Assembly (NCBI GenBank): GCA_019637585.1
Contig: JAHBVL010000013.1
Coordinates: 1 to 64,000, forward strand
Origin: Thermomicrobiales bacterium
Lineage (GTDB): Bacteria > Chloroflexota > Chloroflexia > Thermomicrobiales > UBA6265
Reading direction: 5' to 3'
DNA length: 64,000 bases
Shown piece after piece: positions 1 to 64,000 of this stretch; within the stretch, counting starts at the first letter, position 1; the number at the start of each line of letters is the position of its first letter. The position numbers and the translations under genes were made by a program. Below the pieces are notes generated by a model. That model searched no databases. It worked only from the letters and a program-made list of their open reading frames with translations, and was not told where the DNA came from.

Positions 1-761
1 ACCAGCCGTTGCGCTTTGAACCGCCGGGTCAGGCGCGATCCCGCCTGGGCGCCGAGCATGATGCCGACGAGCGCCGGACCGACGATCGTGGGATCGAGTT
101 GTTCGTCGGCGTAGAAGACGAGTGAGGTAGCCACGGCGGTGATGCCGACCATGAAGGCGCTGGTGCCGGCCGCCGCTTTGACCGGGATACGCATGAAGAG
201 GTTCATGGCCGGAACCTGGATGACCCCGCCCCCGACTCCGAGCATCCCTGAGAGGAACCCGGCCGCCCCGCTGATCGAGAGTCCGGTGCTGAGATTCACG
301 GGAGCGTAGTCCACGTCCATCCTGGTCGCGGGATCGTGATACCTGGCGCGCAGGGGTGAAGTTGCCTGCTCTTCACTGATAGGGAGTGGAGCCAGATTGC
401 GGCGTATCAACATCGAAACGGCGGCATAGGTGAGCACGGCGCCGAAGAGCGCATTCAGCAGCCGTTCCGGTGCCCGAACCGCCAGCAGAGCGCCGACGAG
501 GGCGCCCGTCGCCGTGGGAACCTGGAGAAGCATGGCCAGGCGCAGATTGGTGAAGCGGCTGCGCAAGTGAACCGAGGAGCCGACGACCGAGTTGAGCACA
601 ACAGCCACGGCGCTGGCGCCAATGGCGACTTTCTCGTCGACACCCAGGAAGAGGGTAAAGAGGGGCACCATGAAGACCCCGCCTCCCAATCCCAGCATCG
701 ATCCCATAGCGCCGGCGAAGGCGGTAACCAGCACGAGCTGGAATGCGAGCGTGTAATCCAC
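1..761 (-). CDS. TauE/SafE-family membrane permease (3' end outside window)
   Basis: About 253 N-terminal residues are visible in one open frame that runs off the left edge without a stop. The product is strongly hydrophobic and has the two-fold glycine-rich repeat of TauE/SafE permeases: GSMLGLGGGVFMVPL near the N-terminus and GMLGVGGGVIQVPAMN in the second half. The family moves sulfite, organosulfonates or similar small anions across the inner membrane; the substrate here cannot be read from sequence. I chose the GTG at 759-761 because a G-rich stretch (AGGGGG) lies about 10 bases upstream and the following residues VDYTLAFQLVLVTAF begin the first membrane helix. No ATG is available in frame. 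It is divergent from the B12 operon. Family assignment is firm; substrate unknown. Confidence 0.85.
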   Translation of the reverse strand, partial: MDYTLAFQLVLVTAFAGAMGSMLGLGGGVFMVPLFTLFLGVDEKVAIGASAVAVVLNSVVGSSVHLRSRFTNLRLAMLLQVPTATGALVGALLAVRAPERLLNALFGAVLTYAAVSMLIRRNLAPLPISEEQATSPLRARYHDPATRMDVDYAPVNLSTGLSISGAAGFLSGMLGVGGGVIQVPAMNLFMRIPVKAAAGTSAFMVGITAVATSLVFYADEQLDPTIVGPALVGIMLGAQAGSRLTRRFKAQRL

Positions 762-932
762 TGTGAACGGGGCCCCCTGGTTGATGAGCCGTGGCCAGTC
801 CCGCTGGCTGGTACGGCAGCGCCATTATCACCCCTCCTTCGAAATCAGGCAGGTGGAGGTTGACCGGCTGTCAGGTGCATGTGAAACTGATAATGGTGCG
901 GAATGGCCGCACCGAGACAATCCGCTCCGAAA

Positions 933-1065
933 CGACAGGAATCGTCTGCCACTTCGATCGCTGGCAGACAACGGGGGAAGACGGTGAAAGTCCGTCGCTG
1001 TCCCGCAACTGTGACCCACTGGATCGATTGATCGCTGGGAAGTCAGAGTACCCGTTCCTGCTCGT
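933..1065 (+). promoter_or_regulatory. Cobalamin (B12) riboswitch
   Basis: The segment has the conserved B12-riboswitch blocks in order: GCCACT at 948-953, GGGGGAAGACGGTGAAAGTC from 972, then the B12-box core GCTGTCCCGCAACTGT ending near 1012, and AAGTCAGAGTACCCG at 1040-1054. The outer P1 helix can form between AGGAA near 938 and TTCCT near 1055. Binding of adenosylcobalamin or a related corrinoid should switch off the operon that starts at 1099. Only the exact boundaries are approximate. Confidence 0.93.
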
Positions 1066-1073
1066 GTCCGGCG

Positions 1074-1094
1074 CCCTTCGTGAGAAAGGGGAGG
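1074..1094 (+). promoter_or_regulatory. Shine-Dalgarno with possible sequestering hairpin (riboswitch expression platform)
   Basis: The ribosome binding site AAAGGGGAGG lies just before the ATG at 1099. CCCTT at 1074-1078 can pair with AAGGG at 1086-1090 across a CGTGAGA loop, hiding part of the site. No T-run follows, so control of translation start is more likely than transcription termination. This is inference from base pairing. Confidence 0.5.
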
Positions 1095-1098
1095 ACGT

Positions 1099-2178
1099 AT
1101 GGCGTTCTTTCAGCGATTCCATCTCTCTGCGCAGGCGAACGCGTCTGCCGCGGCCCGCGGCAAGCGATCGGGTCTTCCTGGCCTGATAGCCAGTTTCGCC
1201 CTGGCCCTCCTGCTGGCGCTGGTGATCTCGCCTGTGCCGGTCGCGGCGCAGGGCGCCGGACCGTCGATGGACGCGGCGGCCGACTGGCTGCTCACCCTGC
1301 GAGACGAAAATGGCGCATTTCCCGGTTTCGATGGGACTCCCGATCCAGGAGTGACGGTCGATGCCGTCACCGCCCTGGCCCTCGCTGGCCGAACGAATGA
1401 CCTCCAGCCGAGCCTGGCTTATCTGGAGGGCGAAGCGCTGGTCTACGCCCAGACAGGTCCCGGTTCCGCGGCGAAGCTGGCGTTGATGCTCATCGTTTCG
1501 GGGCAGAATCCTCGCGACTTCGCCACCGTCGATCCGCTGTCGATCGTCGAGCATGGCGCACAAGCCGGTATGATCGGTTTCGGACCATACGATCATGCGC
1601 TCGGTTTGCTGGCGCTCGCCGCCGGTGGCTCGGCGATTCCTGATGCGGCCATCGAAGCGGTTTGGTCGTCCCAGGGTGAGGAAGGCGGATGGGCGTTCGA
1701 TGGCGCTACAAACGTCGGTGCTGCCGACTCGAACACAACAGCGCTGATGATTCGGGCTCTGGTGGCCACGGGTCATGGCCAGGACGACCGGGTCGGGACG
1801 GCGGCCAGCTGGCTCGCCTCGTTGCTCCTGCCGGAGGGGATGCCCTACCAGACCGGCGGTCCGGCCGATGCCAATTCAACGTCTCTCGCTCTGCGGGCAT
1901 TCGACGCGCTCGGTTCCGGCGGTTCGGCGGGCGTCGCATTCGATGCAGTCGTGGATGCATTGGTGCAGTTCCAGAACGACAACGGCTCCTTCTCCTGGCT
2001 GCTCGATCCACGCGACGAGAACATCTTTTCGACGGTCGAGGCGATTCCGGCTCTGGCGGCGGTCGCCGTCCTGGTCGCGGCGCCGACGCCTGGCGCGGAG
2101 GGTATTCCGGCTTCGCCGGTCGCCTCTCCGGTTGCATCCCCGGAAGCGTCTCCCGTTGGTCTGCGCCCTGCTGCCTGA
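1099..2178 (+). CDS. Secreted alpha/alpha-toroid protein (prenyltransferase/squalene-cyclase-like repeats), probable transcobalamin alpha-domain analogue
   Basis: 359 residues. An N-terminal signal peptide (basic stretch near residue 22, hydrophobic core LIASFALALLLALVISPVPV, cut near AAQ/GAG) sends it across the membrane. Residues about 55-330 are repeats of the type AADWLLTLRDENGAFPGF and EEGGWAFDG...NTTALMIRAL, typical of the alpha/alpha toroid of terpenoid cyclases and of the large domain of transcobalamin and intrinsic factor. The catalytic DXDD of cyclases is not seen, which argues for binding rather than catalysis. The tail is an alanine/serine/proline linker (SPVASPVASPEASPV). It has a near-ideal ribosome binding site and is the first gene under the B12 riboswitch; the next gene overlaps it. 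Role in capturing B12 outside the membrane is inferred from fold and context. Confidence 0.8.
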   Translation: MAFFQRFHLSAQANASAAARGKRSGLPGLIASFALALLLALVISPVPVAAQGAGPSMDAAADWLLTLRDENGAFPGFDGTPDPGVTVDAVTALALAGRTNDLQPSLAYLEGEALVYAQTGPGSAAKLALMLIVSGQNPRDFATVDPLSIVEHGAQAGMIGFGPYDHALGLLALAAGGSAIPDAAIEAVWSSQGEEGGWAFDGATNVGAADSNTTALMIRALVATGHGQDDRVGTAASWLASLLLPEGMPYQTGGPADANSTSLALRAFDALGSGGSAGVAFDAVVDALVQFQNDNGSFSWLLDPRDENIFSTVEAIPALAAVAVLVAAPTPGAEGIPASPVASPVASPEASPVGLRPAA

Positions 2179-2839
2179 TCGGATACTCCGAAAATTGACC
2201 GCCGCTCTGCTGCTTCTTGCCTTCTGGCTGGCAGCATGGGCGCCGGTCGGTGTCGACGCGGAAACGCACCTCGCCGGATTGGTCATCGACTACGGCGATG
2301 GCACGGTGACCTATGCCACTGTGCCGTTCGACGAGGAGACGATCGATGGCATCGAACTGCTGAGGGCGTCGGGATTGTCTCTGGTCTCCATCCCGTTCGG
2401 CGGATTGGGCGAAGGGGTCTGTTCCATCGAAGGGCACGGCTGCGGCGTTGCCGATTGCCGGCGGCTTTGCCAAACCAGTGAACCGAACTCCCCCTTCTGG
2501 CACTACTACGTGCTCGGACCAGACGGGTGGGAGCTTCAGAATCGGGGCGCCAGTGGCACGGATGTCTTGCCGGGGGACATCCAGGGTTGGTCATGGACCG
2601 GCGACGACCCAGATCTTCCCGATGTCGCCTTCGAGGTGTTGCGAGAACGATCCGGATTCGAGGAAGGGTTGGATACAGCTGCTTCGCGTACGGTGGACGC
2701 GGCCGGCATCGTGGTCACGCCGGCTTCTTCCAGCGCCCCGTGGCAGACATACGGGGCGACGGCGTTGATCCTCGTGGTGCTGATCTGCGCGGTGCTGCTC
2801 GCCGCGCGGCGGCGGCAGACGTCCAGGAGCCAGATATGA
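2156..2839 (+). CDS. Secreted, membrane-anchored DUF4430 (transcobalamin C-terminal-like) protein
   Basis: About 227 residues if the TTG at 2156 is the start; a TTG at 2195 is the alternative. I prefer 2156 because GGAAG lies 9 bases upstream and it supplies a basic leader (PDRILRKL) before the hydrophobic core LTAALLLLAFWLAAWAP. The mature part has the DUF4430 signature FWHYYVLGPDGWELQNRGAS followed by a GDIQGWSW strand. This domain family is related to the beta domain that closes over B12 in animal transcobalamin. A four-Cys cluster (CSIEGHGCGVADCRRLC) may form disulfides. Near the end one membrane helix (YGATALILVVLICAVLLAA) and a basic tail anchor it facing outward. It overlaps the genes on both sides, so it is translated with them. 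Function in B12 binding is inference. Confidence 0.8.
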   Translation: MVCALLPDRILRKLTAALLLLAFWLAAWAPVGVDAETHLAGLVIDYGDGTVTYATVPFDEETIDGIELLRASGLSLVSIPFGGLGEGVCSIEGHGCGVADCRRLCQTSEPNSPFWHYYVLGPDGWELQNRGASGTDVLPGDIQGWSWTGDDPDLPDVAFEVLRERSGFEEGLDTAASRTVDAAGIVVTPASSSAPWQTYGATALILVVLICAVLLAARRRQTSRSQI

Positions 2840-3870
2840 GCCGCCGGTTGGATCCGCGAACCTGGATCGTCTGGTGGGTGGCGTCGTCGTTACCGGCGCT
2901 TGTCGGTCGAAACCCGGTGCCGCTGATCACCGTGCTGGTGGCGATTGCGCTGGTGCGGGCTGTGGTTCAGCCTGACAATCAGATCGTTTCTCCCGTCATC
3001 ATTCGCCTCTTCCTGATCCTGGCTGGGATCAGCGTGCTGTTCAACATCCTGACCGTCCACGCCGGCAACATCGTCTTGTTCACGCTCCCGGACCGCCTGC
3101 CCCTGATCGGGGGAGAGGTCACGTTGAATGCCGTCGTGTACGGCTTCCTGAGCGCGCTGGCGATTCTCACCTTGATACTGGCTGGGCTGACTGTTGCTGA
3201 ACAGATCGCCTGGCCCCAGGTGATGCGGATGCTCCCCGATGCGTTGCTTGGGTTTGGAGCCGCCGGTTCGATCGCGCTGGCTTTCTTCCCGCAGATGATC
3301 GCGTCCTTTCGGGAGATCCGGGAGGCGCGACTGATTCGGGGAGCGCCATTGATCGGGTTGCGCGACTACGCCACCATCGTGGCGCCGATGCTTGCTCTGG
3401 GACTGGATCGCGCGGTCACGCTGTCGGAATTGCTCGAAGTGCGGGCGTTCGGCGGATCGGCTGCGCAGCGGGTCCCGGCAACAAGGCGATGGGTGCTGCC
3501 AGCAGCGGTGACGGCCCTCCTCGTTGCCGCCTATCTCTTTCTCACGGCGTCAACGATGCAAGCCGCTCTGGTCGGAGCCGTGGGCATGGCCATGCTGGTC
3601 TGGACCGTATTCGCAGACCGCTCCACGTCATCCGGACGAACTCGATATCAACGCCTAACCTGGACCAGGAGCGATTCGGTTGTCGCATCGGCCAGTGCCG
3701 TCGCGATCGCGGTGATTGCCTGGACGCTGGCCACCCATCCTGATGCGTTGCGCTATGAACCCTATCCAGATCTGACCTGGCCAGCGGCCCGGATTCCGCT
3801 CGTCGCGGGTTTGTGTCTGGTGGCGTCTCCGGCGATCGTCACGCTCTATGGAGAAGGCGATCATGCCTGA
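2836..3870 (+). CDS. ECF transporter T component (EcfT/CbiQ-like) with C-terminal membrane extension
   Basis: 344 residues, polytopic. The ATG overlaps the previous stop (ATGA). Several N-terminal membrane helices precede the two cytoplasmic coupling helices, recognised by EARLIRGAP (about residue 160) and LEVRAFGG (about 200), the Arg-containing motifs that dock into the ABC ATPases. Usual EcfT proteins end one helix after the second motif (about 250-270 residues). Here about 130 residues follow with roughly four hydrophobic segments (AAVTALLVAAYLFLTAST, ALVGAVGMAMLVWTVFA, VVASASAVAIAVIAWTLA, IPLVAGLCLVASPAIVTL), so about three helices are extra. It couples ATP hydrolysis to vitamin or metal uptake. 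No S component is encoded nearby. Family certain; B12 as cargo is inferred from the riboswitch and neighbours. Confidence 0.85.
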   Translation: MSRRLDPRTWIVWWVASSLPALVGRNPVPLITVLVAIALVRAVVQPDNQIVSPVIIRLFLILAGISVLFNILTVHAGNIVLFTLPDRLPLIGGEVTLNAVVYGFLSALAILTLILAGLTVAEQIAWPQVMRMLPDALLGFGAAGSIALAFFPQMIASFREIREARLIRGAPLIGLRDYATIVAPMLALGLDRAVTLSELLEVRAFGGSAAQRVPATRRWVLPAAVTALLVAAYLFLTASTMQAALVGAVGMAMLVWTVFADRSTSSGRTRYQRLTWTRSDSVVASASAVAIAVIAWTLATHPDALRYEPYPDLTWPAARIPLVAGLCLVASPAIVTLYGEGDHA

Positions 3871-5518
3871 CCTGAAACGGGGCGCGGCGCTCATCGACCG
3901 GGTGCGGTATGCCTATCCATCGGCCACCGACGCCGCGATCGAGATGCTCTCCTGGTCGATCGAGGAAGGGACGTTCACGGTCGTCACCGGAGCCTCGGGA
4001 GCGGGGAAATCGACGCAGCTTCGCTTGCTCAACGGGCTGGTGCCCCATTTTTCGGGGGGCCGCTTCGCCGGACAGGTTTCGGTAGGGGGGCGGGACACCC
4101 GATTCGTGCCGACGCGAGATCTCAGCCGGCAGGTTGGGTTTCTGTTTCAGGAACCGGACGGACTCTCCATCGGCGGTCGTGTCGTCGATGAAATCGCGTT
4201 CGGTATGGAGCAGATCGGTGTGCCGGTCGTGGAGATGCGCCGCGCCGTCGAAGAAGCGATGACCCTGCTCGGCGTGGAGCATCTGCGATCGCGAGATATC
4301 GCGACCCTCTCCGGCGGCGAACGGCAGCGCGTGGCGATTGCGGCGGCCATGTCCATGAAACCGGCCATGCTGGTGCTCGATGAACCGACCAGCCAGCTCG
4401 ATCCGGCCGGCGCTGATGATCTGGTCCAGGCTATCCAACAGCTCAACGAAGAACAGGGCGTGACGGTCGTTCTCGCCGAACACCGCCTGGAGCGAGTGCT
4501 CCCTCATGCCGATGAGCTCCGGGTTCTCGTGGCGGGAGGACCGTCGATCGACGGCGACCCCCGAAGCGTGCTGGCCGGTGCGGGCGCCGCATTCGCCCCG
4601 TCGCTGTTCAGGGCCGGACAGTTTCTTGGCTGGGATCCTCCGCCGGTGTCGGTCAAGGAAGGGCGGTTGCTTCGGGCAGGATCGCGGCTTCCGGCCGATC
4701 TGCGCGCTGGCGAGGAGACATCCCCGCCTGGATCGGTCGTGGTGAGCGTGGCTGGCGTCGATCTGGCGCACGAACACCGGCCGGTCCTGAAGGGTGTGGA
4801 AATGGCCCTTCGTCAGGGAGAGATCGTCGCCCTGATGGGACCAAATGGGTCCGGGAAGACAACGCTGTTACGCAGCCTGGTCGGGTTGCACCGAGTGTCC
4901 GGCGGGTCCATTGCAGTCCTCGATCGGCGAATCGACGACTTCGACAAGCAGGAGATCGGCCGCACGATCGGCTACCTGCCTCAGCGAGCCAGATCGGTGC
5001 TCTTCTGCGAATCGGTCCAGGAGGAGATCGATTTCTCGCTTCGCCACCGGCATGCTTCCCGCTCGCGATTGACGGACTTGCTGGAAGAGTTCGATCTGAT
5101 CCATGTCGCAAACCGGCATCCCCTCGATCTGAGCATCGGGGAACAGGAGCGGCTGGCGCTGGCCGCCACACTGGCTGGTGATCCGCCGGTTCTCCTGCTC
5201 GATGAGCCGACACGGGGGCTGGATCGGGCGCGTAAAGAGCGACTCGCAGCTTCGTTGCGACGGCGAGCGGCGAGTGGGCAGGTTGTGGTGGAGGCGACCC
5301 ACGACGTGGAGTTCGCCGCAGAAACCGCCAGCCGAGTGCTCCTCCTGGGAGGAGGGGAGATCATCGCGGATGGAAGCCCCCGTACGATCTTCGACGGCTC
5401 GATGGTCTATGGCACGCAAATCAACAAAGTATTCGGCCATGGAATGTTGATATTCGGCGATGTGCAAGCTGCCGTGCGTGCTCCAGAATTCGGTGATACT
5501 TCCGGGGTGCCGGAATAA
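3863..5518 (+). CDS. ECF transporter double ATPase (EcfA-A' fusion)
   Basis: About 551 residues containing two ABC ATPase domains in tandem. First domain: Walker A GASGAGKST (about residue 45), signature LSGGERQRV, Walker B MLVLDEP. Second domain: Walker A GPNGSGKTT (about 330), a variant signature LSIGEQERL, Walker B VLLLDEPTRGLD. One chain thus supplies both ATPase subunits of an ECF importer. I chose the ATG at 3863 because GGAGAAGG lies 7-8 bases ahead; an in-frame ATG at 3848 has no ribosome binding site. Either start overlaps the end of the T-component gene (stop at 3868-3870), so translation is coupled. The non-canonical second signature suggests unequal nucleotide sites. Last gene of the riboswitch operon. 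Confidence 0.9.
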   Translation: MPDLKRGAALIDRVRYAYPSATDAAIEMLSWSIEEGTFTVVTGASGAGKSTQLRLLNGLVPHFSGGRFAGQVSVGGRDTRFVPTRDLSRQVGFLFQEPDGLSIGGRVVDEIAFGMEQIGVPVVEMRRAVEEAMTLLGVEHLRSRDIATLSGGERQRVAIAAAMSMKPAMLVLDEPTSQLDPAGADDLVQAIQQLNEEQGVTVVLAEHRLERVLPHADELRVLVAGGPSIDGDPRSVLAGAGAAFAPSLFRAGQFLGWDPPPVSVKEGRLLRAGSRLPADLRAGEETSPPGSVVVSVAGVDLAHEHRPVLKGVEMALRQGEIVALMGPNGSGKTTLLRSLVGLHRVSGGSIAVLDRRIDDFDKQEIGRTIGYLPQRARSVLFCESVQEEIDFSLRHRHASRSRLTDLLEEFDLIHVANRHPLDLSIGEQERLALAATLAGDPPVLLLDEPTRGLDRARKERLAASLRRRAASGQVVVEATHDVEFAAETASRVLLLGGGEIIADGSPRTIFDGSMVYGTQINKVFGHGMLIFGDVQAAVRAPEFGDTSGVPE

Positions 5519-5547
5519 GCTGGCTACGGTGCTGAGTGGTGGGGAAA

Positions 5548-6198
5548 ATGACAGATTCTTCGATAGCGGCAATGCGAATCGATTACACCAAAGACGAGCT
5601 CGACGAGCGAGTGGTCGACCCCAACCCGTTCGCCCAGTTTTCCCTCTGGTTCGATCAGGCGCGGGCCAGCGCCAGCGGTATCGAAGTCAACGCCATGATC
5701 GTGTCTACTGTTTCTCCCGATGGCCAGCCATCCTCACGCGCCGTGCTCCTGAAGGGGTTCGACGAGACGGGACTGACCTTCTACACCAGCTATCTCAGCG
5801 CCAAGGGCGTCGATATCGCGGGCAACCCGAAAGGGTCAGCTCTCTTTTACTGGCCATCGATGGAGCGTCAGGTGCGCATTTCGGGTGAGCTGGAAAGAGT
5901 CAGCCGGGAGGAATCGGCCGCCTATTTCCAGACCCGGCCACGAGGTAGCCAGATCGCGGCTCACCTGGGCACGCAGAGTCAGGTGGTCGACGGCCGGGAA
6001 TCGCTGGTCGCGCGCTATGCCGCGCTGGAGCAGCAGTTTGGTGACGATGTCATCGACGCGCCGGACTATTGGGGCGGCTACCGTCTCGTTCCGGCGTCGT
6101 TCGAATTCTGGCAGGGCCGGTCGAATCGCTTGCACGATCGCGTCCGCTACCGCCTCGAACCGCCGAACGGCTGGATCATCGAGCGACTGGGCCCCTGA
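5548..6198 (+). CDS. pdxH: Pyridoxamine 5'-phosphate oxidase
   Basis: 216 residues. FMN-dependent oxidation of pyridoxine or pyridoxamine 5'-phosphate to pyridoxal 5'-phosphate in the cytoplasm. Conserved PdxH features run in order: DPNPFAQFSLWFDQA, SSRAVLLKGFDETGLTFYTSY (FMN/substrate contacts), FYWPSMERQVRISGE, and the C-terminal signature EFWQGRSNRLHDRVRYR ending in the usual ERLGP-type tail. The ATG at 5548 follows GGTGGGGAAA; an upstream GTG at 5536 would add four residues. It starts 29 bases after the ECF ATPase and may share its transcript, but PLP synthesis has no known link to B12 uptake. Confidence 0.96.
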   Translation: MTDSSIAAMRIDYTKDELDERVVDPNPFAQFSLWFDQARASASGIEVNAMIVSTVSPDGQPSSRAVLLKGFDETGLTFYTSYLSAKGVDIAGNPKGSALFYWPSMERQVRISGELERVSREESAAYFQTRPRGSQIAAHLGTQSQVVDGRESLVARYAALEQQFGDDVIDAPDYWGGYRLVPASFEFWQGRSNRLHDRVRYRLEPPNGWIIERLGP

Positions 6199-6272
6199 GG
6201 TCCCGGCGGGAACCAGCGCCGCCAGTCGTGCGTTCAAGGTCCAGAGGGCGCGTCTCAGCGCAGCTCACCGAG

Positions 6273-6278
6273 TACACT
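6273..6278 (+). promoter_or_regulatory. lon: Possible -10 element (TACACT) upstream of lon
   Basis: TACACT lies about 125 bases before the lon start. The same TAYACT hexamer recurs upstream of other genes in this window (34242, 35367, 39922, 58492). No clear -35 match is seen at 17 bases. A perfect 12-bp palindrome ATCTCCGGAGAT at 6340-6351 follows and could be an operator. Confidence 0.3.
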
Positions 6279-6401
6279 TGGAGCATTGCGGAATGCGAAG
6301 GCACGTATTCCCGTCCATCCCGTCTTTTCCAGTGACCATATCTCCGGAGATCATCTGCGAATTCCGGTATGTTTGTCACCTCACCGATATGAGTACGCCC
6401 A

Positions 6402-9011
6402 ATGACGACACCAAACCCCGAAGCTGAAGAGGTCGCCGTCGACGCTCAGCAATCTCCCGAAAAGCCCCGCCGGGGGCGCCGCAAGAACGAGCGGACACCC
6501 CGGAGCCGGTCGATCTCGCTGCCGGTGCTGATCGTCGATGAAACGATCCTTCTGCCGCACATGTCGATTCCGTTTCCCATCGAGGATGAAGAAGCGTCGA
6601 TGGTGATCGACCGGGGGTTGCGCACGCCATTGCGGCAGATCCTCGTGCTGACCGAGCGGATTGTGTCGGTTCCGGCGGGTGAAGCTCCAGAAGGAGATTC
6701 CTTCACCTTGATCCCGTCCGACCTTCGCCAGGAGCAGTCCGCCCCCATCACCAGCGTCGATGGTGACGAACCGGGGGGGTGGGTGCCGGATGGTTCGGAC
6801 GTGCGGCAGGAGTACGAGCTCTGCCCGGTCGGGATCATTGCCGAGGTCGGCCAGCGCATCACCCGTCCGGGTGGCGCTTCCCACGTCATCCTGCAGGGCA
6901 TCAACCGGGGCATCGTCCAGGAGATCGTCCAGTACGACCCCTATCTGGTGGCGCGGGTGACCCGCCACACCGATCCCCCAGCCGATCCCGAGACCGCTGA
7001 GGCGTCGATGCTGGCGGTGCTCGAACAGATCGAGAACTACGTCAATCTGCTGCCAAACGTCCCTGAAGAAGTGCTGGCCATGATGAGAGCGGTCGACGAA
7101 CCAGGCTGGCTGGCCGACCTGATCGCGTTCTCGCCCGAGTTCACGCCGGAGCAGCGCCAGGAGCTGCTGGAGGTTCTCGATCCAATCGACAGGTTGCGCC
7201 GTTTGTCGGTGCTCATTCAGCTGCGCCTGGATGTGCTGAACCTGCGCCAGCAGATCGCCATCGAAGCCCAGGCGGGTATGGACCGTCAGCAGCGCGAGTA
7301 CTACCTCCGCGAGCAGATGCGGGCCATCCAGAAGGAGCTGGGGGAAGGAAGCGCCGAGGAAACGCTTGCCGGAGAGATTCGCCAGAAGATCGAAGAGTCG
7401 GGTATGCCGGACGAGGTCAAAGCCAAGGCGATGATCCAGGCCGAGCGGCTCGAGCAGCAGCACCCGTTTTCGCCGGAGATCGGTGTGATCCGGACCTACC
7501 TCGAGTGGCTGACCGACCTGCCGTGGGGCATCGAAACAGACGACCGGCTCGACCTCAATGAAGCGTCATCGATCCTCGAAGCCGATCACTACGGGCTGGA
7601 GAAGGTCAAGGACCGGATCGTCGAGCACATCGCGGTGCGAAAGCTGGCTGGTTCGAAGCAGAAAACGCCGATCATCTGTTTCGTCGGCCCTCCGGGCGTC
7701 GGCAAGACGAGTCTGGGCCGCTCGATCGCCCGGGCAATTGGCCGCAACTACGTGCGGATGTCGCTGGGCGGCGTTCGGGACGAAGCGGAGATTCGCGGTC
7801 ATCGCCGGACCTACGTTGGCGCGATGCCGGGCCGGGTGATCAAGGCGTTGAAGGATGCCAAGAGCATCAATCCCGTGATCGTGCTGGACGAGATCGACAA
7901 AGTCGGGTCGGACGCGTTCCGTGGCGATCCTGCCGCGGCGTTGCTCGAGGTGCTCGATCCCGAGCAGAACGGCACCTTCTCCGACCACTATCTGGAAGTG
8001 CCTTTCGATCTCTCGAAGGTGATCTTCATCACCACCGCCAACCAGCTGGAACCGATTCCGCCGGCATTGCGCGACCGCATGGAAATCATCGAGGTGCCGG
8101 GCTACACCGAAGTGGAGAAAATGGAGATCGCCCGGCGGTTTCTGCTGCCGAAAGCGCTCGAATCGCATGGTATCGACGCGGCGCAGCTGGAGATCACCGA
8201 CGACGCGCTCAAGCGGGTCATCCGCGAGTACACCAGCGAATCGGGAGTCCGCAATCTGGAGCGGGAAATCGGTTCGCTTTGCCGGAAAGCCGCCCGCAAG
8301 TTCGCCGGGGACGCGCCGCCGGAGTCGATTCATGTCGATGCCAGCGATCTCCCCGTTCTGCTTGGCGTACCTCGCTACGAATTCGGTCTTGCCGAAGAGC
8401 AGGACGAGGTCGGTGTGGCCACTGGGGCAGCGGTGACCAGCGCCGGTGGCGACCTCCTTTCCATCGAAGTGACGATCATGGAAGGCAAGGGGGAGCTGGT
8501 GCTCACCGGTCAGCTCGGCGATGTCATGCAGGAGTCGGCCCGCGCGGCGATCAGCTATGCCCGCAGTCACGCCCAGGAATTCGACATCGAAGCTGGATTT
8601 TTCGACAAGCACAACATCCACGTCCACATCCCAGCCGGAGCGATTCCCAAGGATGGTCCGTCGGCTGGTATCACGATCGCCACCGCATTGATTTCGGCCC
8701 TCACCGATCGCCCGGTGCTCCGTGATGTGGCCATGACCGGGGAAATCACCTTGAGAGGGAAAGTGCTCCCCATCGGTGGATTGCGGGAGAAGACACTGGC
8801 CGCGCATCGGGGTGGCATCAAGACCTTTGTCCTGCCGCGGCGCAATGCCAAGGACATGGCCGAGCTGCCGGATGTCGTGACCAGCGACCTGCGCTTGATC
8901 CAGGTCGGTACGATCGACGAGGTGCTCGACGCCGCGCTCAAGCCGAAGAAGAAATCGGCTCGCCCCACGCCTCGCCCACCGGCTGGCCACCTGGCGCCCG
9001 CCACGGCATAG
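6402..9011 (+). CDS. lon: ATP-dependent Lon protease
   Basis: 869 residues, full length for bacterial LonA. After a short charged, disordered N-terminus the substrate-binding LON domain spans about residues 40-260 ([20 protein letters not shown]) and is followed by a coiled-coil region ([20 protein letters not shown]). The AAA+ domain has Walker [10 protein letters not shown] (about residue 428) and Walker [10 protein letters not shown]. The protease domain has the Ser-Lys dyad: PKDGPSAG (Ser near 752) and the Lys in [15 protein letters not shown]. It degrades misfolded and regulatory proteins in the cytoplasm. The ATG at 6402 has only a weak ribosome binding site. It ends at a hairpin shared with the convergent M50 gene. 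Confidence 0.98.
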
Positions 9012-9012
9012 C

Positions 9013-9032
9013 AGCCCCGTTTCACCGGGGCT
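9013..9032. terminator. Hairpin between convergent lon and M50 genes
   Basis: AGCCCCG (9013-9019) pairs with CGGGGCT (9026-9032) around TTTCAC. It sits exactly between the two converging stop codons and could end transcripts from both sides, although no long T-run follows. Confidence 0.6.
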
Positions 9033-10069
9033 CAGGAATGGACGAGACGGGCTTCCCGTTCGATCTGCTCCATGGTGACCCGCAAGGCGAGGGTCAACTC
9101 GTCCTCGCTGGGGATGCCGGTCCATGATTGCCGGAAGGTGAGTGGCAACGTCGCTGCGCCACCGCGCGGGGCTGGGCCGCCGGCCAGGGTCAAGCCGTTC
9201 GCGTCTGTGGTCTGAATCACGGCGGTGCGCCGTTCAGCAGACGCTCCCCACTGCAGGATCAGTGAGACGCCGGAGGGTGTCCGGGAAAATCGTCCCGCGA
9301 CCGGCTCCGGCCATCCCGACGAAACCCGGGCGGCTGCGTTGTTCATCCGTTGCTCGACGGGCGTCATCTGTGCTGCGGCCGTCTGGCCCGCCCGGCTCGA
9401 ACCAGCTCCCCAACTGAAGAGACCCCGGTCTTCCGGGTTGCGCACCGCTGTTCGCGCGGCCAGCCTCGCTCTGGTGCGGGGGTTGCGGAGCAGCCAGTAG
9501 CTGAGCGCGATGCCGCCAAACTGAACCGCGACGATGATCCCCGTCAGCCACGGTACGCCGCCGTCGTACATCTGCGACCAATCGCCGCTCATCCCTGTCG
9601 CCAGATCGAGCAGTGGGTAGAAGACCAGCGCATTGAGCCCCGAGATCGCCGAGAACTGGAGCAGGAGCTCGTTCCAGGCCGGTTTGAGCGGGGGCGTTTT
9701 CAGCATGACGATCGCCATCGCGATCACGATGAGCAGGATGTTGACGAACGTGCCGGCGAATGCCACGAGCATCTGCTGGACATCGCTGAAGCCTCGCGGG
9801 TCGTAGGAGACGAACCCCGCGAAAAAATAGAACCCGAAATCGACCACTTCGCCGCCGAATGACCAGATGGCGATGGCATGGCCAAGCTCGTGCAGCATCA
9901 CGGAAACCGGCAGCAGGAAGAAGAAGGCTGCCTGCGTCAGCAACGCCCGGTCCTGGTGCGTCAGGTTGTTGTCGAAGACCTCTTTGCGTTTCGGCCAGAA
10001 CTGCACGGCAAAGCGAACGCCGAGAGCGGCATAGAAGAGGCTGATCAGCCCAAATCCACCGAGTGGCAC
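9032..10069 (-). CDS. M50-family membrane metallopeptidase
   Basis: 345 residues. Zinc-site motif HELGHA near residue 60 within a membrane segment (LLPVSVMLHELGHAIAIWSF), several further membrane helices up to about residue 195, then a soluble basic C-terminal region of about 150 residues. M50 enzymes cut substrates within or at the membrane, often releasing regulators, or take part in spore or stress signalling. The start is a GTG (complement of 10067-10069), 9 bases after the MFS transporter stop, with GGAGG about 13 bases upstream, so the two genes form an operon. The C-terminal part resembles nothing I recognise. Substrate unknown. Confidence 0.83.
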   Translation of the reverse strand: MPLGGFGLISLFYAALGVRFAVQFWPKRKEVFDNNLTHQDRALLTQAAFFFLLPVSVMLHELGHAIAIWSFGGEVVDFGFYFFAGFVSYDPRGFSDVQQMLVAFAGTFVNILLIVIAMAIVMLKTPPLKPAWNELLLQFSAISGLNALVFYPLLDLATGMSGDWSQMYDGGVPWLTGIIVAVQFGGIALSYWLLRNPRTRARLAARTAVRNPEDRGLFSWGAGSSRAGQTAAAQMTPVEQRMNNAAARVSSGWPEPVAGRFSRTPSGVSLILQWGASAERRTAVIQTTDANGLTLAGGPAPRGGAATLPLTFRQSWTGIPSEDELTLALRVTMEQIEREARLVHS

Positions 10070-10078
10070 GATGTCTGA

Positions 10079-11365
10079 CTAACCTCCGATTGGCGCGGTG
10101 GCCGGTTCGATGTGGCCCAGCCGCGAAAAGATCAAGAGACAGAGCGAGACGGCGAGGATCATGCTGCCACCGAGCGCGATCGACACCGACGCGCCGAATT
10201 TTTCGGACACGAGTCCGGCCAGCGCGGCGCCGAACGGCACCGACCCGGCGAAGAGTGTCATATAGATGCTCATCACCCGGCCACGCAATTCGAGCGGCGC
10301 GGTCGACTGGACCACCGTGTTGGCCATGGCCATGGTCGAGGTCATGGCGAAGCCGATCACGATGACGATCACCAACGCCAGCGGAACCGGCACGCCGAGG
10401 TGCGCAGCCACGCCCATGACGACTTCCGAAAGCCCGAGCACCGCGGCGGTGATCAGCATCCGCCTGGGTCGCGGGCTTCTGACCTTGAAGGCGAGAAACA
10501 ACGCTCCGACCAGCGACCCGAGTCCCAGACTGGCCATCATCAACCCGAACGCTCCAGCGCCTCCGCCGAATTCGATTTTGGCCAGCAGCGGCATCCAGAC
10601 ATTGAAATTGAGCGCAAAGATCCCGCCGAACGCGACCATGACCATCGTCAGCGCCACCACCGGTGTGGCCCGCACATAGGCGAACCCCTCCTTGATTTGG
10701 GAGACACCGGTCGAACTGGAGACGCGTCGCTCTCGCTTGGGGATCTCCATCAGGAAGAGACCAGCCAGCACGCCGATGTAGCTCACCGAATTGATGGCAA
10801 AACAGATCGCCGGACCCCAGGTGGCCAGGATCAGTCCGGCCAGTGCGGGGCCGATCAGGCGGCCCATATTGAACAGGGAGGAGTTCAGCGCGATGGCGTT
10901 GGAGAGATGCTCGGGAGCCACCATATCGCCGACAAAGGCCTGGCGGGAGGGCATATCGAAGGCATTGACGATACCCAGAACGAGGGCCAGCACGTAGATG
11001 TGCCAGAGCCGGACCGCGCCGGTCCAGGTCAGCGCCGCCAGCGTGGCGGCCAGCACGCAGGAGACGGCCTGGGTGGCCAGCAGAATGCGTTGCCTGGGCA
11101 CCCGGTCGGCCAGCACCCCGGCGACCAACCCGAACGCCAGCACAGGGGCAAACTGCAACACGTTCACCAGCCCCAGCTTGAGCGCCGAGCTGGTCAGGGT
11201 CAGGACCAGCCACGACTGGGCCAGCGATTGCATCCAGGTGCCGGTAACCGACACGAGCTGCCCGCCGAAAAAGAGCCGGTAGTTGCGATGCTGAAATGCT
11301 GCGAGGCCACCAGACAAGTCTGGCCGGACGCGGGGGGCGTCCACCCGGCCAAGAGGAGCTCGCAT
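10079..11365 (-). CDS. MFS transporter (EntS/drug-exporter-like)
   Basis: 428 residues from the chosen ATG; a 34-residue longer form is possible. Twelve hydrophobic segments and the family hallmarks: FQHRNYRLFFGGQLVSVTGTWMQ at the start of helix 1, the loop 2-3 motif GVLADRVPRQRILLATQ, and helix 5 region FVGDMVAPEHLSNAIALNS. This N-terminal pattern is that of the MFS_3/EntS subgroup, which exports siderophores, macrolides or other small molecules by proton antiport. It lies 9 bases upstream of the M50 peptidase gene. Start uncertain because no good ribosome binding site is seen before any candidate. Substrate unknown. Confidence 0.88.
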   Translation of the reverse strand: MRAPLGRVDAPRVRPDLSGGLAAFQHRNYRLFFGGQLVSVTGTWMQSLAQSWLVLTLTSSALKLGLVNVLQFAPVLAFGLVAGVLADRVPRQRILLATQAVSCVLAATLAALTWTGAVRLWHIYVLALVLGIVNAFDMPSRQAFVGDMVAPEHLSNAIALNSSLFNMGRLIGPALAGLILATWGPAICFAINSVSYIGVLAGLFLMEIPKRERRVSSSTGVSQIKEGFAYVRATPVVALTMVMVAFGGIFALNFNVWMPLLAKIEFGGGAGAFGLMMASLGLGSLVGALFLAFKVRSPRPRRMLITAAVLGLSEVVMGVAAHLGVPVPLALVIVIVIGFAMTSTMAMANTVVQSTAPLELRGRVMSIYMTLFAGSVPFGAALAGLVSEKFGASVSIALGGSMILAVSLCLLIFSRLGHIEPATAPIGG

Positions 11366-11450
11366 CAGGATGGGTCCGAGCAGGTGCGACGGATCATCAC
11401 CGCATTGTCGCATGCCTGACAAGCGCGCGAGAAATGCGGTTGCATCTCGG

Positions 11451-13613
11451 CTAGAGCGACACGCCAAGCCCGAGTGCAGTCAGCACGGCGGCGGTCATTT
11501 CCGGCGCCATCAGCTTCGAGACGCGCCCATCGAGCTGCAGCATCGCCATTTGATCGATCACGGCCCCGCCCGCTCCTTGCGGTAGCGGAGCCCCGGAAGA
11601 TTCCGCGACGTCGAGCAGCAGCTTCGAGGGGATCGACAATGTGACCGTGTCGACGCCATCGGCCCGGGCGGAATTCAGCACGTATGCCTGAAATGAACCG
11701 GCGTCCTGAACCAGCCCTGGCAGGACATCGGTCACGCCGGGTGCGGCCGCGAGAAATCCGATCGCTTCCTGAGCCAAGGCCCCAGCCGACGAGCTCCAGG
11801 GAGCAGAATTGAGAAGGGCCAGCAGGTCGAGATTGCGGCTGATGGTGCCCCAGGTCGGTTTTGCGGCAACAGAGGGGAAATCATCGACCATCGCCGCGTA
11901 GGCCATCGTCGACATGAGCGCGGCGATGGTGGTGGTGTTCGGGGTGCGCCGGTCGCTTTCGAGCAGGATTCCCTCGATGATCGCCGCGGCAGTCACTTCC
12001 AGGCTGTCTCCGATCAGATACTCATTGATCCGCACCCCTGCGGTGCCGGTCAACGACTGCGCGTACATGGCGTTGATCGGGAGCGGCAGTGGCGCGAATT
12101 CGATTCGCCAGGTGGCGGCGTCCGACTCCTGGGCGATGACCGATTCGACCAGCGGCGCCCAGGGGTCGATGGCGGTCAGCAGGGCGAGAGCGGCCCGGAG
12201 CTGGTTGTCGGAATAGCTCGCTTCGAACGCGTCGTCATCGAAGAGCGCCAGACTCTGCGAGCGGACCAGCGTGGTCGCCGCGTGAGCAGCAAGTGATTCG
12301 GAGAGCGCCAGTCTCATCGTTCTCTCATCGGTGGTGGTGGCTGGCCGGCGGCTGGTGTTCAGATCGAACAACGAAGTTCTGACCGGCACGAATGGCCGCG
12401 CCTCGAGATCGAGCAACGTCGCGGGGCGGAGTGTCGACTGAATCTCGGCAGATCCCGCCGTGGCGTTCAATCCGAGTGTCAGCGCCAACGAGAGCGCAGC
12501 ATCCGGTGTGATGATCTGGCTGATGCCCCGGTCGAGGAGCGCCAGCAGCGCTTCATCGAAAACGGGAAAGGCTCCCAGCGATGTCTCGCCCGATATCCGC
12601 TTCAGCAAAGCCGACGCAACGGGCGATATCGCGGAAGCGTTCGAGCCGAGTGCGCCATAGAAGGGGTCCTGCAGGATCGACGCCCGGATGCTTCGCGCGT
12701 CGAACGCTTCCAGTCCCGGACCGACGAAGATATCCCCGGTCGCCGAGGTGTTGATCCCGATCTGACCGCCGCCGCGGGCGCCCATCGAATTGAGCAGCGC
12801 ATACAGCTGCAAATTGTTGTAGGCGGTCAGCTGGGTACCGTCGTACGCAGCGGATGGGTCGATCAACAGCAGTTCGCCATAGGCGACGGTGTCCAGAATG
12901 TTTGCCGCCAGCTCCTCAGGTCCGGAGTTCTCGCCATCCCCGTGCAGCGACTCGTGGATGATCGCGGGGAGGAGTTGCAGTGGCGGCTCATTGACAAACA
13001 CCGATGCGATCTGCATGAGAAACCGTCCACCGGTCTGGGCGGAAGGGGGATGGATGGTCGCCACGGCATTGGCGATACCCAGATCGGCGAACTCGACGGC
13101 GGCGAAAGGGAGTCCGGTTTCGTTTTTCCCGCCAATCAGAGAATCGATCACCGCCTGATACGGCTCAAGACCCGAAAGCATCAGCAGTGCGGCCCGGATC
13201 GAGGGAGCGGCGATCACGTTGACAACATCCGGGTCGTCGAACCGGGCGAGAACCGCCTGGACATTCATCGCCGGAAGCCCGCGCAAGGTGAGAAACGCGG
13301 CGAGCTCATTTCGTGCCTGAGCCTCGTCCAGGATCGCACCGGTCGGCCCTAGGGAAAAGGCTGGGTTCAGGTTCCAGTTCAGGATGAGAGGCCGGGAGCG
13401 GAGGAGCTGACTGCCATCCCAGCTCGGGTCGATTGGCACGACCACGAGATCGGCGATTTCGTTCTCAGTTGCCTGTTGGGAGGAGGGTTGCGGCAGAGGC
13501 AGATAGCTCGCCGGTCCTGGTGCAGCAGTCGCTGCGGTGAGCGGGATCGCATTGGCCAGGACGCCGATGAAGATCAGCAGACCGAGCAGCAGGTGAAGAC
13601 GGCGGGAAGCCAA
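11451..13613 (-). CDS. Secreted protein with duplicated domain; HExxH zinc-site motif in first copy only
   Basis: 720 residues, no family I recognise. The TTG start (complement of 13611-13613) has AGGAG 7 bases upstream. A signal peptide (RRLHLLLGLLIFIGVLANA) exports it. The first half carries IIHESLHGDGENSGPEELAA: H220, E221, H224 and a candidate third ligand E233/E234, the layout of a gluzincin-like metallopeptidase. The second half (about 430-640) repeats the same plan, compare AAAIIEGILLESDRRTPNTT followed by TIAALMSTMAYAAM with the first-half NILDTVAYGELL, but its metal ligands are gone. It is small-residue rich with little charge, as expected for an extracellular protein. It stands alone on the minus strand; the MFS gene lies downstream about 85 bases away. 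Peptidase activity is a hypothesis. Confidence 0.7.
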   Translation of the reverse strand: MASRRLHLLLGLLIFIGVLANAIPLTAATAAPGPASYLPLPQPSSQQATENEIADLVVVPIDPSWDGSQLLRSRPLILNWNLNPAFSLGPTGAILDEAQARNELAAFLTLRGLPAMNVQAVLARFDDPDVVNVIAAPSIRAALLMLSGLEPYQAVIDSLIGGKNETGLPFAAVEFADLGIANAVATIHPPSAQTGGRFLMQIASVFVNEPPLQLLPAIIHESLHGDGENSGPEELAANILDTVAYGELLLIDPSAAYDGTQLTAYNNLQLYALLNSMGARGGGQIGINTSATGDIFVGPGLEAFDARSIRASILQDPFYGALGSNASAISPVASALLKRISGETSLGAFPVFDEALLALLDRGISQIITPDAALSLALTLGLNATAGSAEIQSTLRPATLLDLEARPFVPVRTSLFDLNTSRRPATTTDERTMRLALSESLAAHAATTLVRSQSLALFDDDAFEASYSDNQLRAALALLTAIDPWAPLVESVIAQESDAATWRIEFAPLPLPINAMYAQSLTGTAGVRINEYLIGDSLEVTAAAIIEGILLESDRRTPNTTTIAALMSTMAYAAMVDDFPSVAAKPTWGTISRNLDLLALLNSAPWSSSAGALAQEAIGFLAAAPGVTDVLPGLVQDAGSFQAYVLNSARADGVDTVTLSIPSKLLLDVAESSGAPLPQGAGGAVIDQMAMLQLDGRVSKLMAPEMTAAVLTALGLGVSL

Positions 13614-13692
13614 CGGAGTGCTCCTGAGAGGGTTCGGTTCGCAACACGCGAATCCTACCCGTTCGGTGGCCGGGATGCGACCAAAATCATGA

Positions 13693-14613
13693 TCAGGTCA
13701 AAGCGTCGATCCCCAGTCCCTCCGTTGCCGCCCATTCGACCCAACCCCGGTCGTAGGTCAGCACTCGCTCGAACCCCAGCGTTTTGAGCACGAGCCAGGA
13801 GAGAGCCGTGTCGACCCCGAACCGTCCATAGACGACGATGTCCCGGTCGGAACGCAAACCAAGTGGTGCGATCTGGGTGCGCAGCCCTTCCAGCGGCAAC
13901 AGCGCGTTGGAGTCCGGATCGATCATCCCATCCCAGGGCCAGCGTTGGGCCGTGGGAATGGCGCCCAGCGGGAGTGCGCCGTTCAGGGTGTCTCGCTGCT
14001 CCTCTGCGGTGCGGATATCGAGGATCGTGGTATCGGCCCGGGCGATGCGATCGGCAAGCGCCTCGGTGACAACGTAGAACCCCTCTTGGGGATCGACTGC
14101 GGGTTGGACCTCCGGCGGAGACGGAGATCCTGCCTCCGCGTCTTCGCCGAGATCGCGCCAGCCTTGCAGTCCTCCATCGAGAAGCGACACATCGGGAAAC
14201 CCGAGCAATCGAAGGAACCAGACGATGCGGGCAGCGCGAAACCCGCTGGTGTCGTCATAGACCACGATCGAGTCGGCCGGTTCTACGCCGAACCGGCGAA
14301 TGACCTCGAGTCGCTGACTCTGCTCGAACCCCTGCGTCACCACGGCCCCGAACACGGGATAGTTGGCATCGACCGTGTCCTGCCAGAAGACGTGCGTCGC
14401 ACCCGGGATGTGTCCATTGCGCCAGATTCGCAACGGGGAAGCGTCGAGCAATCGAAGTCGAGATGACGGATCCTCCAAGCGCTCCAGGAGGGCCTGGACG
14501 TCGATCAGAAAAGGGTATCCCGGGGTCTGGGCAGCGATCCGGGCAAGCGGCCGCCCGAAGGCAAACGCCGCTGCCGTGCTGATCGCGGTCCGCCTGGTGA
14601 ATGCGGGAGCCAT
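13693..14613 (-). CDS. Exported tandem rhodanese-like protein lacking the catalytic Cys
   Basis: 306 residues. Tat-like N-terminus (FTRRTAISTAAAFAFG) followed by two rhodanese domains as in thiosulfate/3-mercaptopyruvate sulfurtransferases: LLDASPLRIWRNGHIPGATH and YDDTSGFRAARIVWFLRLLGF in the first, ILDIRTAEE and VVYGRFGVDTALSWLVLKTLGF in the second. In active enzymes the second-domain loop reads Y-C-x-x-G; here it is Y-G-R-F-G (Gly263), so sulfur cannot be carried in the usual way. AGGAGATCAGC before the ATG gives a strong start. It is probably a binding or regulatory protein, or acts by another route. Family certain; inactivity inferred from the missing residue. Confidence 0.87.
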   Translation of the reverse strand: MAPAFTRRTAISTAAAFAFGRPLARIAAQTPGYPFLIDVQALLERLEDPSSRLRLLDASPLRIWRNGHIPGATHVFWQDTVDANYPVFGAVVTQGFEQSQRLEVIRRFGVEPADSIVVYDDTSGFRAARIVWFLRLLGFPDVSLLDGGLQGWRDLGEDAEAGSPSPPEVQPAVDPQEGFYVVTEALADRIARADTTILDIRTAEEQRDTLNGALPLGAIPTAQRWPWDGMIDPDSNALLPLEGLRTQIAPLGLRSDRDIVVYGRFGVDTALSWLVLKTLGFERVLTYDRGWVEWAATEGLGIDALT

Positions 14614-14701
14614 GCTGATCTCCTGTGCGAGGCGCTATGTTCTGGCGAGCGCCGTTCGTGATTCTGCACGAAATGGCAATTCTTCTGGGCGGGGGAGTGT
14701 G

Positions 14702-14729
14702 TGAAAGCGCCATAAATGGCGAGGCTACG
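14702..14729 (-). repeat. REP-like hairpin repeat, copy A
   Basis: A 28-bp segment identical to the one at 52347-52374. Read on the minus strand it begins C-GTAG-CC and continues into the hairpin CGCCATTTATGGCG. A GTAG (or GGAG) tetranucleotide 5' of a hairpin is the plan of REP elements mobilised by RAYT transposases. It lies in the gap upstream of the rhodanese gene. Confidence 0.7.
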
Positions 14730-14788
14730 CATCTCCTTCATGTCGCGCCGGTGCCGGAGGCGGTCACGACGACCAGGACCATAGACAA

Positions 14789-14815
14789 TGAGGCGCCTCG
14801 TATTGAGGCGCCTCA
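14789..14815 (-). terminator. Hairpin terminator after the SIMPL gene
   Basis: TGAGGCGCCTC (14789-14799) pairs perfectly with GAGGCGCCTCA (14805-14815) around GTATT, 27 bases past the stop codon of the minus-strand SIMPL gene. The downstream T content on that strand is modest (ATTGTCTAT). Confidence 0.65.
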
Positions 14816-14841
14816 ACGCTGAACGACCTGGTATTGCCGAC

Positions 14842-15603
14842 CTAGCTGGCGAGCTCCCAGGTGATCTGGACATCGACAGAGACGGTGGTCGATCCAGCTT
14901 CGATGGCGACGGACGACTCCATCGCCGCGCCGCCGGCGCCGCCCATGGCCACGGGGATCGGGTTGGGGCCGAAGGTCTCGCTGATCGAAACGATGTCGCC
15001 GAGACTCATCCCTGCGGCGGCGGCGAGCTGCTCGGCCCGTCGCTGCGCGTCCTGCACCGCGAGTGTGCGAGCCTGATCTGCTGCTTCACCAGAGTCGGTG
15101 ACGATGAAGTTGACGCCGTAGATCGTGTTCGCTCCCGCTTCAACGACGGCATCGAGTGTCGCGCCGACGGCATCGATATCGCGAATCGTCACATTGACGG
15201 TGTTCGAGACCTGAAACTGGTTGATGCCGGATGGCATGCCATTCTCATCCCAACTCTGAATCACCTGAACATAATAGCCAGCAGTCTGAATGTCCTGGCT
15301 TTCGATCCCCTGTGCTTCCAAAGCGGCCAGGATGGCGGTCATCGTCTCATTCGCGGTCGACTGGGCGACGGAAAGGGTGTCTTCGGTGATGGTCACGCCG
15401 GCGGTCACCGACGCCGCGTCGGGGGGCACCATCACCGCGCCATGGCCGACCACGGTGATTGTCGGACCACCAGCCGACGTGGGCACGGTGGGCGTGGCGT
15501 CCTGGGCGATCGCGCTTCCCGTCGCCAGAAGCGTGGAAAGCACAAACGCGCCGAGAATGGCTGCGACGCGAACATTGCCGAATGATGGAATCCTGGGTCT
15601 CAT
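14842..15603 (-). CDS. Secreted SIMPL-domain (DUF541) protein
   Basis: 253 residues. Signal peptide (VRVAAILGAFVLSTLLATGSAIA, cut before QDATPTV). The SIMPL domain covers about residues 45-250: ITVVGHGAVMVPPDAASVTA at the start, AILAALEAQGIESQDIQTAGY in the middle, and DAQRRAEQLAAAAGMSLGDI near the end, which are family hallmarks. Members form oligomeric periplasmic or extracellular assemblies and have been linked to oxidative stress, but a molecular role is unsettled. AAGGAGGACAGC before the ATG (complement of 15601-15603) fixes the start. It lies 106 bases downstream of the anti-sigma gene on the same strand and may be a target or member of that regulon. Confidence 0.9.
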   Translation of the reverse strand: MRPRIPSFGNVRVAAILGAFVLSTLLATGSAIAQDATPTVPTSAGGPTITVVGHGAVMVPPDAASVTAGVTITEDTLSVAQSTANETMTAILAALEAQGIESQDIQTAGYYVQVIQSWDENGMPSGINQFQVSNTVNVTIRDIDAVGATLDAVVEAGANTIYGVNFIVTDSGEAADQARTLAVQDAQRRAEQLAAAAGMSLGDIVSISETFGPNPIPVAMGGAGGAAMESSVAIEAGSTTVSVDVQITWELAS

Positions 15604-15709
15604 GCTGTCCTCCTTGACGAGCGTTGCCGCCTGCGGGTCCATCCCGCGCCGGCCAGATCGATCCTCTGTTCTTTCAACGAATCCTCGCTTCAAATGGTTC
15701 CACGGAAAC

Positions 15710-16618
15710 TCACAGCTTCTGCCGGTTGCTCCACCTGAGCCAGAGCAGGGTGACCAGCAGGAGGCCCAGAAGAGCGAGCAGAACGGCCTGAGCGACTTGC
15801 CAGCCCGACCATCCATCGGTCTGGGTCGCACCGTCGTCTCCCGATTCTGCAACCGGAGTGGCGGTCGGGGAGGGGGGCAATGGAGTCGCCGGCGCGACTG
15901 TCGCCGAAGCAGCTTCCTGCTGCAAGCCTGCCGGACCCGTTGCGGACACCTGCGCTTCTTGCGGCATCGCAGCCGGGGCTGAGTCGAAGGCGGCCGAGTC
16001 CGCCGCTGCTTCCGATTCCGTCGATTCGGCTCCGCCGCCCAACGCCGGTTCCGCCGCCTCCTCCTGATCCGAGGCTGCGGCATCAGTGACCGCCGAGCGG
16101 TTGGCGGAGGTGTCTCCGTCGGCTTCGAGCGATTCTGTCTCCGCGGGAAGGGTGGCCGCCTCAGTCGACAGCGTCGTGGAAGCGGCGGGAGCGGAATCGC
16201 GGGTACTCTCGTTTCCGTTTCGTCCCGACCACTGGTCTCCGGCGGTTGCGGCGACGAAAAGGAGGAAGACGCCCAGCGTTGCGGCCCGCAGCGCAGGCAG
16301 CGCTGGCATCAGAACCGACCGGAGTCTGCCGCCAATGCCCGGACTTCCAGCGATGATCGGCGGAGGGGCGGCAGGCGCGGGTTTGGGAACCTCGATCTGG
16401 AACGACCGGGCCGGCACGGGATCGGGAAGGGCGCCGAGGAGATTCACGGTCACCTGCAGCTCCGCAAGGTGCTCCCGGCAGTCAGCACAGGCTGTTAGAT
16501 GCGCGCGCACCTCTGCCTCGACCGCTCTATCGTCGCGGTCGATCAGCGCGTCGAATCCCTCTCTGGTGAGGTGTCCCGTTTCGTCGAACCAGTTCGTGTT
16601 TCGCTCGTTGGTCATCAT
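15710..16618 (-). CDS. Anti-sigma factor with zinc-finger (zf-HC2) and two membrane segments
   Basis: 302 residues. The N-terminal cytoplasmic domain holds the zinc-binding anti-sigma motif H-x3-C-x2-C (HLTACADCREHL, about residues 40-51). A first membrane helix follows (LRAATLGVFLLFVAATAGDQ, about 110-128), then about 130 residues rich in Ala, Ser, Glu and Thr with no predicted fold, then a second helix (VAQAVLLALLGLLLVTLLWL) and a short basic tail. The long low-complexity part would lie outside the membrane between the helices and may be the sensor or a proteolysis site. ATGATGA overlap with the sigma factor stop shows translational coupling, so it should hold that sigma factor inactive. 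Confidence 0.88.
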   Translation of the reverse strand: MMTNERNTNWFDETGHLTREGFDALIDRDDRAVEAEVRAHLTACADCREHLAELQVTVNLLGALPDPVPARSFQIEVPKPAPAAPPPIIAGSPGIGGRLRSVLMPALPALRAATLGVFLLFVAATAGDQWSGRNGNESTRDSAPAASTTLSTEAATLPAETESLEADGDTSANRSAVTDAAASDQEEAAEPALGGGAESTESEAAADSAAFDSAPAAMPQEAQVSATGPAGLQQEAASATVAPATPLPPSPTATPVAESGDDGATQTDGWSGWQVAQAVLLALLGLLLVTLLWLRWSNRQKL

Positions 16619-17289
16619 TGCTCAGGGAAGCCAGCGCTTCCTACCTCGTCTTTGGAGAAACGACGTTGAGACGGAATCAGTTCCCGTGCATCCGGGCGGC
16701 TCATGATCTGTTGCCGCAACCGTTCACGCCCTCGGGAAACGCGCGATTTGATCGTCCCCGGGGGCACCCCGGCGATGACGGCTGCTTCCTCATAGGTGTG
16801 CTGCATGACATCGAAAAGGATCACGGCCAGACGCTGGTCCGGCGGGAGGGTGTCGAGCGCTGCCTGGATCGCTTCCGAGAGATCGAGCCGCTCGGTGAAA
16901 AGGACTGGATCGGATGATTCGCTGTCGTCGACCACTGGAATCTCGGAATCATCCTCGTCGTTCGTCAGTGTGCCGACGGGATGGCGCGATGTGGCGCGCA
17001 AGCGGTCGTAGCATCGGTTGGTGGCGATTCTGAGCAACCAGCCTTTGAGTGAGCCATCTTCATAGGAACGGAGTGCCTGCCAGGCCCGTATGAAGGTGTC
17101 CTGGGCGATATCCTCGGCATCGGCCGCGTTGCCCATCATCCGATAGGCGAGCCCGTATACCGAGCGCTCGTACCTCTGCACGACAAAGTTGAACGCGTTG
17201 GCGTCGCCCTCCTTAGCCGCGGCGACCAGCACCGCGTCGTCGCAGGAGGCGTCGATTCGCACTCTTTCCGTTCGTCCCCGGCGGAACAT
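16615..17289 (-). CDS. ECF-subfamily RNA polymerase sigma factor
   Basis: 224 residues. Region 2 (AFNFVVQRYERSVYGLAYRM through DAEDIAQDTFIRAWQALRSY) and region 4 (LPPDQRLAVILFDVMQHTYEEAAVIAGVPPGTIKSRVSRGRERL) are complete; regions 1 and 3 are absent, as in ECF sigma factors. I chose the ATG at 17289 because it follows AAGGAGCG and leaves a normal-length product; the frame stays open a further 80 codons upstream without ECF similarity. Overlap with the anti-sigma gene makes the pair a standard membrane-stress or envelope-sensing module. Two GTACGTACAC-type sites upstream may be operators for the operon. Confidence 0.93.
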   Translation of the reverse strand: MFRRGRTERVRIDASCDDAVLVAAAKEGDANAFNFVVQRYERSVYGLAYRMMGNAADAEDIAQDTFIRAWQALRSYEDGSLKGWLLRIATNRCYDRLRATSRHPVGTLTNDEDDSEIPVVDDSESSDPVLFTERLDLSEAIQAALDTLPPDQRLAVILFDVMQHTYEEAAVIAGVPPGTIKSRVSRGRERLRQQIMSRPDARELIPSQRRFSKDEVGSAGFPEQ

Positions 17290-17374
17290 GTCGGGCGTTC
17301 GCTCCTTGCCGGCAGGCGTTCTGCCAGACAGGTCGATGATACGCCACTGGCGTAGAGTGGATCGGCGCGCCGTT

Positions 17375-17388
17375 AGTGTACGTACACT
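17375..17388. promoter_or_regulatory. Perfect palindrome AGTGTACGTACACT, possible operator
   Basis: A 14-bp perfect palindrome 86 bases upstream of the ECF sigma start. Its core GTACGTACAC is shared with the direct repeat at 17618-17638. Dyad symmetry of this size is typical of a dimeric repressor site; the regulator is unknown. Confidence 0.45.
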
Positions 17389-17617
17389 GTGTCGAAAGAG
17401 ATATTCAGGGGGCGAATGGAGGGAAAAGAGAAAGTCCCGACAAGCCTCGCAGTGAAAGCTTCCCTGACCAGGAGGTTTCCCAGAGCACGCCCCGCAACGG
17501 CTAAGGTTCCCCTGCTGGTCCCGAGACAACCTGGATTCAAAGCACTACCCCGCATTTGTGCTCTGCCCATTGGCCGTTCCGGTGGGAAGCCGATTCAGCT
17601 CGGCTCCTCGGGACTGC

Positions 17618-17638
17618 ACGTACACTATATACGTACAC
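17618..17638. promoter_or_regulatory. Direct repeat of ACGTACAC, possible second operator
   Basis: ACGTACAC occurs at 17618-17625 and again at 17631-17638, start to start 13 bases, separated by TATAT. It matches one half of the palindrome at 17375. The TATAT spacer could also serve as a minus-strand promoter element. Confidence 0.35.
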
Positions 17639-17676
17639 CAAACCGGTGTCAAGGAATTCCCGAAAATTGCTCGATC

Positions 17677-18600
17677 CTACGAGCGGAGCTCCTTGATCAC
17701 CTCGCCGATCGTCTCGATCGATTCGACCGTGAAGGGGTCGGTCCAGAGCATGACGTGGCTCACACCCGCAGCAGCATAGGCAGCCAGGAAATCCGCCGTT
17801 TCCCGCACCGTCATTGGCTTTGGCTCAGAGACCTTGCCATTCAGCCATACCCCGACGGCTCCCGGCAGATCGACGAAAACGCAGCATGATCGGGCAATGG
17901 AATCGCGATCGCGGCCGGTGTTGTCGCATGCAGCATCAAGGGCGGCGAGACGGGGCAGCGCTTCGTCGACCGACCGGGTCCAGGTGGTGTTCCAGATGTC
18001 GGCGTGTTTGGCCGCAAGTTGCAGCATCCGGGGGCCGTCGGTACCGACCATGATCGGTAGCTGGCCGTTTCTCGGTCCTCGCGGCCGGAGGTGGCAGTTC
18101 GGCGCCGACTCGTATGTTCCGGTGAAGTCGACCTCACCATGACGGATCAGGTTGTAGATGATATGGAACTGCTCTTCGAACCGGCTGGCGCGATGGTCGT
18201 ACGGGAATCCGTAGGTGGTGAACTCGGGTTCGTGCCAACCGGCGCCGAGACCAAGAATCAGGCGGCCATCGCTCACTTCGTCCAGAGTCTCGGCCATTTT
18301 GGCCATGAGCGCCGGGTTCCGGAATCCGGCGCAGGCCACCAGCGGACCGATCTCCACGCGGGAAGTCGCCTGGGCGATCGCCGAGAGGAGAGTCCAGGCT
18401 TCCCATCGCCCCTGGATTGGCACATCGGGAAAGTCGAAGATCATGTGATCGGCGACCCAGATGGAATCGAGACCGGCTCGTTCGGCGGTCACAGCCAGCT
18501 CCAGCACGTCTTTCCATCGAAATGCCGTGGGGGTCATCGACCCATCCCCGTTTGGAATATTGAGTCCCACCTTCAGTTTTGCTGGGTCCAACGCCGCCAT
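17677..18600 (-). CDS. LLM-class (luciferase-like, probably F420-dependent) oxidoreductase
   Basis: 307 residues. TIM-barrel luciferase-like monooxygenase family: LELAVTAERAGLDSIWVADH at the N-terminus, RVEIGPLVACAGFRNPALMAKMAETLDEVSDGRLILGLGAGWHEPE in the middle (conserved GLGAGWHEPEF), and HVMLWTDPFTVESI at the C-terminus. These enzymes use flavin or F420 to oxidise or reduce diverse small molecules. The ATG at 18600 follows TGGAGTTGTGAT; a 15-residue upstream extension has no support. Neighbours give no pathway. Family assignment firm; cofactor inferred from subgroup similarity; substrate unknown. Confidence 0.88.
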   Translation of the reverse strand: MAALDPAKLKVGLNIPNGDGSMTPTAFRWKDVLELAVTAERAGLDSIWVADHMIFDFPDVPIQGRWEAWTLLSAIAQATSRVEIGPLVACAGFRNPALMAKMAETLDEVSDGRLILGLGAGWHEPEFTTYGFPYDHRASRFEEQFHIIYNLIRHGEVDFTGTYESAPNCHLRPRGPRNGQLPIMVGTDGPRMLQLAAKHADIWNTTWTRSVDEALPRLAALDAACDNTGRDRDSIARSCCVFVDLPGAVGVWLNGKVSEPKPMTVRETADFLAAYAAAGVSHVMLWTDPFTVESIETIGEVIKELRS

Positions 18601-18751
18601 ATCACAACTCCATTTTGAAATCGACCACAAAACGTGCTGACGCATGGTACCGAAGAACGATGTACGCAGGATGGGCAGCGACTAGAATTGAGAGCGCCGC
18701 AGTATCGCCGGACTGTGCAGTCGGGGCGTGACGGCGCCGGGGTGCACACAC

Positions 18752-19447
18752 GTGGAACTACTCATCGCCGGGCTTGGGTTGGGATCGGGCTTGGCTATTG
18801 CTGGATTTCTCCTGCGTGAAGCAGGGCTGAGCAAGCGTCTGTCGCTGCCGCTCTGGTTCGCCGATGCCGGTCTGGCCCTGATGGGCGCTGCCGTGACCGC
18901 CTGGTTGCTGATGGCGGCGGCGATCAGCGCCGATCTCGAGCAGGAGGTCGGGGTTGCCCTTATTGCCATCGGCGCGGTGATCGCCGCAGTTATCGGCATG
19001 ATCCTGGCGCGACGAGCAGCGTCGGTGCGGATGGCGGTCGCTGCTCAAACCGGACAGTGGCCAGCTGGCCGGCAAACCCAGGTGATGCCACTTTCCGATG
19101 TACAGGTAGAGTCAGCGGTTCACCATCAACAGCCGCTCGACGACCTGCCAGAAGACCAGCCTCCGGCAGTCGGCGATGTGCTCGCTGCTGACGAAGCCGC
19201 ACCCGAACCCAAGCGGGACTGGGAGGCCATCTGGCGGGAGACGTGGGGAAGTATCGAGACTCCCGGCGAAGCGGAGACTGGCACGCAAGCTCCGGAATCA
19301 GCGGACAACGCCGCGACGGCTCGCCTGACCTGGGCGGGTGAGTCGAACGGTGAGGAGACGCCGTCTCAGCCGGAGGCACCGGCGGAGCAATCCCCAGACG
19401 AGGCGACCAGCACCAGTTCCAACCCGGAACGTGCCTCGTCGACCTGA
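18752..19447 (+). CDS. Two- to three-helix membrane protein with acidic disordered tail, unknown function
   Basis: About 231 residues. Hydrophobic segments at the N-terminus (LLIAGLGLGSGLAIAGFLL), around residue 40 (LPLWFADAGLALMGAAVTAWLLMAAAI) and residue 75 (VGVALIAIGAVIAAVIGMILA) are followed by about 130 residues rich in Glu, Ala, Pro and Gln with no recognisable domain. I do not recognise a family. The GTG at 18752 is preferred (GGGGTG 8 bases upstream, hydrophobic segment immediately after); a GTG at 18728 is possible. It is transcribed alone on the plus strand between two minus-strand genes. Coding status is supported by the orderly membrane pattern and codon use; function unknown. Confidence 0.6.
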   Translation: MELLIAGLGLGSGLAIAGFLLREAGLSKRLSLPLWFADAGLALMGAAVTAWLLMAAAISADLEQEVGVALIAIGAVIAAVIGMILARRAASVRMAVAAQTGQWPAGRQTQVMPLSDVQVESAVHHQQPLDDLPEDQPPAVGDVLAADEAAPEPKRDWEAIWRETWGSIETPGEAETGTQAPESADNAATARLTWAGESNGEETPSQPEAPAEQSPDEATSTSSNPERASST

Positions 19448-19474
19448 CCCGCCCCGCCCGGACTCACATCGGGA

Positions 19475-20842
19475 CTATGACGATCCCAGCTTCGTGAGAT
19501 AGGTGGCGAACACCGACCGGGCGTCGGGAAGGAACGAAGGATCGAACCATTCATTGGGCGCGTGATTGCGGCTTCCGGGCAATGAGAAACCCAGCGTCAC
19601 GGTGTCGATGCCAAGTTCCTGCCGGAACACCTCGGTGATCGGAACGGTGCCCCCTGAGCGGACAAATCGTGGTTCATGCCCGAAGACCTCGGCAAGCGCT
19701 GCCGCCGCGACCGCCAGAACCGGCGCGTCGGTATCGAGGAGGTAGGGGTTTGCCGATCCCTTGAGCGGATCGACCGTGACCTCGGCAAAGGGAGGGGTGT
19801 GACGCTCGATATGGCGTTTGAGGAGCTCCATCACCCTCTCCGGCGTCTGGCCGGGAACAAGGCGACAGGTGATCTTGCCGTGAGCCTGGCATGGCGTCAC
19901 CGTTTTGGCGCCCTGCCCCTGATACCCGCCCCAGATGCCGTTGAAATCGACGGTCGGCCGGGTCCAGCGGCGCTCGAGCAGCGAGTATCCCGGTTCTCCC
20001 CAGAGACCGAGAACGCCCGCTTCGTGCTGATACCCGCCTTCGTCGACGGGAATGGCCGCGATCGATCCTTTTTCCTTGTCAGTGAGCGGGCGGACATCGT
20101 CGTAGAACCCTTCGACGGCCACCGTCCCATCCGGTTTATGAAAGGTCGCCGCCAGCTGAATCAGCACCTGGACGGCGTTCGGCACCGCCGCCCCGTAGCT
20201 CCCTGAGTGCAGATCGGTCGTGCCGGTGCGAACATCGATCTGACAGCCGGTCAGCCCCTTCAGTCCGACGCAGAGCGATGGTGTTTCCCGTCCCTGCATT
20301 CCTCCGTCGGCCGAAAGCGCGACATCGGCTTTCAGCTGATCCCGCCGTTGCCGAACCACTGCCGGCAGATTTGGGCTGCCGATCTCCTCTTCGCCTTCGA
20401 AGAGAATGAGCAGATTGACTGGCAGCTGTCCCGATGTCTTGGCGATTGCTTCGATCGCCTGGATTAGGGTCAGCATGTTCGCTTTCATATCAGACGAACC
20501 GCGGGCGTAGAGCAACCCGTCGCGCAGCGTCGGTTCGAATGGCGGTGATTCCCAGAGATCGAGTGGTTCGACCGGCTGGACATCGTAGTGACCGTAGAGG
20601 AGGAGGGTCGGTTTGCGCTCATCGGTCACCCAGCGACCGAAGACCACCGGATGGCGTGGTGTGTCGATCAGCTCGAGAAAGGGGACTCCCGCTGCCCGTA
20701 GCCGCCGCCTCACCCATTCCGCCGCTTTGCGCACATCCTCGGCTCGCTCTGGCGCGGTGCTCACACTGGGAATGCGGAGAAAGTCGAGGAGCTCTTCGTC
20801 GAATCGCTCCTGATTCTGTTCGAGATACGACTGCCAGTTCAC
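19475..20842 (-). CDS. M20-family metallopeptidase (dipeptidase-like)
   Basis: 455 residues. Two-zinc peptidase of the M20/M28 clan: LLLYGHYDVQPVEPLDLWES holds the first zinc His and the catalytic Asp, YARGSSDMKANM the bridging Asp, ILFEGEEEIGSPN the catalytic Glu and next ligand, and NEWFDPS near the C-terminus the last part of the site (RNHAPNEWF with His). The dimerisation domain lies about residues 190-330. It hydrolyses dipeptides or acylated amino acids in the cytoplasm. GTG start (complement of 20840-20842) with GGGGGAG about 9 bases upstream. It lies 28 bases downstream of the coiled-coil gene on the same strand and may share its transcript. Confidence 0.94.
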   Translation of the reverse strand: MNWQSYLEQNQERFDEELLDFLRIPSVSTAPERAEDVRKAAEWVRRRLRAAGVPFLELIDTPRHPVVFGRWVTDERKPTLLLYGHYDVQPVEPLDLWESPPFEPTLRDGLLYARGSSDMKANMLTLIQAIEAIAKTSGQLPVNLLILFEGEEEIGSPNLPAVVRQRRDQLKADVALSADGGMQGRETPSLCVGLKGLTGCQIDVRTGTTDLHSGSYGAAVPNAVQVLIQLAATFHKPDGTVAVEGFYDDVRPLTDKEKGSIAAIPVDEGGYQHEAGVLGLWGEPGYSLLERRWTRPTVDFNGIWGGYQGQGAKTVTPCQAHGKITCRLVPGQTPERVMELLKRHIERHTPPFAEVTVDPLKGSANPYLLDTDAPVLAVAAAALAEVFGHEPRFVRSGGTVPITEVFRQELGIDTVTLGFSLPGSRNHAPNEWFDPSFLPDARSVFATYLTKLGSS

Positions 20843-20870
20843 GCTTGTCCGCTCCCCCCGATGGCGCCGT

Positions 20871-21653
20871 TCATTCCGACAATTTCACTTCGAGCAATCC
20901 CGGCCGGGACAGAACCACCGCCAGCTCCCTGCCGCCGTCCCAGGCGAGAAGGTCCTCTTTTTGCAGCGCTCGGTCGAGCATCACCTGCAGGCGAAGCACC
21001 CCGGCAGCGAACTCGCGCGGCTCGACGCGGGAGACAAATGAGAGGTCGTCCAGGTATGACTTGAGGCTGAGCGCGGTCGCGGCGTTCGGCACGCCATGCA
21101 CAAGGAGCACGAATCTGCCCGGTTCGCTGTCGATGGGGAGATCACGCCCAGTGGAGGATGGAGCCGGTTCCGCAACCAGCGGTTTCTCCTCTTCGGCAGC
21201 CTCTGGCTCGGGAAGGGACACAGGCTCGGTCACCGGGATGACGTTCTCCAGTTCCGGTTCGTCGATGCGTGACGCCAATTCCGGAGTCAACGAATTCGGG
21301 AGCGCCGGAAACGCCACATCGGGATGCAACTCTGCTTCGAGCGCGTCGATGGCGTCGGTCAGTCGCCGGGCCAGTCGCTCCGCGGTGCCTTGCAATGCGG
21401 TCACGTCGTCGAGCAATCCAGAGTAGAGCGACCTGAACGACTCGACCTGCGCCGCCCGGATCGCCTGGGCGCTCTCGGCGGCTTCCGCCGATTCCCGGGC
21501 GGTTCGCTCTCGCAATTCGATCGCTTCACGGAGGATGGTTCCAGCGTCGCCGACGCTCTTCTGGATCAATTGATCGAAGGATTCGTAGTACGCCAGGCGT
21601 TCGCGCAGTCTGTCGAACTCTGCGTCTGAATGGGCGTCGTGCATATCGGTCAT
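20871..21653 (-). CDS. Coiled-coil protein with C-terminal alpha/beta domain, unknown function
   Basis: 260 residues. Residues about 10-110 are rich in heptads (FDRLRERLAYYESFDQLIQK, TARESAEAAESAQAIRAAQ, LARRLTDAIDALEAEL), predicting a long coiled coil. An acidic Pro/Glu linker (about 125-165) leads to a C-terminal domain FVLLVHGVPNAATALSLKSYLDDLSFVSRVEPREFAAGVLRLQV, whose beta-alpha-beta-beta pattern resembles a small ferredoxin-like domain of the kind seen in polysaccharide-adhesion or heavy-metal-associated proteins. I cannot name a family. Start may be 21653 or the ATG at 21644; neither has a strong ribosome binding site. It is 28 bases upstream of the M20 peptidase on the same strand and divergent from metH. 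Confidence 0.62.
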   Translation of the reverse strand: MTDMHDAHSDAEFDRLRERLAYYESFDQLIQKSVGDAGTILREAIELRERTARESAEAAESAQAIRAAQVESFRSLYSGLLDDVTALQGTAERLARRLTDAIDALEAELHPDVAFPALPNSLTPELASRIDEPELENVIPVTEPVSLPEPEAAEEEKPLVAEPAPSSTGRDLPIDSEPGRFVLLVHGVPNAATALSLKSYLDDLSFVSRVEPREFAAGVLRLQVMLDRALQKEDLLAWDGGRELAVVLSRPGLLEVKLSE

Positions 21654-21807
21654 CGAACCGTTGCTTCGTCAGGATTGGCGGTCCATACAGGTGGACGGCG
21701 CGGAGACAGATTGATCAGCCGTCGGGCAGTGTATCACGGTCAATTTTCACGATCGCCGCTGCGCAATTTTCGTTTGACGGATTCCGTCATTTCTTCATGG
21801 ACTCGCC

Positions 21808-21813
21808 TACAAT
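21808..21813 (+). promoter_or_regulatory. metH: Possible -10 element (TACAAT) immediately before metH
   Basis: TACAAT ends 7 bases before the ATG at 21821, so transcription would begin at or next to the start codon and the message would be leaderless. A TTGACG at 21774 is too far (28 bases) to be its -35. No Shine-Dalgarno is seen before this ATG. Confidence 0.4.
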
Positions 21814-21820
21814 TGCGGAA

Positions 21821-24800
21821 ATGAACGACTTGCTTTCCCTGGCCCGGGAGCGCGTTGTTGTCTATGACGGCTCGATGGGCGCCACAATCCTCAACATGCA
21901 GCTCACCGCCGAAGACTATGGCGGCAAGGAAGGCTGCAACGAGTTCCTCGTCTTTCACAATCCGTCGATCATCGAGGGGATTCACGCATCCTATCTCGAG
22001 CTCGGCGTGGATGTCATCGAAACCGACACCTTCGGCGGCAGTCAGATCAAGCTGGAGGAGTATGGTCTCGGCGATCAAACCTACGCGCTGAACAGGGCCG
22101 CCGCCGCGCTGGCCAGGAAGGTCGCCGACGCCTATTCGACTCCCGCTCACCCCCGCTTTGTCGCCGGTTCGATCGGTCCCACCGGCTTGCTGCCAGCATC
22201 TGAGGATCCGATGCTGGGACAGCATCGCTTTCGAGAGGTCGTCGACCTCTTCCTCGATCAGGTCAGGGGGCTTGTCGATGGCGGAAGCGACATCCTGATC
22301 GTCGAAACGGTGCAGGACATCCTGGAGCTGAAAGCGGCATTTCACGCCATCCGGCTGGTCAGCGAAGAGCGGGGCAAGGGCATTCCGGTCCATGCGTCCC
22401 TGACGCTCGATACCTCCGAGCGGATGCTCCTCGGCACCGACATCGCGGCTGGTTTGAGCATCGTGGAGCATCTGGGACCGGACGTCGTCGGACTGAACTG
22501 CTCGACTGGGCCTGAACATATGCGGGAACCGGCTCGCTATCTGGGAGAACACTCGACCAAACCAGTCGCCATCATTCCCAATGCCGGAATTCCGGTCAAT
22601 GTGAATGGTCTGGCCGTTTTTCCGCTCGAACCTGAGCCGATGGCCAGGCAGCTGCGCGAGATGGTCGAGAACTTTCAGGTCGGCATCGTTGGCGGTTGTT
22701 GCGGCACCACGCCCGATCACCTGCGCGAGCTTCTGAGGGAGATCGCATCCCGGCCGGTCACGGTCCGGCCAACGGCTCCGCGACGTCAGATCGCGTCGAT
22801 GATCCGCGCGACCGACATGATGCAGGAACCGGCGCCGATGATCGTTGGCGAACGCCTGAATGCCCAGGGCTCCCGCAAGGTCAAGCGTTTGGTGCTCGCT
22901 GATGACTACGACGGGCTGCTCGAAGTCGCCCGGATGCAGGTCGACGAAGGCGCCCATGCCCTCGATGTCTGCATGGCCCTGACTGAGCGTGCGGACGAGC
23001 GGGAGATCATGCGTCAGTTGGTCAAAAAGCTGGCGCTCAGCGTGGAAGTGCCGCTGGTCATCGACTCCACCGAACCCGATGTGATCCAGGATGCGCTGGA
23101 GCAGTATCCGGGCCGGGCGATTGTCAACTCGATCAACATGGAAAACGGCAGAACCCGGATCGAATCGGTCATGCCACTGGTCATGGCCCACGGTGCGGCT
23201 GTGGTTGCACTGACCATCGATCAGGTTGGTATGGCCAAGACGGCCGGGCGAAAGGTCGAGGTCGCCAGGGCGATTCACGACATCGTGACGACACAGTATG
23301 GCCTGCCACCCGAGGATCTCATCTTCGACGCACTGACATTCACCCTGGCCACCGGCGATCCCGAGTTCGCCAATTCCGCCGTCGAAACGATCGAGGGGAT
23401 TCGCCAGATCGAATCCGAGCTGCCGGGGGTGTTGACGATCCTGGGCGTTTCCAATGTGTCGTTCGGTCTCTCTCCCGCGGGCCGCCGGGTTCTGAACGCG
23501 GTTTTCCTCTATCACGCGGTGCGAGCGGGGCTGGATATGGCCATCATCCATCCCAGCCATGTCCTGCCCTTTTCGGAGATCCCCGCGCAGGAACGGGATT
23601 TCGCTGAGGATCTCGTTTTCAACCGCCGGCCGGACGCGCTCCAGCGCTTCATCGAGTTTTTCGAGGGGCGAGAAGAAACAGTCGCGGCAACCGGGCCAGA
23701 TCCTATGGCCGAGCTGCCGGTCAGGGAGCGACTGCACTACCGGATCCTTCATCGAAAGAAAGAAGGGGTCGAAGGAGATATCGACCAGGCGATCGCCGAC
23801 TCAGGCGACGCGGTCGAAGTGCTGAACAATGTGCTCTTGCCAGCGATGAAAGAGGTCGGCGACAAGTTCGGCGCCGGCGAGCTGATTCTGCCCTTCGTCC
23901 TCCAGTCGGCCGAGGTGATGAAGCGTGCGGTGTCGAGGCTGGAAACCTACCTCGAGCGCCAGGAGGGCGTATCCAAGGGGATCGTCGTGCTGGCCACCGT
24001 CTATGGCGACGTCCACGATATCGGCAAGAACCTGGTCAACACCATTCTGACCAACAATGGCTACACCGTGCACGACCTGGGCAAACAGGTGCCGGTGACC
24101 ACGATTATCGAGAAAGCGGTCGAGGTCCACGCATCGGCCATCGGACTGTCGGCTTTGCTCGTCTCGACCAGCAAGCAGATGCCGCTCTGCGTTGAAGAGC
24201 TGCGGCACCGCGATCTTGGATTTCCCGTGATGATTGGCGGCGCCGCCATCAACCGACCCTATGCCCACCGGACGCTCTACGCCGGCGGCGAGACGCCATA
24301 CGAATCAGGCGTCTTCTACGCGCGCGATGCCTTCGAAGGTTTGTCGATCATGGACCAGCTCATCGATCCAGGGCAGCGATCGACGCTGGTGGCCGAAACG
24401 TTCGCGGCCGCCGAAACGGCGCTGAAGAAAGGGGTGCGCGACTCCTTCAAAGCGCCAGTCGAGGCATCCGAAGTCGTCCGCTCGTCTGTGCCACAGGTGG
24501 AACCGCGGTCGCCGCCATTTTGGGGTGTTCGTCAGCTCGACGACATTCCGCTGGCCGACGTCTGGCCCCACCTCGATCTGAAAACACTCTTCCGCCTTCA
24601 CTGGGGAGGAAAAGGGTTGAAGGACGAGGAATGGGTCCGGATGCTGCGCGAGGAATTCAATCCCCGGTTGGCCCAGATGAAAGAGGACGCCGAACGAACC
24701 GGCTGGCTCGAACCCCGGGTGCGGTATGGGTACTTCCCGGCGAATGGGGATGGAAACGATCTGGTCATTTTCGATCCGTCGGATTCGGCTGCGGAGCTGG

Positions 24801-25273
24801 CGCGGTTCAACTTCCCGCGCCAACCCGCCCGGGAGCGGCTCTGCCTGGCGGACTACTTTCTGCCGATCGAAACAGGCAAGCGCGACGTGGCTGTGCTGCA
24901 GCTCGTCACGCAAGGAGCCAAGGCCACACAACGCACGGAGTCGTTGCAGGCGGCCAGCGAGTATTCCGAAGCGTTCTTCAGCCATGGGTTGAGCGTCCAG
25001 AGCGCTGAAGGGCTCGCTGAGCTCATCCACCAGCGGGTCCGATCGGAGCTCGGCATCGGACCGGAAACCGGCAAGCGCTATTCCTGGGGCTATCCCGCCT
25101 GTCCGGACCTCTCACAGCATGCGATCGTCGACCAACTCCTGGGAAGCGCGCTGATCGGTGTGTCGATCACCGACGGCTTCCAGTTCGACCCGGAGCAGAC
25201 CACGGCCGCGCTCGTCGTGCACCACCCCGACGCGAAGTACTACGCTCTGGCCCGAACGGGCGGCGAGGAGTAG
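21821..25273 (+). CDS. metH: Cobalamin-dependent methionine synthase
   Basis: 1150 residues with all four modules in order. Homocysteine-binding domain (residues about 1-310) with the zinc ligands in NCSTGP and GGCCGT (about 291). Methyltetrahydrofolate-binding pterin domain (about 340-600: VGERLNAQGSRKVKR, DVCMALTERADE). B12 domain (about 630-870) with the lower-ligand motif DVHDIGKN near residue 730. C-terminal activation domain (about 930-1150) with the AdoMet motif RYSWGYPACPD. It methylates homocysteine using methyl-B12 in the cytoplasm. I chose the ATG at 21821; an ATG at 21797 adds eight residues but has no better signal. It makes the cell dependent on B12 supply, in keeping with the riboswitch uptake operon 16 kb away. 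No B12 riboswitch is seen before metH. Confidence 0.97.
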   Translation: MNDLLSLARERVVVYDGSMGATILNMQLTAEDYGGKEGCNEFLVFHNPSIIEGIHASYLELGVDVIETDTFGGSQIKLEEYGLGDQTYALNRAAAALARKVADAYSTPAHPRFVAGSIGPTGLLPASEDPMLGQHRFREVVDLFLDQVRGLVDGGSDILIVETVQDILELKAAFHAIRLVSEERGKGIPVHASLTLDTSERMLLGTDIAAGLSIVEHLGPDVVGLNCSTGPEHMREPARYLGEHSTKPVAIIPNAGIPVNVNGLAVFPLEPEPMARQLREMVENFQVGIVGGCCGTTPDHLRELLREIASRPVTVRPTAPRRQIASMIRATDMMQEPAPMIVGERLNAQGSRKVKRLVLADDYDGLLEVARMQVDEGAHALDVCMALTERADEREIMRQLVKKLALSVEVPLVIDSTEPDVIQDALEQYPGRAIVNSINMENGRTRIESVMPLVMAHGAAVVALTIDQVGMAKTAGRKVEVARAIHDIVTTQYGLPPEDLIFDALTFTLATGDPEFANSAVETIEGIRQIESELPGVLTILGVSNVSFGLSPAGRRVLNAVFLYHAVRAGLDMAIIHPSHVLPFSEIPAQERDFAEDLVFNRRPDALQRFIEFFEGREETVAATGPDPMAELPVRERLHYRILHRKKEGVEGDIDQAIADSGDAVEVLNNVLLPAMKEVGDKFGAGELILPFVLQSAEVMKRAVSRLETYLERQEGVSKGIVVLATVYGDVHDIGKNLVNTILTNNGYTVHDLGKQVPVTTIIEKAVEVHASAIGLSALLVSTSKQMPLCVEELRHRDLGFPVMIGGAAINRPYAHRTLYAGGETPYESGVFYARDAFEGLSIMDQLIDPGQRSTLVAETFAAAETALKKGVRDSFKAPVEASEVVRSSVPQVEPRSPPFWGVRQLDDIPLADVWPHLDLKTLFRLHWGGKGLKDEEWVRMLREEFNPRLAQMKEDAERTGWLEPRVRYGYFPANGDGNDLVIFDPSDSAAELARFNFPRQPARERLCLADYFLPIETGKRDVAVLQLVTQGAKATQRTESLQAASEYSEAFFSHGLSVQSAEGLAELIHQRVRSELGIGPETGKRYSWGYPACPDLSQHAIVDQLLGSALIGVSITDGFQFDPEQTTAALVVHHPDAKYYALARTGGEE

Positions 25274-25276
25274 AAA

Positions 25277-26452
25277 ATGCTGGAGGGGAAGATCTTCCTT
25301 CGACGGTCAGACAACTCCCTTGTTGCGCTGTCGGAACAACCCTATGAAGCTGAAGAGCTTCTTCAGCATCTCCTCGCAGAGCACCCAGATCTACTGGCGG
25401 GGGATCAGATCGATGCCGAAGCCCCGCGCAAGTGGCTCTTCGTGGGAAGAGAGATCGGGATTCCCGGTCAGTCAGAAGGGGGAGACTGGTGGTCTCTCGA
25501 CCATTTGTTTTTGGACCAGGATGTTATTCCAACCTTCGTCGAGGTCAAGCGGAGCGCTGATACGCGATCACGGCGTGAAGTCGTAACGCAGATGCTGGAC
25601 TATGCTGCCAACGCCACCGAGTACTGGCCAGTATCGAGAATGCGTGAGGACCATGCCAAACTCTGTGAAGCGGCGGGCGTGGACCCTGAGGATCACTTCG
25701 CCCAAGTGTTTGGACCTGGCATTGAGAACGGTACCGAAGAATACTGGCGGCAGGCGGAGCGCAATCTGCGCGAGGGACGGATACGGCTTCTTTTTGTAGC
25801 CGACCGTATCCCGGTCTCATTGCGCCGCATCATCGAGTTCCTCAACCACCAAATGGATCCGGCGGAAGTGCTTGCCCTTGAAGTGCGGCAGTTCGTTGGA
25901 GCCGCCGGAGGAGAAGGGCTCCAAACGCTCGTTCCGCGAGTTATTGGCCAAAGCGAATCCCTTCGCAAATCCTCGGCGGGTGTCGCGTTGCGTCGGAAGA
26001 GGCTCCCAGAGATCTCCGCGGAAGAGATTGTGAGTCGATTCCCGGAAGCTGCTCGGGACGTGATTGTCTCGCTCCTGAGGAAGTCCAGAGACCTAGGATG
26101 GTCGGTAAGGACGAAGGCGCACACATCAACACAGAACGTCGAACTGGGAGTTACACAGGAGACAACGGCCTTCGCGGCCGGTAGCGATGGGTACTTCTGG
26201 AGTTATCTCAAGGATCCAATGACAGTCGGAAGACTCTCGGTCGAGGAGAGGGCCGCGTACTATTCGCTGATTCGCGAAATCGATCCGACCCGATCTCCCG
26301 AGTCGAAGGGGAGCGTCGGAGTGAGAGTTCAGAATCTGACATCTCCCGAGAGCCATCAGCGACTGCTCGCTCTATTTGAGATGGCGGTCGGTGCCTCTGA
26401 GCGAATGAGCTCTGGGGATCAGCGCGAGGCAGTTCGGCGCAGCACCGAGTAA
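25277..26452 (+). CDS. PD-(D/E)XK nuclease-like protein (DUF91/NucS-like fold), unknown role
   Basis: 391 residues. The N-terminal half has the nuclease core: an early helix with Glu (YEAEELLQ, residues 23-30), SLDHLFLDQD (D75), PTFVEVKRS (E89, K91) and VVTQMLDYA (Q105), matching the E...D...ExK...Q layout of the PD-(D/E)XK superfamily. The C-terminal half (about 190-391) resembles nothing I know. The ATG is three bases after the metH stop with GGCGAGGAGTAG upstream, so it could be translated from the metH message. Its 3' end overlaps the convergent deacetylase by 34 bases. The sequence is visibly less GC-rich than its neighbours, suggesting transfer. It may act in defence or DNA repair; no partner gene is present. 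Confidence 0.72.
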   Translation: MLEGKIFLRRSDNSLVALSEQPYEAEELLQHLLAEHPDLLAGDQIDAEAPRKWLFVGREIGIPGQSEGGDWWSLDHLFLDQDVIPTFVEVKRSADTRSRREVVTQMLDYAANATEYWPVSRMREDHAKLCEAAGVDPEDHFAQVFGPGIENGTEEYWRQAERNLREGRIRLLFVADRIPVSLRRIIEFLNHQMDPAEVLALEVRQFVGAAGGEGLQTLVPRVIGQSESLRKSSAGVALRRKRLPEISAEEIVSRFPEAARDVIVSLLRKSRDLGWSVRTKAHTSTQNVELGVTQETTAFAAGSDGYFWSYLKDPMTVGRLSVEERAAYYSLIREIDPTRSPESKGSVGVRVQNLTSPESHQRLLALFEMAVGASERMSSGDQREAVRRSTE

Positions 26453-27267
26453 TCGATCAGGACGACCCCTTCCTCATTGATGATTCGGCATGCGGCGTCG
26501 GAGATGACGAAGTCGAGATCCGTTTGCCGAACGCGCCAGCCGTCTGGTTCGAGCGCTTTTCCTTCGTCATCGCCAAGACCCGGGTGGACCGCCCATTCGG
26601 ACAGACCGGACGGCAATTGCCTTAGCATCTGCTCGAGTATCTGCTGCTTACCTTCGATCGGTATCCCATAACTGTCGAGTACAGATCGGTCGACCGCTGG
26701 GAGTCCTTTCTGCACCACGAAAGCCGCATGTTTCTGTGTGTGCGTTCGGACGGCCAATCCGTACTCCCTGGCAAGCGAAACAGTGAGCTGGAAGATGTCC
26801 TCGCGCCCGCCGTCGTAGAGGCAATGCCAATCGAGATGCTCTGGTCGGAGGCCGATGGCCAGAACTCCATTGATCTGCGCCCGAAACTCAAGCTCGACGT
26901 CCTCGATTGTCGCCTGGCCGAGAAGGGTGGACGATTGGGAGTTCCGGAAAAAGTAGCCTTCGTCGTCCAGCAACGATCTCACCTTGTCGCGAGACGCTCT
27001 CGGTCCCCAGCGCATCGAATCATGCTCGCTGACGATCGTCAGGTGAATTCCAAACGGCAGCGCAGGATTCTCCCGCAGCAACCGCACAGCATGGGGAGCC
27101 CACGGACAGGGAAGCATCAGGCTGGTCGAGGTGAGGATCCCCTCCCGGAAGGCGCGAACTGTCGCCACATTTCCCTGATGACTCATGCCGAAATCATCGG
27201 CATTCACGATCAGAAGGCGGGCATCGGCCGAATAGCCTAGGAGCTCATTCGTCTTCGCTGTGGACAT
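26419..27267 (-). CDS. ChbG/YdjC-family carbohydrate deacetylase
   Basis: 282 residues. YdjC-like TIM-barrel deacetylase: LLIVNADDFGMSHQGNVATV carries the metal-binding Asp pair, ILTSTSLMLPCPWAPHAV follows, FGIHLTIVSEHD and RPEHLDWHCLYDGG carry metal His residues, and EWAVHPGLGDD is the C-terminal His motif. Members remove acetyl groups from chitin-derived or other N-acetylated oligosaccharides. The ATG at 27267 follows GGAGGGCCTCC; nine additional residues upstream are possible but unsupported. The tail overlaps the nuclease-like gene in opposite orientation. Like that gene it is less GC-rich than the surroundings, so the pair may have arrived together. Confidence 0.87.
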   Translation of the reverse strand: MSTAKTNELLGYSADARLLIVNADDFGMSHQGNVATVRAFREGILTSTSLMLPCPWAPHAVRLLRENPALPFGIHLTIVSEHDSMRWGPRASRDKVRSLLDDEGYFFRNSQSSTLLGQATIEDVELEFRAQINGVLAIGLRPEHLDWHCLYDGGREDIFQLTVSLAREYGLAVRTHTQKHAAFVVQKGLPAVDRSVLDSYGIPIEGKQQILEQMLRQLPSGLSEWAVHPGLGDDEGKALEPDGWRVRQTDLDFVISDAACRIINEEGVVLIDYSVLRRTASR

Positions 27268-27352
27268 GGAGGCCCTCCATTGCAAGAGAATCAAGGAACA
27301 TTGTCGCCCATGTGAGCGGCTCGGTCCTGAGGATGCGTTACCATGACCGGCG

Positions 27353-28942
27353 GTGAAATCGACGTTGTCTATGCCACAGAAAGGCCCAGCCCGGTTGTCT
27401 ACGCAGAGCTTCTACATTACGACGGCTATCGACTATCCCAACGGTGAACCCCACATCGGGCATTCGCTGGAAAAGATCGCCGCCGACGTCGTCGCCCGGT
27501 ATCACCGGCTCCTGGGAGACGACACTGCGTTCTGCATGGGCCTGGATGAAAACAGCCAGCACATTCTGCGATCGGCAGCGGCTAACGACGTATCCCCCAA
27601 GGCGTGGACCGACCGGATGGAAGTGGCCTTCCTCAAGGCGTGGGACGCGCTCGATATCAGCGTCGACTCCTGGACGCGAACCACCGAGCCCCGGCACTTT
27701 CGCGCTTCCACCGAGCTCTTCGAACGCGCTCAGCGCAACGGCGACATCTACAAGTCGGCGTATGCCGGATGGTACTGCCCGAACTGCAACAACTACTACA
27801 CCGAAGCTGAGCTCGTCGATGGGCGTTGCCCGAACCATCCCACCATCGAGCCCGACTGGCTGGAAGAAGAGAATTACTTCTTCGCGCTGAGCAACTACAC
27901 CGAGATTCTCAAAGAGCATTTCCGGGCCAATCCCGACTTCATCACCCCCGATGTCTGGCGACCAGAAATGGAAGGGTTGCTGGCCAGCGGCTTGAAGGAT
28001 TTCTCCGTGTCCCGGCAGGTGCGGGAGGGACAGGAAGCCTGGGGCATCCCGGTGCCCGGCGATCCGTCACACGTCATGTATGTCTGGTTCGACGCATTGA
28101 CGACTTACCTGACCGCCATCGGGTTCCCCGACGATGCGGAGCGGTTCGACACCTACTGGCCGGCCGATTCACAGGTCATCGGCAAGGACATCACCCGGTT
28201 TCACTGTCTGTACTGGCCGGCAATGCTGTTGTCGGCCGGGTTGCCGTTGCCTCGCCGGATCGTGGTGCATGGTTTCATGACCCTGGAGGGGAAGCGCATC
28301 TCCAAAACAACCGGCAATTCGATCGATCCGGTCGAGCTGGTGGAGGAGTTCGGGGCGGATCCGATTCGCTACTACCTGATGCGCGAGGTGTCGCTCGCGT
28401 CGGACGGCGATTTTTCGCGGGTGAACCTGATTCACCGGTACAACAACGACCTGGGCAACGATCTTGGCAACCTCCTCAATCGTGTGGTGTCGATGATCGG
28501 TCGATACCGGCAGGGAACGGTGCCCGCGCGGGGCGAAGCAGGAGAGCTGGAGCGGGATCTGGAATCGGTCGCCGGCGAGAGCATCAGCCACGGCCGGCGA
28601 CTGATCGAGGTCTGGGATCTCGATGATGCGCTCACGGCGATCTGGCAGCTGGTGAGACGGACGAATCAGTATCTGGAGGAACGCCAGCCCTGGAAGCTGG
28701 CCAAGGATCCGGAACGAGCAGCAGAGCTCGACACCACCCTCTGGTCAGCGGCCGAAGGGACCCGTCTGGCTGGGTTGATGCTGGCGCCGTTCGTTCCGGC
28801 GACCGCGGACCGGATCATGGGTCAGCTGGGGCTAACGGCGATCGAGCATGGCGATCTGGTGAAGCTGGGTCAGTGGGGGGCGGTCGAGTTTGGATCGGTT
28901 GCCGCCCCGGAGCCGCTCTTTCCGCGAATTGAGGTTGAGTAG
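27353..28942 (+). CDS. metG: Methionyl-tRNA synthetase
   Basis: 529 residues. Class I synthetase: HIGH motif as PHIGHSLEK, KMSKS loop as LEGKRISKTTGNSIDP, WYCPNCNNYY ... RCPNHP zinc knuckle (Cys-x2-Cys and Cys-x2-His), and the anticodon-binding helical domain from about residue 390 (WDLDDALTAIWQLVRRTNQYLEERQPW). It charges tRNA-Met in the cytoplasm. No C-terminal tRNA-binding EMAP-like domain, so it is the short form. The GTG at 27353 gives the longest product; an ATG at 27371 is the alternative. Neither has a Shine-Dalgarno; TACCAT at 27339-27344 lies 8 bases before the GTG and could make a leaderless message. Confidence 0.96.
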   Translation: MKSTLSMPQKGPARLSTQSFYITTAIDYPNGEPHIGHSLEKIAADVVARYHRLLGDDTAFCMGLDENSQHILRSAAANDVSPKAWTDRMEVAFLKAWDALDISVDSWTRTTEPRHFRASTELFERAQRNGDIYKSAYAGWYCPNCNNYYTEAELVDGRCPNHPTIEPDWLEEENYFFALSNYTEILKEHFRANPDFITPDVWRPEMEGLLASGLKDFSVSRQVREGQEAWGIPVPGDPSHVMYVWFDALTTYLTAIGFPDDAERFDTYWPADSQVIGKDITRFHCLYWPAMLLSAGLPLPRRIVVHGFMTLEGKRISKTTGNSIDPVELVEEFGADPIRYYLMREVSLASDGDFSRVNLIHRYNNDLGNDLGNLLNRVVSMIGRYRQGTVPARGEAGELERDLESVAGESISHGRRLIEVWDLDDALTAIWQLVRRTNQYLEERQPWKLAKDPERAAELDTTLWSAAEGTRLAGLMLAPFVPATADRIMGQLGLTAIEHGDLVKLGQWGAVEFGSVAAPEPLFPRIEVE

Positions 28943-28943
28943 G

Positions 28944-28970
28944 GCTTCACTGCCTATCTGGCAGTGAAGC
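28944..28970 (+). terminator. Hairpin terminator after metG
   Basis: GCTTCACTGCC (28944-28954) pairs perfectly with GGCAGTGAAGC (28960-28970) around TATCT, starting right after the metG stop and followed by GATCGCTTTT. On the other strand the same bases encode the last residues of the antitoxin remnant. Confidence 0.75.
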
Positions 28971-29183
28971 GATCGCTTTTCTCAGTCTGGCGTTTGGTGC
29001 AGGCGGATTCTCGATCAGATCGATGATGCGTGTGAAGTCGCGGGTGGATACCCGGATCGACTCTGCTCGTTCGAGAACCTCATTTGTTTCCGGCGGTGGC
29101 GAATCGGTGACGAAATTCAATAGCTCGATATTGCGGATTGCGGGCATCCGAGCAATGTTCGCCTCAACTCTCTTGCGTGGCAT
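28947..29183 (-). pseudogene. TacA-type (DUF1778) antitoxin remnant, orphan
   Basis: 78 residues from the ATG at 29183. The C-terminal half (LERAESIRVSTRDFTRIIDL then IENPPAPNARLRKAI) is a clear match to the end of DUF1778/TacA antitoxins, where it wraps the GNAT toxin. The N-terminal ribbon-helix-helix part is not recognisable (MPRKRVEANIARMPAIRNIE in place of the usual LRLDPELKALIERAA type), so the gene is probably frameshifted or truncated. The acetyltransferase toxin expected downstream is absent; metG lies there. The IS1182 insertion is under 200 bases upstream. It could still be a short functional orphan antitoxin. Confidence 0.55.
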
Positions 29184-29225
29184 ACGGGACTCCCAACTCG
29201 TACTTTGCAGCGATCTCATTGCCTT

Positions 29226-29249
29226 GTAGTCGCAGACCCCCGTGTCTGC
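29226..29249 (+). repeat. REP-like hairpin repeat, copy B
   Basis: GTAG (29226-29229), then TC, then the 18-base imperfect hairpin GCAGACCCCCGTGTCTGC (29232-29249). Its exact reverse complement was the target of the IS element 126 bases away. Same GTAG-plus-hairpin plan as the other copies. Confidence 0.65.
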
Positions 29250-29375
29250 ACTCGTATGGGAGACGCTGCGATCGGTCGCCACCAGCCTCATGCACAACAA
29301 CCGCCACAACGCATCGGCAAGCGAAGAGAAGTCGCCACCAGTGGACGCGTTGTGTCCCTGGAAAAGCAGACACGG

Positions 29376-29385
29376 GGAGCGTGTC
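29376..29385 (+). repeat. Left terminal inverted repeat of the IS1182 element
   Basis: GGAGCGTGTC, exact inverse of the right end at 31065-31074; next inner bases TCA compare with GCA on the right end. Confidence 0.8.
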
Positions 29386-29488
29386 TCAGAAATCGCTCTC
29401 GACCTGACACACCATGGCGGACAGGTGGTGAGAAGTCGGCGAAAATACCGATCAACGGAGAGACGCTCGCCACAATCAGGAAGCCGCC

Positions 29489-30955
29489 ATGCCGCAACGT
29501 TCATTCAGCCGGGATCAGCACTTCTTGCTGCCGCCGTCGCTCGATGACCTGATCCCTGCCACCCATCCGCTGCGATTCATTGCGCTCTTTGTCGAGGATC
29601 TGCCGGACACGGAATGGCAGGCGCTCCTGGGGACCGTGACGAGACCACACCGGCGGGGCGCACCACGGTATGCCCCCGAGGTGCTGCTGAGTGTCTGGCT
29701 GGCGGGATTTACGGTGGGCATCCGAAGTTCGCGCAAGCTGGAAACCGCCTGCCGGTATGACCTGGCCTTCATCTGGCTGACCGGCAACCAGCGACCAGAC
29801 CACAACACGCTGTGGCGTTTTTATACCGAGCACCGGGACGCCATGCGGCGCTTGCTGAAGCGGACGGTGCAGGTCGCGGTGGCGGCGCACCTGGTGGATC
29901 TGGGGCTGCAGGCGGTGGATGGGACGAAGGTGCTGGCCAATGCGGCCAAGGAGCGGAGTCTGACACCGGAAGAACTGCGGGAACTGGACGCCCGGGTGGA
30001 TGCGGAGATCGCCCGGTTGGAAGCGCACCAGGCGGGAGATGACGATCCCACGCCCCCTGATCTGCCGGGAGAGCTGGCGAACCTGGAAACCCTGCGGGAA
30101 CGGATCACCGCAGCCACGAAGCAGATCGAGGCGAGCGGGCAGACCAGCAAAGTCAATCTGACCGATCCGGACGCGCGGGGGATGAAAACCCGGCATGGTC
30201 TGCGGCCTGGCTACAACGCCCAAGCGGTGGTGGCGGCGCTCACGCCGCAGCCAGACGGCCGGCGGGGCCGGATCGTGCTGGCGGCCACGGTGACCACGGC
30301 GGCCGATGACCATGGTCAACTGGTGCCGATGATCGAGGCTGCGCAACTGCCTGATCACCCGACCCCGATCACGCTGGCCGATGGCGGCTACCACTCGGGG
30401 GCGGTGCTGGCCGCCTGCGCCGATGCGAACTATGTGGTGGCGATGCCGGAGGCTCGTCCCGCCGGCGAATCAGCCCAGCCCTATCACAAGGATCAATTCA
30501 CCTACGACGCCGACACCGATTGCTACACCTGTCCGCAGGGTCAGTCGCTGACCTTTCGTCGCCGCGATGACCGTCAGGATGGACGCCAACTCCTCACCTA
30601 CCGGGCAGAGGGCGCGATCTGTGGCGGGTGTCCGGTGCGCAGCGCGTGTGTTGGGAAGCAGCGTGGCGGCAAGGTGCTCACCGTCAGTGTGCATGACGCG
30701 CATCTGCGGCGGCACCGGGAGTGGATGGCCACCGCCGATGCCCAGATGATCGCCAGAAAGCGGCTGGGGTTGATCGAACTGGTCTTCGGCGCCATCAAGG
30801 AACAGCACCGGGCTCACCGATTCCTTCTCCGGGGACAGAAAGCGGTCGACGCCGAATGGTCGCTGCTGGCCGTGGGCTACAACCTGAAGACGCTGGCCCG
30901 GGTCTGGGCCGCAGCCGTCCACCAAGCTGGTTGGTCTCCACAACCCGGCGGATGA
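29489..30955 (+). CDS. IS1182-family transposase
   Basis: 488 residues, intact. N-terminal DUF772 domain (FSRDQHFLLPPSLDDLIP; RYAPEVLLSVWLAGFTVGIRSSRKLE), then the DDE catalytic core: LQAVDGTKVLANA (first Asp), ITLADGGYHSG (second Asp) and LIELVFGAIKEQHRAHRFLLRG (Glu with the Y/R-type signature). A central helical insertion (about 150-230) and a Cys-rich segment (YTCPQGQSLTF, ICGGCPVRSACVGK) are normal for this family. It cuts and joins the element ends. The ATG follows AGGAAGCC. No frameshift, so the element may still be active. Confidence 0.95.
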   Translation: MPQRSFSRDQHFLLPPSLDDLIPATHPLRFIALFVEDLPDTEWQALLGTVTRPHRRGAPRYAPEVLLSVWLAGFTVGIRSSRKLETACRYDLAFIWLTGNQRPDHNTLWRFYTEHRDAMRRLLKRTVQVAVAAHLVDLGLQAVDGTKVLANAAKERSLTPEELRELDARVDAEIARLEAHQAGDDDPTPPDLPGELANLETLRERITAATKQIEASGQTSKVNLTDPDARGMKTRHGLRPGYNAQAVVAALTPQPDGRRGRIVLAATVTTAADDHGQLVPMIEAAQLPDHPTPITLADGGYHSGAVLAACADANYVVAMPEARPAGESAQPYHKDQFTYDADTDCYTCPQGQSLTFRRRDDRQDGRQLLTYRAEGAICGGCPVRSACVGKQRGGKVLTVSVHDAHLRRHREWMATADAQMIARKRLGLIELVFGAIKEQHRAHRFLLRGQKAVDAEWSLLAVGYNLKTLARVWAAAVHQAGWSPQPGG

Positions 30956-31064
30956 ACCCACGCGCTCAGACGCTCGCTCCCTGACGACGAGCATCGCTCC
31001 CCACCAACCACACGGCACCTGAACCCCCACCCCCCACCCCGGCGACGGACGCCAAAAATAATGC

Positions 31065-31074
31065 GACACGCTCC
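31065..31074 (-). repeat. Right terminal inverted repeat of the IS1182 element
   Basis: GACACGCTCC on the plus strand; exact inverse of the left end. Confidence 0.8.
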
Positions 31075-31091
31075 GGGGGTCTGCGGCTACC
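31075..31091 (-). repeat. REP-like repeat, right half split off by the IS
   Basis: GGGGGTCTGCGGCTACC. On the minus strand this is G-GTAG-CC-GCAGACC, the GTAG head and first hairpin arm; the other arm is at 29366-29375, left of the IS. Confidence 0.6.
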
Positions 31092-31112
31092 GGCAAACAG
31101 AGAGGGGGTGCC

Positions 31113-31445
31113 TTACTGAATAGTCCGGGATAGAGGAATTGGAACGAGCGACGGCAGGATATATGGCTCGAAGACTGGGTCTATGCTGGTGACAACCTCA
31201 ACCTCGCGACCCGAAAGCCGGGAAAGACGGATCATCAAGTTGAGCTGTTCGGCCAGAGTGAACTCATGATCGAAACGGACGAACAGATCGAGATCGCTTT
31301 CGGGACCCTCTTCGCCTCGTGAAACGCTGCCAAACAGGTATGCCTCGGAAACGCCAGCAGATCGCAGAGTTGAAACGAACTCTCCAGTGACGATGTCCGG
31401 TCTGGGCTTTGGCGTCTTGTTCGTGATAGCTGCAGGAATGTTCAT
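31113..31445 (-). CDS. MNT-type nucleotidyltransferase domain protein (MntA-like), orphan
   Basis: 110 residues. Minimal nucleotidyltransferase: GVSEAYLFGSVSRGEEGPESDLDLFVRFDHEF carries the GS-x-RG-x-SDLDL signature with both metal-binding Asp residues, followed by two helices and a strand (REVEVVTSIDPVF). Such proteins are usually the antitoxin of a HEPN/MNT pair, adding AMP to the HEPN RNase. The HEPN gene normally sits next door but is absent on both sides: the IS1182 element starts 38 bases beyond the stop. Either the toxin was lost by the insertion event or this is a solitary enzyme. Start ATG has only a weak ribosome binding site. Confidence 0.8.
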   Translation of the reverse strand: MNIPAAITNKTPKPRPDIVTGEFVSTLRSAGVSEAYLFGSVSRGEEGPESDLDLFVRFDHEFTLAEQLNLMIRLSRLSGREVEVVTSIDPVFEPYILPSLVPIPLSRTIQ

Positions 31446-31519
31446 GATCGTCTCAATGGTCTGGTCGGTCTATACCTCGTGCGCGATCGTTCGAAGATAG
31501 TACCTCGCCCCGGGGACCG

Positions 31520-31542
31520 CCGGCTTCACGCCGGAGTGCTAT
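31520..31542 (-). repeat. REP-like hairpin, divergent copy C
   Basis: CCGGC (31520-31524) pairs with GCCGG (31530-31534) around TTCAC, followed by AGTGCTAT. On the minus strand this reads ATAG, CACT, hairpin: like the GTAG-headed copies with one base changed in the head. Confidence 0.45.
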
Positions 31543-31883
31543 CCGGCAGTCTGCCGCTTGTTCTCTGCTCTGAGAAAGACCAGAAACTCCTTCATCGCCG
31601 GACCGAGATTTTCTCCCGCGGCGTCGAGCGTCACCAGGGTCGTGCCCGGTTTGCCGACGTCTTTTCGCGACGAAATCTCGCCGGTCACGCGGGGGAGACC
31701 GCCTTCCGGGCCGCCCATAACGAACATCTGCCCGGGCCGGCCCGTGCGGCTGGCCCGGTAGCCGCGTTCCTTGAAATAGGCAATGGCCAGGTCAAGCGCC
31801 CGATCGGGCGCGAGTTTGACCACCGCTTTCTTTTGAAACGCCGTTCGCTGCAGTTCTTCGTCGAATGGGTTGGCGGACATCAT
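31539..31883 (-). CDS. Small conserved hypothetical protein
   Basis: 114 residues, soluble. An N-terminal NPFDEELQRTAFQKKAVVKL helix leads to an alpha/beta pattern (ALDLAIAYFKERGYRASRTG; GQMFVMGGPEGGLPRVTGEI; GTTLVTLDAAGENLGPAMKEFLVFLRAEN). The layout helix-strand-strand-strand-helix suggests a small domain, but I do not recognise the family. Two adjacent ATG codons (31883, 31880) are possible starts. It begins 7 bases after the stop of the UPF0173 hydrolase on the same strand and so is probably the last gene of that operon. Confidence 0.68.
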   Translation of the reverse strand: MMSANPFDEELQRTAFQKKAVVKLAPDRALDLAIAYFKERGYRASRTGRPGQMFVMGGPEGGLPRVTGEISSRKDVGKPGTTLVTLDAAGENLGPAMKEFLVFLRAENKRQTAG

Positions 31884-31890
31884 GGCGCGA

Positions 31891-32583
31891 TCACCCGAGA
31901 TCGAGTGTCTCCCCGACATTCAAGGGCGGGCATTTGGCAGAGGTCTGCGCTTCGACCTGCTCCTTGAATGCCTGGGCGTCCTGTCTGATCGGAGGGAAGG
32001 TGTTGTAGTGACAGGGAACGACGATGCCGGGAGAGAGAAACGTGACAGCGCGGAGTGCGTCGCTCGGTCCCATGGTGAAGTAGTCGCCGATCGGCAGCAC
32101 CGCCGCATCGAGTCCTTCATCGCCGATCAGTTTCATGTCGCTGAAGAGCGCGGTGTCACCGGCGAAATAGATCGTTTTGCCGCCAAACCGGACGACAAGA
32201 CCAGTGGGCAACCCGATGGCTACGCGCTGTCCTTCGAATGAGTAGGACGATGTGTGGAATGCGGGGAAGAACTTGACCGACCCTCCCTTGAACGGCACCG
32301 TTCCGCCGGTGTTGCCGCCGGTTGCTTTCTCGACGCCCTGGCTGCCGAGCCATTCCGCGATTTCGAATGTGGCGATCACCTGCGATCCCGCTCGTTTGGC
32401 GATTTCGACGGTGTCGCCAATGTGGTCATTGTGCGCGTGGGTGAGCAGAATGGCGCCGGGAGAAAACGCGTCGGCCGATGCGGTGGCCACGGGGTTTCCC
32501 GTGAGAAATGGATCGATCATGACGGTCGTCGACCCATCGTCGAGAAGAAAAGCCGAATGTCCGAGATATGTCAGCGTGGTCAT
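31891..32583 (-). CDS. Metal-dependent hydrolase, UPF0173 (metallo-beta-lactamase fold)
   Basis: 230 residues. Starts with the family hallmark TLTYLGHSAFLLDDGSTTVMIDPFLTGNP, then the metal-binding motif LLTHAHNDHIGDTVEIA (HxHxDH), FPAFHTSSYSFEGQ (third His region), IYFAGDTALFSDMKLIG (bridging Asp) and the C-terminal VVPCHYNTFPPI (last His). All ligands are present, so it should be an active two-metal hydrolase; the physiological substrate of UPF0173 is not established. It follows the amidohydrolase gene by 3 bases and precedes the small hypothetical gene, forming a three-gene minus-strand operon. Confidence 0.93.
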   Translation of the reverse strand: MTTLTYLGHSAFLLDDGSTTVMIDPFLTGNPVATASADAFSPGAILLTHAHNDHIGDTVEIAKRAGSQVIATFEIAEWLGSQGVEKATGGNTGGTVPFKGGSVKFFPAFHTSSYSFEGQRVAIGLPTGLVVRFGGKTIYFAGDTALFSDMKLIGDEGLDAAVLPIGDYFTMGPSDALRAVTFLSPGIVVPCHYNTFPPIRQDAQAFKEQVEAQTSAKCPPLNVGETLDLG

Positions 32584-32586
32584 TGA

Positions 32587-34200
32587 TTACCCCTGCGTCA
32601 GTCCTTCGCGCGAGTAGACGACTTCGCCGCCAAGTATGGTCTGATCGACCCTGACCGTGCCCACCTCCCCGGCTGAGAGCCCCTCGAGATCGGTTTCGAA
32701 GATGGTCACATCGGCGAACATCCCTGGTTTGAGCGTGCCCTTCACCGATTCTTCGTGCGAAGCGTACGCGCCGTTGACTGTGTAGGCCCGCACCGCATCC
32801 TCGAGCCCGATCGCCTCTTCGGGCCACACGGCGCGGCCCGCGACGTCCAGCCGGTTCATCATCATGCCGAGCCCGACGCTCGCCGACAGCGACACCACCG
32901 GAGCGTCCGAGCTGGCGGCGGCAACGACACCTTCGTGCGCGTAGGTTTTCATGGCGTAGGCATACCGGATGCGATCGATGCCCAGGTTGTTGATATAGCT
33001 CTCACGGAAGTAGTAGAGGAAGGAAGTGCCGGGAATCGGCACCGCGCCGATACGTTTGATCCGGCGAATGGTCTCGATATCGACGATGGAGCAATGCTCG
33101 ATACGGTGGCGTGGGTCAGAGCGGGGATTGTCACTCTGCGCCTCTTCGTATGCATCGAGAATCAGGTCGATCGCCGCATCCCCGATCGCGTGGACGCCGA
33201 CCTGGAATCCGGCGTCGTGCGCCCGTTTGATATCCCGCTTCATGCCCTCCGGTTCCTGCATCCAGAGGCCATAGGTGTCGGTTGTGCCCTCGTAGGGCCG
33301 CCGCATCATGGCGGTATGTCCGCCGATGCTCCCGTCGCTGAAAAGCTTCGCCGGTCCGATGCGGAGCATCGAGTCGCCAAACCCGGTGGTCAGACCAAGA
33401 CTGGCCAATGCGTCGAACGTGTCCTCGATGATCATCATCAGTGATGTGCGAACGCCGAGCTCTCCGTTCTGGCGGAGTCGCTGATACGCCCGGACTTCCT
33501 CGGGCCGGCGGACGACTGCCTCGGTGACGCTGGTGATGCCGCTGGCCAGGAATGCGTTCCCAGCGAGCCGCAGCGAGTGGGAGATCATCTCTTCCGACGG
33601 TTCGCCGATGGTGTCTTCGACCGGCTGCATGGCCGTTTCCCGCAGCACGCCCGTCGGCTCGCCATGTTCGTCCCGGTCGATGGCGCCGCCATCCGGATCG
33701 GGTGTCGATCTGGTGATCCCCGCCATGCGCAACGCCAGCGAGTTGGCGACGCCAATGTGATGGCAGGCGCGATAGAGAAAAACCGGATGTGTTGTGGAGA
33801 CGCGGTCGAGATCGGCTCGGGTGGGATGCCGGCGTTCGGAGAGCCGTCCCTGATCGTAGCCTCGTCCGATGATCCACTGGCTCTCGGGCGTGGAGGCGGC
33901 TCGTGTCTGAAAGGCCGCGACAATCGCCTCGATTGACTCGCAGGGGGGATTCCCGGCCGCGACGTCGGCCAGCGCGTAGCCGACGCCCATGGGGTGACAG
34001 TGGGCGTCGTTCAGACCAGGCGTTGCCGATCTGCCGTTCAGGTCGATGATGGTGGCGCCGGGACCGGCGGCCGCCCGAACGGTGTCGTCCGAACCAGTGG
34101 CGACGACCAACCCATTGCGCATCGCCACACCGCTGGCGCGCGGATTGTCCGGGTCCATCGTCAGGATGTTGCCATTGATAAGGACCAATCCACTGGGCAT
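32587..34200 (-). CDS. Amidohydrolase 3 family protein (YtcJ-like)
   Basis: 537 residues from the ATG at 34200, chosen because MPSGLVLINGNILTMDPDNP is the usual family start and AAAGAG lies upstream; an extra 38 in-frame codons are unsupported. Amidohydrolase barrel features: DAHCHPMGVGY (HxH metal site), RACHHIGVANSLALRMAGI, FSDGSIGGHTAMM, GVHAIGDAAIDLILDAYEE and RHRIEHCSIVD (His ligands), SSDAPVVSLSA (catalytic Asp), ending in a beta-sandwich returning the N-terminal strands. Family members hydrolyse imides, N-substituted formamides or similar amides. First gene of the operon with the UPF0173 hydrolase; divergent from the ADP-ribosylglycohydrolase gene. Confidence 0.93.
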   Translation of the reverse strand: MPSGLVLINGNILTMDPDNPRASGVAMRNGLVVATGSDDTVRAAAGPGATIIDLNGRSATPGLNDAHCHPMGVGYALADVAAGNPPCESIEAIVAAFQTRAASTPESQWIIGRGYDQGRLSERRHPTRADLDRVSTTHPVFLYRACHHIGVANSLALRMAGITRSTPDPDGGAIDRDEHGEPTGVLRETAMQPVEDTIGEPSEEMISHSLRLAGNAFLASGITSVTEAVVRRPEEVRAYQRLRQNGELGVRTSLMMIIEDTFDALASLGLTTGFGDSMLRIGPAKLFSDGSIGGHTAMMRRPYEGTTDTYGLWMQEPEGMKRDIKRAHDAGFQVGVHAIGDAAIDLILDAYEEAQSDNPRSDPRHRIEHCSIVDIETIRRIKRIGAVPIPGTSFLYYFRESYINNLGIDRIRYAYAMKTYAHEGVVAAASSDAPVVSLSASVGLGMMMNRLDVAGRAVWPEEAIGLEDAVRAYTVNGAYASHEESVKGTLKPGMFADVTIFETDLEGLSAGEVGTVRVDQTILGGEVVYSREGLTQG

Positions 34201-34241
34201 GGTGGGAGACTCTTTCTGCTCTTGGGTACAAGGCGCCGGAT

Positions 34242-34247
34242 ACACTG
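34242..34247 (+). promoter_or_regulatory. Possible -10 element (TACACT) for the ADP-ribosylglycohydrolase gene
   Basis: TACACT within GGATACACTGG, 101 bases before the ATG at 34348; matches the recurrent TAYACT hexamer of this window. No convincing -35. Confidence 0.3.
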
Positions 34248-34347
34248 GACGATGGGGCCCTCGCTCCACAAGGGCACGCATTCGGAGTCTATTGAGCGCC
34301 TGCATAGTCGTCAATTCGGGTGTTCACCATGGAGAACGGAACTCGCG

Positions 34348-35307
34348 ATGGCATTACGGCAGGATCGGGTGCTCGGTGCGTTGCTGGGAATGGGGATTGG
34401 CGATGCGCTGGGCATGCCGGTGCAGGGTTGGACCAGGGAGCACGTCGCCGAGCGATACGGCCGAATCGACCGCTATCACTCGAAGACCTTCGATGATGGC
34501 GCCGAACTCGCCGCCGGGGAGTTCACCGATGATTCGGAGGGCGCACTCTGCATCATCGAATCGTTCACCGCCGCGACCGGGGAAATCGATCCGGAGAACA
34601 TTCTGGCCCGACTGGCGATCCTGGCGCGGGGAGAAGGACGCCGCTGGATGACGCCATCGACATACGAAGCGATCATGGCAGGGGAGGATGGAAAGACCGC
34701 CGGTCATCGCGTCACCGGGGACGTCGCGGTGCGAGGGATTCCGCTCGGACTCATTGCCGCCGGCCGGCCAGCAGTGCAGGAGGCGTTCATCGAAGAGACC
34801 GCGCGTCTGCTGGCGGGAATGACGCATGGCGACCCGCTGGCCTGGCAATCCGTTGCCCTGGTGGCAGAGGGGATGCGGTTGACGGCGAGCTGCGCTGCTG
34901 AGTGCAGCCAGCTGCCGGTCCTGCTGAGACAAACGCCCTGGAGTGCCGAGTTCGAAAGCGGACTTCAGATGATCGAAGAGCGGGCCGGGTCTGGTATCGC
35001 CTATGACGAGTTCGCCTCTGATCTGGGGTTTGGCGACGATGTCACACCGGTGGTCCTGTCAGCGCTTGCGGCCGCCGCGACGGCGGCGGATCTGGAAAGC
35101 GGAGTGTTTGCCGCCGCTACGATGGGAGGAGCCGCAGATTCACGCGGCGCGATCGCCGGGGCGCTGCTGGGAGGAGAGTACGGGACTGCCGGTATTCCCC
35201 AGTCACTGATCGACGGGTTGGAGGGCCGCATGTACATCATGCTGGCTGCGCCCTGGTTTCATCAGACCATCCAGTTGAAATCGTCGTTTTGGCGTTCCGG
35301 AGACTGA
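34348..35307 (+). CDS. ADP-ribosylglycohydrolase-family protein with one metal ligand replaced
   Basis: 319 residues. GALLGMGIGDALGMPVQGW at the N-terminus and FTDDSEGALCI (residues 59-69, the first metal motif) identify the ADP-ribosyl hydrolase/DraG family, which removes ADP-ribose from proteins or small molecules with two Mg ions. The second motif, normally GGD-x-D-[ST] before GAIAGAL, reads GGAADSRGAIAGALLGG (residues 260-276): the first Asp is Ala262, the second Asp264 is kept. Activity may be reduced or altered. ATG at 34348 is preceded by GGAGAACGG about 10 bases away. Stands alone between a divergent operon and dnaJ. Confidence 0.87.
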   Translation: MALRQDRVLGALLGMGIGDALGMPVQGWTREHVAERYGRIDRYHSKTFDDGAELAAGEFTDDSEGALCIIESFTAATGEIDPENILARLAILARGEGRRWMTPSTYEAIMAGEDGKTAGHRVTGDVAVRGIPLGLIAAGRPAVQEAFIEETARLLAGMTHGDPLAWQSVALVAEGMRLTASCAAECSQLPVLLRQTPWSAEFESGLQMIEERAGSGIAYDEFASDLGFGDDVTPVVLSALAAAATAADLESGVFAAATMGGAADSRGAIAGALLGGEYGTAGIPQSLIDGLEGRMYIMLAAPWFHQTIQLKSSFWRSGD

Positions 35308-35366
35308 TTCTGGCACTCTCGATATGAGACTGCCAATCGCCCTTTCCGGTAGACTCCTCTTGCGCA

Positions 35367-35372
35367 TATACT
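35367..35372 (+). promoter_or_regulatory. dnaJ: Possible -10 element (TATACT) upstream of dnaJ
   Basis: TATACT in GCATATACTTCGG, 93 bases before the dnaJ start. The context CATATACTT is also found at 39920 before the acyl-CoA dehydrogenase gene. No heat-shock CIRCE inverted repeat is visible in the gap. Confidence 0.35.
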
Positions 35373-35464
35373 TCGGAAAGCGCCCAGCATTCGCGGGTAT
35401 CTGATGGTGCGTTGCCACCTGCGAATCGAATGGGCCGTTTCATGTTCAGCCAGCGAGTTTTCCT

Positions 35465-36598
35465 GTGACCGACCGGACCACCCAGAAACGCGACTATTAC
35501 GACGTCCTTGGCGTGAAACGCACGGCGTCGGCCGATGAGCTGCGTCGCGCCTATCGCAGTCTTGCCCGCGAGTATCACCCCGATATCAACAATGCTCCGG
35601 AAGCCGAAGAGCGGTTCAAGGAGATCAACGAAGCCTACGAGGTACTGTCCGATTCGAATCGCCGGTCGCAATACGACCGGTTCGGACATGCCGCGAATGG
35701 CATGCCGGGTGGCGATCCGTTCGGATTCGGCGGTTCGCCGTTTGGCGACATCTTCGAGACATTCTTCGGCGGAGCATCGACTGGCCGCCGGCGTCCGACG
35801 GTTTCCAAGGGACAGGATTTGCAGGTGACCGTCGACCTCGAGTTCGAGGAGGCGATCTTCGGCGCGGAGAAGGAAGTCGAGCTGACCCGGTTCGAGACCT
35901 GTGAAGGGTGCAACGGCACCCGCATGCGTGATGGCCAGACACCACCACAATGCGAAACGTGCAGCGGAACCGGCGAGGTGCGCCGCGTCCAGCAGACGAT
36001 TCTGGGTCAGTTCATGACATCGACGGCCTGTTCGTCCTGCCAGGGCGAGGGGGTGAAGATCACCGACCCCTGCCCACGCTGCCGGGGGAAGGGCCGGGTC
36101 ACGCATGCACGCCGCATCTCCGTGACCGTGCCGCCTGGAATCGACGAGTCGGCGACGCTGCGACTCTCCGGACAGGGAGAAGCCAGCCCGAACGGCGGAC
36201 CGCCGGGCAACCTCTTTGTCAAAGCGCGCATCAAACCGCACGCATATTTCACCCGGCAGGGAAAAACGATCTCCCTGCAGGTCGGGGTCAATATCGCCCA
36301 GGCGATCCTGGGGGATGAGATCGAGCTCCAGACGATCGACGGACCGGTGGCCTTCAAGCTGCCATCGGCGACGCAGTCGGGTCAGCAGTTCCGCCTCAAG
36401 GGCAAGGGTGTGCCCGATATGCGCGGGTCGGACCGGGGTGACCAGATCGTGACCATTCACGTGATCATTCCCAAGGAATTGACCTCCGAACAGCGAGGGC
36501 TGGTCGAGCAGCTGGGTCAGACCCTGGGCAGCGAATTGACGCCGCAACCGGTGCACCGTGGATTCTTCGACAAGGTGAAAGACGCGCTCGGCGTCTAG
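35465..36598 (+). CDS. dnaJ: Chaperone protein DnaJ
   Basis: 377 residues, type I Hsp40. J domain (residues 8-75) with the essential HPD in AREYHPDINNAPEAEE; Gly/Phe-rich linker (GGDPFGFGGSPFGDIFETFFGG); four zinc repeats C-x2-C-x-G-x-G/R (CEGCNGTR, CETCSGTG, CSSCQGEG, CPRCRGKG, residues about 140-215; the first repeat ends in R rather than G); C-terminal substrate-binding beta domains and dimerisation tail. It stimulates DnaK ATPase and hands over unfolded proteins. GTG start with no clear Shine-Dalgarno. dnaK and grpE are not beside it. Confidence 0.97.
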   Translation: MTDRTTQKRDYYDVLGVKRTASADELRRAYRSLAREYHPDINNAPEAEERFKEINEAYEVLSDSNRRSQYDRFGHAANGMPGGDPFGFGGSPFGDIFETFFGGASTGRRRPTVSKGQDLQVTVDLEFEEAIFGAEKEVELTRFETCEGCNGTRMRDGQTPPQCETCSGTGEVRRVQQTILGQFMTSTACSSCQGEGVKITDPCPRCRGKGRVTHARRISVTVPPGIDESATLRLSGQGEASPNGGPPGNLFVKARIKPHAYFTRQGKTISLQVGVNIAQAILGDEIELQTIDGPVAFKLPSATQSGQQFRLKGKGVPDMRGSDRGDQIVTIHVIIPKELTSEQRGLVEQLGQTLGSELTPQPVHRGFFDKVKDALGV

Positions 36599-36686
36599 GC
36601 AGGTCGCTCCGGCGCCGGTGCTATCATTTCCCCTTGCCCGGCAGTCCTGCTGGAATCAGCTGGACGCGGCGCTCATCTTTCCATAA

Positions 36687-36760
36687 TGGCGGGTAGTGAA
36701 ATGGTATCACACGGGTCTTTGGAACCCATATTCCAGGTTCGAATCCTGGCCCGCCAGCCA
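36687..36760 (+). tRNA. tRNA-Gln (TTG)
   Basis: Full cloverleaf. The acceptor stem TGGCGGG (36687-36693) pairs with CCCGCCA (36750-36756), discriminator G, and CCA is encoded (36758-36760). The T loop GGTTCGAATCC is standard. The anticodon loop CTTTGGA gives anticodon TTG, reading CAA. Confidence 0.96.
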
Positions 36761-36798
36761 GCACTCCGCACCGCCTTCTGCAATTCGGGCTACACCGC

Positions 36799-38169
36799 GT
36801 GACCGGCGAATCCTCCGGTTTGACTGTCGTTGTCCTCGCCGCGGGAGCGGGGACGAGAATGAAGTCGGACCTGCCCAAGCCATTGCACCCGGTGGCCGGT
36901 CTTCCGATGCTCGCCCATGTGCTGGATATCGCCGAATCGCTCACTCCCGACGAGATCGTGGTCGTGGCAAGTCCGGACCTGCTGCAGCGGGACGAGAGCG
37001 AAGTCCTCAGGTCGCGCGCCCGGTTCGTGGTTCAGGACCCTCCCCGGGGCACTGGCGATGCGGTGCTCCAGGCTCTGAGCACGCTGGCGCCGAGCGGTAA
37101 AGCATTGATCGTCTACGCCGATCACCCGCTCGTCGCGCCGGGAGACCTCCGGACGTTGATCGATGCGGCGGAAGCGGCGAGGGTCGGACTGCTCACCTGT
37201 GTCGTCGATGACGCTGCCGGTTATGGCCGGATCGAGCGAGACGACAACGGCGTGCCGGTGGCCATCATCGAGAAAGTGGCCGACGATCCCGCCAGGCGAG
37301 CCGGCCGCACCGAGATCAACAGCGGCGTGCAGCTACTCGATGTGGCCTGGGCCACGGAGACCCTGCGGATCCTTCCTCCCAACCCGATCAAGAACGAGGT
37401 CTTTCTGACCGATCTCGTTGCCGTCGCGTACGAGAGCGACGCGAGGTCGGTTGTCGCGGTCGAAGGATCGCCGGAAACGTTGCTCGGCGTGAACGACCGG
37501 GCCGAGCTGGCCGTGGTCGACATGGTTCTGCGCCGCAGGATCGCCGTCGACCTGATGCGCGCGGGGGTTTCGATCCTTGGACCGGAGACGGTCTTCATCG
37601 ATGCCGGGGTCGACGTAGGGGCCGGAACGGTGATCCGGCCCAACAGTCTGCTCACCGCCGGGACGAAGATCGGCCGCGAGTGTGTCATCGGCCCCTTCGC
37701 GACGATCGAGGGATCCACCGTTGGCGACCGCTCGGTGGTGGAAGCCTCATTCGTTCGTTCCTCAACGATCGGCTCCGACTGTCACGTTGGCCCCTGGTCC
37801 AACCTGCGAAACGATGTGCTCCTCGACGATCACGTCCACGTCGGCAATTTCGTCGAGCTCAAGGCGAGTCACCTCCACTCAGGGGTGCGGGCTGGGCATG
37901 TGAGCTATCTCGGCGATGCATCGATCGGTGAAGAGACCAATATTGGCGCCGGAACGATCACCTGCAACTTCGATGGAACCGAAAAACACCGCACGACCAT
38001 TGGGGCACGGGCATTTATCGGCAGCGACACCATGCTGGTGGCTCCGCTGACCGTCGGGGACGATGCCGCAACCGGCGCCGGGTCGGTGGTCACCAAAGAT
38101 GTGAACCCGGGAGCGACCGTGGTGGGCATACCGGCCCGGCAGATTCGCCGGCAGGCGAAGGGGGAGTAG
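36799..38169 (+). CDS. glmU: Bifunctional UDP-N-acetylglucosamine pyrophosphorylase / glucosamine-1-phosphate N-acetyltransferase
   Basis: 456 residues, full length. N-terminal uridyltransferase domain: VVVLAAGAGTRMKSDLPKPLHPVAG (nucleotide-binding signature), PRGTGDAVLQAL, VYADHPLVAP. C-terminal left-handed beta-helix acetyltransferase from about residue 245 with hexapeptide repeats, acetyl-CoA site region GAGTITCNFDGTEKHRT and VAPLTVGDDAATGAGSVVTKDV. It makes UDP-GlcNAc for peptidoglycan and surface glycans. GTG start shortly after tRNA-Gln (38 bases), so the tRNA may be processed from a shared transcript. The next gene, prs, starts 2 bases after its stop; glmU-prs is a common pairing. Confidence 0.97.
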   Translation: MTGESSGLTVVVLAAGAGTRMKSDLPKPLHPVAGLPMLAHVLDIAESLTPDEIVVVASPDLLQRDESEVLRSRARFVVQDPPRGTGDAVLQALSTLAPSGKALIVYADHPLVAPGDLRTLIDAAEAARVGLLTCVVDDAAGYGRIERDDNGVPVAIIEKVADDPARRAGRTEINSGVQLLDVAWATETLRILPPNPIKNEVFLTDLVAVAYESDARSVVAVEGSPETLLGVNDRAELAVVDMVLRRRIAVDLMRAGVSILGPETVFIDAGVDVGAGTVIRPNSLLTAGTKIGRECVIGPFATIEGSTVGDRSVVEASFVRSSTIGSDCHVGPWSNLRNDVLLDDHVHVGNFVELKASHLHSGVRAGHVSYLGDASIGEETNIGAGTITCNFDGTEKHRTTIGARAFIGSDTMLVAPLTVGDDAATGAGSVVTKDVNPGATVVGIPARQIRRQAKGE

Positions 38170-38171
38170 GG

Positions 38172-39107
38172 TTGGACGGCAGACTGCAGGTTTTCAGCGG
38201 AACCGCCCATCCCCAGCTCGCGCACGACATCATGAGGATGCTCGACGCTCCACTCGGCCGAGCGCTGGTCGATCAATGGCGGAATGGTGAGACCCGCATC
38301 CGGCTGGAGGAAAGTGTGCGGGGATCTGACGTCTTCGTCATCCAGCCGCTCTGCACCCCCGTCAATCACAACATCATGGAGCTGCTGTTGCTGATCGATG
38401 CGCTGAAGCGCGCGTCGGCGGACCGCATCACGGCGGTGATTCCCTATTTCGCCTATGCCCGCCAGGAGAAAAAGACGACCGGCCGCGAGCCGATTTCGGC
38501 CAAGGTGGTTTCGAACATGCTGGTCACTGCGGGTGTCGACCGGGTGCTGGCTATCGATCTGCATGCACCGGCCATCGAGGGTTTTTTCGACATCCCGGTC
38601 GATCATCTGCGAGGCACATCGCTGCTTGCCCGGCGCTTTCATAAGGAGTTCGATCTGCCCGTGGTCGCGGTCAGCCCCGATTCGGGCGGCGTGACGCGGG
38701 CCGAGAACTTCCGGGCGCTGACCGGAGGGTCGCTGGCCATCATCTCGAAGCGGCGTCCGTCGCCCGATGAAACCGAAGTCATCGAGATGGTCGGCAACGT
38801 CGATGGCCAACCGTGCGTGATCGTAGATGACATGATTTCGACCGGCAGCACGCTTGTCGAAGCGGCAGAACTGCTGGCCAAGCGGGGAGCGGGCCAGATC
38901 TACGCCGCCGCAACTCATGGCGTGTTCGCTGCCGACGCCTTCGAACGGATCGAGCAATCGCCGATTTCCCGGGTGATCGTGACCGATTCGGTGCCGATTC
39001 CGGAATCGCGGCGCGACATGATCGAGGTCGTCACGATTGCTCCCATGCTGGCGGAGGCGATCATGCGCATCCACAACGACATGTCGGTCAGTGCGCTCTT
39101 CTCCTGA
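38172..39107 (+). CDS. prs: Ribose-phosphate pyrophosphokinase
   Basis: 311 residues. Makes PRPP from ribose 5-phosphate and ATP for nucleotide, His and Trp synthesis. Class I features: LQVFSGTAHPQLAHDIMR, NGETRIRLEESVRGSDVFVIQP, DRITAVIPYFAYARQEKK (ATP loop), LAIDLHAPAIEGFFDIPVDHL and the PRPP-binding loop CVIVDDMISTGST. TTG start with GGGGGAG 6 bases upstream, two bases after glmU. The end overlaps the likely start of birA. Confidence 0.97.
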   Translation: MDGRLQVFSGTAHPQLAHDIMRMLDAPLGRALVDQWRNGETRIRLEESVRGSDVFVIQPLCTPVNHNIMELLLLIDALKRASADRITAVIPYFAYARQEKKTTGREPISAKVVSNMLVTAGVDRVLAIDLHAPAIEGFFDIPVDHLRGTSLLARRFHKEFDLPVVAVSPDSGGVTRAENFRALTGGSLAIISKRRPSPDETEVIEMVGNVDGQPCVIVDDMISTGSTLVEAAELLAKRGAGQIYAAATHGVFAADAFERIEQSPISRVIVTDSVPIPESRRDMIEVVTIAPMLAEAIMRIHNDMSVSALFS

Positions 39108-39879
39108 TCCCAGCCTGGCGCCGCGTCTCGGGGTTCCCCTCATTCGGCTCGATTCGACCACGTCGACAATGGACGAGATTCGCCACCGGGAACCGGGCGC
39201 TCCGGAGGGCCTGACGGTTGTCGCCGATCGGCAGACAGCCGGGCGTGGCCGGATGGGACGGACCTGGCGAGACGAGCCGGGACAGAGTCTGCTCTTCTCG
39301 ACGTTGTTGCGACCGGATTGCGCGCCGGCGGACTTCCGCCTGTTCCCGGTCGTGGCGGGATTGGCCGTGGCTCGAGCCGTGGCCGAATGCTATGCAATCG
39401 AAGCCAGCGTCAAGTGGCCCAACGATGTGCTGGTCAATGACCGCAAGGTGGCGGGGATCCTGGTCACGACCCGCATTGGCGAGGGCCGGATCATGTCGGC
39501 GACGATCGGCATCGGCGTGAATCTTCAGACCACTCCAACCGTCGCCGACATGCAAGGCGCGGCGCTTCGGGAGTTCACCGATCGTCCCGTCGAACCAACC
39601 GAGCTGCTCCAAGCCGTGCTTCGCCATTTGGAAGAGGTCTACTCTGAAGTGTTGCGTGGTGACACGACGTCGCTCGTCCAGGCATGGACCAGTCGCGCGG
39701 CATGGCTCGGGGAGATCGTGGACGTCGCCCTGCCCAGCGGCTCGGTGCGTGGAAGGTTCGAAGGGATCGATGCTACCGGACAGCTGCTCCTGAGGAATGA
39801 CGAGGGTTCGACCGCAACCATCGCCGTGGGAGACGTCACGCGAGGTATCAGGAGGACCGCAATTGACGGTCAAATGTGA
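39091..39879 (+). CDS. birA: Biotin-[acetyl-CoA-carboxylase] ligase (monofunctional)
   Basis: 262 residues if the GTG at 39091, inside the prs end, is used. Catalytic core: RLDSTTSTMDEI, TVVADRQTAGRGRMGRTW (biotinyl-AMP loop GRGRMG), ASVKWPNDVLVNDRKVAGIL (KWPNDV with catalytic Lys), TIGIGVNLQ, and the C-terminal SH3-like domain from about residue 215. No N-terminal helix-turn-helix, so it does not repress biotin genes in the way E. coli BirA does. It attaches biotin to carboxylase carrier proteins. No clear ribosome binding site; coupling to prs by overlap is likely. Confidence 0.93.
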   Translation: MRSSPDPSLAPRLGVPLIRLDSTTSTMDEIRHREPGAPEGLTVVADRQTAGRGRMGRTWRDEPGQSLLFSTLLRPDCAPADFRLFPVVAGLAVARAVAECYAIEASVKWPNDVLVNDRKVAGILVTTRIGEGRIMSATIGIGVNLQTTPTVADMQGAALREFTDRPVEPTELLQAVLRHLEEVYSEVLRGDTTSLVQAWTSRAAWLGEIVDVALPSGSVRGRFEGIDATGQLLLRNDEGSTATIAVGDVTRGIRRTAIDGQM

Positions 39880-39921
39880 CGTTTTCCGCCAAATTGTTGG
39901 ACCGCCCCTTTTGACTTCACA

Positions 39922-39927
39922 TATACT
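39922..39927 (+). promoter_or_regulatory. Possible -10 element (TATACT) of the fatty-acid oxidation operon
   Basis: TATACT, 72 bases before the acyl-CoA dehydrogenase ATG. A TTGGAC at 39897-39902 would be a -35 at 19 bases spacing. The gap 39880-39998 contains no other obvious feature. Confidence 0.4.
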
Positions 39928-39998
39928 TGGCGATTGGCAACTGCCACACTGAAGCCCTCAGAGACCGCGCGTCATATGCCTGAAAGTCGAGCAAATTC

Positions 39999-41219
39999 AT
40001 GAATTTCGATCTGACTGATGAGCAGATTCAGGTTCGCGATATGGTGCGCGAGTTCGCATCGAAGGAAGTCGCCCCGCATATCCAGGAGTGGGACGCCAAA
40101 GGCGAGTTCCACCCCGAGATTCTGCAGAAAATGGGCGAACTGGGGTTGCTCGGCATCGTCATTCCGGAACGGTACGGCGGTCTCGGTCTCGACTACATCT
40201 CGCTGGCACTGGCCTGCGAAGAACTCGAGTACGTCGACACCTTTTTGCGCGTGGCCATGAGTGTCCATGTGGGGCTCAACAGTCTGGCCCTGTTGCAATG
40301 GGGCACCGAAGACCAGAAGCAGAAATGGCTGGTTCCCCAGGCCACGGGCGAGAAGATCGCCACCTTTGGTCTGACCGAGCCGAATGCCGGATCGGACGCC
40401 GGGTCGATCGAGTCGACCGTTGTCCGGGATGGCGATCACTACATCCTGAATGGCGCCAAGATGTGGATCTCGCTGGCGGCGGTCGCCGATCACTTCCTTG
40501 TTTTCGCCTCCATCGATCGCTCGAAAAAGCACAACGGGTTGGTGGCGCTGGTCGTGGAAAAGGGGATGGAGGGTCTGACGACCGGCACCATCAAAGGTAA
40601 GCTCGGTGTTCGCGCCGGCAACACGGGCGAACTAGCCTTCAACAATGTCCGCGTGCCGGTCGAGAACCGGATCGGTGAAGAAGGCGAAGGTTTCAAGATC
40701 GCCATGAGCTGCATCGACCAGGGCCGATTCACGGTCGGCGCGGGTGCATGTGGATTGGTTCGTGCGTCGCTCGACGCCAGTGTGCGCTACGCCAATGAGC
40801 GGTATGCGTTCGGCGAGCCGATCGGCAAATTCCAGCTCGTCCAGCAGATGATCGCCCACATGGTGCAGCGGTACGACGTTTCGACGTTGCTCACCTACAA
40901 AGCCGCTGAGCTGAAGAATCGGGGTATTCGCAACACCCGCGAAACGTCGATGATGAAGTGGTATGGCTGCGATGCCGCGCTGGCGTCGGCGGACGATGCC
41001 ATCCAGATTCACGGATCGTACGGGTTCTCCAATGAGTATCCGGTGGAGCGATTCTGGCGCAACGCGCGTGGCGCGGTGATTTACGAAGGCACGCGTGAGG
41101 TTCACACCCTGTTGCAGGCGGGTTATGCGCTTGGCTACCGGCAGGACAAACCGGTTCGCATGCCACAGCCGCCCGCTCAGGAATTCGAGTCGCTGAACGA
41201 GCTGGTCGGCGCCGTCTAG
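39999..41219 (+). CDS. Acyl-CoA dehydrogenase
   Basis: 406 residues. FAD enzyme that introduces the trans-2 double bond into acyl-CoA. N-terminal helical domain LTDEQIQVRDMVREFASKEV, the beta-barrel signatures FGLTEPNAGSDAGSIES and YILNGAKMWISLAAVADHF, and the C-terminal helical domain AIQIHGSYGFSNEYPVERFWRNARG, with the catalytic Glu in AVIYEGTREVH (residue about 370), the position used by short/medium-chain and butyryl-type enzymes. First gene of a seven-gene plus-strand operon; electrons pass to the ETF encoded downstream. Chain-length preference cannot be read from the sequence. Confidence 0.95.
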   Translation: MNFDLTDEQIQVRDMVREFASKEVAPHIQEWDAKGEFHPEILQKMGELGLLGIVIPERYGGLGLDYISLALACEELEYVDTFLRVAMSVHVGLNSLALLQWGTEDQKQKWLVPQATGEKIATFGLTEPNAGSDAGSIESTVVRDGDHYILNGAKMWISLAAVADHFLVFASIDRSKKHNGLVALVVEKGMEGLTTGTIKGKLGVRAGNTGELAFNNVRVPVENRIGEEGEGFKIAMSCIDQGRFTVGAGACGLVRASLDASVRYANERYAFGEPIGKFQLVQQMIAHMVQRYDVSTLLTYKAAELKNRGIRNTRETSMMKWYGCDAALASADDAIQIHGSYGFSNEYPVERFWRNARGAVIYEGTREVHTLLQAGYALGYRQDKPVRMPQPPAQEFESLNELVGAV

Positions 41220-41233
41220 TCGAGAGGAAGATC

Positions 41234-42430
41234 ATGACTGGCTCAGTCATTTTAGGTGGAGCGCGGACTCCCGTCGGAAAAATGAGTGGGGCGCTGGCCT
41301 CGAAGAGCGCCGTCGAGCTCGGCGGCATCGCGCTGGCCGAATCGATTCGTCGATCGGGTGTGCCGCGTGACGAAATCGAGCACGTGATCATGGGTCAGGT
41401 GCTGCAGGGAGGCGCCGGGCAGATTCCGTCCCGGCAGGCTGCCTTCAACGCCGGTCTGGCCGAAACCGTCACTTCCGAAACGATTAACCGGGTCTGCGGA
41501 TCGGGGTTGCGTGCCGTGACGCTGGCCGACACCTTAATCAAAGCCGAAGGCTTCAACGTGATCGCGGCCGGCGGCATGGAGAGCATGTCGCAGGCGCCCT
41601 ATCTCGTTCGGCAGGGCCGAAGCGGCTACCGGATGGGTCATGCTCAGCTCGAGGACATGATGGTCACGGACGGACTCTATTGCGCGCTCGATCACGTGCA
41701 GATGGGGAGTCATGGCGACCGAGTGGCGGCCGAAGAGGGAATCAGCCGGGCGGAGCAGGACGCCTGGGCGCTCCGTTCTCAAATGCGAGCTGTCGAGGCG
41801 CAGGACGCCTGCCGCCTCTCGGCCGAGATCATCCCGGTCGAAATCGCCGGCCGCAAGGAAATCACCCTGGTGGAAAAGGACGAAGCGCCGCGCCGCGACA
41901 CCAGCGCCGAAGCGCTGGCCAAGCTGAAACCGGTGTTCGATCCGAATGGCAGCGTCACCGCGGGCAATGCGCCCGGCGTCAATGACGGCGCCGGTGCGAT
42001 GATCGTCGCCAGCGAGGAATGGGCGCAGGCGCAGGGGTTGCGGCCGATGGCGCGAATCATCAGTCACGCCGCTGCCGCCTGGCAGGCGCCGTATCTGGCA
42101 TTCACCCCGCATCTCGCCGCGGAAAAAGCGATGGCCAAAGCCGGGCTGACCATCGGCGATATCGATCTGGTGGAGATCAACGAAGCCTTTGCCAATGTGG
42201 CGATCATCTCCACCCGGCGCCTCGGCGTCCCCGAAGAGACGGTCAATGTCAACGGCGGGGCGATCGCGCTCGGACATCCCCTGGCGGCGAGTGGCGCGCG
42301 TATTCTTTTGACCCTCATGTATGAGCTCGACCGGCGGGGTGGCGGCCTGGGCATCGCCGCGATCTGCTCCGGCGGCGGCCAGGGAGACGCCATCATCATC
42401 GAAGTTCCGGGCCGGTCGACGAATGCGTAG
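41234..42430 (+). CDS. Acetyl-CoA C-acyltransferase (thiolase)
   Basis: 398 residues. Thiolase fold with all catalytic residues: ETINRVCGSGLRAVTLA (acyl-accepting Cys near residue 88), NVNGGAIALGHPLAASGARI (His near 354) and IAAICSGGGQGDAI (second Cys near 384). It begins 14 bases after the dehydrogenase stop with GAGAGGAAGATC as ribosome binding site. It could cleave 3-ketoacyl-CoA in beta-oxidation or condense acetyl-CoA; the dehydrogenase and hydratase around it favour degradation. Its end overlaps the next gene by 8 bases. Confidence 0.95.
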   Translation: MTGSVILGGARTPVGKMSGALASKSAVELGGIALAESIRRSGVPRDEIEHVIMGQVLQGGAGQIPSRQAAFNAGLAETVTSETINRVCGSGLRAVTLADTLIKAEGFNVIAAGGMESMSQAPYLVRQGRSGYRMGHAQLEDMMVTDGLYCALDHVQMGSHGDRVAAEEGISRAEQDAWALRSQMRAVEAQDACRLSAEIIPVEIAGRKEITLVEKDEAPRRDTSAEALAKLKPVFDPNGSVTAGNAPGVNDGAGAMIVASEEWAQAQGLRPMARIISHAAAAWQAPYLAFTPHLAAEKAMAKAGLTIGDIDLVEINEAFANVAIISTRRLGVPEETVNVNGGAIALGHPLAASGARILLTLMYELDRRGGGLGIAAICSGGGQGDAIIIEVPGRSTNA

Positions 42431-42968
42431 GCCGGTCATCGTCCCGGTCGACGGCAGGACTCCCCAGATCAGCGAATCGGCTTTTGTTGCGCCGGGAGCG
42501 GTGGTCACTGGCGACGTCACACTCGCTGACAACAGCGGTATCTGGTTCAACGCGGTGCTGCGTGGTGACGTCGAGCCAATTCGGGTTGGCGCCCGGTCGA
42601 ATGTCCAGGACAACGCCGTGCTCCATACTGACCCTGGCTTTCCCTGCACGATTGGGGAGGATGTCACGATCGGGCATACCGCCATCGTGCACGGCAGCAC
42701 CGTGGGCAATGGCGCAACGATCGGCATGGGAGCAACAGTGCTAAGCGGATCGGAAATCGGTGAAGGAGCCGTCGTTGCCGCTGGTGCGGTAGTGACCGAA
42801 GGGGCCAAAATCGGCGCGGGGATGATCGCTGCCGGGGTGCCGGCCCGCGAGCTGCGGCCCGTCCGGGCCGACGAGCAGGAGCGCTTCGCCCGGGGCACGG
42901 CCCGGTATGTCGAGCGGGCAAAAACGTATGCGGCGCTCTTTGCGACGGAGGATTTCGATGGCCGTTGA
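42423..42968 (+). CDS. Gamma-type carbonic anhydrase family protein
   Basis: 181 residues. Left-handed beta-helix of hexapeptide repeats (VAPGAVVTGDVTLADNSGIW, ISESAF at the start). The gamma-class metal ligands are present: NAVLHTD (His), TIGHTAIVHGSTVG (two His) together with the conserved GDVEPIRVGARSNVQDN (Arg, Asp, Gln). Members hydrate CO2 or act as acyl-CoA-associated accessory proteins (PaaY/CaiE-like). The ATG overlaps the thiolase stop and the end overlaps the hydratase start, so it is locked into the fatty-acid operon, which favours a CaiE/PaaY-like role over plain CO2 hydration. Confidence 0.87.
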   Translation: MRRPVIVPVDGRTPQISESAFVAPGAVVTGDVTLADNSGIWFNAVLRGDVEPIRVGARSNVQDNAVLHTDPGFPCTIGEDVTIGHTAIVHGSTVGNGATIGMGATVLSGSEIGEGAVVAAGAVVTEGAKIGAGMIAAGVPARELRPVRADEQERFARGTARYVERAKTYAALFATEDFDGR

Positions 42969-43728
42969 CATCTCGACGCGCGACAGCGTGGCAGTCATCA
43001 CCATGAGCCGGCCCGAAGCGCTCAACGCCTTCAATGTCGAGCAGATCCAGGCGGTCATCGACTCCGTCACCCAGGTGAACGACCGCGCCGATATCCGCAG
43101 CATCGTGCTGACAGGCGAGGGCGAACGAGCCTTTGCGGCCGGAGCCGACATCAAGTACATGGTCGACCTGGATGGCGCCGGTGGCGCTGAGTTCGGGCGG
43201 CTGGGTCACGCACTGACACGGGCCGTGGCGGAGTCGCGCCAACCGGTCATTGCCGCGGTCAATGGATTTGCGCTGGGCGGAGGGTGTGAAGTGGCGATCG
43301 CAGCCGATATCAGGTTTGCCTCGCCCAATGCCGTTTTCGCCCAGCCGGAAGTCGGTCTGGGGATCCCACCGGGGTGGGGAGGCACGCAGCGACTGCCCCG
43401 ACTCGTTGGTCCTGGCATGGCCGCCGAGATGATTCTCTCGGGCCGAAGGGTGGGAGCCGATGAAGCGCTCCGGATCGGTCTGGTCAATGCCATTCATCCC
43501 CTGGAAACGCTCGTCGAGGCGTCGGTCGAGCTCGCGGCCCAGATCGCCGCAAACAGCCCGCGCGCCGTCGCCGCGGCCCGGGACTTGATGAAGCTGGCAT
43601 TCAACGGTCAGACCGCCTCAGGGCTGGCCACCGAAGCCGAGCTTTTCGGTGAAGCGTTCAACGGACCCGATCAGAAAGAAGGAATGCGGGCGTTTGTGGA
43701 AAAACGCAAACCCATTTTCGAGAACTGA
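42958..43728 (+). CDS. Enoyl-CoA hydratase/isomerase family protein
   Basis: 256 residues. Crotonase fold: VAVITMSRPEALNAFN, AFAAGADIKYM (oxyanion hole), AAVNGFALGGGCEVAIAADIRFA (second oxyanion Gly and catalytic-side Glu region), QPEVGLGIPPGWGGTQRLPR with the second Glu. Both catalytic Glu positions appear to be present, so hydration of 2-enoyl-CoA is likely. The ATG at 42958 follows CGGAGGATTTCG and lies inside the end of the carbonic-anhydrase gene. No 3-hydroxyacyl-CoA dehydrogenase is encoded in this operon. Confidence 0.94.
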   Translation: MAVDISTRDSVAVITMSRPEALNAFNVEQIQAVIDSVTQVNDRADIRSIVLTGEGERAFAAGADIKYMVDLDGAGGAEFGRLGHALTRAVAESRQPVIAAVNGFALGGGCEVAIAADIRFASPNAVFAQPEVGLGIPPGWGGTQRLPRLVGPGMAAEMILSGRRVGADEALRIGLVNAIHPLETLVEASVELAAQIAANSPRAVAAARDLMKLAFNGQTASGLATEAELFGEAFNGPDQKEGMRAFVEKRKPIFEN

Positions 43729-43748
43729 CAGAAGTAGCAGGTAGATCG

Positions 43749-44507
43749 ATGGCCTATCAGATCGTAGTTCTGGTTCGGCAGGTGCCGGACCTCAATGCCG
43801 CCCGGATCAATCACAGCACCGGCGAGATTCAGTTCAGTGGGCAGATGGTGATCAACTCCTTCGATGACTATGCCATCGAGGAAGCGATCCGGCTCAAGGA
43901 AGCGCATGGCGGTGAGATCACCGTCGTCAGCGCCGGGCCAGCTGGCGCCAAAGACGCCATCGTCCGGGCCTTGGCTATGGGCGCTGACAAGGGCGTTCTG
44001 GTCAACATCGATGGCGCGGACAAGCTCGATGCGCTGGCGCTCGCCGGAGTGCTGGCCGAAGCGGTGAAGCCTCTTTCGCCCGACATCATCCTGTGCGGAC
44101 AGATGTCGGACGACTTCGGCGCGGGCGAGGTCGGACCGGCCGTCGCCGTCGCTCTCGGCATAGCGCAGGTCTCGTCGGCGACGTTGGTGACCGCCAACGG
44201 TTCGACGCTGACCATTCTGCGCGACACCGAAGACGGGAAGCAGCAGGTGTCGGTCGACACACCGGTGCTGATCATGGCCATGACAGGATTGAACGAGCCT
44301 CGATATCCATCGCTCAAGGGAATCATGGCCGCGAAGAAGAAACCGGTCGAAAGCGTTGCGCCGCCGGCCGTGCCTGCGTCGCAGACCACCTGGTCGGCTC
44401 CCTTTACGCAGGAGCGCGACGCTGCCGGGGTGCTGGTGCAGGATGTGCCGGCCGCGGAGGCCGCCAAACAGCTGGTGGCATGGCTGAAAGAGAAAAAGCT
44501 GGCCTGA
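43749..44507 (+). CDS. etfB: Electron transfer flavoprotein, beta subunit
   Basis: 252 residues. ETF-beta features: QIVVLVRQVPDLNAARI at the N-terminus, VINSFDDYAIEEAIRLKE, ALAMGADKGVLVNID, GQMSDDFGAGEVGPAVA (AMP/FAD-contact region) and the signature LNEPRYPSLKGIMAAKKKP. It accepts electrons from the acyl-CoA dehydrogenase as a heterodimer with the next gene product. Twenty bases after the hydratase stop. Confidence 0.95.
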   Translation: MAYQIVVLVRQVPDLNAARINHSTGEIQFSGQMVINSFDDYAIEEAIRLKEAHGGEITVVSAGPAGAKDAIVRALAMGADKGVLVNIDGADKLDALALAGVLAEAVKPLSPDIILCGQMSDDFGAGEVGPAVAVALGIAQVSSATLVTANGSTLTILRDTEDGKQQVSVDTPVLIMAMTGLNEPRYPSLKGIMAAKKKPVESVAPPAVPASQTTWSAPFTQERDAAGVLVQDVPAAEAAKQLVAWLKEKKLA

Positions 44508-44543
44508 CCGGCAGAACGGCATATCGATCGATCCGGAGTAACC

Positions 44544-45521
44544 ATGGCAAACACCATTCTTGTTCTTGCTGAGACGTCTGAGGGTTCGCTCAAACCGGTG
44601 TCGCTGGAAGCCGCCAACGCGGCGATTCAGCTGGCGACGGCAACAGGCGGCCAGGTCGTCGCCGGAGTTCTCTCCAACGCACCGGGCGAGGCGGCGGGTC
44701 TTCTGGCGTCGACCAGTGTCAGCAGAGTATTGACCGTCACCGACGACGCGCTGGCGTCGTTCACGACCGACGCCTTTGTCGCCGCGGCGCAGGCGTTGTG
44801 CGCGGCGGTTCAGCCCGCATTGGTGCTCATTCCCGCCACAACCAGCGGCCGGGACTACGCTCCGGCGCTCGCGGCGACACTGAGCGCTGTTTCCGCTGCC
44901 GATGCCACCGAGATCACCGCGTCGGGCGACGGATACGCGGCTGTGCGGCCCGTGTATGGCGGCAAGATGCTGAGTCGTGTCGATCTGCCGGCGGGTAAGC
45001 TGGCGATTGTGACGCTGCGCCCCGGTTCGTATGAAAAAGCGGCCACGAACCCCGATGCCGCGCCGATCGAAGCAATCGACGCCGCCATCCCCGCTCCGCG
45101 AGTCCGGGTAGAGGGGCTGCTGCAGGATGCTGGCGGCGGTTCGGTGAAACTCGAAGAAGCCGAGGTCATCGTTTCCGGTGGACGCGGTCTCAAAGAACCG
45201 CAGAATTTCGCCGTCGTCGAGCAGCTGGCGGAAGCGCTGAACGGGGTCGTTGGAGCGTCGCGAGCGGTGGTGGACGCCGGGTGGCGGAAGCATCACGAGC
45301 AGGTCGGACAGACCGGCCGGACTGTTTCCCCCCGGCTCTACGTGGCTGTGGGTATTTCGGGCGCCGTTCAGCATGTGGTGGGCATGCAAGGATCGGAGTA
45401 CATCGTGGCCATCAACCGCGATCCGGACGCCCCCATTTTCAAGATCGCGTCGTTCGGCATCGTGGGTGATCTTTTCGAGGTCGTTCCCGCTGTGGTCGAC
45501 GCACTGAACGCCTCGGCATAG
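44544..45521 (+). CDS. etfA: Electron transfer flavoprotein, alpha subunit
   Basis: 325 residues. N-terminal ETF domain, then the FAD domain with VSGGRGLKEPQNFAVVEQLA, GASRAVVDAGWRKHHEQVGQTG, SPRLYVAVGISGAVQHVVGM and AINRDPDAPIFKIASFGIVGDLFEVVPA, the conserved FAD-binding stretch. The ATG follows GGAGTAACC. Acts with EtfB and passes electrons to the FixC-type protein encoded next. Confidence 0.96.
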   Translation: MANTILVLAETSEGSLKPVSLEAANAAIQLATATGGQVVAGVLSNAPGEAAGLLASTSVSRVLTVTDDALASFTTDAFVAAAQALCAAVQPALVLIPATTSGRDYAPALAATLSAVSAADATEITASGDGYAAVRPVYGGKMLSRVDLPAGKLAIVTLRPGSYEKAATNPDAAPIEAIDAAIPAPRVRVEGLLQDAGGGSVKLEEAEVIVSGGRGLKEPQNFAVVEQLAEALNGVVGASRAVVDAGWRKHHEQVGQTGRTVSPRLYVAVGISGAVQHVVGMQGSEYIVAINRDPDAPIFKIASFGIVGDLFEVVPAVVDALNASA

Positions 45522-45540
45522 CCGGCAGCGAGGGCGAAGG

Positions 45541-46836
45541 ATGGACGGAGACAAACTCGACGCGATCGTCGTAGGCGCCGGGCCCGCTGGCGTCACAGCG
45601 GCGAAGGTGATGGCCGAAGCCGGTCTGGCCGTCGTGGTGCTCGAACGCGGGCAATATCCGGGCGCCAAGAATGTCTCCGGTGGCATCCTCTATCGCCATC
45701 CCACCGAGCAATTCGCGCCGGGATTCGAAGAGGACGCTCCTCTTGAACGGCCGATCATCGAGCAGCGCTACCTGGCGCTGACCGAGGACGCCATGCTGGG
45801 TGGCGTTTTCCGCTCAATGAAGTTCGCTGAACCGCCCTACAACGCCTATTCCGTACTCCGGTCGGAGTTCGACCAGTGGTTTGCCGGCAAGGCTGAATCG
45901 GCTGGCGCCGAGATCTACCCCGAGTTCACCGTGACCGATCTCCTCAAGGAGGAGGGGAAGGTGGTCGGTGTGTCGACCGGCGAACCGGATGGTGAGCTGG
46001 AGTCGCATGTGGTCGTGCTGGCCGATGGCGCGAACTCGTTGCTGGCGAAACAGGCGGGACTCCATCGCGAATGGTCGCCGATGGAACAAGCGCTGATCGC
46101 CAAGGAGTTGATCGCGCTTCCGGCTGAGAAGATCGACGACCGATTCGCGCTTCCGGCGGGGCTTGGCGCGGCGTATGAGATTTTCGGCGAATCGACCTGG
46201 GGGATGCTCGGTTATGGTTTCATCTACACCAACAAGGAATCGATCTCGATCGGCACCGGTGCGCTTCTCCAGGACTTGATGACCTCGGGCAGAAATGTCA
46301 ACGACATGCTGGACCGCTTCAAAAAGCACCCGGCCATCGCTCCGCTGATTCAGGGTGGTGAAACAGTCGAGTACTCGGCGCACCTGATTCCCGAAATCGG
46401 CTATGACCGGCTGCCCGGTCTGTACGGCAATGGCGTGGTTGTGGTTGGCGATGCCGCCGGGTTGATCAATCCGATCAATCGGGAAGGAGCCAATCTGGCG
46501 ATGCTTTCGGGACAGCTGGCCGCCCAGGCGATCATCGAAGCGAAGGAGCGAGGGGACTTCACTGCGCCGTCGCTGGCACGCTACGAGGAACTCCTCGATC
46601 AGTCGATCATCATGGCCGACATGAAGAAAATCCGGAAGATCGCGCCATTCGCGCACGACAGACCGCAGTTGTTCACGACCTATCCGCGGATGATGGCCGA
46701 CGCCGCCTACGAGTATCTGAAGGTCGACGGTACGGCCAAGAGCGTCAAGCAGAAATCGATCGCCAGGAAGCTCTCCTCGCTCCCTCGCAAAACGCTGGCC
46801 AACGATCTGTTCGGCGCGCTGAAGGCGATGAAGTAA
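45541..46836 (+). CDS. fixC: FixC-type ETF:quinone oxidoreductase flavoprotein
   Basis: 431 residues. FAD Rossmann motif AIVVGAGPAGVTAAKVMAEAGL and ERGQYPGAKNVSGGILY at the N-terminus, EFDQWFAGKAESAGAEIYP in the middle, second dinucleotide motif GNGVVVVGDAAGLINPINREGANLAMLSG near residue 300. It matches the FixC/ETF-QO family that takes electrons from ETF to the quinone pool at the membrane. The iron-sulfur part (FixX ferredoxin or a fused C-terminal 4Fe-4S domain with four Cys) is not present in this gene or beside it. The ATG lies 20 bases after etfA with AGGGCGAAGG. Last gene of the operon. Confidence 0.92.
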   Translation: MDGDKLDAIVVGAGPAGVTAAKVMAEAGLAVVVLERGQYPGAKNVSGGILYRHPTEQFAPGFEEDAPLERPIIEQRYLALTEDAMLGGVFRSMKFAEPPYNAYSVLRSEFDQWFAGKAESAGAEIYPEFTVTDLLKEEGKVVGVSTGEPDGELESHVVVLADGANSLLAKQAGLHREWSPMEQALIAKELIALPAEKIDDRFALPAGLGAAYEIFGESTWGMLGYGFIYTNKESISIGTGALLQDLMTSGRNVNDMLDRFKKHPAIAPLIQGGETVEYSAHLIPEIGYDRLPGLYGNGVVVVGDAAGLINPINREGANLAMLSGQLAAQAIIEAKERGDFTAPSLARYEELLDQSIIMADMKKIRKIAPFAHDRPQLFTTYPRMMADAAYEYLKVDGTAKSVKQKSIARKLSSLPRKTLANDLFGALKAMK

Positions 46837-47018
46837 GCTCTGCCGTTCTCCCAGAAACCTGGTACGGATTGTCCGCGAGAAGCCGCTACCGGCATAGCAA
46901 CCGGTTGCGGATTTCGTGCAGCATGGTTTGACAATCCCGTCCTCCTGACGATAATTGCTTCACTCGCGAAAGCGACAAGCCAATTTGAGGGGCCAGTGCC
47001 CGAGGGAGGAGTACGAGG

Positions 47019-48428
47019 ATGTACGACCGATTTCTGCACAAACCGATCTCTCGCAGAGGCATGATGAAATCGACCGGCGCCGCTCTTGCGCTTGGTCTTT
47101 CTCCTGCTGCTGCCATGCGGATCGAGGCGATGGCGCAGGAGGCGTCTCCTTCAGCGGATATCGCTGGAACCAGCCTGAAAATCCTTCAATGGAGCCATTT
47201 CGTGCCGGCCTACGATGTCTGGTTCGACGCATTCGCCCAGGCATGGGGCGAAGCCAACGATGTCGACGTCACCGTCGACCACATCAACACTGCCGATATC
47301 CCGGCCACGATCGCTGCCGAACTCAGCGCCGGGGAAGGGCACGATCTGGTCGAGCACATTTCGTCTCTTGCCCAGTACGAGACCTCGATGCTCGATATGT
47401 CGGATATCGTCGCGGAGTCGACGAACCGGCATGGTGAGCAACTGGCCATGACCGCTGCCAACACCTTCAACCCGACGACGGGCAAGTTCTACGCCTATTG
47501 CCATGGCTATGCGCCCGACCCGGGCAACTATCGCAAGAGTCTCTGGGAGAACGCCGGGATTCCGGACGGCCCCAATACCTGGGCCGAGCTGCTGGAAGGT
47601 GGCGCCAGCATTCGCTCGGAGCAGGGTGTCCAACTGGGCATCGGGATGTCGAACGAAATCGACTCCCGCATGGCGGCGCAGACACTTCTCTGGGCATATG
47701 GCGGATCGATCCAGGACGAAAACGAGAACGTGGTGATCAACTCGCCGGAGAATGTCGAGGCTGTGGCTTACATGGCCGAGCTCTTCCGGTCGTCGATGAC
47801 GGAAGAGGTCTTCAGCTGGAATGCCGCCTCGAACAATCAGCTGATGATCGCCGGACAGGCTTCCTATATCCTCAATTCGATCTCCGCCTATCGAACGGTG
47901 CAGGACGTCCAGCCGGAAGTGGCGGACGACATTTTCTTCAAGACGCCGCTCGAGGGGCCTGCTGGTCCGGACTTCGCCAAAGCGCACGGCCACGCCGTGA
48001 TGATGTACCAGATTCCCAACTACAGCCCGAACACCGATACGGCTCGCGAATTCCTGCTCTACCTGCAGGACAACTACGGCGAGGCCATCGTTCAGAGCAA
48101 GTACTACAACTTCTCCGCCTATCCATCGAATCTGCCTGAGCTGCTGGAAGATGGCGGTCTGCTGGACAACGACGAGTTCGGCTCCAATCCGCCGGACAAG
48201 TTGAGCACGTTGAAGTCGGCCAACGAATGGACCACCAATCTGGGTTGGCCAGGCCCGGCGAATGCCGCCATGGGCGAAATCTTCAATCTCCCGATCATTC
48301 CGAACATGATGGCCCGCGCAGCCACCGGTCTCCAGACGCCGGAAGAGGCTGTGGCGCAGGCCGAAGAAGAGGTGACCGAGATCTTCGATCGATGGCGATC
48401 GGAAGGCCTGATCGGCGGCGGCTCCTAG
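47019..48428 (+). CDS. Sugar ABC transporter substrate-binding protein (Tat-exported)
   Basis: 469 residues. Twin-arginine signal SRRGMMKSTGAALALGLSPAAA with a cut near AMAQEA. The rest is a family 1 extracellular solute-binding protein: LKILQWSHFVPAYDVWFDAFAQAW, then VTVDHINTADIPATIAAELSAGEGHDLVE, ending in VTEIFDRWRSEGLIGGGS. It binds a sugar or oligosaccharide outside the membrane for the importer encoded next. AGGAGTACGAGG precedes the ATG. A 9-bp hairpin follows the gene, as often seen where the binding protein is made in excess over the membrane parts. Substrate unknown. Confidence 0.92.
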   Translation: MYDRFLHKPISRRGMMKSTGAALALGLSPAAAMRIEAMAQEASPSADIAGTSLKILQWSHFVPAYDVWFDAFAQAWGEANDVDVTVDHINTADIPATIAAELSAGEGHDLVEHISSLAQYETSMLDMSDIVAESTNRHGEQLAMTAANTFNPTTGKFYAYCHGYAPDPGNYRKSLWENAGIPDGPNTWAELLEGGASIRSEQGVQLGIGMSNEIDSRMAAQTLLWAYGGSIQDENENVVINSPENVEAVAYMAELFRSSMTEEVFSWNAASNNQLMIAGQASYILNSISAYRTVQDVQPEVADDIFFKTPLEGPAGPDFAKAHGHAVMMYQIPNYSPNTDTAREFLLYLQDNYGEAIVQSKYYNFSAYPSNLPELLEDGGLLDNDEFGSNPPDKLSTLKSANEWTTNLGWPGPANAAMGEIFNLPIIPNMMARAATGLQTPEEAVAQAEEEVTEIFDRWRSEGLIGGGS

Positions 48429-48453
48429 TCTCCGGCGTTCTTCTCGGGAGTCG

Positions 48454-48477
48454 CTTGTGGACAACGATGTCCACGAG
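48454..48477 (+). terminator. Intercistronic hairpin after the sugar-binding-protein gene
   Basis: CTTGTGGAC (48454-48462) pairs with GTCCACGAG (48469-48477), one G-T wobble, around AACGAT. No T-run follows, so partial termination or 3'-end protection of the upstream message is more likely than full stop. Confidence 0.5.
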
Positions 48478-48560
48478 CGGCAGTCTTCGATGTCATCCAT
48501 CGTTCGTGTGGGACGCCGGGCCTGTGGGTCCGGCTCCCATCCAGCCAGAGTCCGTTCACT

Positions 48561-49580
48561 ATGGCATCAGTTGAAGTTCGCGAAATCGTCAAGCAGTTCG
48601 GAGAGAATGCTCCGGCCGTCGACCATATTTCACTGACCGCGCAGGATGGCGAATTCCTGGTGCTGCTTGGCCCGTCGGGATGTGGCAAGACGACCCTGCT
48701 GCGGATGATCGGCGGGCTCGAACCGCCGACCAGTGGCGACGTGGTCATCGGAAACCATGTGGTCACCCACCTGCCACCCCGAGCGCGGCGCATTGCCATG
48801 GTCTTTCAGAGCTATGCGCTCTACCCGCATATGTCGGTGCACGACAACATTGCCTTTCCGCTCAGGGCACAGGGAACGCCCAAAGCCGAGCAGGAAAAGC
48901 GGATCAACTGGGCGGCATCGATTCTCGGGCTCGACGGATTGATGAAACGGAAACCTCGCCAGCTATCGGGTGGTCAGCGACAACGAGTCGCCTTGGCCCG
49001 GGCACTGGTGCGCGAACCAAGCGTGTTTCTTCTCGACGAACCCCTTTCCAACCTCGACGCCCAGCGCCGCGCGTCCGCGCGTGACGAACTGCAGCAGTTC
49101 CAGCGATCGATCGGCACCACGACCATCTATGTCACCCACGATCAGGTCGAAGCGATGGGTATGGGAGACCGGATTGCCGTGCTGAACCTCGGAACGGTGC
49201 GCCAGATCGGCACGCCGCAAGAGATCTACGACGATCCAGCTGATACCTTTGTCGCCACATTCCTCGGCTCGCCGCCCATGAACCTGGTCGAACGGGGAAC
49301 CATGCTGCACGGTTTTCGCCCTGAGCACTTTTCGCCGGCGGCCTGGCATGACGCCGCGAATCCCTTCGAACGATTCTCATTCGTCCCGCATCGCGAGGAG
49401 TATCTCGGCGCTGAGCGCCTGATCTATGGCGAAGTGGGGGACGAGAAAGTCGTTGCCCGCTTTCCCGCCACGACTCAGCTCGATTTTTCGATTGGACACC
49501 CGGTCGAGTTCGGCGTCGCAACGCGGCACATGCGGTATTTCGACGCTGAATCAGGTGTCCGCTCCTACGAAACGCCATGA
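48561..49580 (+). CDS. Sugar ABC transporter ATP-binding protein (UgpC/MsmK-like)
   Basis: 339 residues. ABC ATPase with Walker A LLGPSGCGKTTLLRMIGGLE, signature LSGGQRQRVALARALVREP, Walker B VFLLDEPLSNLDAQRR and H-loop IYVTHDQVEAMGMGDRI. From about residue 240 a C-terminal OB-type TOBE domain (FLGSPPMNLVERGTMLHGFRPEHF) is typical of sugar importers. Its stop codon overlaps the first permease gene by 4 bases, so the transporter parts are co-translated. Confidence 0.95.
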   Translation: MASVEVREIVKQFGENAPAVDHISLTAQDGEFLVLLGPSGCGKTTLLRMIGGLEPPTSGDVVIGNHVVTHLPPRARRIAMVFQSYALYPHMSVHDNIAFPLRAQGTPKAEQEKRINWAASILGLDGLMKRKPRQLSGGQRQRVALARALVREPSVFLLDEPLSNLDAQRRASARDELQQFQRSIGTTTIYVTHDQVEAMGMGDRIAVLNLGTVRQIGTPQEIYDDPADTFVATFLGSPPMNLVERGTMLHGFRPEHFSPAAWHDAANPFERFSFVPHREEYLGAERLIYGEVGDEKVVARFPATTQLDFSIGHPVEFGVATRHMRYFDAESGVRSYETP

Positions 49581-50554
49581 GCGCGCTCACGTCCCCCTCA
49601 ACGGGTGAAACGCTGACCTGGTCGGACGACGACTTCGAGCCGGATGGCCGCTATCTCCTCGACAATTCGCGGCTGCTCGGTCCGATCATGCTGATGCCCG
49701 CGGTCATCTACATCATCGGTCTGGTAGGGGTGCCGTTTGCGCTGGCGATCGCCTATGCCTTCAGCGACGTGACGGTTGGCGATCAGAGTATCGATTGGGT
49801 CGGACTGCGGAACTTCCGGGATGTCTGGGGGAACGACACCTTCCAGCGCGCCCTGCGCAACAGTTTCATGTTCGCCATCGTGTCGCAGGTCATCGTGATC
49901 ATCCTGGCCAACATGCTGGCGATGGTGCTGTCGGCGAATTTCCACGGGAAGCGGATCGTCCGCTTTCTGGTGCTGCTTCCGTGGACGACCCCGATCGCCC
50001 TGGCGGTGATCGGCTGGCTCTGGACGCTGGACAACGTGTACAGCCCGATCGACGCCGCGCTGCGGGAACTCGGCCTGCTCGGACCGGGAACGATGTTCGG
50101 ACCGGGCAAGAATATGCTCTGGCTGGCCAAACCTGATCTGGCGCAATTGTCCGTTCTCACGGTGCACGTCTGGCGGACGTTGCCGCTGGCCACGGTGATC
50201 CTGCTGGCCGGGCTGGCGGCGATTCCCCAGGATGTCAAGGATGCCGCCGATGTCGATGGAGCCAGTTTCTGGCGGCAGTTCTTCTACATCCGGGTGCCGT
50301 TGCTGATTCCGATCATGACTGTCGCCATTCTGTACGGGATCGTTTTCACCTTCACGGATATGACCGTGGTGTACATCCTGACCCGGGGAGGTCCGATCGA
50401 CAACACGCAAGTGCTGGCGAGCTGGGCCTTCTTCACCGGTGTCGAAGCGAGCAATCTGGCCCATGGGGCGGCGATCGCGCTCTTCCTCTTCCCGCTCCTG
50501 GTCGTGGTGGCGCTGATCATGTTGCGGGTGGCCAAACGAGCGGAGACGGTGTAG
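49577..50554 (+). CDS. Sugar ABC transporter permease (MalF/UgpA-like)
   Basis: 325 residues, six membrane helices. The cytoplasmic EAA loop that docks on the ATPase is AAIPQDVKDAADVDGASFWRQFFYIRVPLL, and the first helix region IMLMPAVIYIIGLVGVPFALAIAYAF is typical of MalF/UgpA-type permeases. ATGA overlap with the ATPase gene. Forms the membrane channel with the next gene product. Confidence 0.94.
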   Translation: MSALTSPSTGETLTWSDDDFEPDGRYLLDNSRLLGPIMLMPAVIYIIGLVGVPFALAIAYAFSDVTVGDQSIDWVGLRNFRDVWGNDTFQRALRNSFMFAIVSQVIVIILANMLAMVLSANFHGKRIVRFLVLLPWTTPIALAVIGWLWTLDNVYSPIDAALRELGLLGPGTMFGPGKNMLWLAKPDLAQLSVLTVHVWRTLPLATVILLAGLAAIPQDVKDAADVDGASFWRQFFYIRVPLLIPIMTVAILYGIVFTFTDMTVVYILTRGGPIDNTQVLASWAFFTGVEASNLAHGAAIALFLFPLLVVVALIMLRVAKRAETV

Positions 50555-51448
50555 ATGTCTGCAGCAGCAGCCCAGCCATACGAACCAGATATCTCGTCGA
50601 CGAAGCGAGGTGGCAAAGCGGCCCGGCGGGGTGTGCTCTATCTGGCGGCGATCTTCTTTTCCGTCTTCGCGGCGCTCCCCTTTGCCTGGATGGTCTTCAC
50701 CGTTTTCAAATCGAATCAGGATCTCTACAACGGGCAGAATGTGCCGTTCCGGTTCAATGAAGGCTCGCCGACGCTGGACAATATCCGTCTTCTCTGGAAT
50801 CAGACGAACTATCCGACCTTTCTGCAGAACACGGTGGTCGTGTCGATCCTGGTCGTGATCATCACGCTGCTGGTCGCGGTGCCTGCCGCCTATTCGTTGA
50901 CTCGCCTGGTCGGCCGGTGGGGCGAGAATCTCGGTATCGCCATCTTTCTGGTCTATCTGATTCCGCCGACACTGTTGTTCATCCCGATGACGCGGGTGGT
51001 GGCGGTGCTGGGACTGAAGAACTCGATGTTCTCGATGGTGGTGGTCTATCCAACCTTCACCATTCCGTTCTGCACCTGGCTGATGATGGGTTTCTTCAAG
51101 TCGGTGCCCTGGGATATCGAAGAACAGGCGATGATCGACGGATACAGCCGGGTTGGAGCCATCTGGCGGGCAGTCCTGCCAGTTTCCCTCCCCGGTATCC
51201 TGACGGTGATCGTCTTCACCGTGGCGCTGACGCTCCACGAGTTCGTCTATGCGCTGGCGTTCGTGACCTCGTCGTCCGAGAAGCCGGTTTCGACCGGTGT
51301 GACAACCGAGCTGATTCGGGGCGACGTCTTTTTCTGGCAATCGCTGATGGCCGCCGCGGCGATCGTGGCCATTCCTGTTGCACTCCTCTACACGTTGTTC
51401 CTCGATCGATTCGTCGCGGGATTCACACTCGGCGCGGTGAAGGGCTAG
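50555..51448 (+). CDS. Sugar ABC transporter permease (MalG/UgpE-like)
   Basis: 297 residues, six membrane helices. AIFFSVFAALPFAWMVFTVFKSN opens the protein; the EAA loop is VPWDIEEQAMIDGYSRVGAIWRAVLPVSLPG. The ATG starts directly after the stop of the previous permease with GGAGACGG upstream. Completes a four-gene importer: binding protein, ATPase, two permeases. Confidence 0.94.
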   Translation: MSAAAAQPYEPDISSTKRGGKAARRGVLYLAAIFFSVFAALPFAWMVFTVFKSNQDLYNGQNVPFRFNEGSPTLDNIRLLWNQTNYPTFLQNTVVVSILVVIITLLVAVPAAYSLTRLVGRWGENLGIAIFLVYLIPPTLLFIPMTRVVAVLGLKNSMFSMVVVYPTFTIPFCTWLMMGFFKSVPWDIEEQAMIDGYSRVGAIWRAVLPVSLPGILTVIVFTVALTLHEFVYALAFVTSSSEKPVSTGVTTELIRGDVFFWQSLMAAAAIVAIPVALLYTLFLDRFVAGFTLGAVKG

Positions 51449-51554
51449 GAATAGTCACGCTCACCCCGGTCTGGAAATTGCGTCACACTTGAACTGCTGA
51501 CGACTCGTGCCGCGTGCTTCGCGGTGCGATCGCAATGAACCATGGGAACAGGTG

Positions 51555-51743
51555 ATGAATCGCGAACCTCGAGAAACGACCAGACCTCCCGCGCCGCGCC
51601 GGTCAACCGATCGCCCTGACGATGACGTGGCGGATGCCGTCGAAATTGCCTCCGAGGAATCCTTTCCCGCCTCCGATCCGCCCGGCTGGGTGGGAGGCGT
51701 CACGGAACGAGAGCACTCGGACGAAAACAGCCTGGACGGGTGA
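51555..51743 (+). CDS. Small conserved acidic protein with SFPASDPP motif
   Basis: 62 residues. Mostly Arg, Pro, Asp and Glu with the short conserved sequence ASEESFPASDPPGW, which I recognise from many small uncharacterised bacterial proteins. Otherwise it is predicted disordered. ATG at 51555 follows GGGAACAGGTG; a longer in-frame version from 51507 lacks a ribosome binding site. It lies between the sugar importer and a strong bidirectional terminator, and faces the DUF2171 gene. Function unknown. Confidence 0.72.
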   Translation: MNREPRETTRPPAPRRSTDRPDDDVADAVEIASEESFPASDPPGWVGGVTEREHSDENSLDG

Positions 51744-51794
51744 CCGGCGCCAGCCCAGCAAGAGTTGGGTTTGGCAACGGCCAACTCAAACAGC

Positions 51795-51822
51795 AAAACC
51801 CGCCGCGAAAGCGGCGGGTTTT
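51795..51822. terminator. Bidirectional rho-independent terminator
   Basis: AAAACCCGCCGC (51795-51806) pairs perfectly with GCGGCGGGTTTT (51811-51822) around a GAAA tetraloop. The A-run and T-run at the two ends let it act on both strands, between the convergent small-protein and DUF2171 genes. Confidence 0.92.
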
Positions 51823-51842
51823 GATCGAGTGTTCCTCGATTG

Positions 51843-52208
51843 TCACGAGGGTATGCGGGGCGGCAACTTCGGGTCGACCTCGTAGGCGTTCTGGCTGAAA
51901 GCCCCGGAAACATAATGGTGTTCGGTTTCATCCGGTACCGGCAGGTCTTCCCCCGCGGCGGGCGGATGATCCCAGCCGCTGTTCAGCACCTCGTCTTTGG
52001 TCACGGTAAGAAAGACTTCCTCTTCGGTGTAGTTCGCCACTGCCGAGAAGGGGATGTAGTAGTCGGACGAGAAGATGAGTCCCTTCTCGATGACCAGGTA
52101 CTTGTCGTCCCATGACTTCACCTTGCCGATCTTTCCGCCATCGGTGCCAAAGACCGAAGCGCCCATCTGCAGGTGGTGTTGCCGTGTTGCGTCTGCGAAG
52201 CGTTCCAT
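51843..52208 (-). CDS. DUF2171 (PRC-barrel-like) protein
   Basis: 121 residues from the third of three adjacent ATG codons, the one best spaced (7 bases) from AAGGAG. Residues 15-85 form a PRC-barrel-like strand pattern: MGASVFGTDGGKIGKVKSWD, YLVIEKGLIFSSDYYIPFSA, VANYTEEEVFLTVTKDEV, typical of DUF2171 proteins. They are small soluble proteins of unknown function, often linked with stress in aerobic bacteria and Deinococcus-like organisms. Ends at the bidirectional terminator. Confidence 0.85.
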   Translation of the reverse strand: MERFADATRQHHLQMGASVFGTDGGKIGKVKSWDDKYLVIEKGLIFSSDYYIPFSAVANYTEEEVFLTVTKDEVLNSGWDHPPAAGEDLPVPDETEHHYVSGAFSQNAYEVDPKLPPRIPS

Positions 52209-52346
52209 CATCATTCTCCTTCCGAATCGGCGACTGTCCCCCGGACGCTGACGATTCGGATTGCGCGCGGTGGTGTCGGATCAAAGAGTGGACCGCGCAT
52301 CCTGAATGTGATGCTGCAAGTTGTGTGCCGCCCAGGGCGCGCCCGC

Positions 52347-52374
52347 TGAAAGCGCCATAAATGGCGAGGCTACG
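52347..52374 (-). repeat. REP-like hairpin repeat, copy D
   Basis: 28 bp identical to 14702-14729. Minus strand: C-GTAG-CC then hairpin CGCCATTTATGGCG. Lies in the 52209-52387 gap, where I see nothing else. Confidence 0.7.
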
Positions 52375-52387
52375 GGCGGCGGTGGCG

Positions 52388-53059
52388 CTATCCGGCGATG
52401 ACGCGGTCGAGGATGCCGGCGAGTTTCCGGGCGCGGTCGGAAGGGGTGAGTCCGGGGGTGTTCAGTGCAACTCGCCAGTTGTCATCCACGCTCATATCGG
52501 TCAGGCCGAAGTCGTGGACGAGCTCGCCATCGGGGAGGATCCAGGTCGGGCTGCCGGGAACGGATGCCGTCTCCCAGCCATACCTGGCGTCGTCGATGAC
52601 CTGTTGCTTGCACACGCCGCGATCGAAATCGGCTTCGAACTGAATCGGATCGAGACCGGCTTCGCCCGCCAGCTCGATGAGCACATGCCGCAAAGAGACG
52701 CAGCGGCTGCCGGCGAAGAAGGCGACCCGTATGGCCCAGGCCATGTCGTCTCCCAGGGCGGGACTCTGCCGGTGTGCGCAATGGACGGCTTCGAGTGCGG
52801 GAAGGCTGGTGACGGGCCATTCGCTCTCGGGCGCATGCCACGGAGCATAGGGCAGATCGGGTTCGTTCAGAAAGAGAATGGGGAGCTCGGCTTCGATGCC
52901 TCGCTTCGGCGTCTGGGCCTGGTTCACATACTCCAACGCCAGACTGCGGTGGACGATTTCGATCTGCCCCTCGTACTCACCTCTGATCGATCGCCACGAG
53001 GAATGAACGAGATAGGCGAACGGGCAGATGAGATCGGCGTACATCTGGATCTGTTTCAT
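52388..53059 (-). CDS. DsbA-family thioredoxin-fold protein (HCCA isomerase/FrnE-like)
   Basis: 223 residues from the ATG at 53059; longer starts are possible (53095, 53158). MKQIQMYADLICPFAYLVHS gives the first strand and active-site loop, with a single Cys (C-P-F-A) rather than CxxC, as in 2-hydroxychromene-2-carboxylate isomerase and FrnE-like proteins. A helical insertion follows (about 95-160), then the cis-Pro loop ASVPGSPTWILPDGELVHD. No signal peptide, so cytoplasmic. It may act as a glutathione- or thiol-linked isomerase or oxidoreductase; substrate unknown. Confidence 0.82.
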   Translation of the reverse strand: MKQIQMYADLICPFAYLVHSSWRSIRGEYEGQIEIVHRSLALEYVNQAQTPKRGIEAELPILFLNEPDLPYAPWHAPESEWPVTSLPALEAVHCAHRQSPALGDDMAWAIRVAFFAGSRCVSLRHVLIELAGEAGLDPIQFEADFDRGVCKQQVIDDARYGWETASVPGSPTWILPDGELVHDFGLTDMSVDDNWRVALNTPGLTPSDRARKLAGILDRVIAG

Positions 53060-53193
53060 CGGGAGGGCGCGTCCATCGCAAAGAACCGGATACATCTGTC
53101 GCGATTCTACCGCCGTGGCGGTGCGGTCGCTGGATGCAAACGAAAGCGGCGGACGCAACTCGCGTCCGCCGCTCGTCCCGAAGCCGAACCCGG

Positions 53194-53634
53194 CTACTGC
53201 GGGCTGTTGGATACGTCGATCATCCAGGGAATGCCGTACTTGTCTGTGAAGCTGCCGTAATAGTCTCCCCAGACCTGATCGGCCATCTCCATGTCAACTT
53301 TGCCTCCCTCGGAAAGCGCGGCAAACAGGCGATCTGCTTCCTCCCGAGAATCAGGCATGACCATGATGTGCACCGTATTGCCGAAGGTGAGGGTGAACCC
53401 CATCGACTCTGTTGCGTCGGTGCCCATGAGCATATGACCGCCGGTGATGGGCAGGGAGATATGCATGATCAGGTTCGCGTGCGGGTCGTTCTTGTCCATC
53501 GGTGAGCCATCCGGACCGGGCATGTCGGCAAGCCGGTAGATGCCGGTGAACTCTGTGCCAAACACCGATTTGTAGAAATTGAAGACTTCTTCCGTATTGC
53601 CGTTGAAGTTCAGATACGTTCCAACTGAAGCCAT
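53194..53634 (-). CDS. VOC-superfamily protein (PhnB/glyoxalase-like)
   Basis: 146 residues. Opens with GTYLNFNGNTEEVFNFYKSVFG and contains IMHISLPITGGHMLMGTD, a helix EEADRLFAALSEGGKVDMEM and the end signature WGDYYGSFTDKYGIPWMIDV, the full PhnB-type double beta-alpha-beta-beta-beta fold. Metal-binding residues are only partly conserved in this subgroup, and function is unknown. The ATG at 53634 follows AAGGATCTGACC. Located downstream of the SRPBCC gene on the same strand, a pairing often seen in Actinobacteria and Chloroflexi. Confidence 0.92.
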   Translation of the reverse strand: MASVGTYLNFNGNTEEVFNFYKSVFGTEFTGIYRLADMPGPDGSPMDKNDPHANLIMHISLPITGGHMLMGTDATESMGFTLTFGNTVHIMVMPDSREEADRLFAALSEGGKVDMEMADQVWGDYYGSFTDKYGIPWMIDVSNSPQ

Positions 53635-53821
53635 GGTCAGATCCTTTCGGCTCACGCCAGTCATGTCCACGATGTCGATACGTGTATGCCCGAAGTCCAG
53701 ATCGCCTTTCTCGATCATCCTGCCTGGTTCACTCGCTAGTCGATTGGTTCCTGTCTCTTTCGACACCGGATCGATGGCAAATGTGAGATGCGCCCGCAGG
53801 AGATCAGAGCCAGCGACGCCG

Positions 53822-54241
53822 TCAGTTCGCCTCGGCGTACGTTTTGAAGGCGTCCAGAATGGCTTGCCATCCCTCCTGCTGAAACTCGTGCGGGTACTCG
53901 TTCTCCGGATCGAAGAGGACGGTGACCTTCGACGATCCACCCAGATCCTCGATATCGACTTCCGCCTGGCGGCCATCGTCCATGGTGTAGGCCAGCCGCG
54001 CTGGTTCGGACACCTCGGTATAGACGCCGGAGAAGTCGAAGCCTTCGCTGCCGTCGCGTGCTTCCATGCGGTGCTTGAACCGTCCGCCGACACGCAGATC
54101 GTTCTCCGATGACGGTGTGTGCCAGTCATCGGACGCGGAGTTCCAGCGTGTGATGTGCTCTGGCTGGTTGTAGTAGGACCACACCTTGTCGGGTGCGGCG
54201 GCTATGGTCGCTTCCACCTTCAGTTTCGTCGACTCGGTCAC
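53822..54241 (-). CDS. SRPBCC-family protein (AHSA1-like)
   Basis: 139 residues. KLKVEATIAAAPDKVWSYYNQPEHITRWNSASDDWHT is the opening strand and helix of the START/Bet v1-like fold, followed by RVGGRFKHRMEARDGSEGFDFSGVYTEVSEPARLAYTMDDGRQ and the C-terminal helix HEFQQEGWQAILDAFKTYAEAN: the AHSA1/SRPBCC pattern with a hydrophobic ligand cavity. The GTG start (complement of 54239-54241) has AAGGAG 6 bases upstream. Same strand and probable transcript with the VOC gene. Ligand unknown. Confidence 0.92.
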   Translation of the reverse strand: MTESTKLKVEATIAAAPDKVWSYYNQPEHITRWNSASDDWHTPSSENDLRVGGRFKHRMEARDGSEGFDFSGVYTEVSEPARLAYTMDDGRQAEVDIEDLGGSSKVTVLFDPENEYPHEFQQEGWQAILDAFKTYAEAN

Positions 54242-54508
54242 TTTTCGCTCCTTTTCCCTGAGAGACTTCCGCCGTTCTGCCTCGATTGTGCAGACTTCAC
54301 AACATTGTCGTACCGAATGTGGGGAAATCGACACGCTCCAGCCGTCGCGCCATTTCCGTGCCAGCGACTTTCCAGAATACTGCTTGTGTTTTGCATGAGT
54401 CATATGTCAGACTGGAAATGCATACACAACGTGTTGGGGGCGAATGGCGGCTTGTTGCACCGCCGGTTCGATGGACGCTCCCGCGATTTCGGCAGAGGAG
54501 ATGCAGGC

Positions 54509-56206
54509 ATGGCTCAGGAACTCGACCTTCTCGCAATGCTGCGCAGTGCAGATCGATCGACGCGCCGGGAGGTGATCCGGAGAGCCGCAGGTGTGGGGAT
54601 TGCCGCGCCCGCGCTGCTGGGAATCTTGCATGCCAATGGCGTGGCCGATGTAGCCGCCGCGCCGGGCGGCGTCCAGACCCGTGGGTTGAGTCGCGCCCAG
54701 GATGGTGAGCCGGTTCAGGGCGGCACGATGGTTGTGACCGGTCATCAGGAAGTCGCCAGTCTGAGCCCGGATGATGACAGCCCGACCGTTCACTGGGTCA
54801 TGGTCACCCAGATTCACAACGCGCTGCTGGAGATGGATGAGAACTACGTGTTCCAGCCGATTCTGGCCGCCGACATGCCCACGGTGAGCGACGACGGCCT
54901 GACATTCACCTTCACGCTGCGGGAGGGAGTTCTTTTCCACGACGGCGAGGCGTTCACTTCTGAAGACGTCAAGTACACCTACGAGTGGTACATGAATCCA
55001 GAGAACGCCGCAATCAACGCCAACCTCTTCTCGAGTGTGGAGTCGGTGGACGCTCCCGACGACTACACGGTGGTCGTCAACCTGAACCGGCCGAACGCGG
55101 CGTTCTACGCGCAGGTGGGCACGACCTTCATCGTTCCCGCTCACTATCATGGCGAGATCGGTGAGGACGCCTACAAAGCGGCGCCGATTGGCACAGGAGC
55201 GTTCAAGCTCAAGGAATGGCGTGCCGCTGAGTTCACCGAGGTGGAGGCGTTCGAGGAGCACTTCCGCGGGCGGCCGCATCTCGATATCTTCCGGCAGGAC
55301 ATTGTGCCCGAGCCCTCGGTGCGGGCGATTGGCCTGGAAACCGGCGACTCTGACTCGGCGGTCTGGCCGTTGACGCCGGAGGACAATCTCCGTCTGGCGG
55401 AGGATGACAACTTCGTCACGTTCGTCACCTCCTCACTCGCGGTCAATCACTTTCCGCTCAACAACGAGCATCCGGTGCTGAGCGACAAGTCGGTGCGCAA
55501 AGCGATGATGCATGCGATCGACCGGGAAGCCGTCATCGACGAGATCTTCAGCGGCACGGCCGTGCTGGCGACGGCGAATCTCTCGCCCGCTATGGCGCAG
55601 TTCTTCAATCCGGACGTCACCCAGTATCCCTACGATGTCGAAGCCGCCGCGGCATTGCTCGACGAGGCTGGCTGGGTGCTTGGCGACGGCGACATCCGCG
55701 AAAAGGATGGTCAGGCGTGTGCCTTCACCTGCACGACGATCTCGGGCGACCAGACGCGGCGTCCCGAGGCTGAGCTCGTTCAGCAGTATCTGCGGGAAGT
55801 CGGCATCGACATGCAGCTCGAAGAAGCGCCGGTGGCGACGATTCTCGAACAGCTGCGAGCCGGCAACATGGATGCGTCCCTCTTCAACTGGACCTATGGC
55901 GGCGACGATGCCGATCCCGACGCGTCGGTGGCGCTGCGGTCGGACGGCACCAACAACTTCTCGCATTTCAACAATGCGCGCGTCGATGAGTTGCTCGACC
56001 TTGGCATTCAGGAACTCGATCCCGACGCCCGGGCGGAGATCTACAAGGAAATCCAGGCGATCGTGGCGGACGAAGTGCCGTTCCTCTTCATGATGTTCTG
56101 GAATTGGTACAACATCTTCTCCACCAGAGTGCAGGGTCTGCCTGAGGCGGCGCTGGCGGGAGACCAGCTCTACCGAAAAGCCAACGAATACTGGGTGGCC
56201 CAGTAG
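54509..56206 (+). CDS. Peptide/oligosaccharide ABC transporter substrate-binding protein (family 5, Tat-exported)
   Basis: 565 residues. Tat-like leader STRREVIRRAAGVGIAAPALLG, then a family 5 solute-binding protein: TVHWVMVTQIHNALLEMDEN, LTFTFTLREGVLFHDGEAFTSEDVKYTYEW (family signature), PIGTGAFKLKEWRAAEFTEVEAF, VLSDKSVRKAMMHAIDREAVID. It captures peptides or related molecules outside the cell. ATG at 54509 follows GAGGAG. It is followed by a hairpin and two permease genes of the same class, but no ATPase gene is present downstream. Confidence 0.94.
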   Translation: MAQELDLLAMLRSADRSTRREVIRRAAGVGIAAPALLGILHANGVADVAAAPGGVQTRGLSRAQDGEPVQGGTMVVTGHQEVASLSPDDDSPTVHWVMVTQIHNALLEMDENYVFQPILAADMPTVSDDGLTFTFTLREGVLFHDGEAFTSEDVKYTYEWYMNPENAAINANLFSSVESVDAPDDYTVVVNLNRPNAAFYAQVGTTFIVPAHYHGEIGEDAYKAAPIGTGAFKLKEWRAAEFTEVEAFEEHFRGRPHLDIFRQDIVPEPSVRAIGLETGDSDSAVWPLTPEDNLRLAEDDNFVTFVTSSLAVNHFPLNNEHPVLSDKSVRKAMMHAIDREAVIDEIFSGTAVLATANLSPAMAQFFNPDVTQYPYDVEAAAALLDEAGWVLGDGDIREKDGQACAFTCTTISGDQTRRPEAELVQQYLREVGIDMQLEEAPVATILEQLRAGNMDASLFNWTYGGDDADPDASVALRSDGTNNFSHFNNARVDELLDLGIQELDPDARAEIYKEIQAIVADEVPFLFMMFWNWYNIFSTRVQGLPEAALAGDQLYRKANEYWVAQ

Positions 56207-56229
56207 ACCGGGAAGCAGATTCGTCGACC

Positions 56230-56261
56230 GGGAGGCTCTCTCCGCCAGTGAGGAGCCTCCC
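56230..56261 (+). terminator. Intercistronic hairpin after the peptide-binding-protein gene
   Basis: GGGAGGCTC (56230-56238) pairs perfectly with GAGCCTCCC (56253-56261), loop of 14 bases. No T-run. Position and form resemble the hairpin after the sugar-binding-protein gene at 48454. Confidence 0.55.
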
Positions 56262-56294
56262 CGGTTGTGACCGCGCACAGCCGGGAGTGACACC

Positions 56295-57221
56295 GTGCTC
56301 CACTATGTGATCGTCCGCGTGCTTCAGGGGGTGCTCGTCATCTTTCTGGTGAGTATTGCGTCCTTCGGCATCATGCAGGCGGCTCCCGGCAGTCCTGTGG
56401 ACATTCTGATCGGGGAAGCGCAGGTTTCCGACGCGCAGGTCGAAGCGATCACGAAGAAGTGGGGACTCGATCGCCCCTGGTACGAGCAGTACGGCACCTG
56501 GCTGAAAAACGTTGTGACCGGCGATTTCGGCCGGTCGGTGATTCGGACCGGCGTGCCGGTGCGCGACATGGTGGCGGAAGCCGCGCCGGTAACGCTGCGA
56601 TTGAACGTGCTGGCCCTGCTGGTGGCTGTTGTGATCGCGGTGCCAGTGGGCGTCATCGCCGGCATCAAGCGGTACTCGCCGTTCGACTATGTGAGCATGA
56701 TCGGCTCGACGATCGGCATCGCGATTCCGAACTATTGGATCGGTCTGATGCTGATCATCGTCTTTTCGCTCAAGCTGGGCTGGTTGCCGCCATATGGTTC
56801 GGGTTCATGGAAATCCTACGTGATGCCGGTGTCTGTTCTGGCGCTCACCGAGATGGCGATTCTGGCTCGGCTGAGCAGGGGAGCCACGGCGGAAGCGCTG
56901 TCGCAGGACTATGTAACGACGGCTCGGGCAAAGGGGCTCCGCGAATCGGCAGTGGTGACGCGGCACGTCGTGCGGAATGCGTTGCTGCCGATTGTCACAA
57001 TTCTTGGGTACCGGATGGCGTTTCTGCTGAGCGGCACGATCGTGGTCGAAACCGTGTTCGCCTGGCCAGGGGTCGGGTCGCTCCTGTTCGCCTCGATCGA
57101 TCGCAAGGACTATCAGGTCGTGCAGGCGATTGTGCTCTTGCTGGCGACGATCGTGGTGGTCGCGAACCTGATCACCGATCTGGTCTACGCCTATATCGAC
57201 CCGCGGATTCGCATCCAATGA
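56295..57221 (+). CDS. Peptide ABC transporter permease (DppB/OppB-like)
   Basis: 308 residues. Starts MLHYVIVRVLQGVLVIFLVS, with APGSPVDILIG, the large periplasmic loop WYEQYGTWLKNVVTGDFGRS, and the cytoplasmic EAA motif region SQDYVTTARAKGLRESAVVTRHVVRNALLP typical of DppB. GTG start with GGGAG upstream. Pairs with the next gene product as a membrane channel. Confidence 0.95.
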   Translation: MLHYVIVRVLQGVLVIFLVSIASFGIMQAAPGSPVDILIGEAQVSDAQVEAITKKWGLDRPWYEQYGTWLKNVVTGDFGRSVIRTGVPVRDMVAEAAPVTLRLNVLALLVAVVIAVPVGVIAGIKRYSPFDYVSMIGSTIGIAIPNYWIGLMLIIVFSLKLGWLPPYGSGSWKSYVMPVSVLALTEMAILARLSRGATAEALSQDYVTTARAKGLRESAVVTRHVVRNALLPIVTILGYRMAFLLSGTIVVETVFAWPGVGSLLFASIDRKDYQVVQAIVLLLATIVVVANLITDLVYAYIDPRIRIQ

Positions 57222-57225
57222 CGAA

Positions 57226-58152
57226 ATGGACACTCCACCGTCGATGGCGATGACACTCGGTCCACAGGAAGCTGCAGCGACGGCGCCGATTGCCGAGCTC
57301 GATCAGGTCACGCACCGGTCGGAGCGGCGGCGTGCGTTCAACCGGTTCATGCGCTACCGGCCCGGCGTCGTTGGCGGCATCATCGTGATCGCGCTCGTGC
57401 TGGTGGCGATATTCGCACCACTCATCGCGCCCTATTCGCCGTACGAAAAGGTTGGCCGGCGCGCCGATCCGCCGACGCGGGAATTTCTGCTGGGCAATGA
57501 TGAGATCGGCCGGGACGTGCTGAGCCGGCTCATCTTCGGAACGCGGGTGGCGCTGGTCGTCGGGATCGGCGCGATTCTGATTGCGGTCTGCATCGGCGTG
57601 ACGATCGGCGCAACTGCCGGCTATTTCGGCGGCAAGGTCGATACGATCCTGTCGCGGGTCGTCGATACGCTGATGGCTTTTCCTCTCCTGGCGCTGCTGG
57701 TGACGCTTTCCGCGCTCTTCGCCCCGAGCATTCTCAATGTGGTGATCATCATTGGTGTGACTGTTTGGGCGTCGTACGCACGCCTGGTCCGGGCTGATGT
57801 GATGAGCCTGAGGCAGCGGGAGTTCGTGCTGGCGGCCCGGTCGGTTGGGGTGGGGGATGCCCGCATCATCGGCCGGCATATCCTGCCCAACATCGTCGGC
57901 CCGGTGATCGTCCTGGCCAGTCTCGATATCGGCAGCATCATCATTCTGGAGTCGGCGTTGTCCTTCCTGGGACTCGGCGTCCGTCCGCCGACACCCTCCT
58001 GGGGAGGCATGCTCTCGGCTGGACGGTCACTCCTCCGCAACGCGCCGCACATCGCCGTCGCGCCAGGCATCGCCATCATGGTGACCGTGCTGGCGTTCAA
58101 TTTGCTTGGGGATGGGTTGCGTGACGCGCTCGATCCTCGGCAGCGGGGGTAG
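57226..58152 (+). CDS. Peptide ABC transporter permease (DppC/OppC-like)
   Basis: 308 residues. N-terminal cytoplasmic segment, first helix PGVVGGIIVIALVLVAIFAPLIAPYSPYE, FLLGNDEIGRDVLSRLIFGTR (DppC hallmark), EAA region LRQREFVLAARSVGVGDARIIGRHILPNIVGPVIV and end GDGLRDALDPRQR. Starts 4 bases after the dppB-like stop. The ATPase genes dppD and dppF that usually follow are absent; a heptamer repeat and tRNA-Lys come next. ATPases must be supplied from elsewhere if the system works. Confidence 0.95.
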   Translation: MDTPPSMAMTLGPQEAAATAPIAELDQVTHRSERRRAFNRFMRYRPGVVGGIIVIALVLVAIFAPLIAPYSPYEKVGRRADPPTREFLLGNDEIGRDVLSRLIFGTRVALVVGIGAILIAVCIGVTIGATAGYFGGKVDTILSRVVDTLMAFPLLALLVTLSALFAPSILNVVIIIGVTVWASYARLVRADVMSLRQREFVLAARSVGVGDARIIGRHILPNIVGPVIVLASLDIGSIIILESALSFLGLGVRPPTPSWGGMLSAGRSLLRNAPHIAVAPGIAIMVTVLAFNLLGDGLRDALDPRQRG

Positions 58153-58155
58153 GTT

Positions 58156-58190
58156 GGGCAAAGGGCAAAGGGCAAAGGGCAAAGGGCAAA
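58156..58190. repeat. Heptanucleotide tandem repeat (GGGCAAA) x5
   Basis: Five exact copies of GGGCAAA in a row, starting right after the dppC-like stop. On the other strand it reads TTTGCCC. Length change by slippage is likely. Sixty bases further a related low-complexity run with CTTGCCGTC (58252-58275) occurs, similar to one at 61850-61863. Confidence 0.9.
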
Positions 58191-58279
58191 AAGCCAGTTT
58201 TCCGAACAGGAAACGACGCATCTCGTGGATGCGCCGCTGAAGTACTGTTTCTTGCCGTCTTTCCGTCTTGCCGTCGAAC

Positions 58280-58354
58280 TGGTGACCCGCCAGGGACTCG
58301 AACCCCGAACCAGCTGATTAAGAGTCAGATGCTCTGCCATTGAGCTAGCGGGCC
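58280..58354 (-). tRNA. tRNA-Lys (CTT)
   Basis: Minus strand. The acceptor stem GGCCCGC (5' end at 58354) pairs with GCGGGTC, discriminator A, encoded CCA (58282-58280). The D arm AGCTCAATGGCAGAGC and the T loop GGTTCGAGTCC are standard. The anticodon loop CTCTTAA gives anticodon CTT, reading AAG. Confidence 0.96.
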
Positions 58355-58491
58355 GCGTACGTACTAGGGCTTTCGATTCTTTCCTAAATCTCGACCAACT
58401 GACAAGAAATCCCCAGACCTCCTGTCTAGCGAGGAAGTATAGCTGAACCGGCAATGCAGGAGGTCCCACTGCGGTGCCTCCCTCGCGACCG

Positions 58492-58497
58492 TATACT
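58492..58497 (+). promoter_or_regulatory. Possible -10 element (TATACT) upstream of the alpha/beta hydrolase
   Basis: TATACT 75 bases before the ATG at 58573, matching the recurrent hexamer of this window. The rest of the 58355-58572 gap shows nothing I can name. Confidence 0.33.
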
Positions 58498-58572
58498 GAT
58501 TCCACGCGCCATTCGATCATCGCCAGGGCATAGTGAGCCTTTGGCGTTCCTGTGTGAATTGAGGCAACTGTC

Positions 58573-59514
58573 ATGATGGACGACCCTGAGACGAGTTTCC
58601 GACGTTCCGTCACCCGCCGCCGTGCGCTAGCTGGTCTGGGGGCTGGTGCGCTTGGCTTGGCATTGGCCGACTCGATACGTCCGGCTGTGGCCCAGGACGA
58701 TGCAGCGGAACTCCAGAGCGAGGACGACGTTGTTTACGGAACCGTCGGCGACGTGCCACTCCTGCTCACGATCGTCCGGCCTCCAGACCGCCCTGAGCCC
58801 CGCCCGGCGGTCATCGTGATTCATGGCGGCGGTTTGGTGGAGGGAACCCGGTGGGACCATGGCGAAGCGGCCGCTGGTTTGGCCCTGGCCGGCTATGTCA
58901 CGTTCAGCATCGAGTACCGTCTGTTTGTGCCCGGAGATCCGGCGACGCTCTGGCCCGCCCAATTGGACGATGTCCAGCGAGCGGTTCGGTGGGTGCGCGC
59001 CAATGCCGATGCCTACGGTGTTGACCCGAATCGGGTTGGCGCTTTTGGGTTCTCCTCGGGGGGACACCTGGCCGCATTTCTGGGCACGCGTGAAACCCGG
59101 GACAACAGCGACCCGGCGCTCGCCGACTACTCCAGCAAGGTCACCTGCGTGGTGACGATGGGCGGGCTGTTCGACTTCACCTTCCCCAATGCTCACCCCT
59201 ATGCTTTGGAAACGGACGCGGAGATCCTGGGTGGATCGGCGGAGTCGTTGCCGTCGCCGGCCGCGTATGAGGACTTTTCGCCCATTCGGTTTGTGGACGG
59301 CGCCAGCGCACCCTTCCTGATCCTGCAGGAAGGCAATGAAGACGTCATTCCGTACGAGCAACCCAAGCGGATGGTGGCCGCGTTGCAGGAGGCCGGCGTT
59401 CAGGTCTCGTATGGTTGGTTTCCGGACTATGCCCACGACTCCTGGTTCACCTGGGCTCCCGAAGCGCCCGAGACGCTGGCGTTCTTCGAGCGGCACCTCC
59501 GCCCGCAGGAGTAG
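58573..59514 (+). CDS. Exported alpha/beta hydrolase (HSL/BD-FAE-like esterase)
   Basis: 313 residues. Tat-type leader VTRRRALAGLGAGALGLALA with cut near VAQDDA. Hydrolase core: oxyanion motif VIVIHGGGLVEG, nucleophile elbow GAFGFSSGGHLAAF (Ser in G-x-S-x-G), acid in LILQEGNEDVIPYEQ (Asp) and His in PDYAHDSWF. All three catalytic residues are present. Probably an esterase or carbohydrate-ester hydrolase outside the membrane. Followed 58 bases later by a GNAT gene. Confidence 0.92.
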   Translation: MMDDPETSFRRSVTRRRALAGLGAGALGLALADSIRPAVAQDDAAELQSEDDVVYGTVGDVPLLLTIVRPPDRPEPRPAVIVIHGGGLVEGTRWDHGEAAAGLALAGYVTFSIEYRLFVPGDPATLWPAQLDDVQRAVRWVRANADAYGVDPNRVGAFGFSSGGHLAAFLGTRETRDNSDPALADYSSKVTCVVTMGGLFDFTFPNAHPYALETDAEILGGSAESLPSPAAYEDFSPIRFVDGASAPFLILQEGNEDVIPYEQPKRMVAALQEAGVQVSYGWFPDYAHDSWFTWAPEAPETLAFFERHLRPQE

Positions 59515-59572
59515 CCGCGCGCTCTTGCAGGAAGTTGCCGGCAGCACGCTCGAGTCGCAGGAGTGGAACGCG

Positions 59573-60103
59573 ATGCAATTCAGATCAGGCTTGCCTGATG
59601 ATCTCGATGGCGTGCTGGCGCTCTTCGATGCCAATGTCGCCTGGCTCGTCGAAAGGGGGCGCTCCGATCAGTGGGGTAGCGAACCATGGTCCGCAAACCC
59701 GAGATATGTTGATTTCGTCCGCGGGCTGCTGGCCGAGGGCGTGGTGACGATCGCGGAAATCAACGGGGAGGTTGTGGGCGCCAGTGTTGTGACCGACGGG
59801 CCGATGCCGTACGTGCCAGCTGCCGGCGAAGTGGAACGATATCTGAAGCTCCTGATCGCGTCGCCGGCACATCGCGGTGAGAGGATCGGGCGCCGGCTGA
59901 TCGCGTTGGCAAGGGAGTTGACGGTTTCTGCTGGTGTGGGGCTTCTGCGAGTCGATTGCTGGTCTGGCGGCGATCGGAGGCTGGTCCGCTACTACGTCGA
60001 CGAAGGATTTGTGCCGGAGCAGGAGATCGAAGTGCGACCAGGCACCTCGGTGCAGGTGTTCGAGTGGCGTCCTGAATCGCGTTCGGCCGGCGAAGCGCAT
60101 TGA
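59573..60103 (+). CDS. GNAT-family N-acetyltransferase
   Basis: 176 residues. LPDDLDGVLALFDANVAWLVERG opens the protein; the acetyl-CoA site is LKLLIASPAHRGERIGRRLIALARELTVSAG (P-loop-like R-G-x-x-I-G-R), followed by GLLRVDCWSGGDRRLVRYYVDEGFVPE. The fold is complete. ATG at 59573 with AGGAG about 8 bases upstream. Substrate unknown. Confidence 0.92.
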   Translation: MQFRSGLPDDLDGVLALFDANVAWLVERGRSDQWGSEPWSANPRYVDFVRGLLAEGVVTIAEINGEVVGASVVTDGPMPYVPAAGEVERYLKLLIASPAHRGERIGRRLIALARELTVSAGVGLLRVDCWSGGDRRLVRYYVDEGFVPEQEIEVRPGTSVQVFEWRPESRSAGEAH

Positions 60104-60187
60104 GCAAGCCAGCTCACGCTCATCTCATCTGCAGCGTCGACTGTCGCTGACTGACCAGCGGCAAGGAGTGAGGGAAGGACTCCCACT

Positions 60188-60865
60188 TCAACCCAGATCG
60201 AGAATGAGCGGCACATGGTCACTCAGCGACAACCACTCCTCGGTCGCGCCGATGGTGAGCGTCGATCGGGTTGCCAGGCGCTTCGACACGAACGCGTAGT
60301 CGAGGTGGAAGGGTTTGTTCTGGTGGCGATAGAGATAGTGGGTCGGGACGCTCTCCTCACCGTGCGGTTCTCCGCCCTGATGGTGGTAGAGGCTGCGCAT
60401 GTCCAGTTCGGCGAATCGCTCGACCATCCTCGTATGGGTGAAGGCGGCGTGTTTGCGATCGAAAATGGCGTTGCTGTTGAAATCGCCAATGGCCACGGCC
60501 CGCGGAGCGGCGAGAAACGCTTCGCTGCAATCGAGCATCTGGTGGGCGACTCGCACGTAGCGCCACTGGTTCGACTTGACGCTGGCCCAGACCGCCATCA
60601 ATCGGACATTGCCGACGCGGATGTTGAGAAACCAGGGCCAGAGCAGGTTGCAGGACGGGTCGAGGCTGGTCTTGTGCTTGCCATAGACAACGACGCCGAG
60701 CCCCTTGTTACGAGATTGCCCCACCCAGAATGCCGAACTGCCGCCGGCGGCCAGGATGTCCGATTCAGAACATTCCGGCACCACCAACACGTCCGGCTGG
60801 AGCGCCAGCAACGGATCGAGCTTGCGGCGTAGCGCCATCTGGCAGTTCCAGGCAACGATGCGCAT
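60188..60865 (-). CDS. Endonuclease/exonuclease/phosphatase-family protein
   Basis: 225 residues. EEP fold with its ligands in order: MRIVAWNCQMAL (Asn), VLVVPECSESD (Glu), AIGDFNSNAIFD (Asp, Asn), HLDYAFVSKRL (Asp), LSLSDHVPLILDL (Asp-His). All metal and catalytic residues are present, so it is probably an active phosphodiesterase or nuclease; substrate unknown. Starts 15 bases after the DUF6855 stop on the same strand. Confidence 0.9.
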   Translation of the reverse strand: MRIVAWNCQMALRRKLDPLLALQPDVLVVPECSESDILAAGGSSAFWVGQSRNKGLGVVVYGKHKTSLDPSCNLLWPWFLNIRVGNVRLMAVWASVKSNQWRYVRVAHQMLDCSEAFLAAPRAVAIGDFNSNAIFDRKHAAFTHTRMVERFAELDMRSLYHHQGGEPHGEESVPTHYLYRHQNKPFHLDYAFVSKRLATRSTLTIGATEEWLSLSDHVPLILDLG

Positions 60866-60880
60866 CCCGGGATCGAAAGG

Positions 60881-61282
60881 CTACCGAGCCCGCATGCGAT
60901 TGTTGCGCGGGTTGTGCTCGACTTCGGCGAGTCCGAGCTCCTCCAGGAGGGGCGGGACATACATGCCGAACCGTCCCCGTAAGCCCTTCTTCAGTCCATA
61001 CCAGCCGCCAACTGGGTTCTCCGGCGACCTTCCCCAGGCCTCGACTGTGCCCTCTTTGGCCAGCTTCTGCTCGTCGGCACTGCCCAGCTCCATCCAGTCG
61101 CCATGCGCTTTCAGCATGGCGTGGAGGTCGTCGATGCAGCGGGCGTCGTAGAGAAGCGTCGTCGATCCCACGACGCAGACGATGACCTCATCCCCATCTT
61201 TTGTGTCGCGGTACATCAGGTATTCCGATGTTTGGGGAGGGGTCCTGAGCTTCCAGGGATCGTCCTTCGTACCTGTTGCCAT
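60881..61282 (-). CDS. Conserved DUF6855-like protein
   Basis: 133 residues. Highly conserved small family: MATGTKDDPWKLRTPPQTSEY, VCVVGSTTLLYDARCIDDLHAML, GDWMELGSADEQK, AWGRSPENPVGGWYGLKKGLRGRFGMYVPPLLEELGLAEVEHNPRNNRMRA (positions about 85-132). Function unknown. The ATG at 61282 is the start used by the family; a form six residues longer is possible. Probably co-transcribed with the nuclease-fold gene downstream. Confidence 0.87.
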   Translation of the reverse strand: MATGTKDDPWKLRTPPQTSEYLMYRDTKDGDEVIVCVVGSTTLLYDARCIDDLHAMLKAHGDWMELGSADEQKLAKEGTVEAWGRSPENPVGGWYGLKKGLRGRFGMYVPPLLEELGLAEVEHNPRNNRMRAR

Positions 61283-61387
61283 GTAGCCGATCCTTGCCAA
61301 GCGCGAATCACGACTGTTTCATAATGCCTGACCTGAAGCAGAATGAATAGAGAGCCACGAAAGCAGAACACGCCAGGGGGACAATCC

Positions 61388-61828
61388 ATGCAGCGATCGA
61401 AGCGCACTCCGGACGACTACCTCGCCGCACTGCCAGAACCGCAGGCAGCTGACATGCGACGGCTCGACGACGCGATATCGACGGTCATGGCCGGGCACGA
61501 ACGATATCTGATCGAAGGCAAGTTCTGGGGTGGCTCCGATCAGGAGATCATCGCCTACGGAACGCACGTCTACACGAATCGCAGCGGCAAGACCGTCGAG
61601 TGGCACATCGCCGGTCTCGCTCTCCAGAAGAACTACATGAGTGTCTATCTCAATGCCGTCGAAGACAACCGGTATCTGGTCGAGACATATGCCAGCCGCC
61701 TCGGCAAAGTGAAAACCGGCAAGAGTGCCATCACATTCAAGCGCCTTGAAGACGTCGAGCTCGATGTTCTCCTCGCCATGATCGCCCACGCCCGCGACAT
61801 CATGGCCGCCACAGAGGCTGGTGCGTAG
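61388..61828 (+). CDS. DUF1801-family protein
   Basis: 146 residues. RTPDDYLAALPEPQAADMRRLDDAISTVMAGHERYLIEGKFWGGSDQEII at the start and VEWHIAGLALQKNYMSVYLN ... TGKSAITFKRLEDVELDVLLAMIAHARDIM at the end match DUF1801 (YdhG-like fold). Function is not established for the family. ATG at 61388 follows AGGGGGACAATCC. Divergent from DUF6855 across a 105-bp gap. Confidence 0.88.
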   Translation: MQRSKRTPDDYLAALPEPQAADMRRLDDAISTVMAGHERYLIEGKFWGGSDQEIIAYGTHVYTNRSGKTVEWHIAGLALQKNYMSVYLNAVEDNRYLVETYASRLGKVKTGKSAITFKRLEDVELDVLLAMIAHARDIMAATEAGA

Positions 61829-61865
61829 TGGTTGCTTCCCATACTCTGTCTTGCCGTCTTGCCGA

Positions 61866-63608
61866 CTACTCCCTCGGAATCACGGGCAACAGGATATGCG
61901 ACGGGTAGTCCGACGAGTGCAGCACCGTCTGCTCAGCGACCTCGATGCGCGTCGATGTGGCCACGGGTTCGCCGTTGTTCAGGTTGCGGCTGAATCGCGG
62001 GAAGCTGCTGCTGGAGATATCGACGCGGATGCGGTGACCCTTGCGGAAAAGCATACTGGTGGCGTACATCCGGATGTTCATTTTTGTCGCTTCACCCGGT
62101 TCGAGCAGCTCCGGGTTGCTGTCGTCGTTGCGATAGCGCGCTCGGAGGATGCCCTCCGAAACGTTCATGGCATACCCGTCCGGGAAGACGTCGATCAGTT
62201 TGACGGTGAAGTCGGTGTCTTTGGCGGAGCTCGCGGCGTAGAGGACCATTTCCAGATAGCCGGTGACTTCGACATCCCGCTCCAGCGGTGCGCTGGTGTA
62301 AACGAGCACATCGTCCCGCCGGCCGATCGTTCGCTGGTCCATGGGACCCGGAATGATCGGTTCCTCGGCTGATTGCGACCAGTCGTTGGTCGAGTTATTG
62401 CCGCCGACGCTGGGCACGGGATTTTCCGGGTCGTAGCGGAAGCGGTCGAACGGCTCTGACGCCGGTGGCTCCATGGAGAGAGTGCCGTCGCCGAACGAGG
62501 AGTTCGCTTTGCCATTGCTGTGCAGATACCAGGGCGTCAGCTGGGTGTTCGGCAATGGCCACTGATTCTCGTGCCGCCAGACATTCTCGCCCATGACGAA
62601 AATCTCGATCGGCGGTTCGTCCATCACGCCGTTCTCTTCGCCTTTGAGCCAGTAGTCGTACCAGCGCTTGTCCTCTTCGGCGATGAATCGGTAGGCGTTC
62701 GGACCGAAATCGATCTCGGCGAGTTTGCTGCTGGCCGGAATACTGTGGGACCAGGGACCCATCAGCACTTTCTGCGACTTGCGTGTTTTCTCGCTCGGCG
62801 GTTGGGTGGTCATCGCCTCCCAGTGGCGGAAGGTCGACGAGGGGTAGGCGTCGTACCACCCGCACTGCTGGAAGACGGGGACGTCGATCAGATGATGCTT
62901 ACCGGTGGTGTTGATCCGCTCCCAGTAGTCGTCGTATCGATCGTGCATCAGCCAGTCGCGCCAGAAGGGAATCTCCCGGCCGATGGCGTTGACGTCCATG
63001 TCGATAAGGGGCAGCTGTCGCATGAAGCGTTTGTTGTTGTAGAGCTGCGCGCTGCCGGTCTGGGTGATGTCGACATTCACCGAGAAACAGATCGCCGCCA
63101 TGATCGACAGTGTCAGTTGGAATGCGCCGCCGATGTAGTGGTTGTCCCGGAAGAAGTCGTCGCTGATCACATGCGCGGCCATGCAATCGACGTTTGGGTT
63201 CTGAAGCGGACCGAGCTGCCACTGATAGAGCCCGCCATAGGACCGGCCCCAGGTGCCGATCTTGCCGTTGCACCAGGGCTGGGCGTGAATCCAGTCGATC
63301 GTGTCGTAGGAATCCTGACCGTCGTCGGTATAGGCGTAGAACTCTCCCTCCGACTCGAATTTGCCGCGACAGTCCTGAATGGCGAAGGCGTAGCCTCGTT
63401 CTGCCCAGAAGATCGCATGCTGAATCCAGCGGCTCCAGAGACTCTGGTAGGGCGTGCGCAGTAGGATGACCGGCCATTTCCCCGGAGTCGATGGGAGGAA
63501 CACATCGGTGGAGAGGTTGACGCCATCGCGCATCGGCGTTTTCAGATCGTACAGAAACCGAACGTTGTGTTCTTTCGGGGAGAGGGGAATGGGCAGTCCG
63601 GCGGACAA
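61866..63608 (-). CDS. CocE/NonD-family hydrolase (X-Pro dipeptidyl-peptidase-like)
   Basis: 580 residues from the TTG at 63608 (GGAG 7 bases upstream); an in-frame ATG at 63656 inside a hairpin would add 16. RFLYDLKTPMRDGVNLSTDVFLPS is the family opening, RTPYQSLWSRWIQHAIFWAERGYAFAIQDCRGKFESEGEFYAY follows, and the nucleophile elbow is GTWGRSYGGLYQWQL (Ser). The C-terminal jelly-roll domain (about 400-580: VLVYTSAPLERDVEVTGYLE, IRMYATSMLFRKGHRIRVDISSSSFPRFSRN) is typical. Acts on acyl esters or peptides. No signal peptide is evident. Catalytic Asp and His are expected near the middle (WSHSIP region for His). Confidence 0.93.
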   Translation of the reverse strand: MSAGLPIPLSPKEHNVRFLYDLKTPMRDGVNLSTDVFLPSTPGKWPVILLRTPYQSLWSRWIQHAIFWAERGYAFAIQDCRGKFESEGEFYAYTDDGQDSYDTIDWIHAQPWCNGKIGTWGRSYGGLYQWQLGPLQNPNVDCMAAHVISDDFFRDNHYIGGAFQLTLSIMAAICFSVNVDITQTGSAQLYNNKRFMRQLPLIDMDVNAIGREIPFWRDWLMHDRYDDYWERINTTGKHHLIDVPVFQQCGWYDAYPSSTFRHWEAMTTQPPSEKTRKSQKVLMGPWSHSIPASSKLAEIDFGPNAYRFIAEEDKRWYDYWLKGEENGVMDEPPIEIFVMGENVWRHENQWPLPNTQLTPWYLHSNGKANSSFGDGTLSMEPPASEPFDRFRYDPENPVPSVGGNNSTNDWSQSAEEPIIPGPMDQRTIGRRDDVLVYTSAPLERDVEVTGYLEMVLYAASSAKDTDFTVKLIDVFPDGYAMNVSEGILRARYRNDDSNPELLEPGEATKMNIRMYATSMLFRKGHRIRVDISSSSFPRFSRNLNNGEPVATSTRIEVAEQTVLHSSDYPSHILLPVIPRE

Positions 63609-63640
63609 GGAGATGCTCCGATCGCGTGCAGCAGTCCGAT

Positions 63641-63662
63641 GCCGGGTTGATGCCAACCCGGC
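63641..63662 (-). repeat. Hairpin, possible divergent REP-like copy E
   Basis: GCCGGGTTG (63641-63649) pairs perfectly with CAACCCGGC (63654-63662) around ATGC. On the minus strand it is preceded by GCAGCC instead of GTAGCC. It sits just upstream of the CocE-like gene and could equally be a leader hairpin. Confidence 0.4.
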
Positions 63663-63780
63663 TGCGTGATCGTATCAGGGAATGGGAAATGGAAAATGGG
63701 AGATGGCGCCTCAAGCTGGTCGGACGGGTCGCTTCGATTTGAGAACGGATATGACCCGACGCAGAACCATTTCCTGTTCC

Positions 63781-64000
63781 CTAAATCTCATTTCCCAATT
63801 CTGGGTGCATTCTCCACCAGGGCTGTGAACGCTCGTAGGCGTGCGCCACGGAGAGGAGCGTGGCTTCGTCGAACGCTTTGCCCAGGAATTGCAGACCGAC
63901 CGGCAGTCCATCGGCGAAGCCGCAAGGGACCGAAACGCCCGGGATGCCGGCCATGTTCGCCGGAATGGTGAAAACGTCGGCAAGATACATCTGGTACGGG
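63781..64000 (-). CDS. gatA: Amidase-signature protein, C-terminal part (GatA-like; 5' end outside window)
   Basis: About 73 C-terminal residues are visible: [57 protein letters not shown] and the end [12 protein letters not shown]. This is the closing stretch of the A subunit of Glu-tRNA(Gln)/Asp-tRNA amidotransferase (DVFTxPANxAGxPxxSVPxG signature). GatA releases ammonia from glutamine for the GatB-catalysed conversion of Glu-tRNA(Gln). The Ser-Ser-Lys triad lies outside the window, so another amidase of the same family cannot be fully excluded. Between it and the hydrolase (63663-63780) is a G/A-rich low-complexity stretch. Confidence 0.85.

Follow-up and report, generated by a model that had tools for sequence, protein, structure and literature searches.

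The usual view of ECF importers is that vitamin binding falls to the membrane S component alone. In the BtuBFCD and BtuG/BtuH systems, B12 is captured outside the cell and then imported at the expense of ATP, and in animals, transcobalamin and intrinsic factor consist of an alpha6/alpha6 barrel and a beta domain with B12 held between them. The cobalamin transporter of lactobacilli is CbrTUV, or ECF-CbrT, and the L. delbrueckii complex is active in vitro without toroid or beta parts (PMC5997447; PMC6722938; PMC6593275). CbrT (6fnp) is a proven B12 S component that takes cobalamin and cobinamide (PMC5997447). The copy of CbrTUV on an L. plantarum plasmid also comes with a DUF4430 protein and with a toroid that has been misnamed fucose-binding lectin II; the Lactobacillus plasmid equivalent, called CbrVUT in its paper, adjoins cobC/cobS. 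A DUF4430 protein of L. rhamnosus has been annotated as an extra lipoprotein belonging to a putative cobalamin ECF transporter (PMC9963975), an annotation that the preliminary description of our locus had overlooked. The link between DUF4430 and cobalamin ECF transport is thus already present in annotation, and the Chloroflexota operon described here adds a variant of it. We found no report of a bacterial transcobalamin-like system in the open-access literature.

Layout of a riboswitch-controlled operon

The window analyzed here is a 64,000-nt stretch of contig JAHBVL010000013.1 (GCA_019637585.1) from a Thermomicrobiales bacterium of the Chloroflexota. It carries four closely packed genes, all on the + strand, downstream of a cobalamin riboswitch (RF00174; 922..1073, +). 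The cmscan match spans the full length of the model and scores 53 bits (E 2.3e-10) against a gathering score of 31.5, which bears out the riboswitch proposed in the preliminary description. No second RF00174 match occurs in the 3.94 Mb genome. Gene 1 (1099..2178), which encodes a secreted, SCO2321-like alpha/alpha-toroid protein, starts 25 nt beyond the riboswitch with GGAGG immediately 5' of its ATG. Gene 2 (2156..2839) encodes a secreted, SCO2322-like beta protein with a C-terminal membrane anchor; its start is ambiguous and may be the TTG at 2156 or the TTG at 2195. Gene 3 (2836..3870), an EcfT transmembrane component of the CbiQ family, overlaps the preceding gene via ATGA, and gene 4 (3848..5518) is a CbrU-like duplicated ECF ATPase, with EcfA and A' in a single chain. 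Gene 3 passes the PF02361 (CbiQ) cut-off (25.9 versus 25 bits) and is the single EcfT found in the genome. Gene 4 contains two ABC domains (PF00005, 9.1e-60) and matches the ECF_ATPase models at 5.9e-92 and 3.4e-91, just under their cut-offs.

The operon probably encodes the core of an ECF importer for B12 of the CbrTUV type, together with a receptor that is built like transcobalamin and consists of two pieces, the products of genes 1 and 2. B12 would repress the operon via the riboswitch, and the imported substrate would be cobalamin or corrinoid precursors. The secreted toroid and the membrane-tethered beta protein would together form the receptor outside the membrane, gripping the corrinoid between them and handing it to an S component that is encoded elsewhere, beside NrdJ, and confers substrate specificity. 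EcfT and the duplicated EcfA would act as the energizing module that drives transport across the membrane. Such a system would resemble BtuBFCD and BtuG/BtuH in pairing outside capture with ATP-driven import, whereas the folds and the ABC type are unrelated.

The beta protein and its association with the toroid

Gene 2 has hydrophobic segments at both ends (residues 10-35 and 195-222). The AlphaFold model of its central domain (2255..2650, +) has a pLDDT of 93.6 and a pTM of 0.87, and the first 14 Foldseek hits for this model in the PDB are exclusively 3u7z, transcobalamin or haptocorrin. The DUF4430 crystal structure 3u7z ranks first, transcobalamin or haptocorrin fill ranks 2-7 and 9-14 at probability 1.00, and intrinsic factor follows at rank 22. 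By this predicted model, the domain has the transcobalamin-beta fold. At the sequence level the relationship fades. Gene 2 does not match Pfam DUF4430 (PF14478, cut-off 23.8 bits) at E<=1, PF14478 has no match anywhere in its own genome, and 1/32 members of the beta family matches it, at 0.15. Comparison of the family profile with DUF4430/transcobalamin is weak (hhalign probability 22.6%, E 9e-4), and PDB profile searches with the beta alignment or with the toroid-beta fusion alignment detected no sequence kinship to transcobalamin. The secreted, membrane-anchored DUF4430 protein of the preliminary description therefore survives in its hydrophobic ends and its fold, while assignment to Pfam DUF4430 by sequence is ruled out by the Pfam scans; the relation holds at the fold level only. 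Bacillota DUF4430 proteins occupy the same place in toroid-DUF4430-T-A-S operons (L171, L196) and share the fold (3u7z), although the Chloroflexota beta proteins score under the DUF4430 model. By contrast, 30/32 beta domains match the NCBIfam family SCO2322 (best 2.6e-9). Gene 1 and gene 2 match SCO2321 and SCO2322, respectively, both under the curated cut-offs; these names are consecutive Streptomyces locus tags.

The association of the pair with B12 regulation extends across relatives. The preliminary description had asked whether toroid and DUF4430 genes co-occur under B12 riboswitches and had named widespread occurrence of the pair under unrelated riboswitches or metal regulators as evidence against its reading. 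We searched 61 relatives, 45 of which have the toroid; in 43 of these 45, RF00174 lies directly upstream of the toroid gene on the same strand. Across Chloroflexota, 53/64 fetched loci share this arrangement. The toroid-beta operons yielded no riboswitch of any other class, an outcome that does not go against the reading. An L. curvatus operon with the same five genes has no cobalamin riboswitch at E<=1. Our survey of genome contigs, which covered Chloroflexota genomes, identified the beta domain in 115/399 genomes. Among 91 distinct beta loci, the beta gene has a toroid gene nearby in 79 of the 89 with enough flanking sequence, and an EcfT gene in 69 of 72.

Fusions join these parts in several combinations. 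The toroid and beta domain occur in one chain as toroid-toroid-beta-TM (L174-L176), beta-toroid-toroid (L075, L172) and toroid..beta (L080). The toroid-first order of transcobalamin is found in L174-L176, L080 and L194; here the two parts are separate genes. The beta domain is also fused to EcfT (L044, L072) and to an S component (L187).

These same data bear on an alternative, in which the operon encodes a B12 ECF importer but the toroid and beta protein are accessory parts that do not sandwich B12, serving instead as a scaffold for EcfT, as a dock for B12 carried on other secreted proteins, or as a single binder. We regard this as unlikely, though it is the strongest competitor. The fusions of beta to EcfT and S fit a docking part. 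Uneven copy numbers also favor this alternative, as some operons have two beta genes per toroid and some two toroids per beta gene. Structure prediction for the natural fusion L175 also yielded no interface: in that AlphaFold model, pLDDT stays below 50 over the beta portion, because only 4/14 aligned sequences cover beta; the alignment excludes beta-only fragments, which proved misplaced. Against an accessory role, the nearest solved structures of the beta domain are the beta domains of B12 carriers or DUF4430, and one-chain toroid-beta proteins recur, some in transcobalamin order. A receptor that grips B12 between its two halves may best accommodate these observations.

The S component and the imported substrate

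No S component is encoded among the four genes. The genome encodes one on another contig (C29:125687-126568), which scores above the PF12822 cut-off and is 50% identical to an operon-encoded S. The preliminary description correctly placed an ECF transporter in the operon, in the form of EcfT and a double EcfA, but missed this component. As the S gene is present in most relatives as well, we can rule out an operon that works without S, with T or the beta protein binding the substrate. The S gene adjoins the gene for class II NrdJ, a B12-dependent ribonucleotide reductase. This arrangement was seen in 3 genomes, this one included, and is ruled out as a general rule. The best PDB match of the S family profile is CbrT (6fnp; 1.7e-14), followed by the next S protein at 2.7e-4. 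The system thus resembles CbrTUV in its EcfT (CbrV), its duplicated ATPase (CbrU) and an S family that matches CbrT first. It differs in the location of the S gene, which is separate from the T/A operon, in its control by a cobalamin riboswitch, and in its SCO2322-like beta protein, where the lactobacillus plasmid copy has a Pfam DUF4430 protein.

The genome encodes the B12-dependent enzymes NrdJ and the methionine synthase MetH (21797..25273, +; PF02965, PF02607 and PF02310 all above cut-off), which lies in the window outside the operon and is a consumer of the imported cofactor. We also identified 11 FecCD-type permease matches in the genome, so a BtuCD system is also possible.

Cobalamin riboswitches govern the uptake of cobalt and of B12 precursors in many bacteria. 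The ECF system could accordingly import a B12-related compound other than cobalamin itself, such as cobinamide, a lower-ligand base (e.g. dimethylbenzimidazole) or cobalt. Gene 3 belongs to the CbiQ family, and the cobC and cobS genes that sit between beta and EcfT in some operons would complete cobinamide salvage. We nevertheless consider this reading improbable. The S family is not CbiM-like and has its closest match in CbrT, a transporter of cobalamin and cobinamide (PMC5997447); nor does any of the four operon genes resemble CbiM. Moreover, CobS was not found in the genome, which would therefore be unable to finish cobinamide. Import of cobinamide is, in any case, largely compatible with a CbrTUV-type importer served by a two-piece receptor, and the cobC and cobS genes count in favor of such an importer as well.

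The toroid and the animal B12 carriers

Gene 1 begins with a signal-type segment and encodes an alpha/alpha-toroid of the squalene-cyclase superfamily. Its Pfam match is weak (E 0.0058) and fails the squalene-hopene cyclase cut-off (16.3 versus 26.2 bits); the match to NCBIfam SCO2321 reaches 5.6e-20, yet lies under the family cut-off. The secreted toroid anticipated in the preliminary description is thereby upheld. Type II cyclases require a DxDD motif. That gene 1 is a squalene-cyclase or prenyltransferase-type enzyme sharing the operon by chance is highly improbable: the toroid family profile is closest in sequence to squalene-hopene cyclase in the PDB profile search (7.2e-39), but DxDD occurs in just 1/30 family toroids, and the toroid is secreted, beta-fused in relatives and tied to a B12 importer.

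Resemblance of the toroid to the animal carriers appears at the level of fold. In PDB profile searches the toroid alignment had no match to transcobalamin, and in Pfam gene 1 had none to PF01122 (Cobalamin_bind); one fused relative matches PF01122 at 0.027, under the cut-off. The toroid part of the L175 fusion is modeled at a pLDDT of about 90 and matches alpha/alpha-toroids, transcobalamin among them. The proposal of a bacterial transcobalamin counterpart thus holds for the conserved B12 control, the beta fold, the fusions and the nearness of S to CbrT, and is weakened by a toroid whose sequence is nearer to squalene-hopene cyclases. The pair shares with transcobalamin, intrinsic factor and haptocorrin the combination of an alpha/alpha-toroid and a beta domain, with a matching beta fold. 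Unlike those carriers, it consists of two separate proteins, with one-chain toroid-beta forms only in relatives; its beta protein has four conserved cysteines and a membrane anchor, its toroid has sequence kinship below detection, and its partner is an ECF importer rather than an endocytic receptor.

If the two-piece receptor reading is correct, it would represent a new bacterial route for scavenging B12 where the vitamin is very dilute, and would account for many unnamed toroid, DUF4430 and SCO2321/SCO2322 genes. We tentatively raise a further possibility, which we hold with less confidence: the B12 carriers of animals (transcobalamin, intrinsic factor, haptocorrin) may go back to a toroid-beta protein of bacteria that resembled the Chloroflexota fusions, with the same grip on B12, and the toroid and DUF4430/beta receptor of B12 ECF importers would then be the ancestral form. 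The operon makes both the origin of these carriers and an animal-like B12 grip in bacteria testable. Operons with the same components are also found in lactobacilli. One Chloroflexota locus (L194) encodes a single protein that scores above the cut-offs of SQHop_cyclase_C and DUF4430 alike.

Riboswitch-controlled operon and its conservation

The operon opens with a cobalamin riboswitch (RF00174; 922-1073, + strand; 53 bits in Rfam against a gathering score of 31.5, E 2.3e-10), the sole match to this family in the 3.94 Mb genome (completeness 96.6%). Four genes follow on the + strand: gene 1 (1099-2178), a toroid with a signal-type N-terminus; gene 2 (2156 or 2195-2839), a beta protein with hydrophobic segments at its N- and C-terminus; gene 3 (2836-3870), an EcfT (T) above the CbiQ cut-off; and gene 4 (3848-5518), a double ATPase (AA') with two ABC ATPase domains. 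These Rfam, gene and domain calls bear out the riboswitch and four downstream genes of the preliminary description. Very probably, the operon encodes an importer of B12 or a related corrinoid and both extracytoplasmic proteins belong to it.

CobS, which is required for completing cobalamin, was not found in this genome, while the B12-dependent methionine synthase MetH is encoded at 21797-25273, approximately 16 kb from the operon and without a riboswitch of its own, and the B12-dependent ribonucleotide reductase NrdJ is encoded outside the window. The organism most likely depends on imported B12. Given eleven matches to FecCD-type permeases in the genome, a BtuCD route of uptake may also exist.

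Gene 2 has homologues in 43 of 61 close relatives and gene 1 in 82 of the 158 genomes of the class; a beta-domain profile matches 115 of 399 Chloroflexota genomes. The 61 order-level relatives have 72 cobalamin riboswitches, of which 43 immediately precede a toroid gene in the same orientation; such a riboswitch is present in 43 of 45 toroid-matching genomes. Across the phylum, 53 of 64 fetched loci have one 100-400 nt ahead of whichever domain comes first, toroid or beta; the 11 others include two without upstream sequence, two solitary toroid paralogues and one locus (L047) with a sub-threshold match. Placement of toroid and beta genes under B12 riboswitches, for which a survey had been proposed, is conserved across Chloroflexota. 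Two of the remaining riboswitches of the order-level relatives, inspected by reading the sequence, immediately precede genes for a class I ribonucleotide reductase (L231:2713-6048 and L232:2844-6502). Class I is the B12-independent isozyme, and its placement here is a normal B12 regulon arrangement.

We counted linkage at 91 distinct beta loci, scoring each component where flanking sequence sufficed. In 79 of 89 loci, the same strand carries a toroid no more than 3.5 kb away, and close to beta are EcfT (69 of 72), the double ATPase (57 of 68) and the substrate-specific component, S (27 of 53). The usual layout is riboswitch-toroid-beta (one or two)-T-AA'-S, with S ahead of T as an alternative; in Chloroflexus-type loci, cobC and cobS, identified by reading the sequence, lie between beta and T. 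One Chloroflexus-type locus has, downstream of the toroid operon, a T-box leader match (L062:3636-3873) whose 79 bits fall short of the gathering score (93). Second toroid paralogues (L059:7634-8788 and L066:7825-8988) occur in genomes that already have a B12 operon; neither a beta gene nor ECF genes nor a riboswitch lie close to them.

Folds of the two extracytoplasmic proteins

Sequence methods alone fail to show the kinship of gene 2: the beta family has no sequence match in the PDB, Pfam DUF4430 yields one match among 32 members (E 0.15), and hhalign against six DUF4430 domains gives a probability of 22.6% (E 9e-4). An AlphaFold2 model of residues 34-165, built with 32 homologues, has a mean pLDDT of 93.6 and a pTM of 0.87. 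In a Foldseek search of the PDB, the top rank goes to 3u7z, a Ruminococcus gnavus DUF4430 protein, and ranks 2-14 to human and rat transcobalamin, haptocorrin and 3u7z chain B; among them is the isolated beta domain of transcobalamin (5no0, 5np4), both bound to cyanocobalamin and free. Intrinsic factor appears at ranks 22 and 27, and matches between rank 14 and these have much lower TM. Gene 2 is thus predicted from the model to have a transcobalamin-beta/DUF4430-type fold. Its earlier description as DUF4430 stands for the fold; as a Pfam DUF4430 protein, it is ruled out by the sequence-level result. Five columns are invariant in the family (G62, W82, W92, G107 and W112, numbered within the modelled piece), and four cysteines are nearly so.

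The toroid profile is closest to squalene-hopene cyclases (7.2e-39), and sequence searches with it do not extend to transcobalamin. In a fold comparison, a two-toroid relative reaches terpene cyclases first, and also transcobalamin and haptocorrin (E from 1.7e-6), so the kinship of the toroid to the transcobalamin alpha domain is one of fold only. DxDD, the type II cyclase motif, is present in one of 30 toroids.

Fusions and the S component

Natural fusions link both extracytoplasmic parts to one another and to the transporter. In three related genomes (L174-L176), a single toroid-toroid-beta-membrane anchor chain is followed directly by S, T and AA'. Elsewhere, two toroids carry a C-terminal beta domain (L080, i-Evalue 1e-40) or have beta ahead of them (L075, L172), and one 652-residue protein (L194) scores above the Pfam thresholds of SQHop_cyclase_C as well as DUF4430. 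The beta protein is fused in frame to EcfT at L044:6929-8884 and L072:4848-6677, and a 522-residue protein (L187:7236-8804) joins beta domain, membrane helix and S. In an AlphaFold model of the toroid-beta fusion from L175, the beta part has a pLDDT below 50.

An S gene is missing from this operon. Searching with S from a relative's operon, we found a homologue on contig 29 of the same genome (125687-126568; 50% identity, E 4.7e-61), above the PF12822 cut-off. The gene of a class II, B12-dependent ribonucleotide reductase (PF08471, 2.3e-40) lies shortly downstream of it. Apart from gene 3, no CbiQ-family protein was found in the genome, which leaves the contig 29 S without another visible partner. 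In a search with the S-family profile, the Lactobacillus delbrueckii protein CbrT (6fnp) is matched at 1.7e-14, against 2.7e-4 for the next S protein and 0.06-0.5 for folate S proteins; ECF-CbrT has been demonstrated to transport cobalamin and cobinamide (PMC5997447). S is present, partly as fragments, in 42 of 45 toroid-bearing relatives. In one genome, a single contig (L227, G009:C111) carries two copies of a CbrT-like S gene approximately 14 kb apart.

Proposed mechanism and counterparts in lactobacilli

We propose that low B12 would open the riboswitch and turn the gene set on. By analogy with transcobalamin, the toroid (secreted) and the beta domain (tethered) would most likely enclose an extracellular corrinoid and hand it to the CbrT-like S component; the T/AA' module would then cycle S with ATP. 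That the ligand is held between toroid and beta protein is rather probable, and a transcobalamin-like working of the pair is plausible and testable. We do not claim membership in the transcobalamin family, because the toroid fails by sequence and the two proteins are separate.

We regard the system as a novel form of the CbrTUV cobalamin ECF transporter. In Latilactobacillus curvatus, five genes follow the usual order of the Chloroflexota loci (LPXTG toroid, DUF4430, T, AA' and S; plasmid p1_CACC879, L171:7100-7458), with no cobalamin riboswitch at E<=1. Open-access literature yielded no paper with the transcobalamin parallel or toroid-beta fusions. The genomic tie to cobalamin ECF transport is already known at the annotation level from lactobacilli: a proteome study lists an "additional lipoprotein component of putative cobalamin ECF transporter" and reports that the gene of a DUF4430 protein lies close to rtpR, a ribonucleotide reductase gene (PMC9963975), and the transporter of Lactiplantibacillus plantarum plasmid pMF1298-5 was named CbrVUT by its authors (PMC6722938). 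On that plasmid, T, AA', S, toroid and DUF4430 genes adjoin cobC and cobS. The "fucose-binding lectin II" of this operon (L192:9653-10705) matches the toroid profile (E 2.4e-17) and is probably a misnamed alpha/alpha-toroid.
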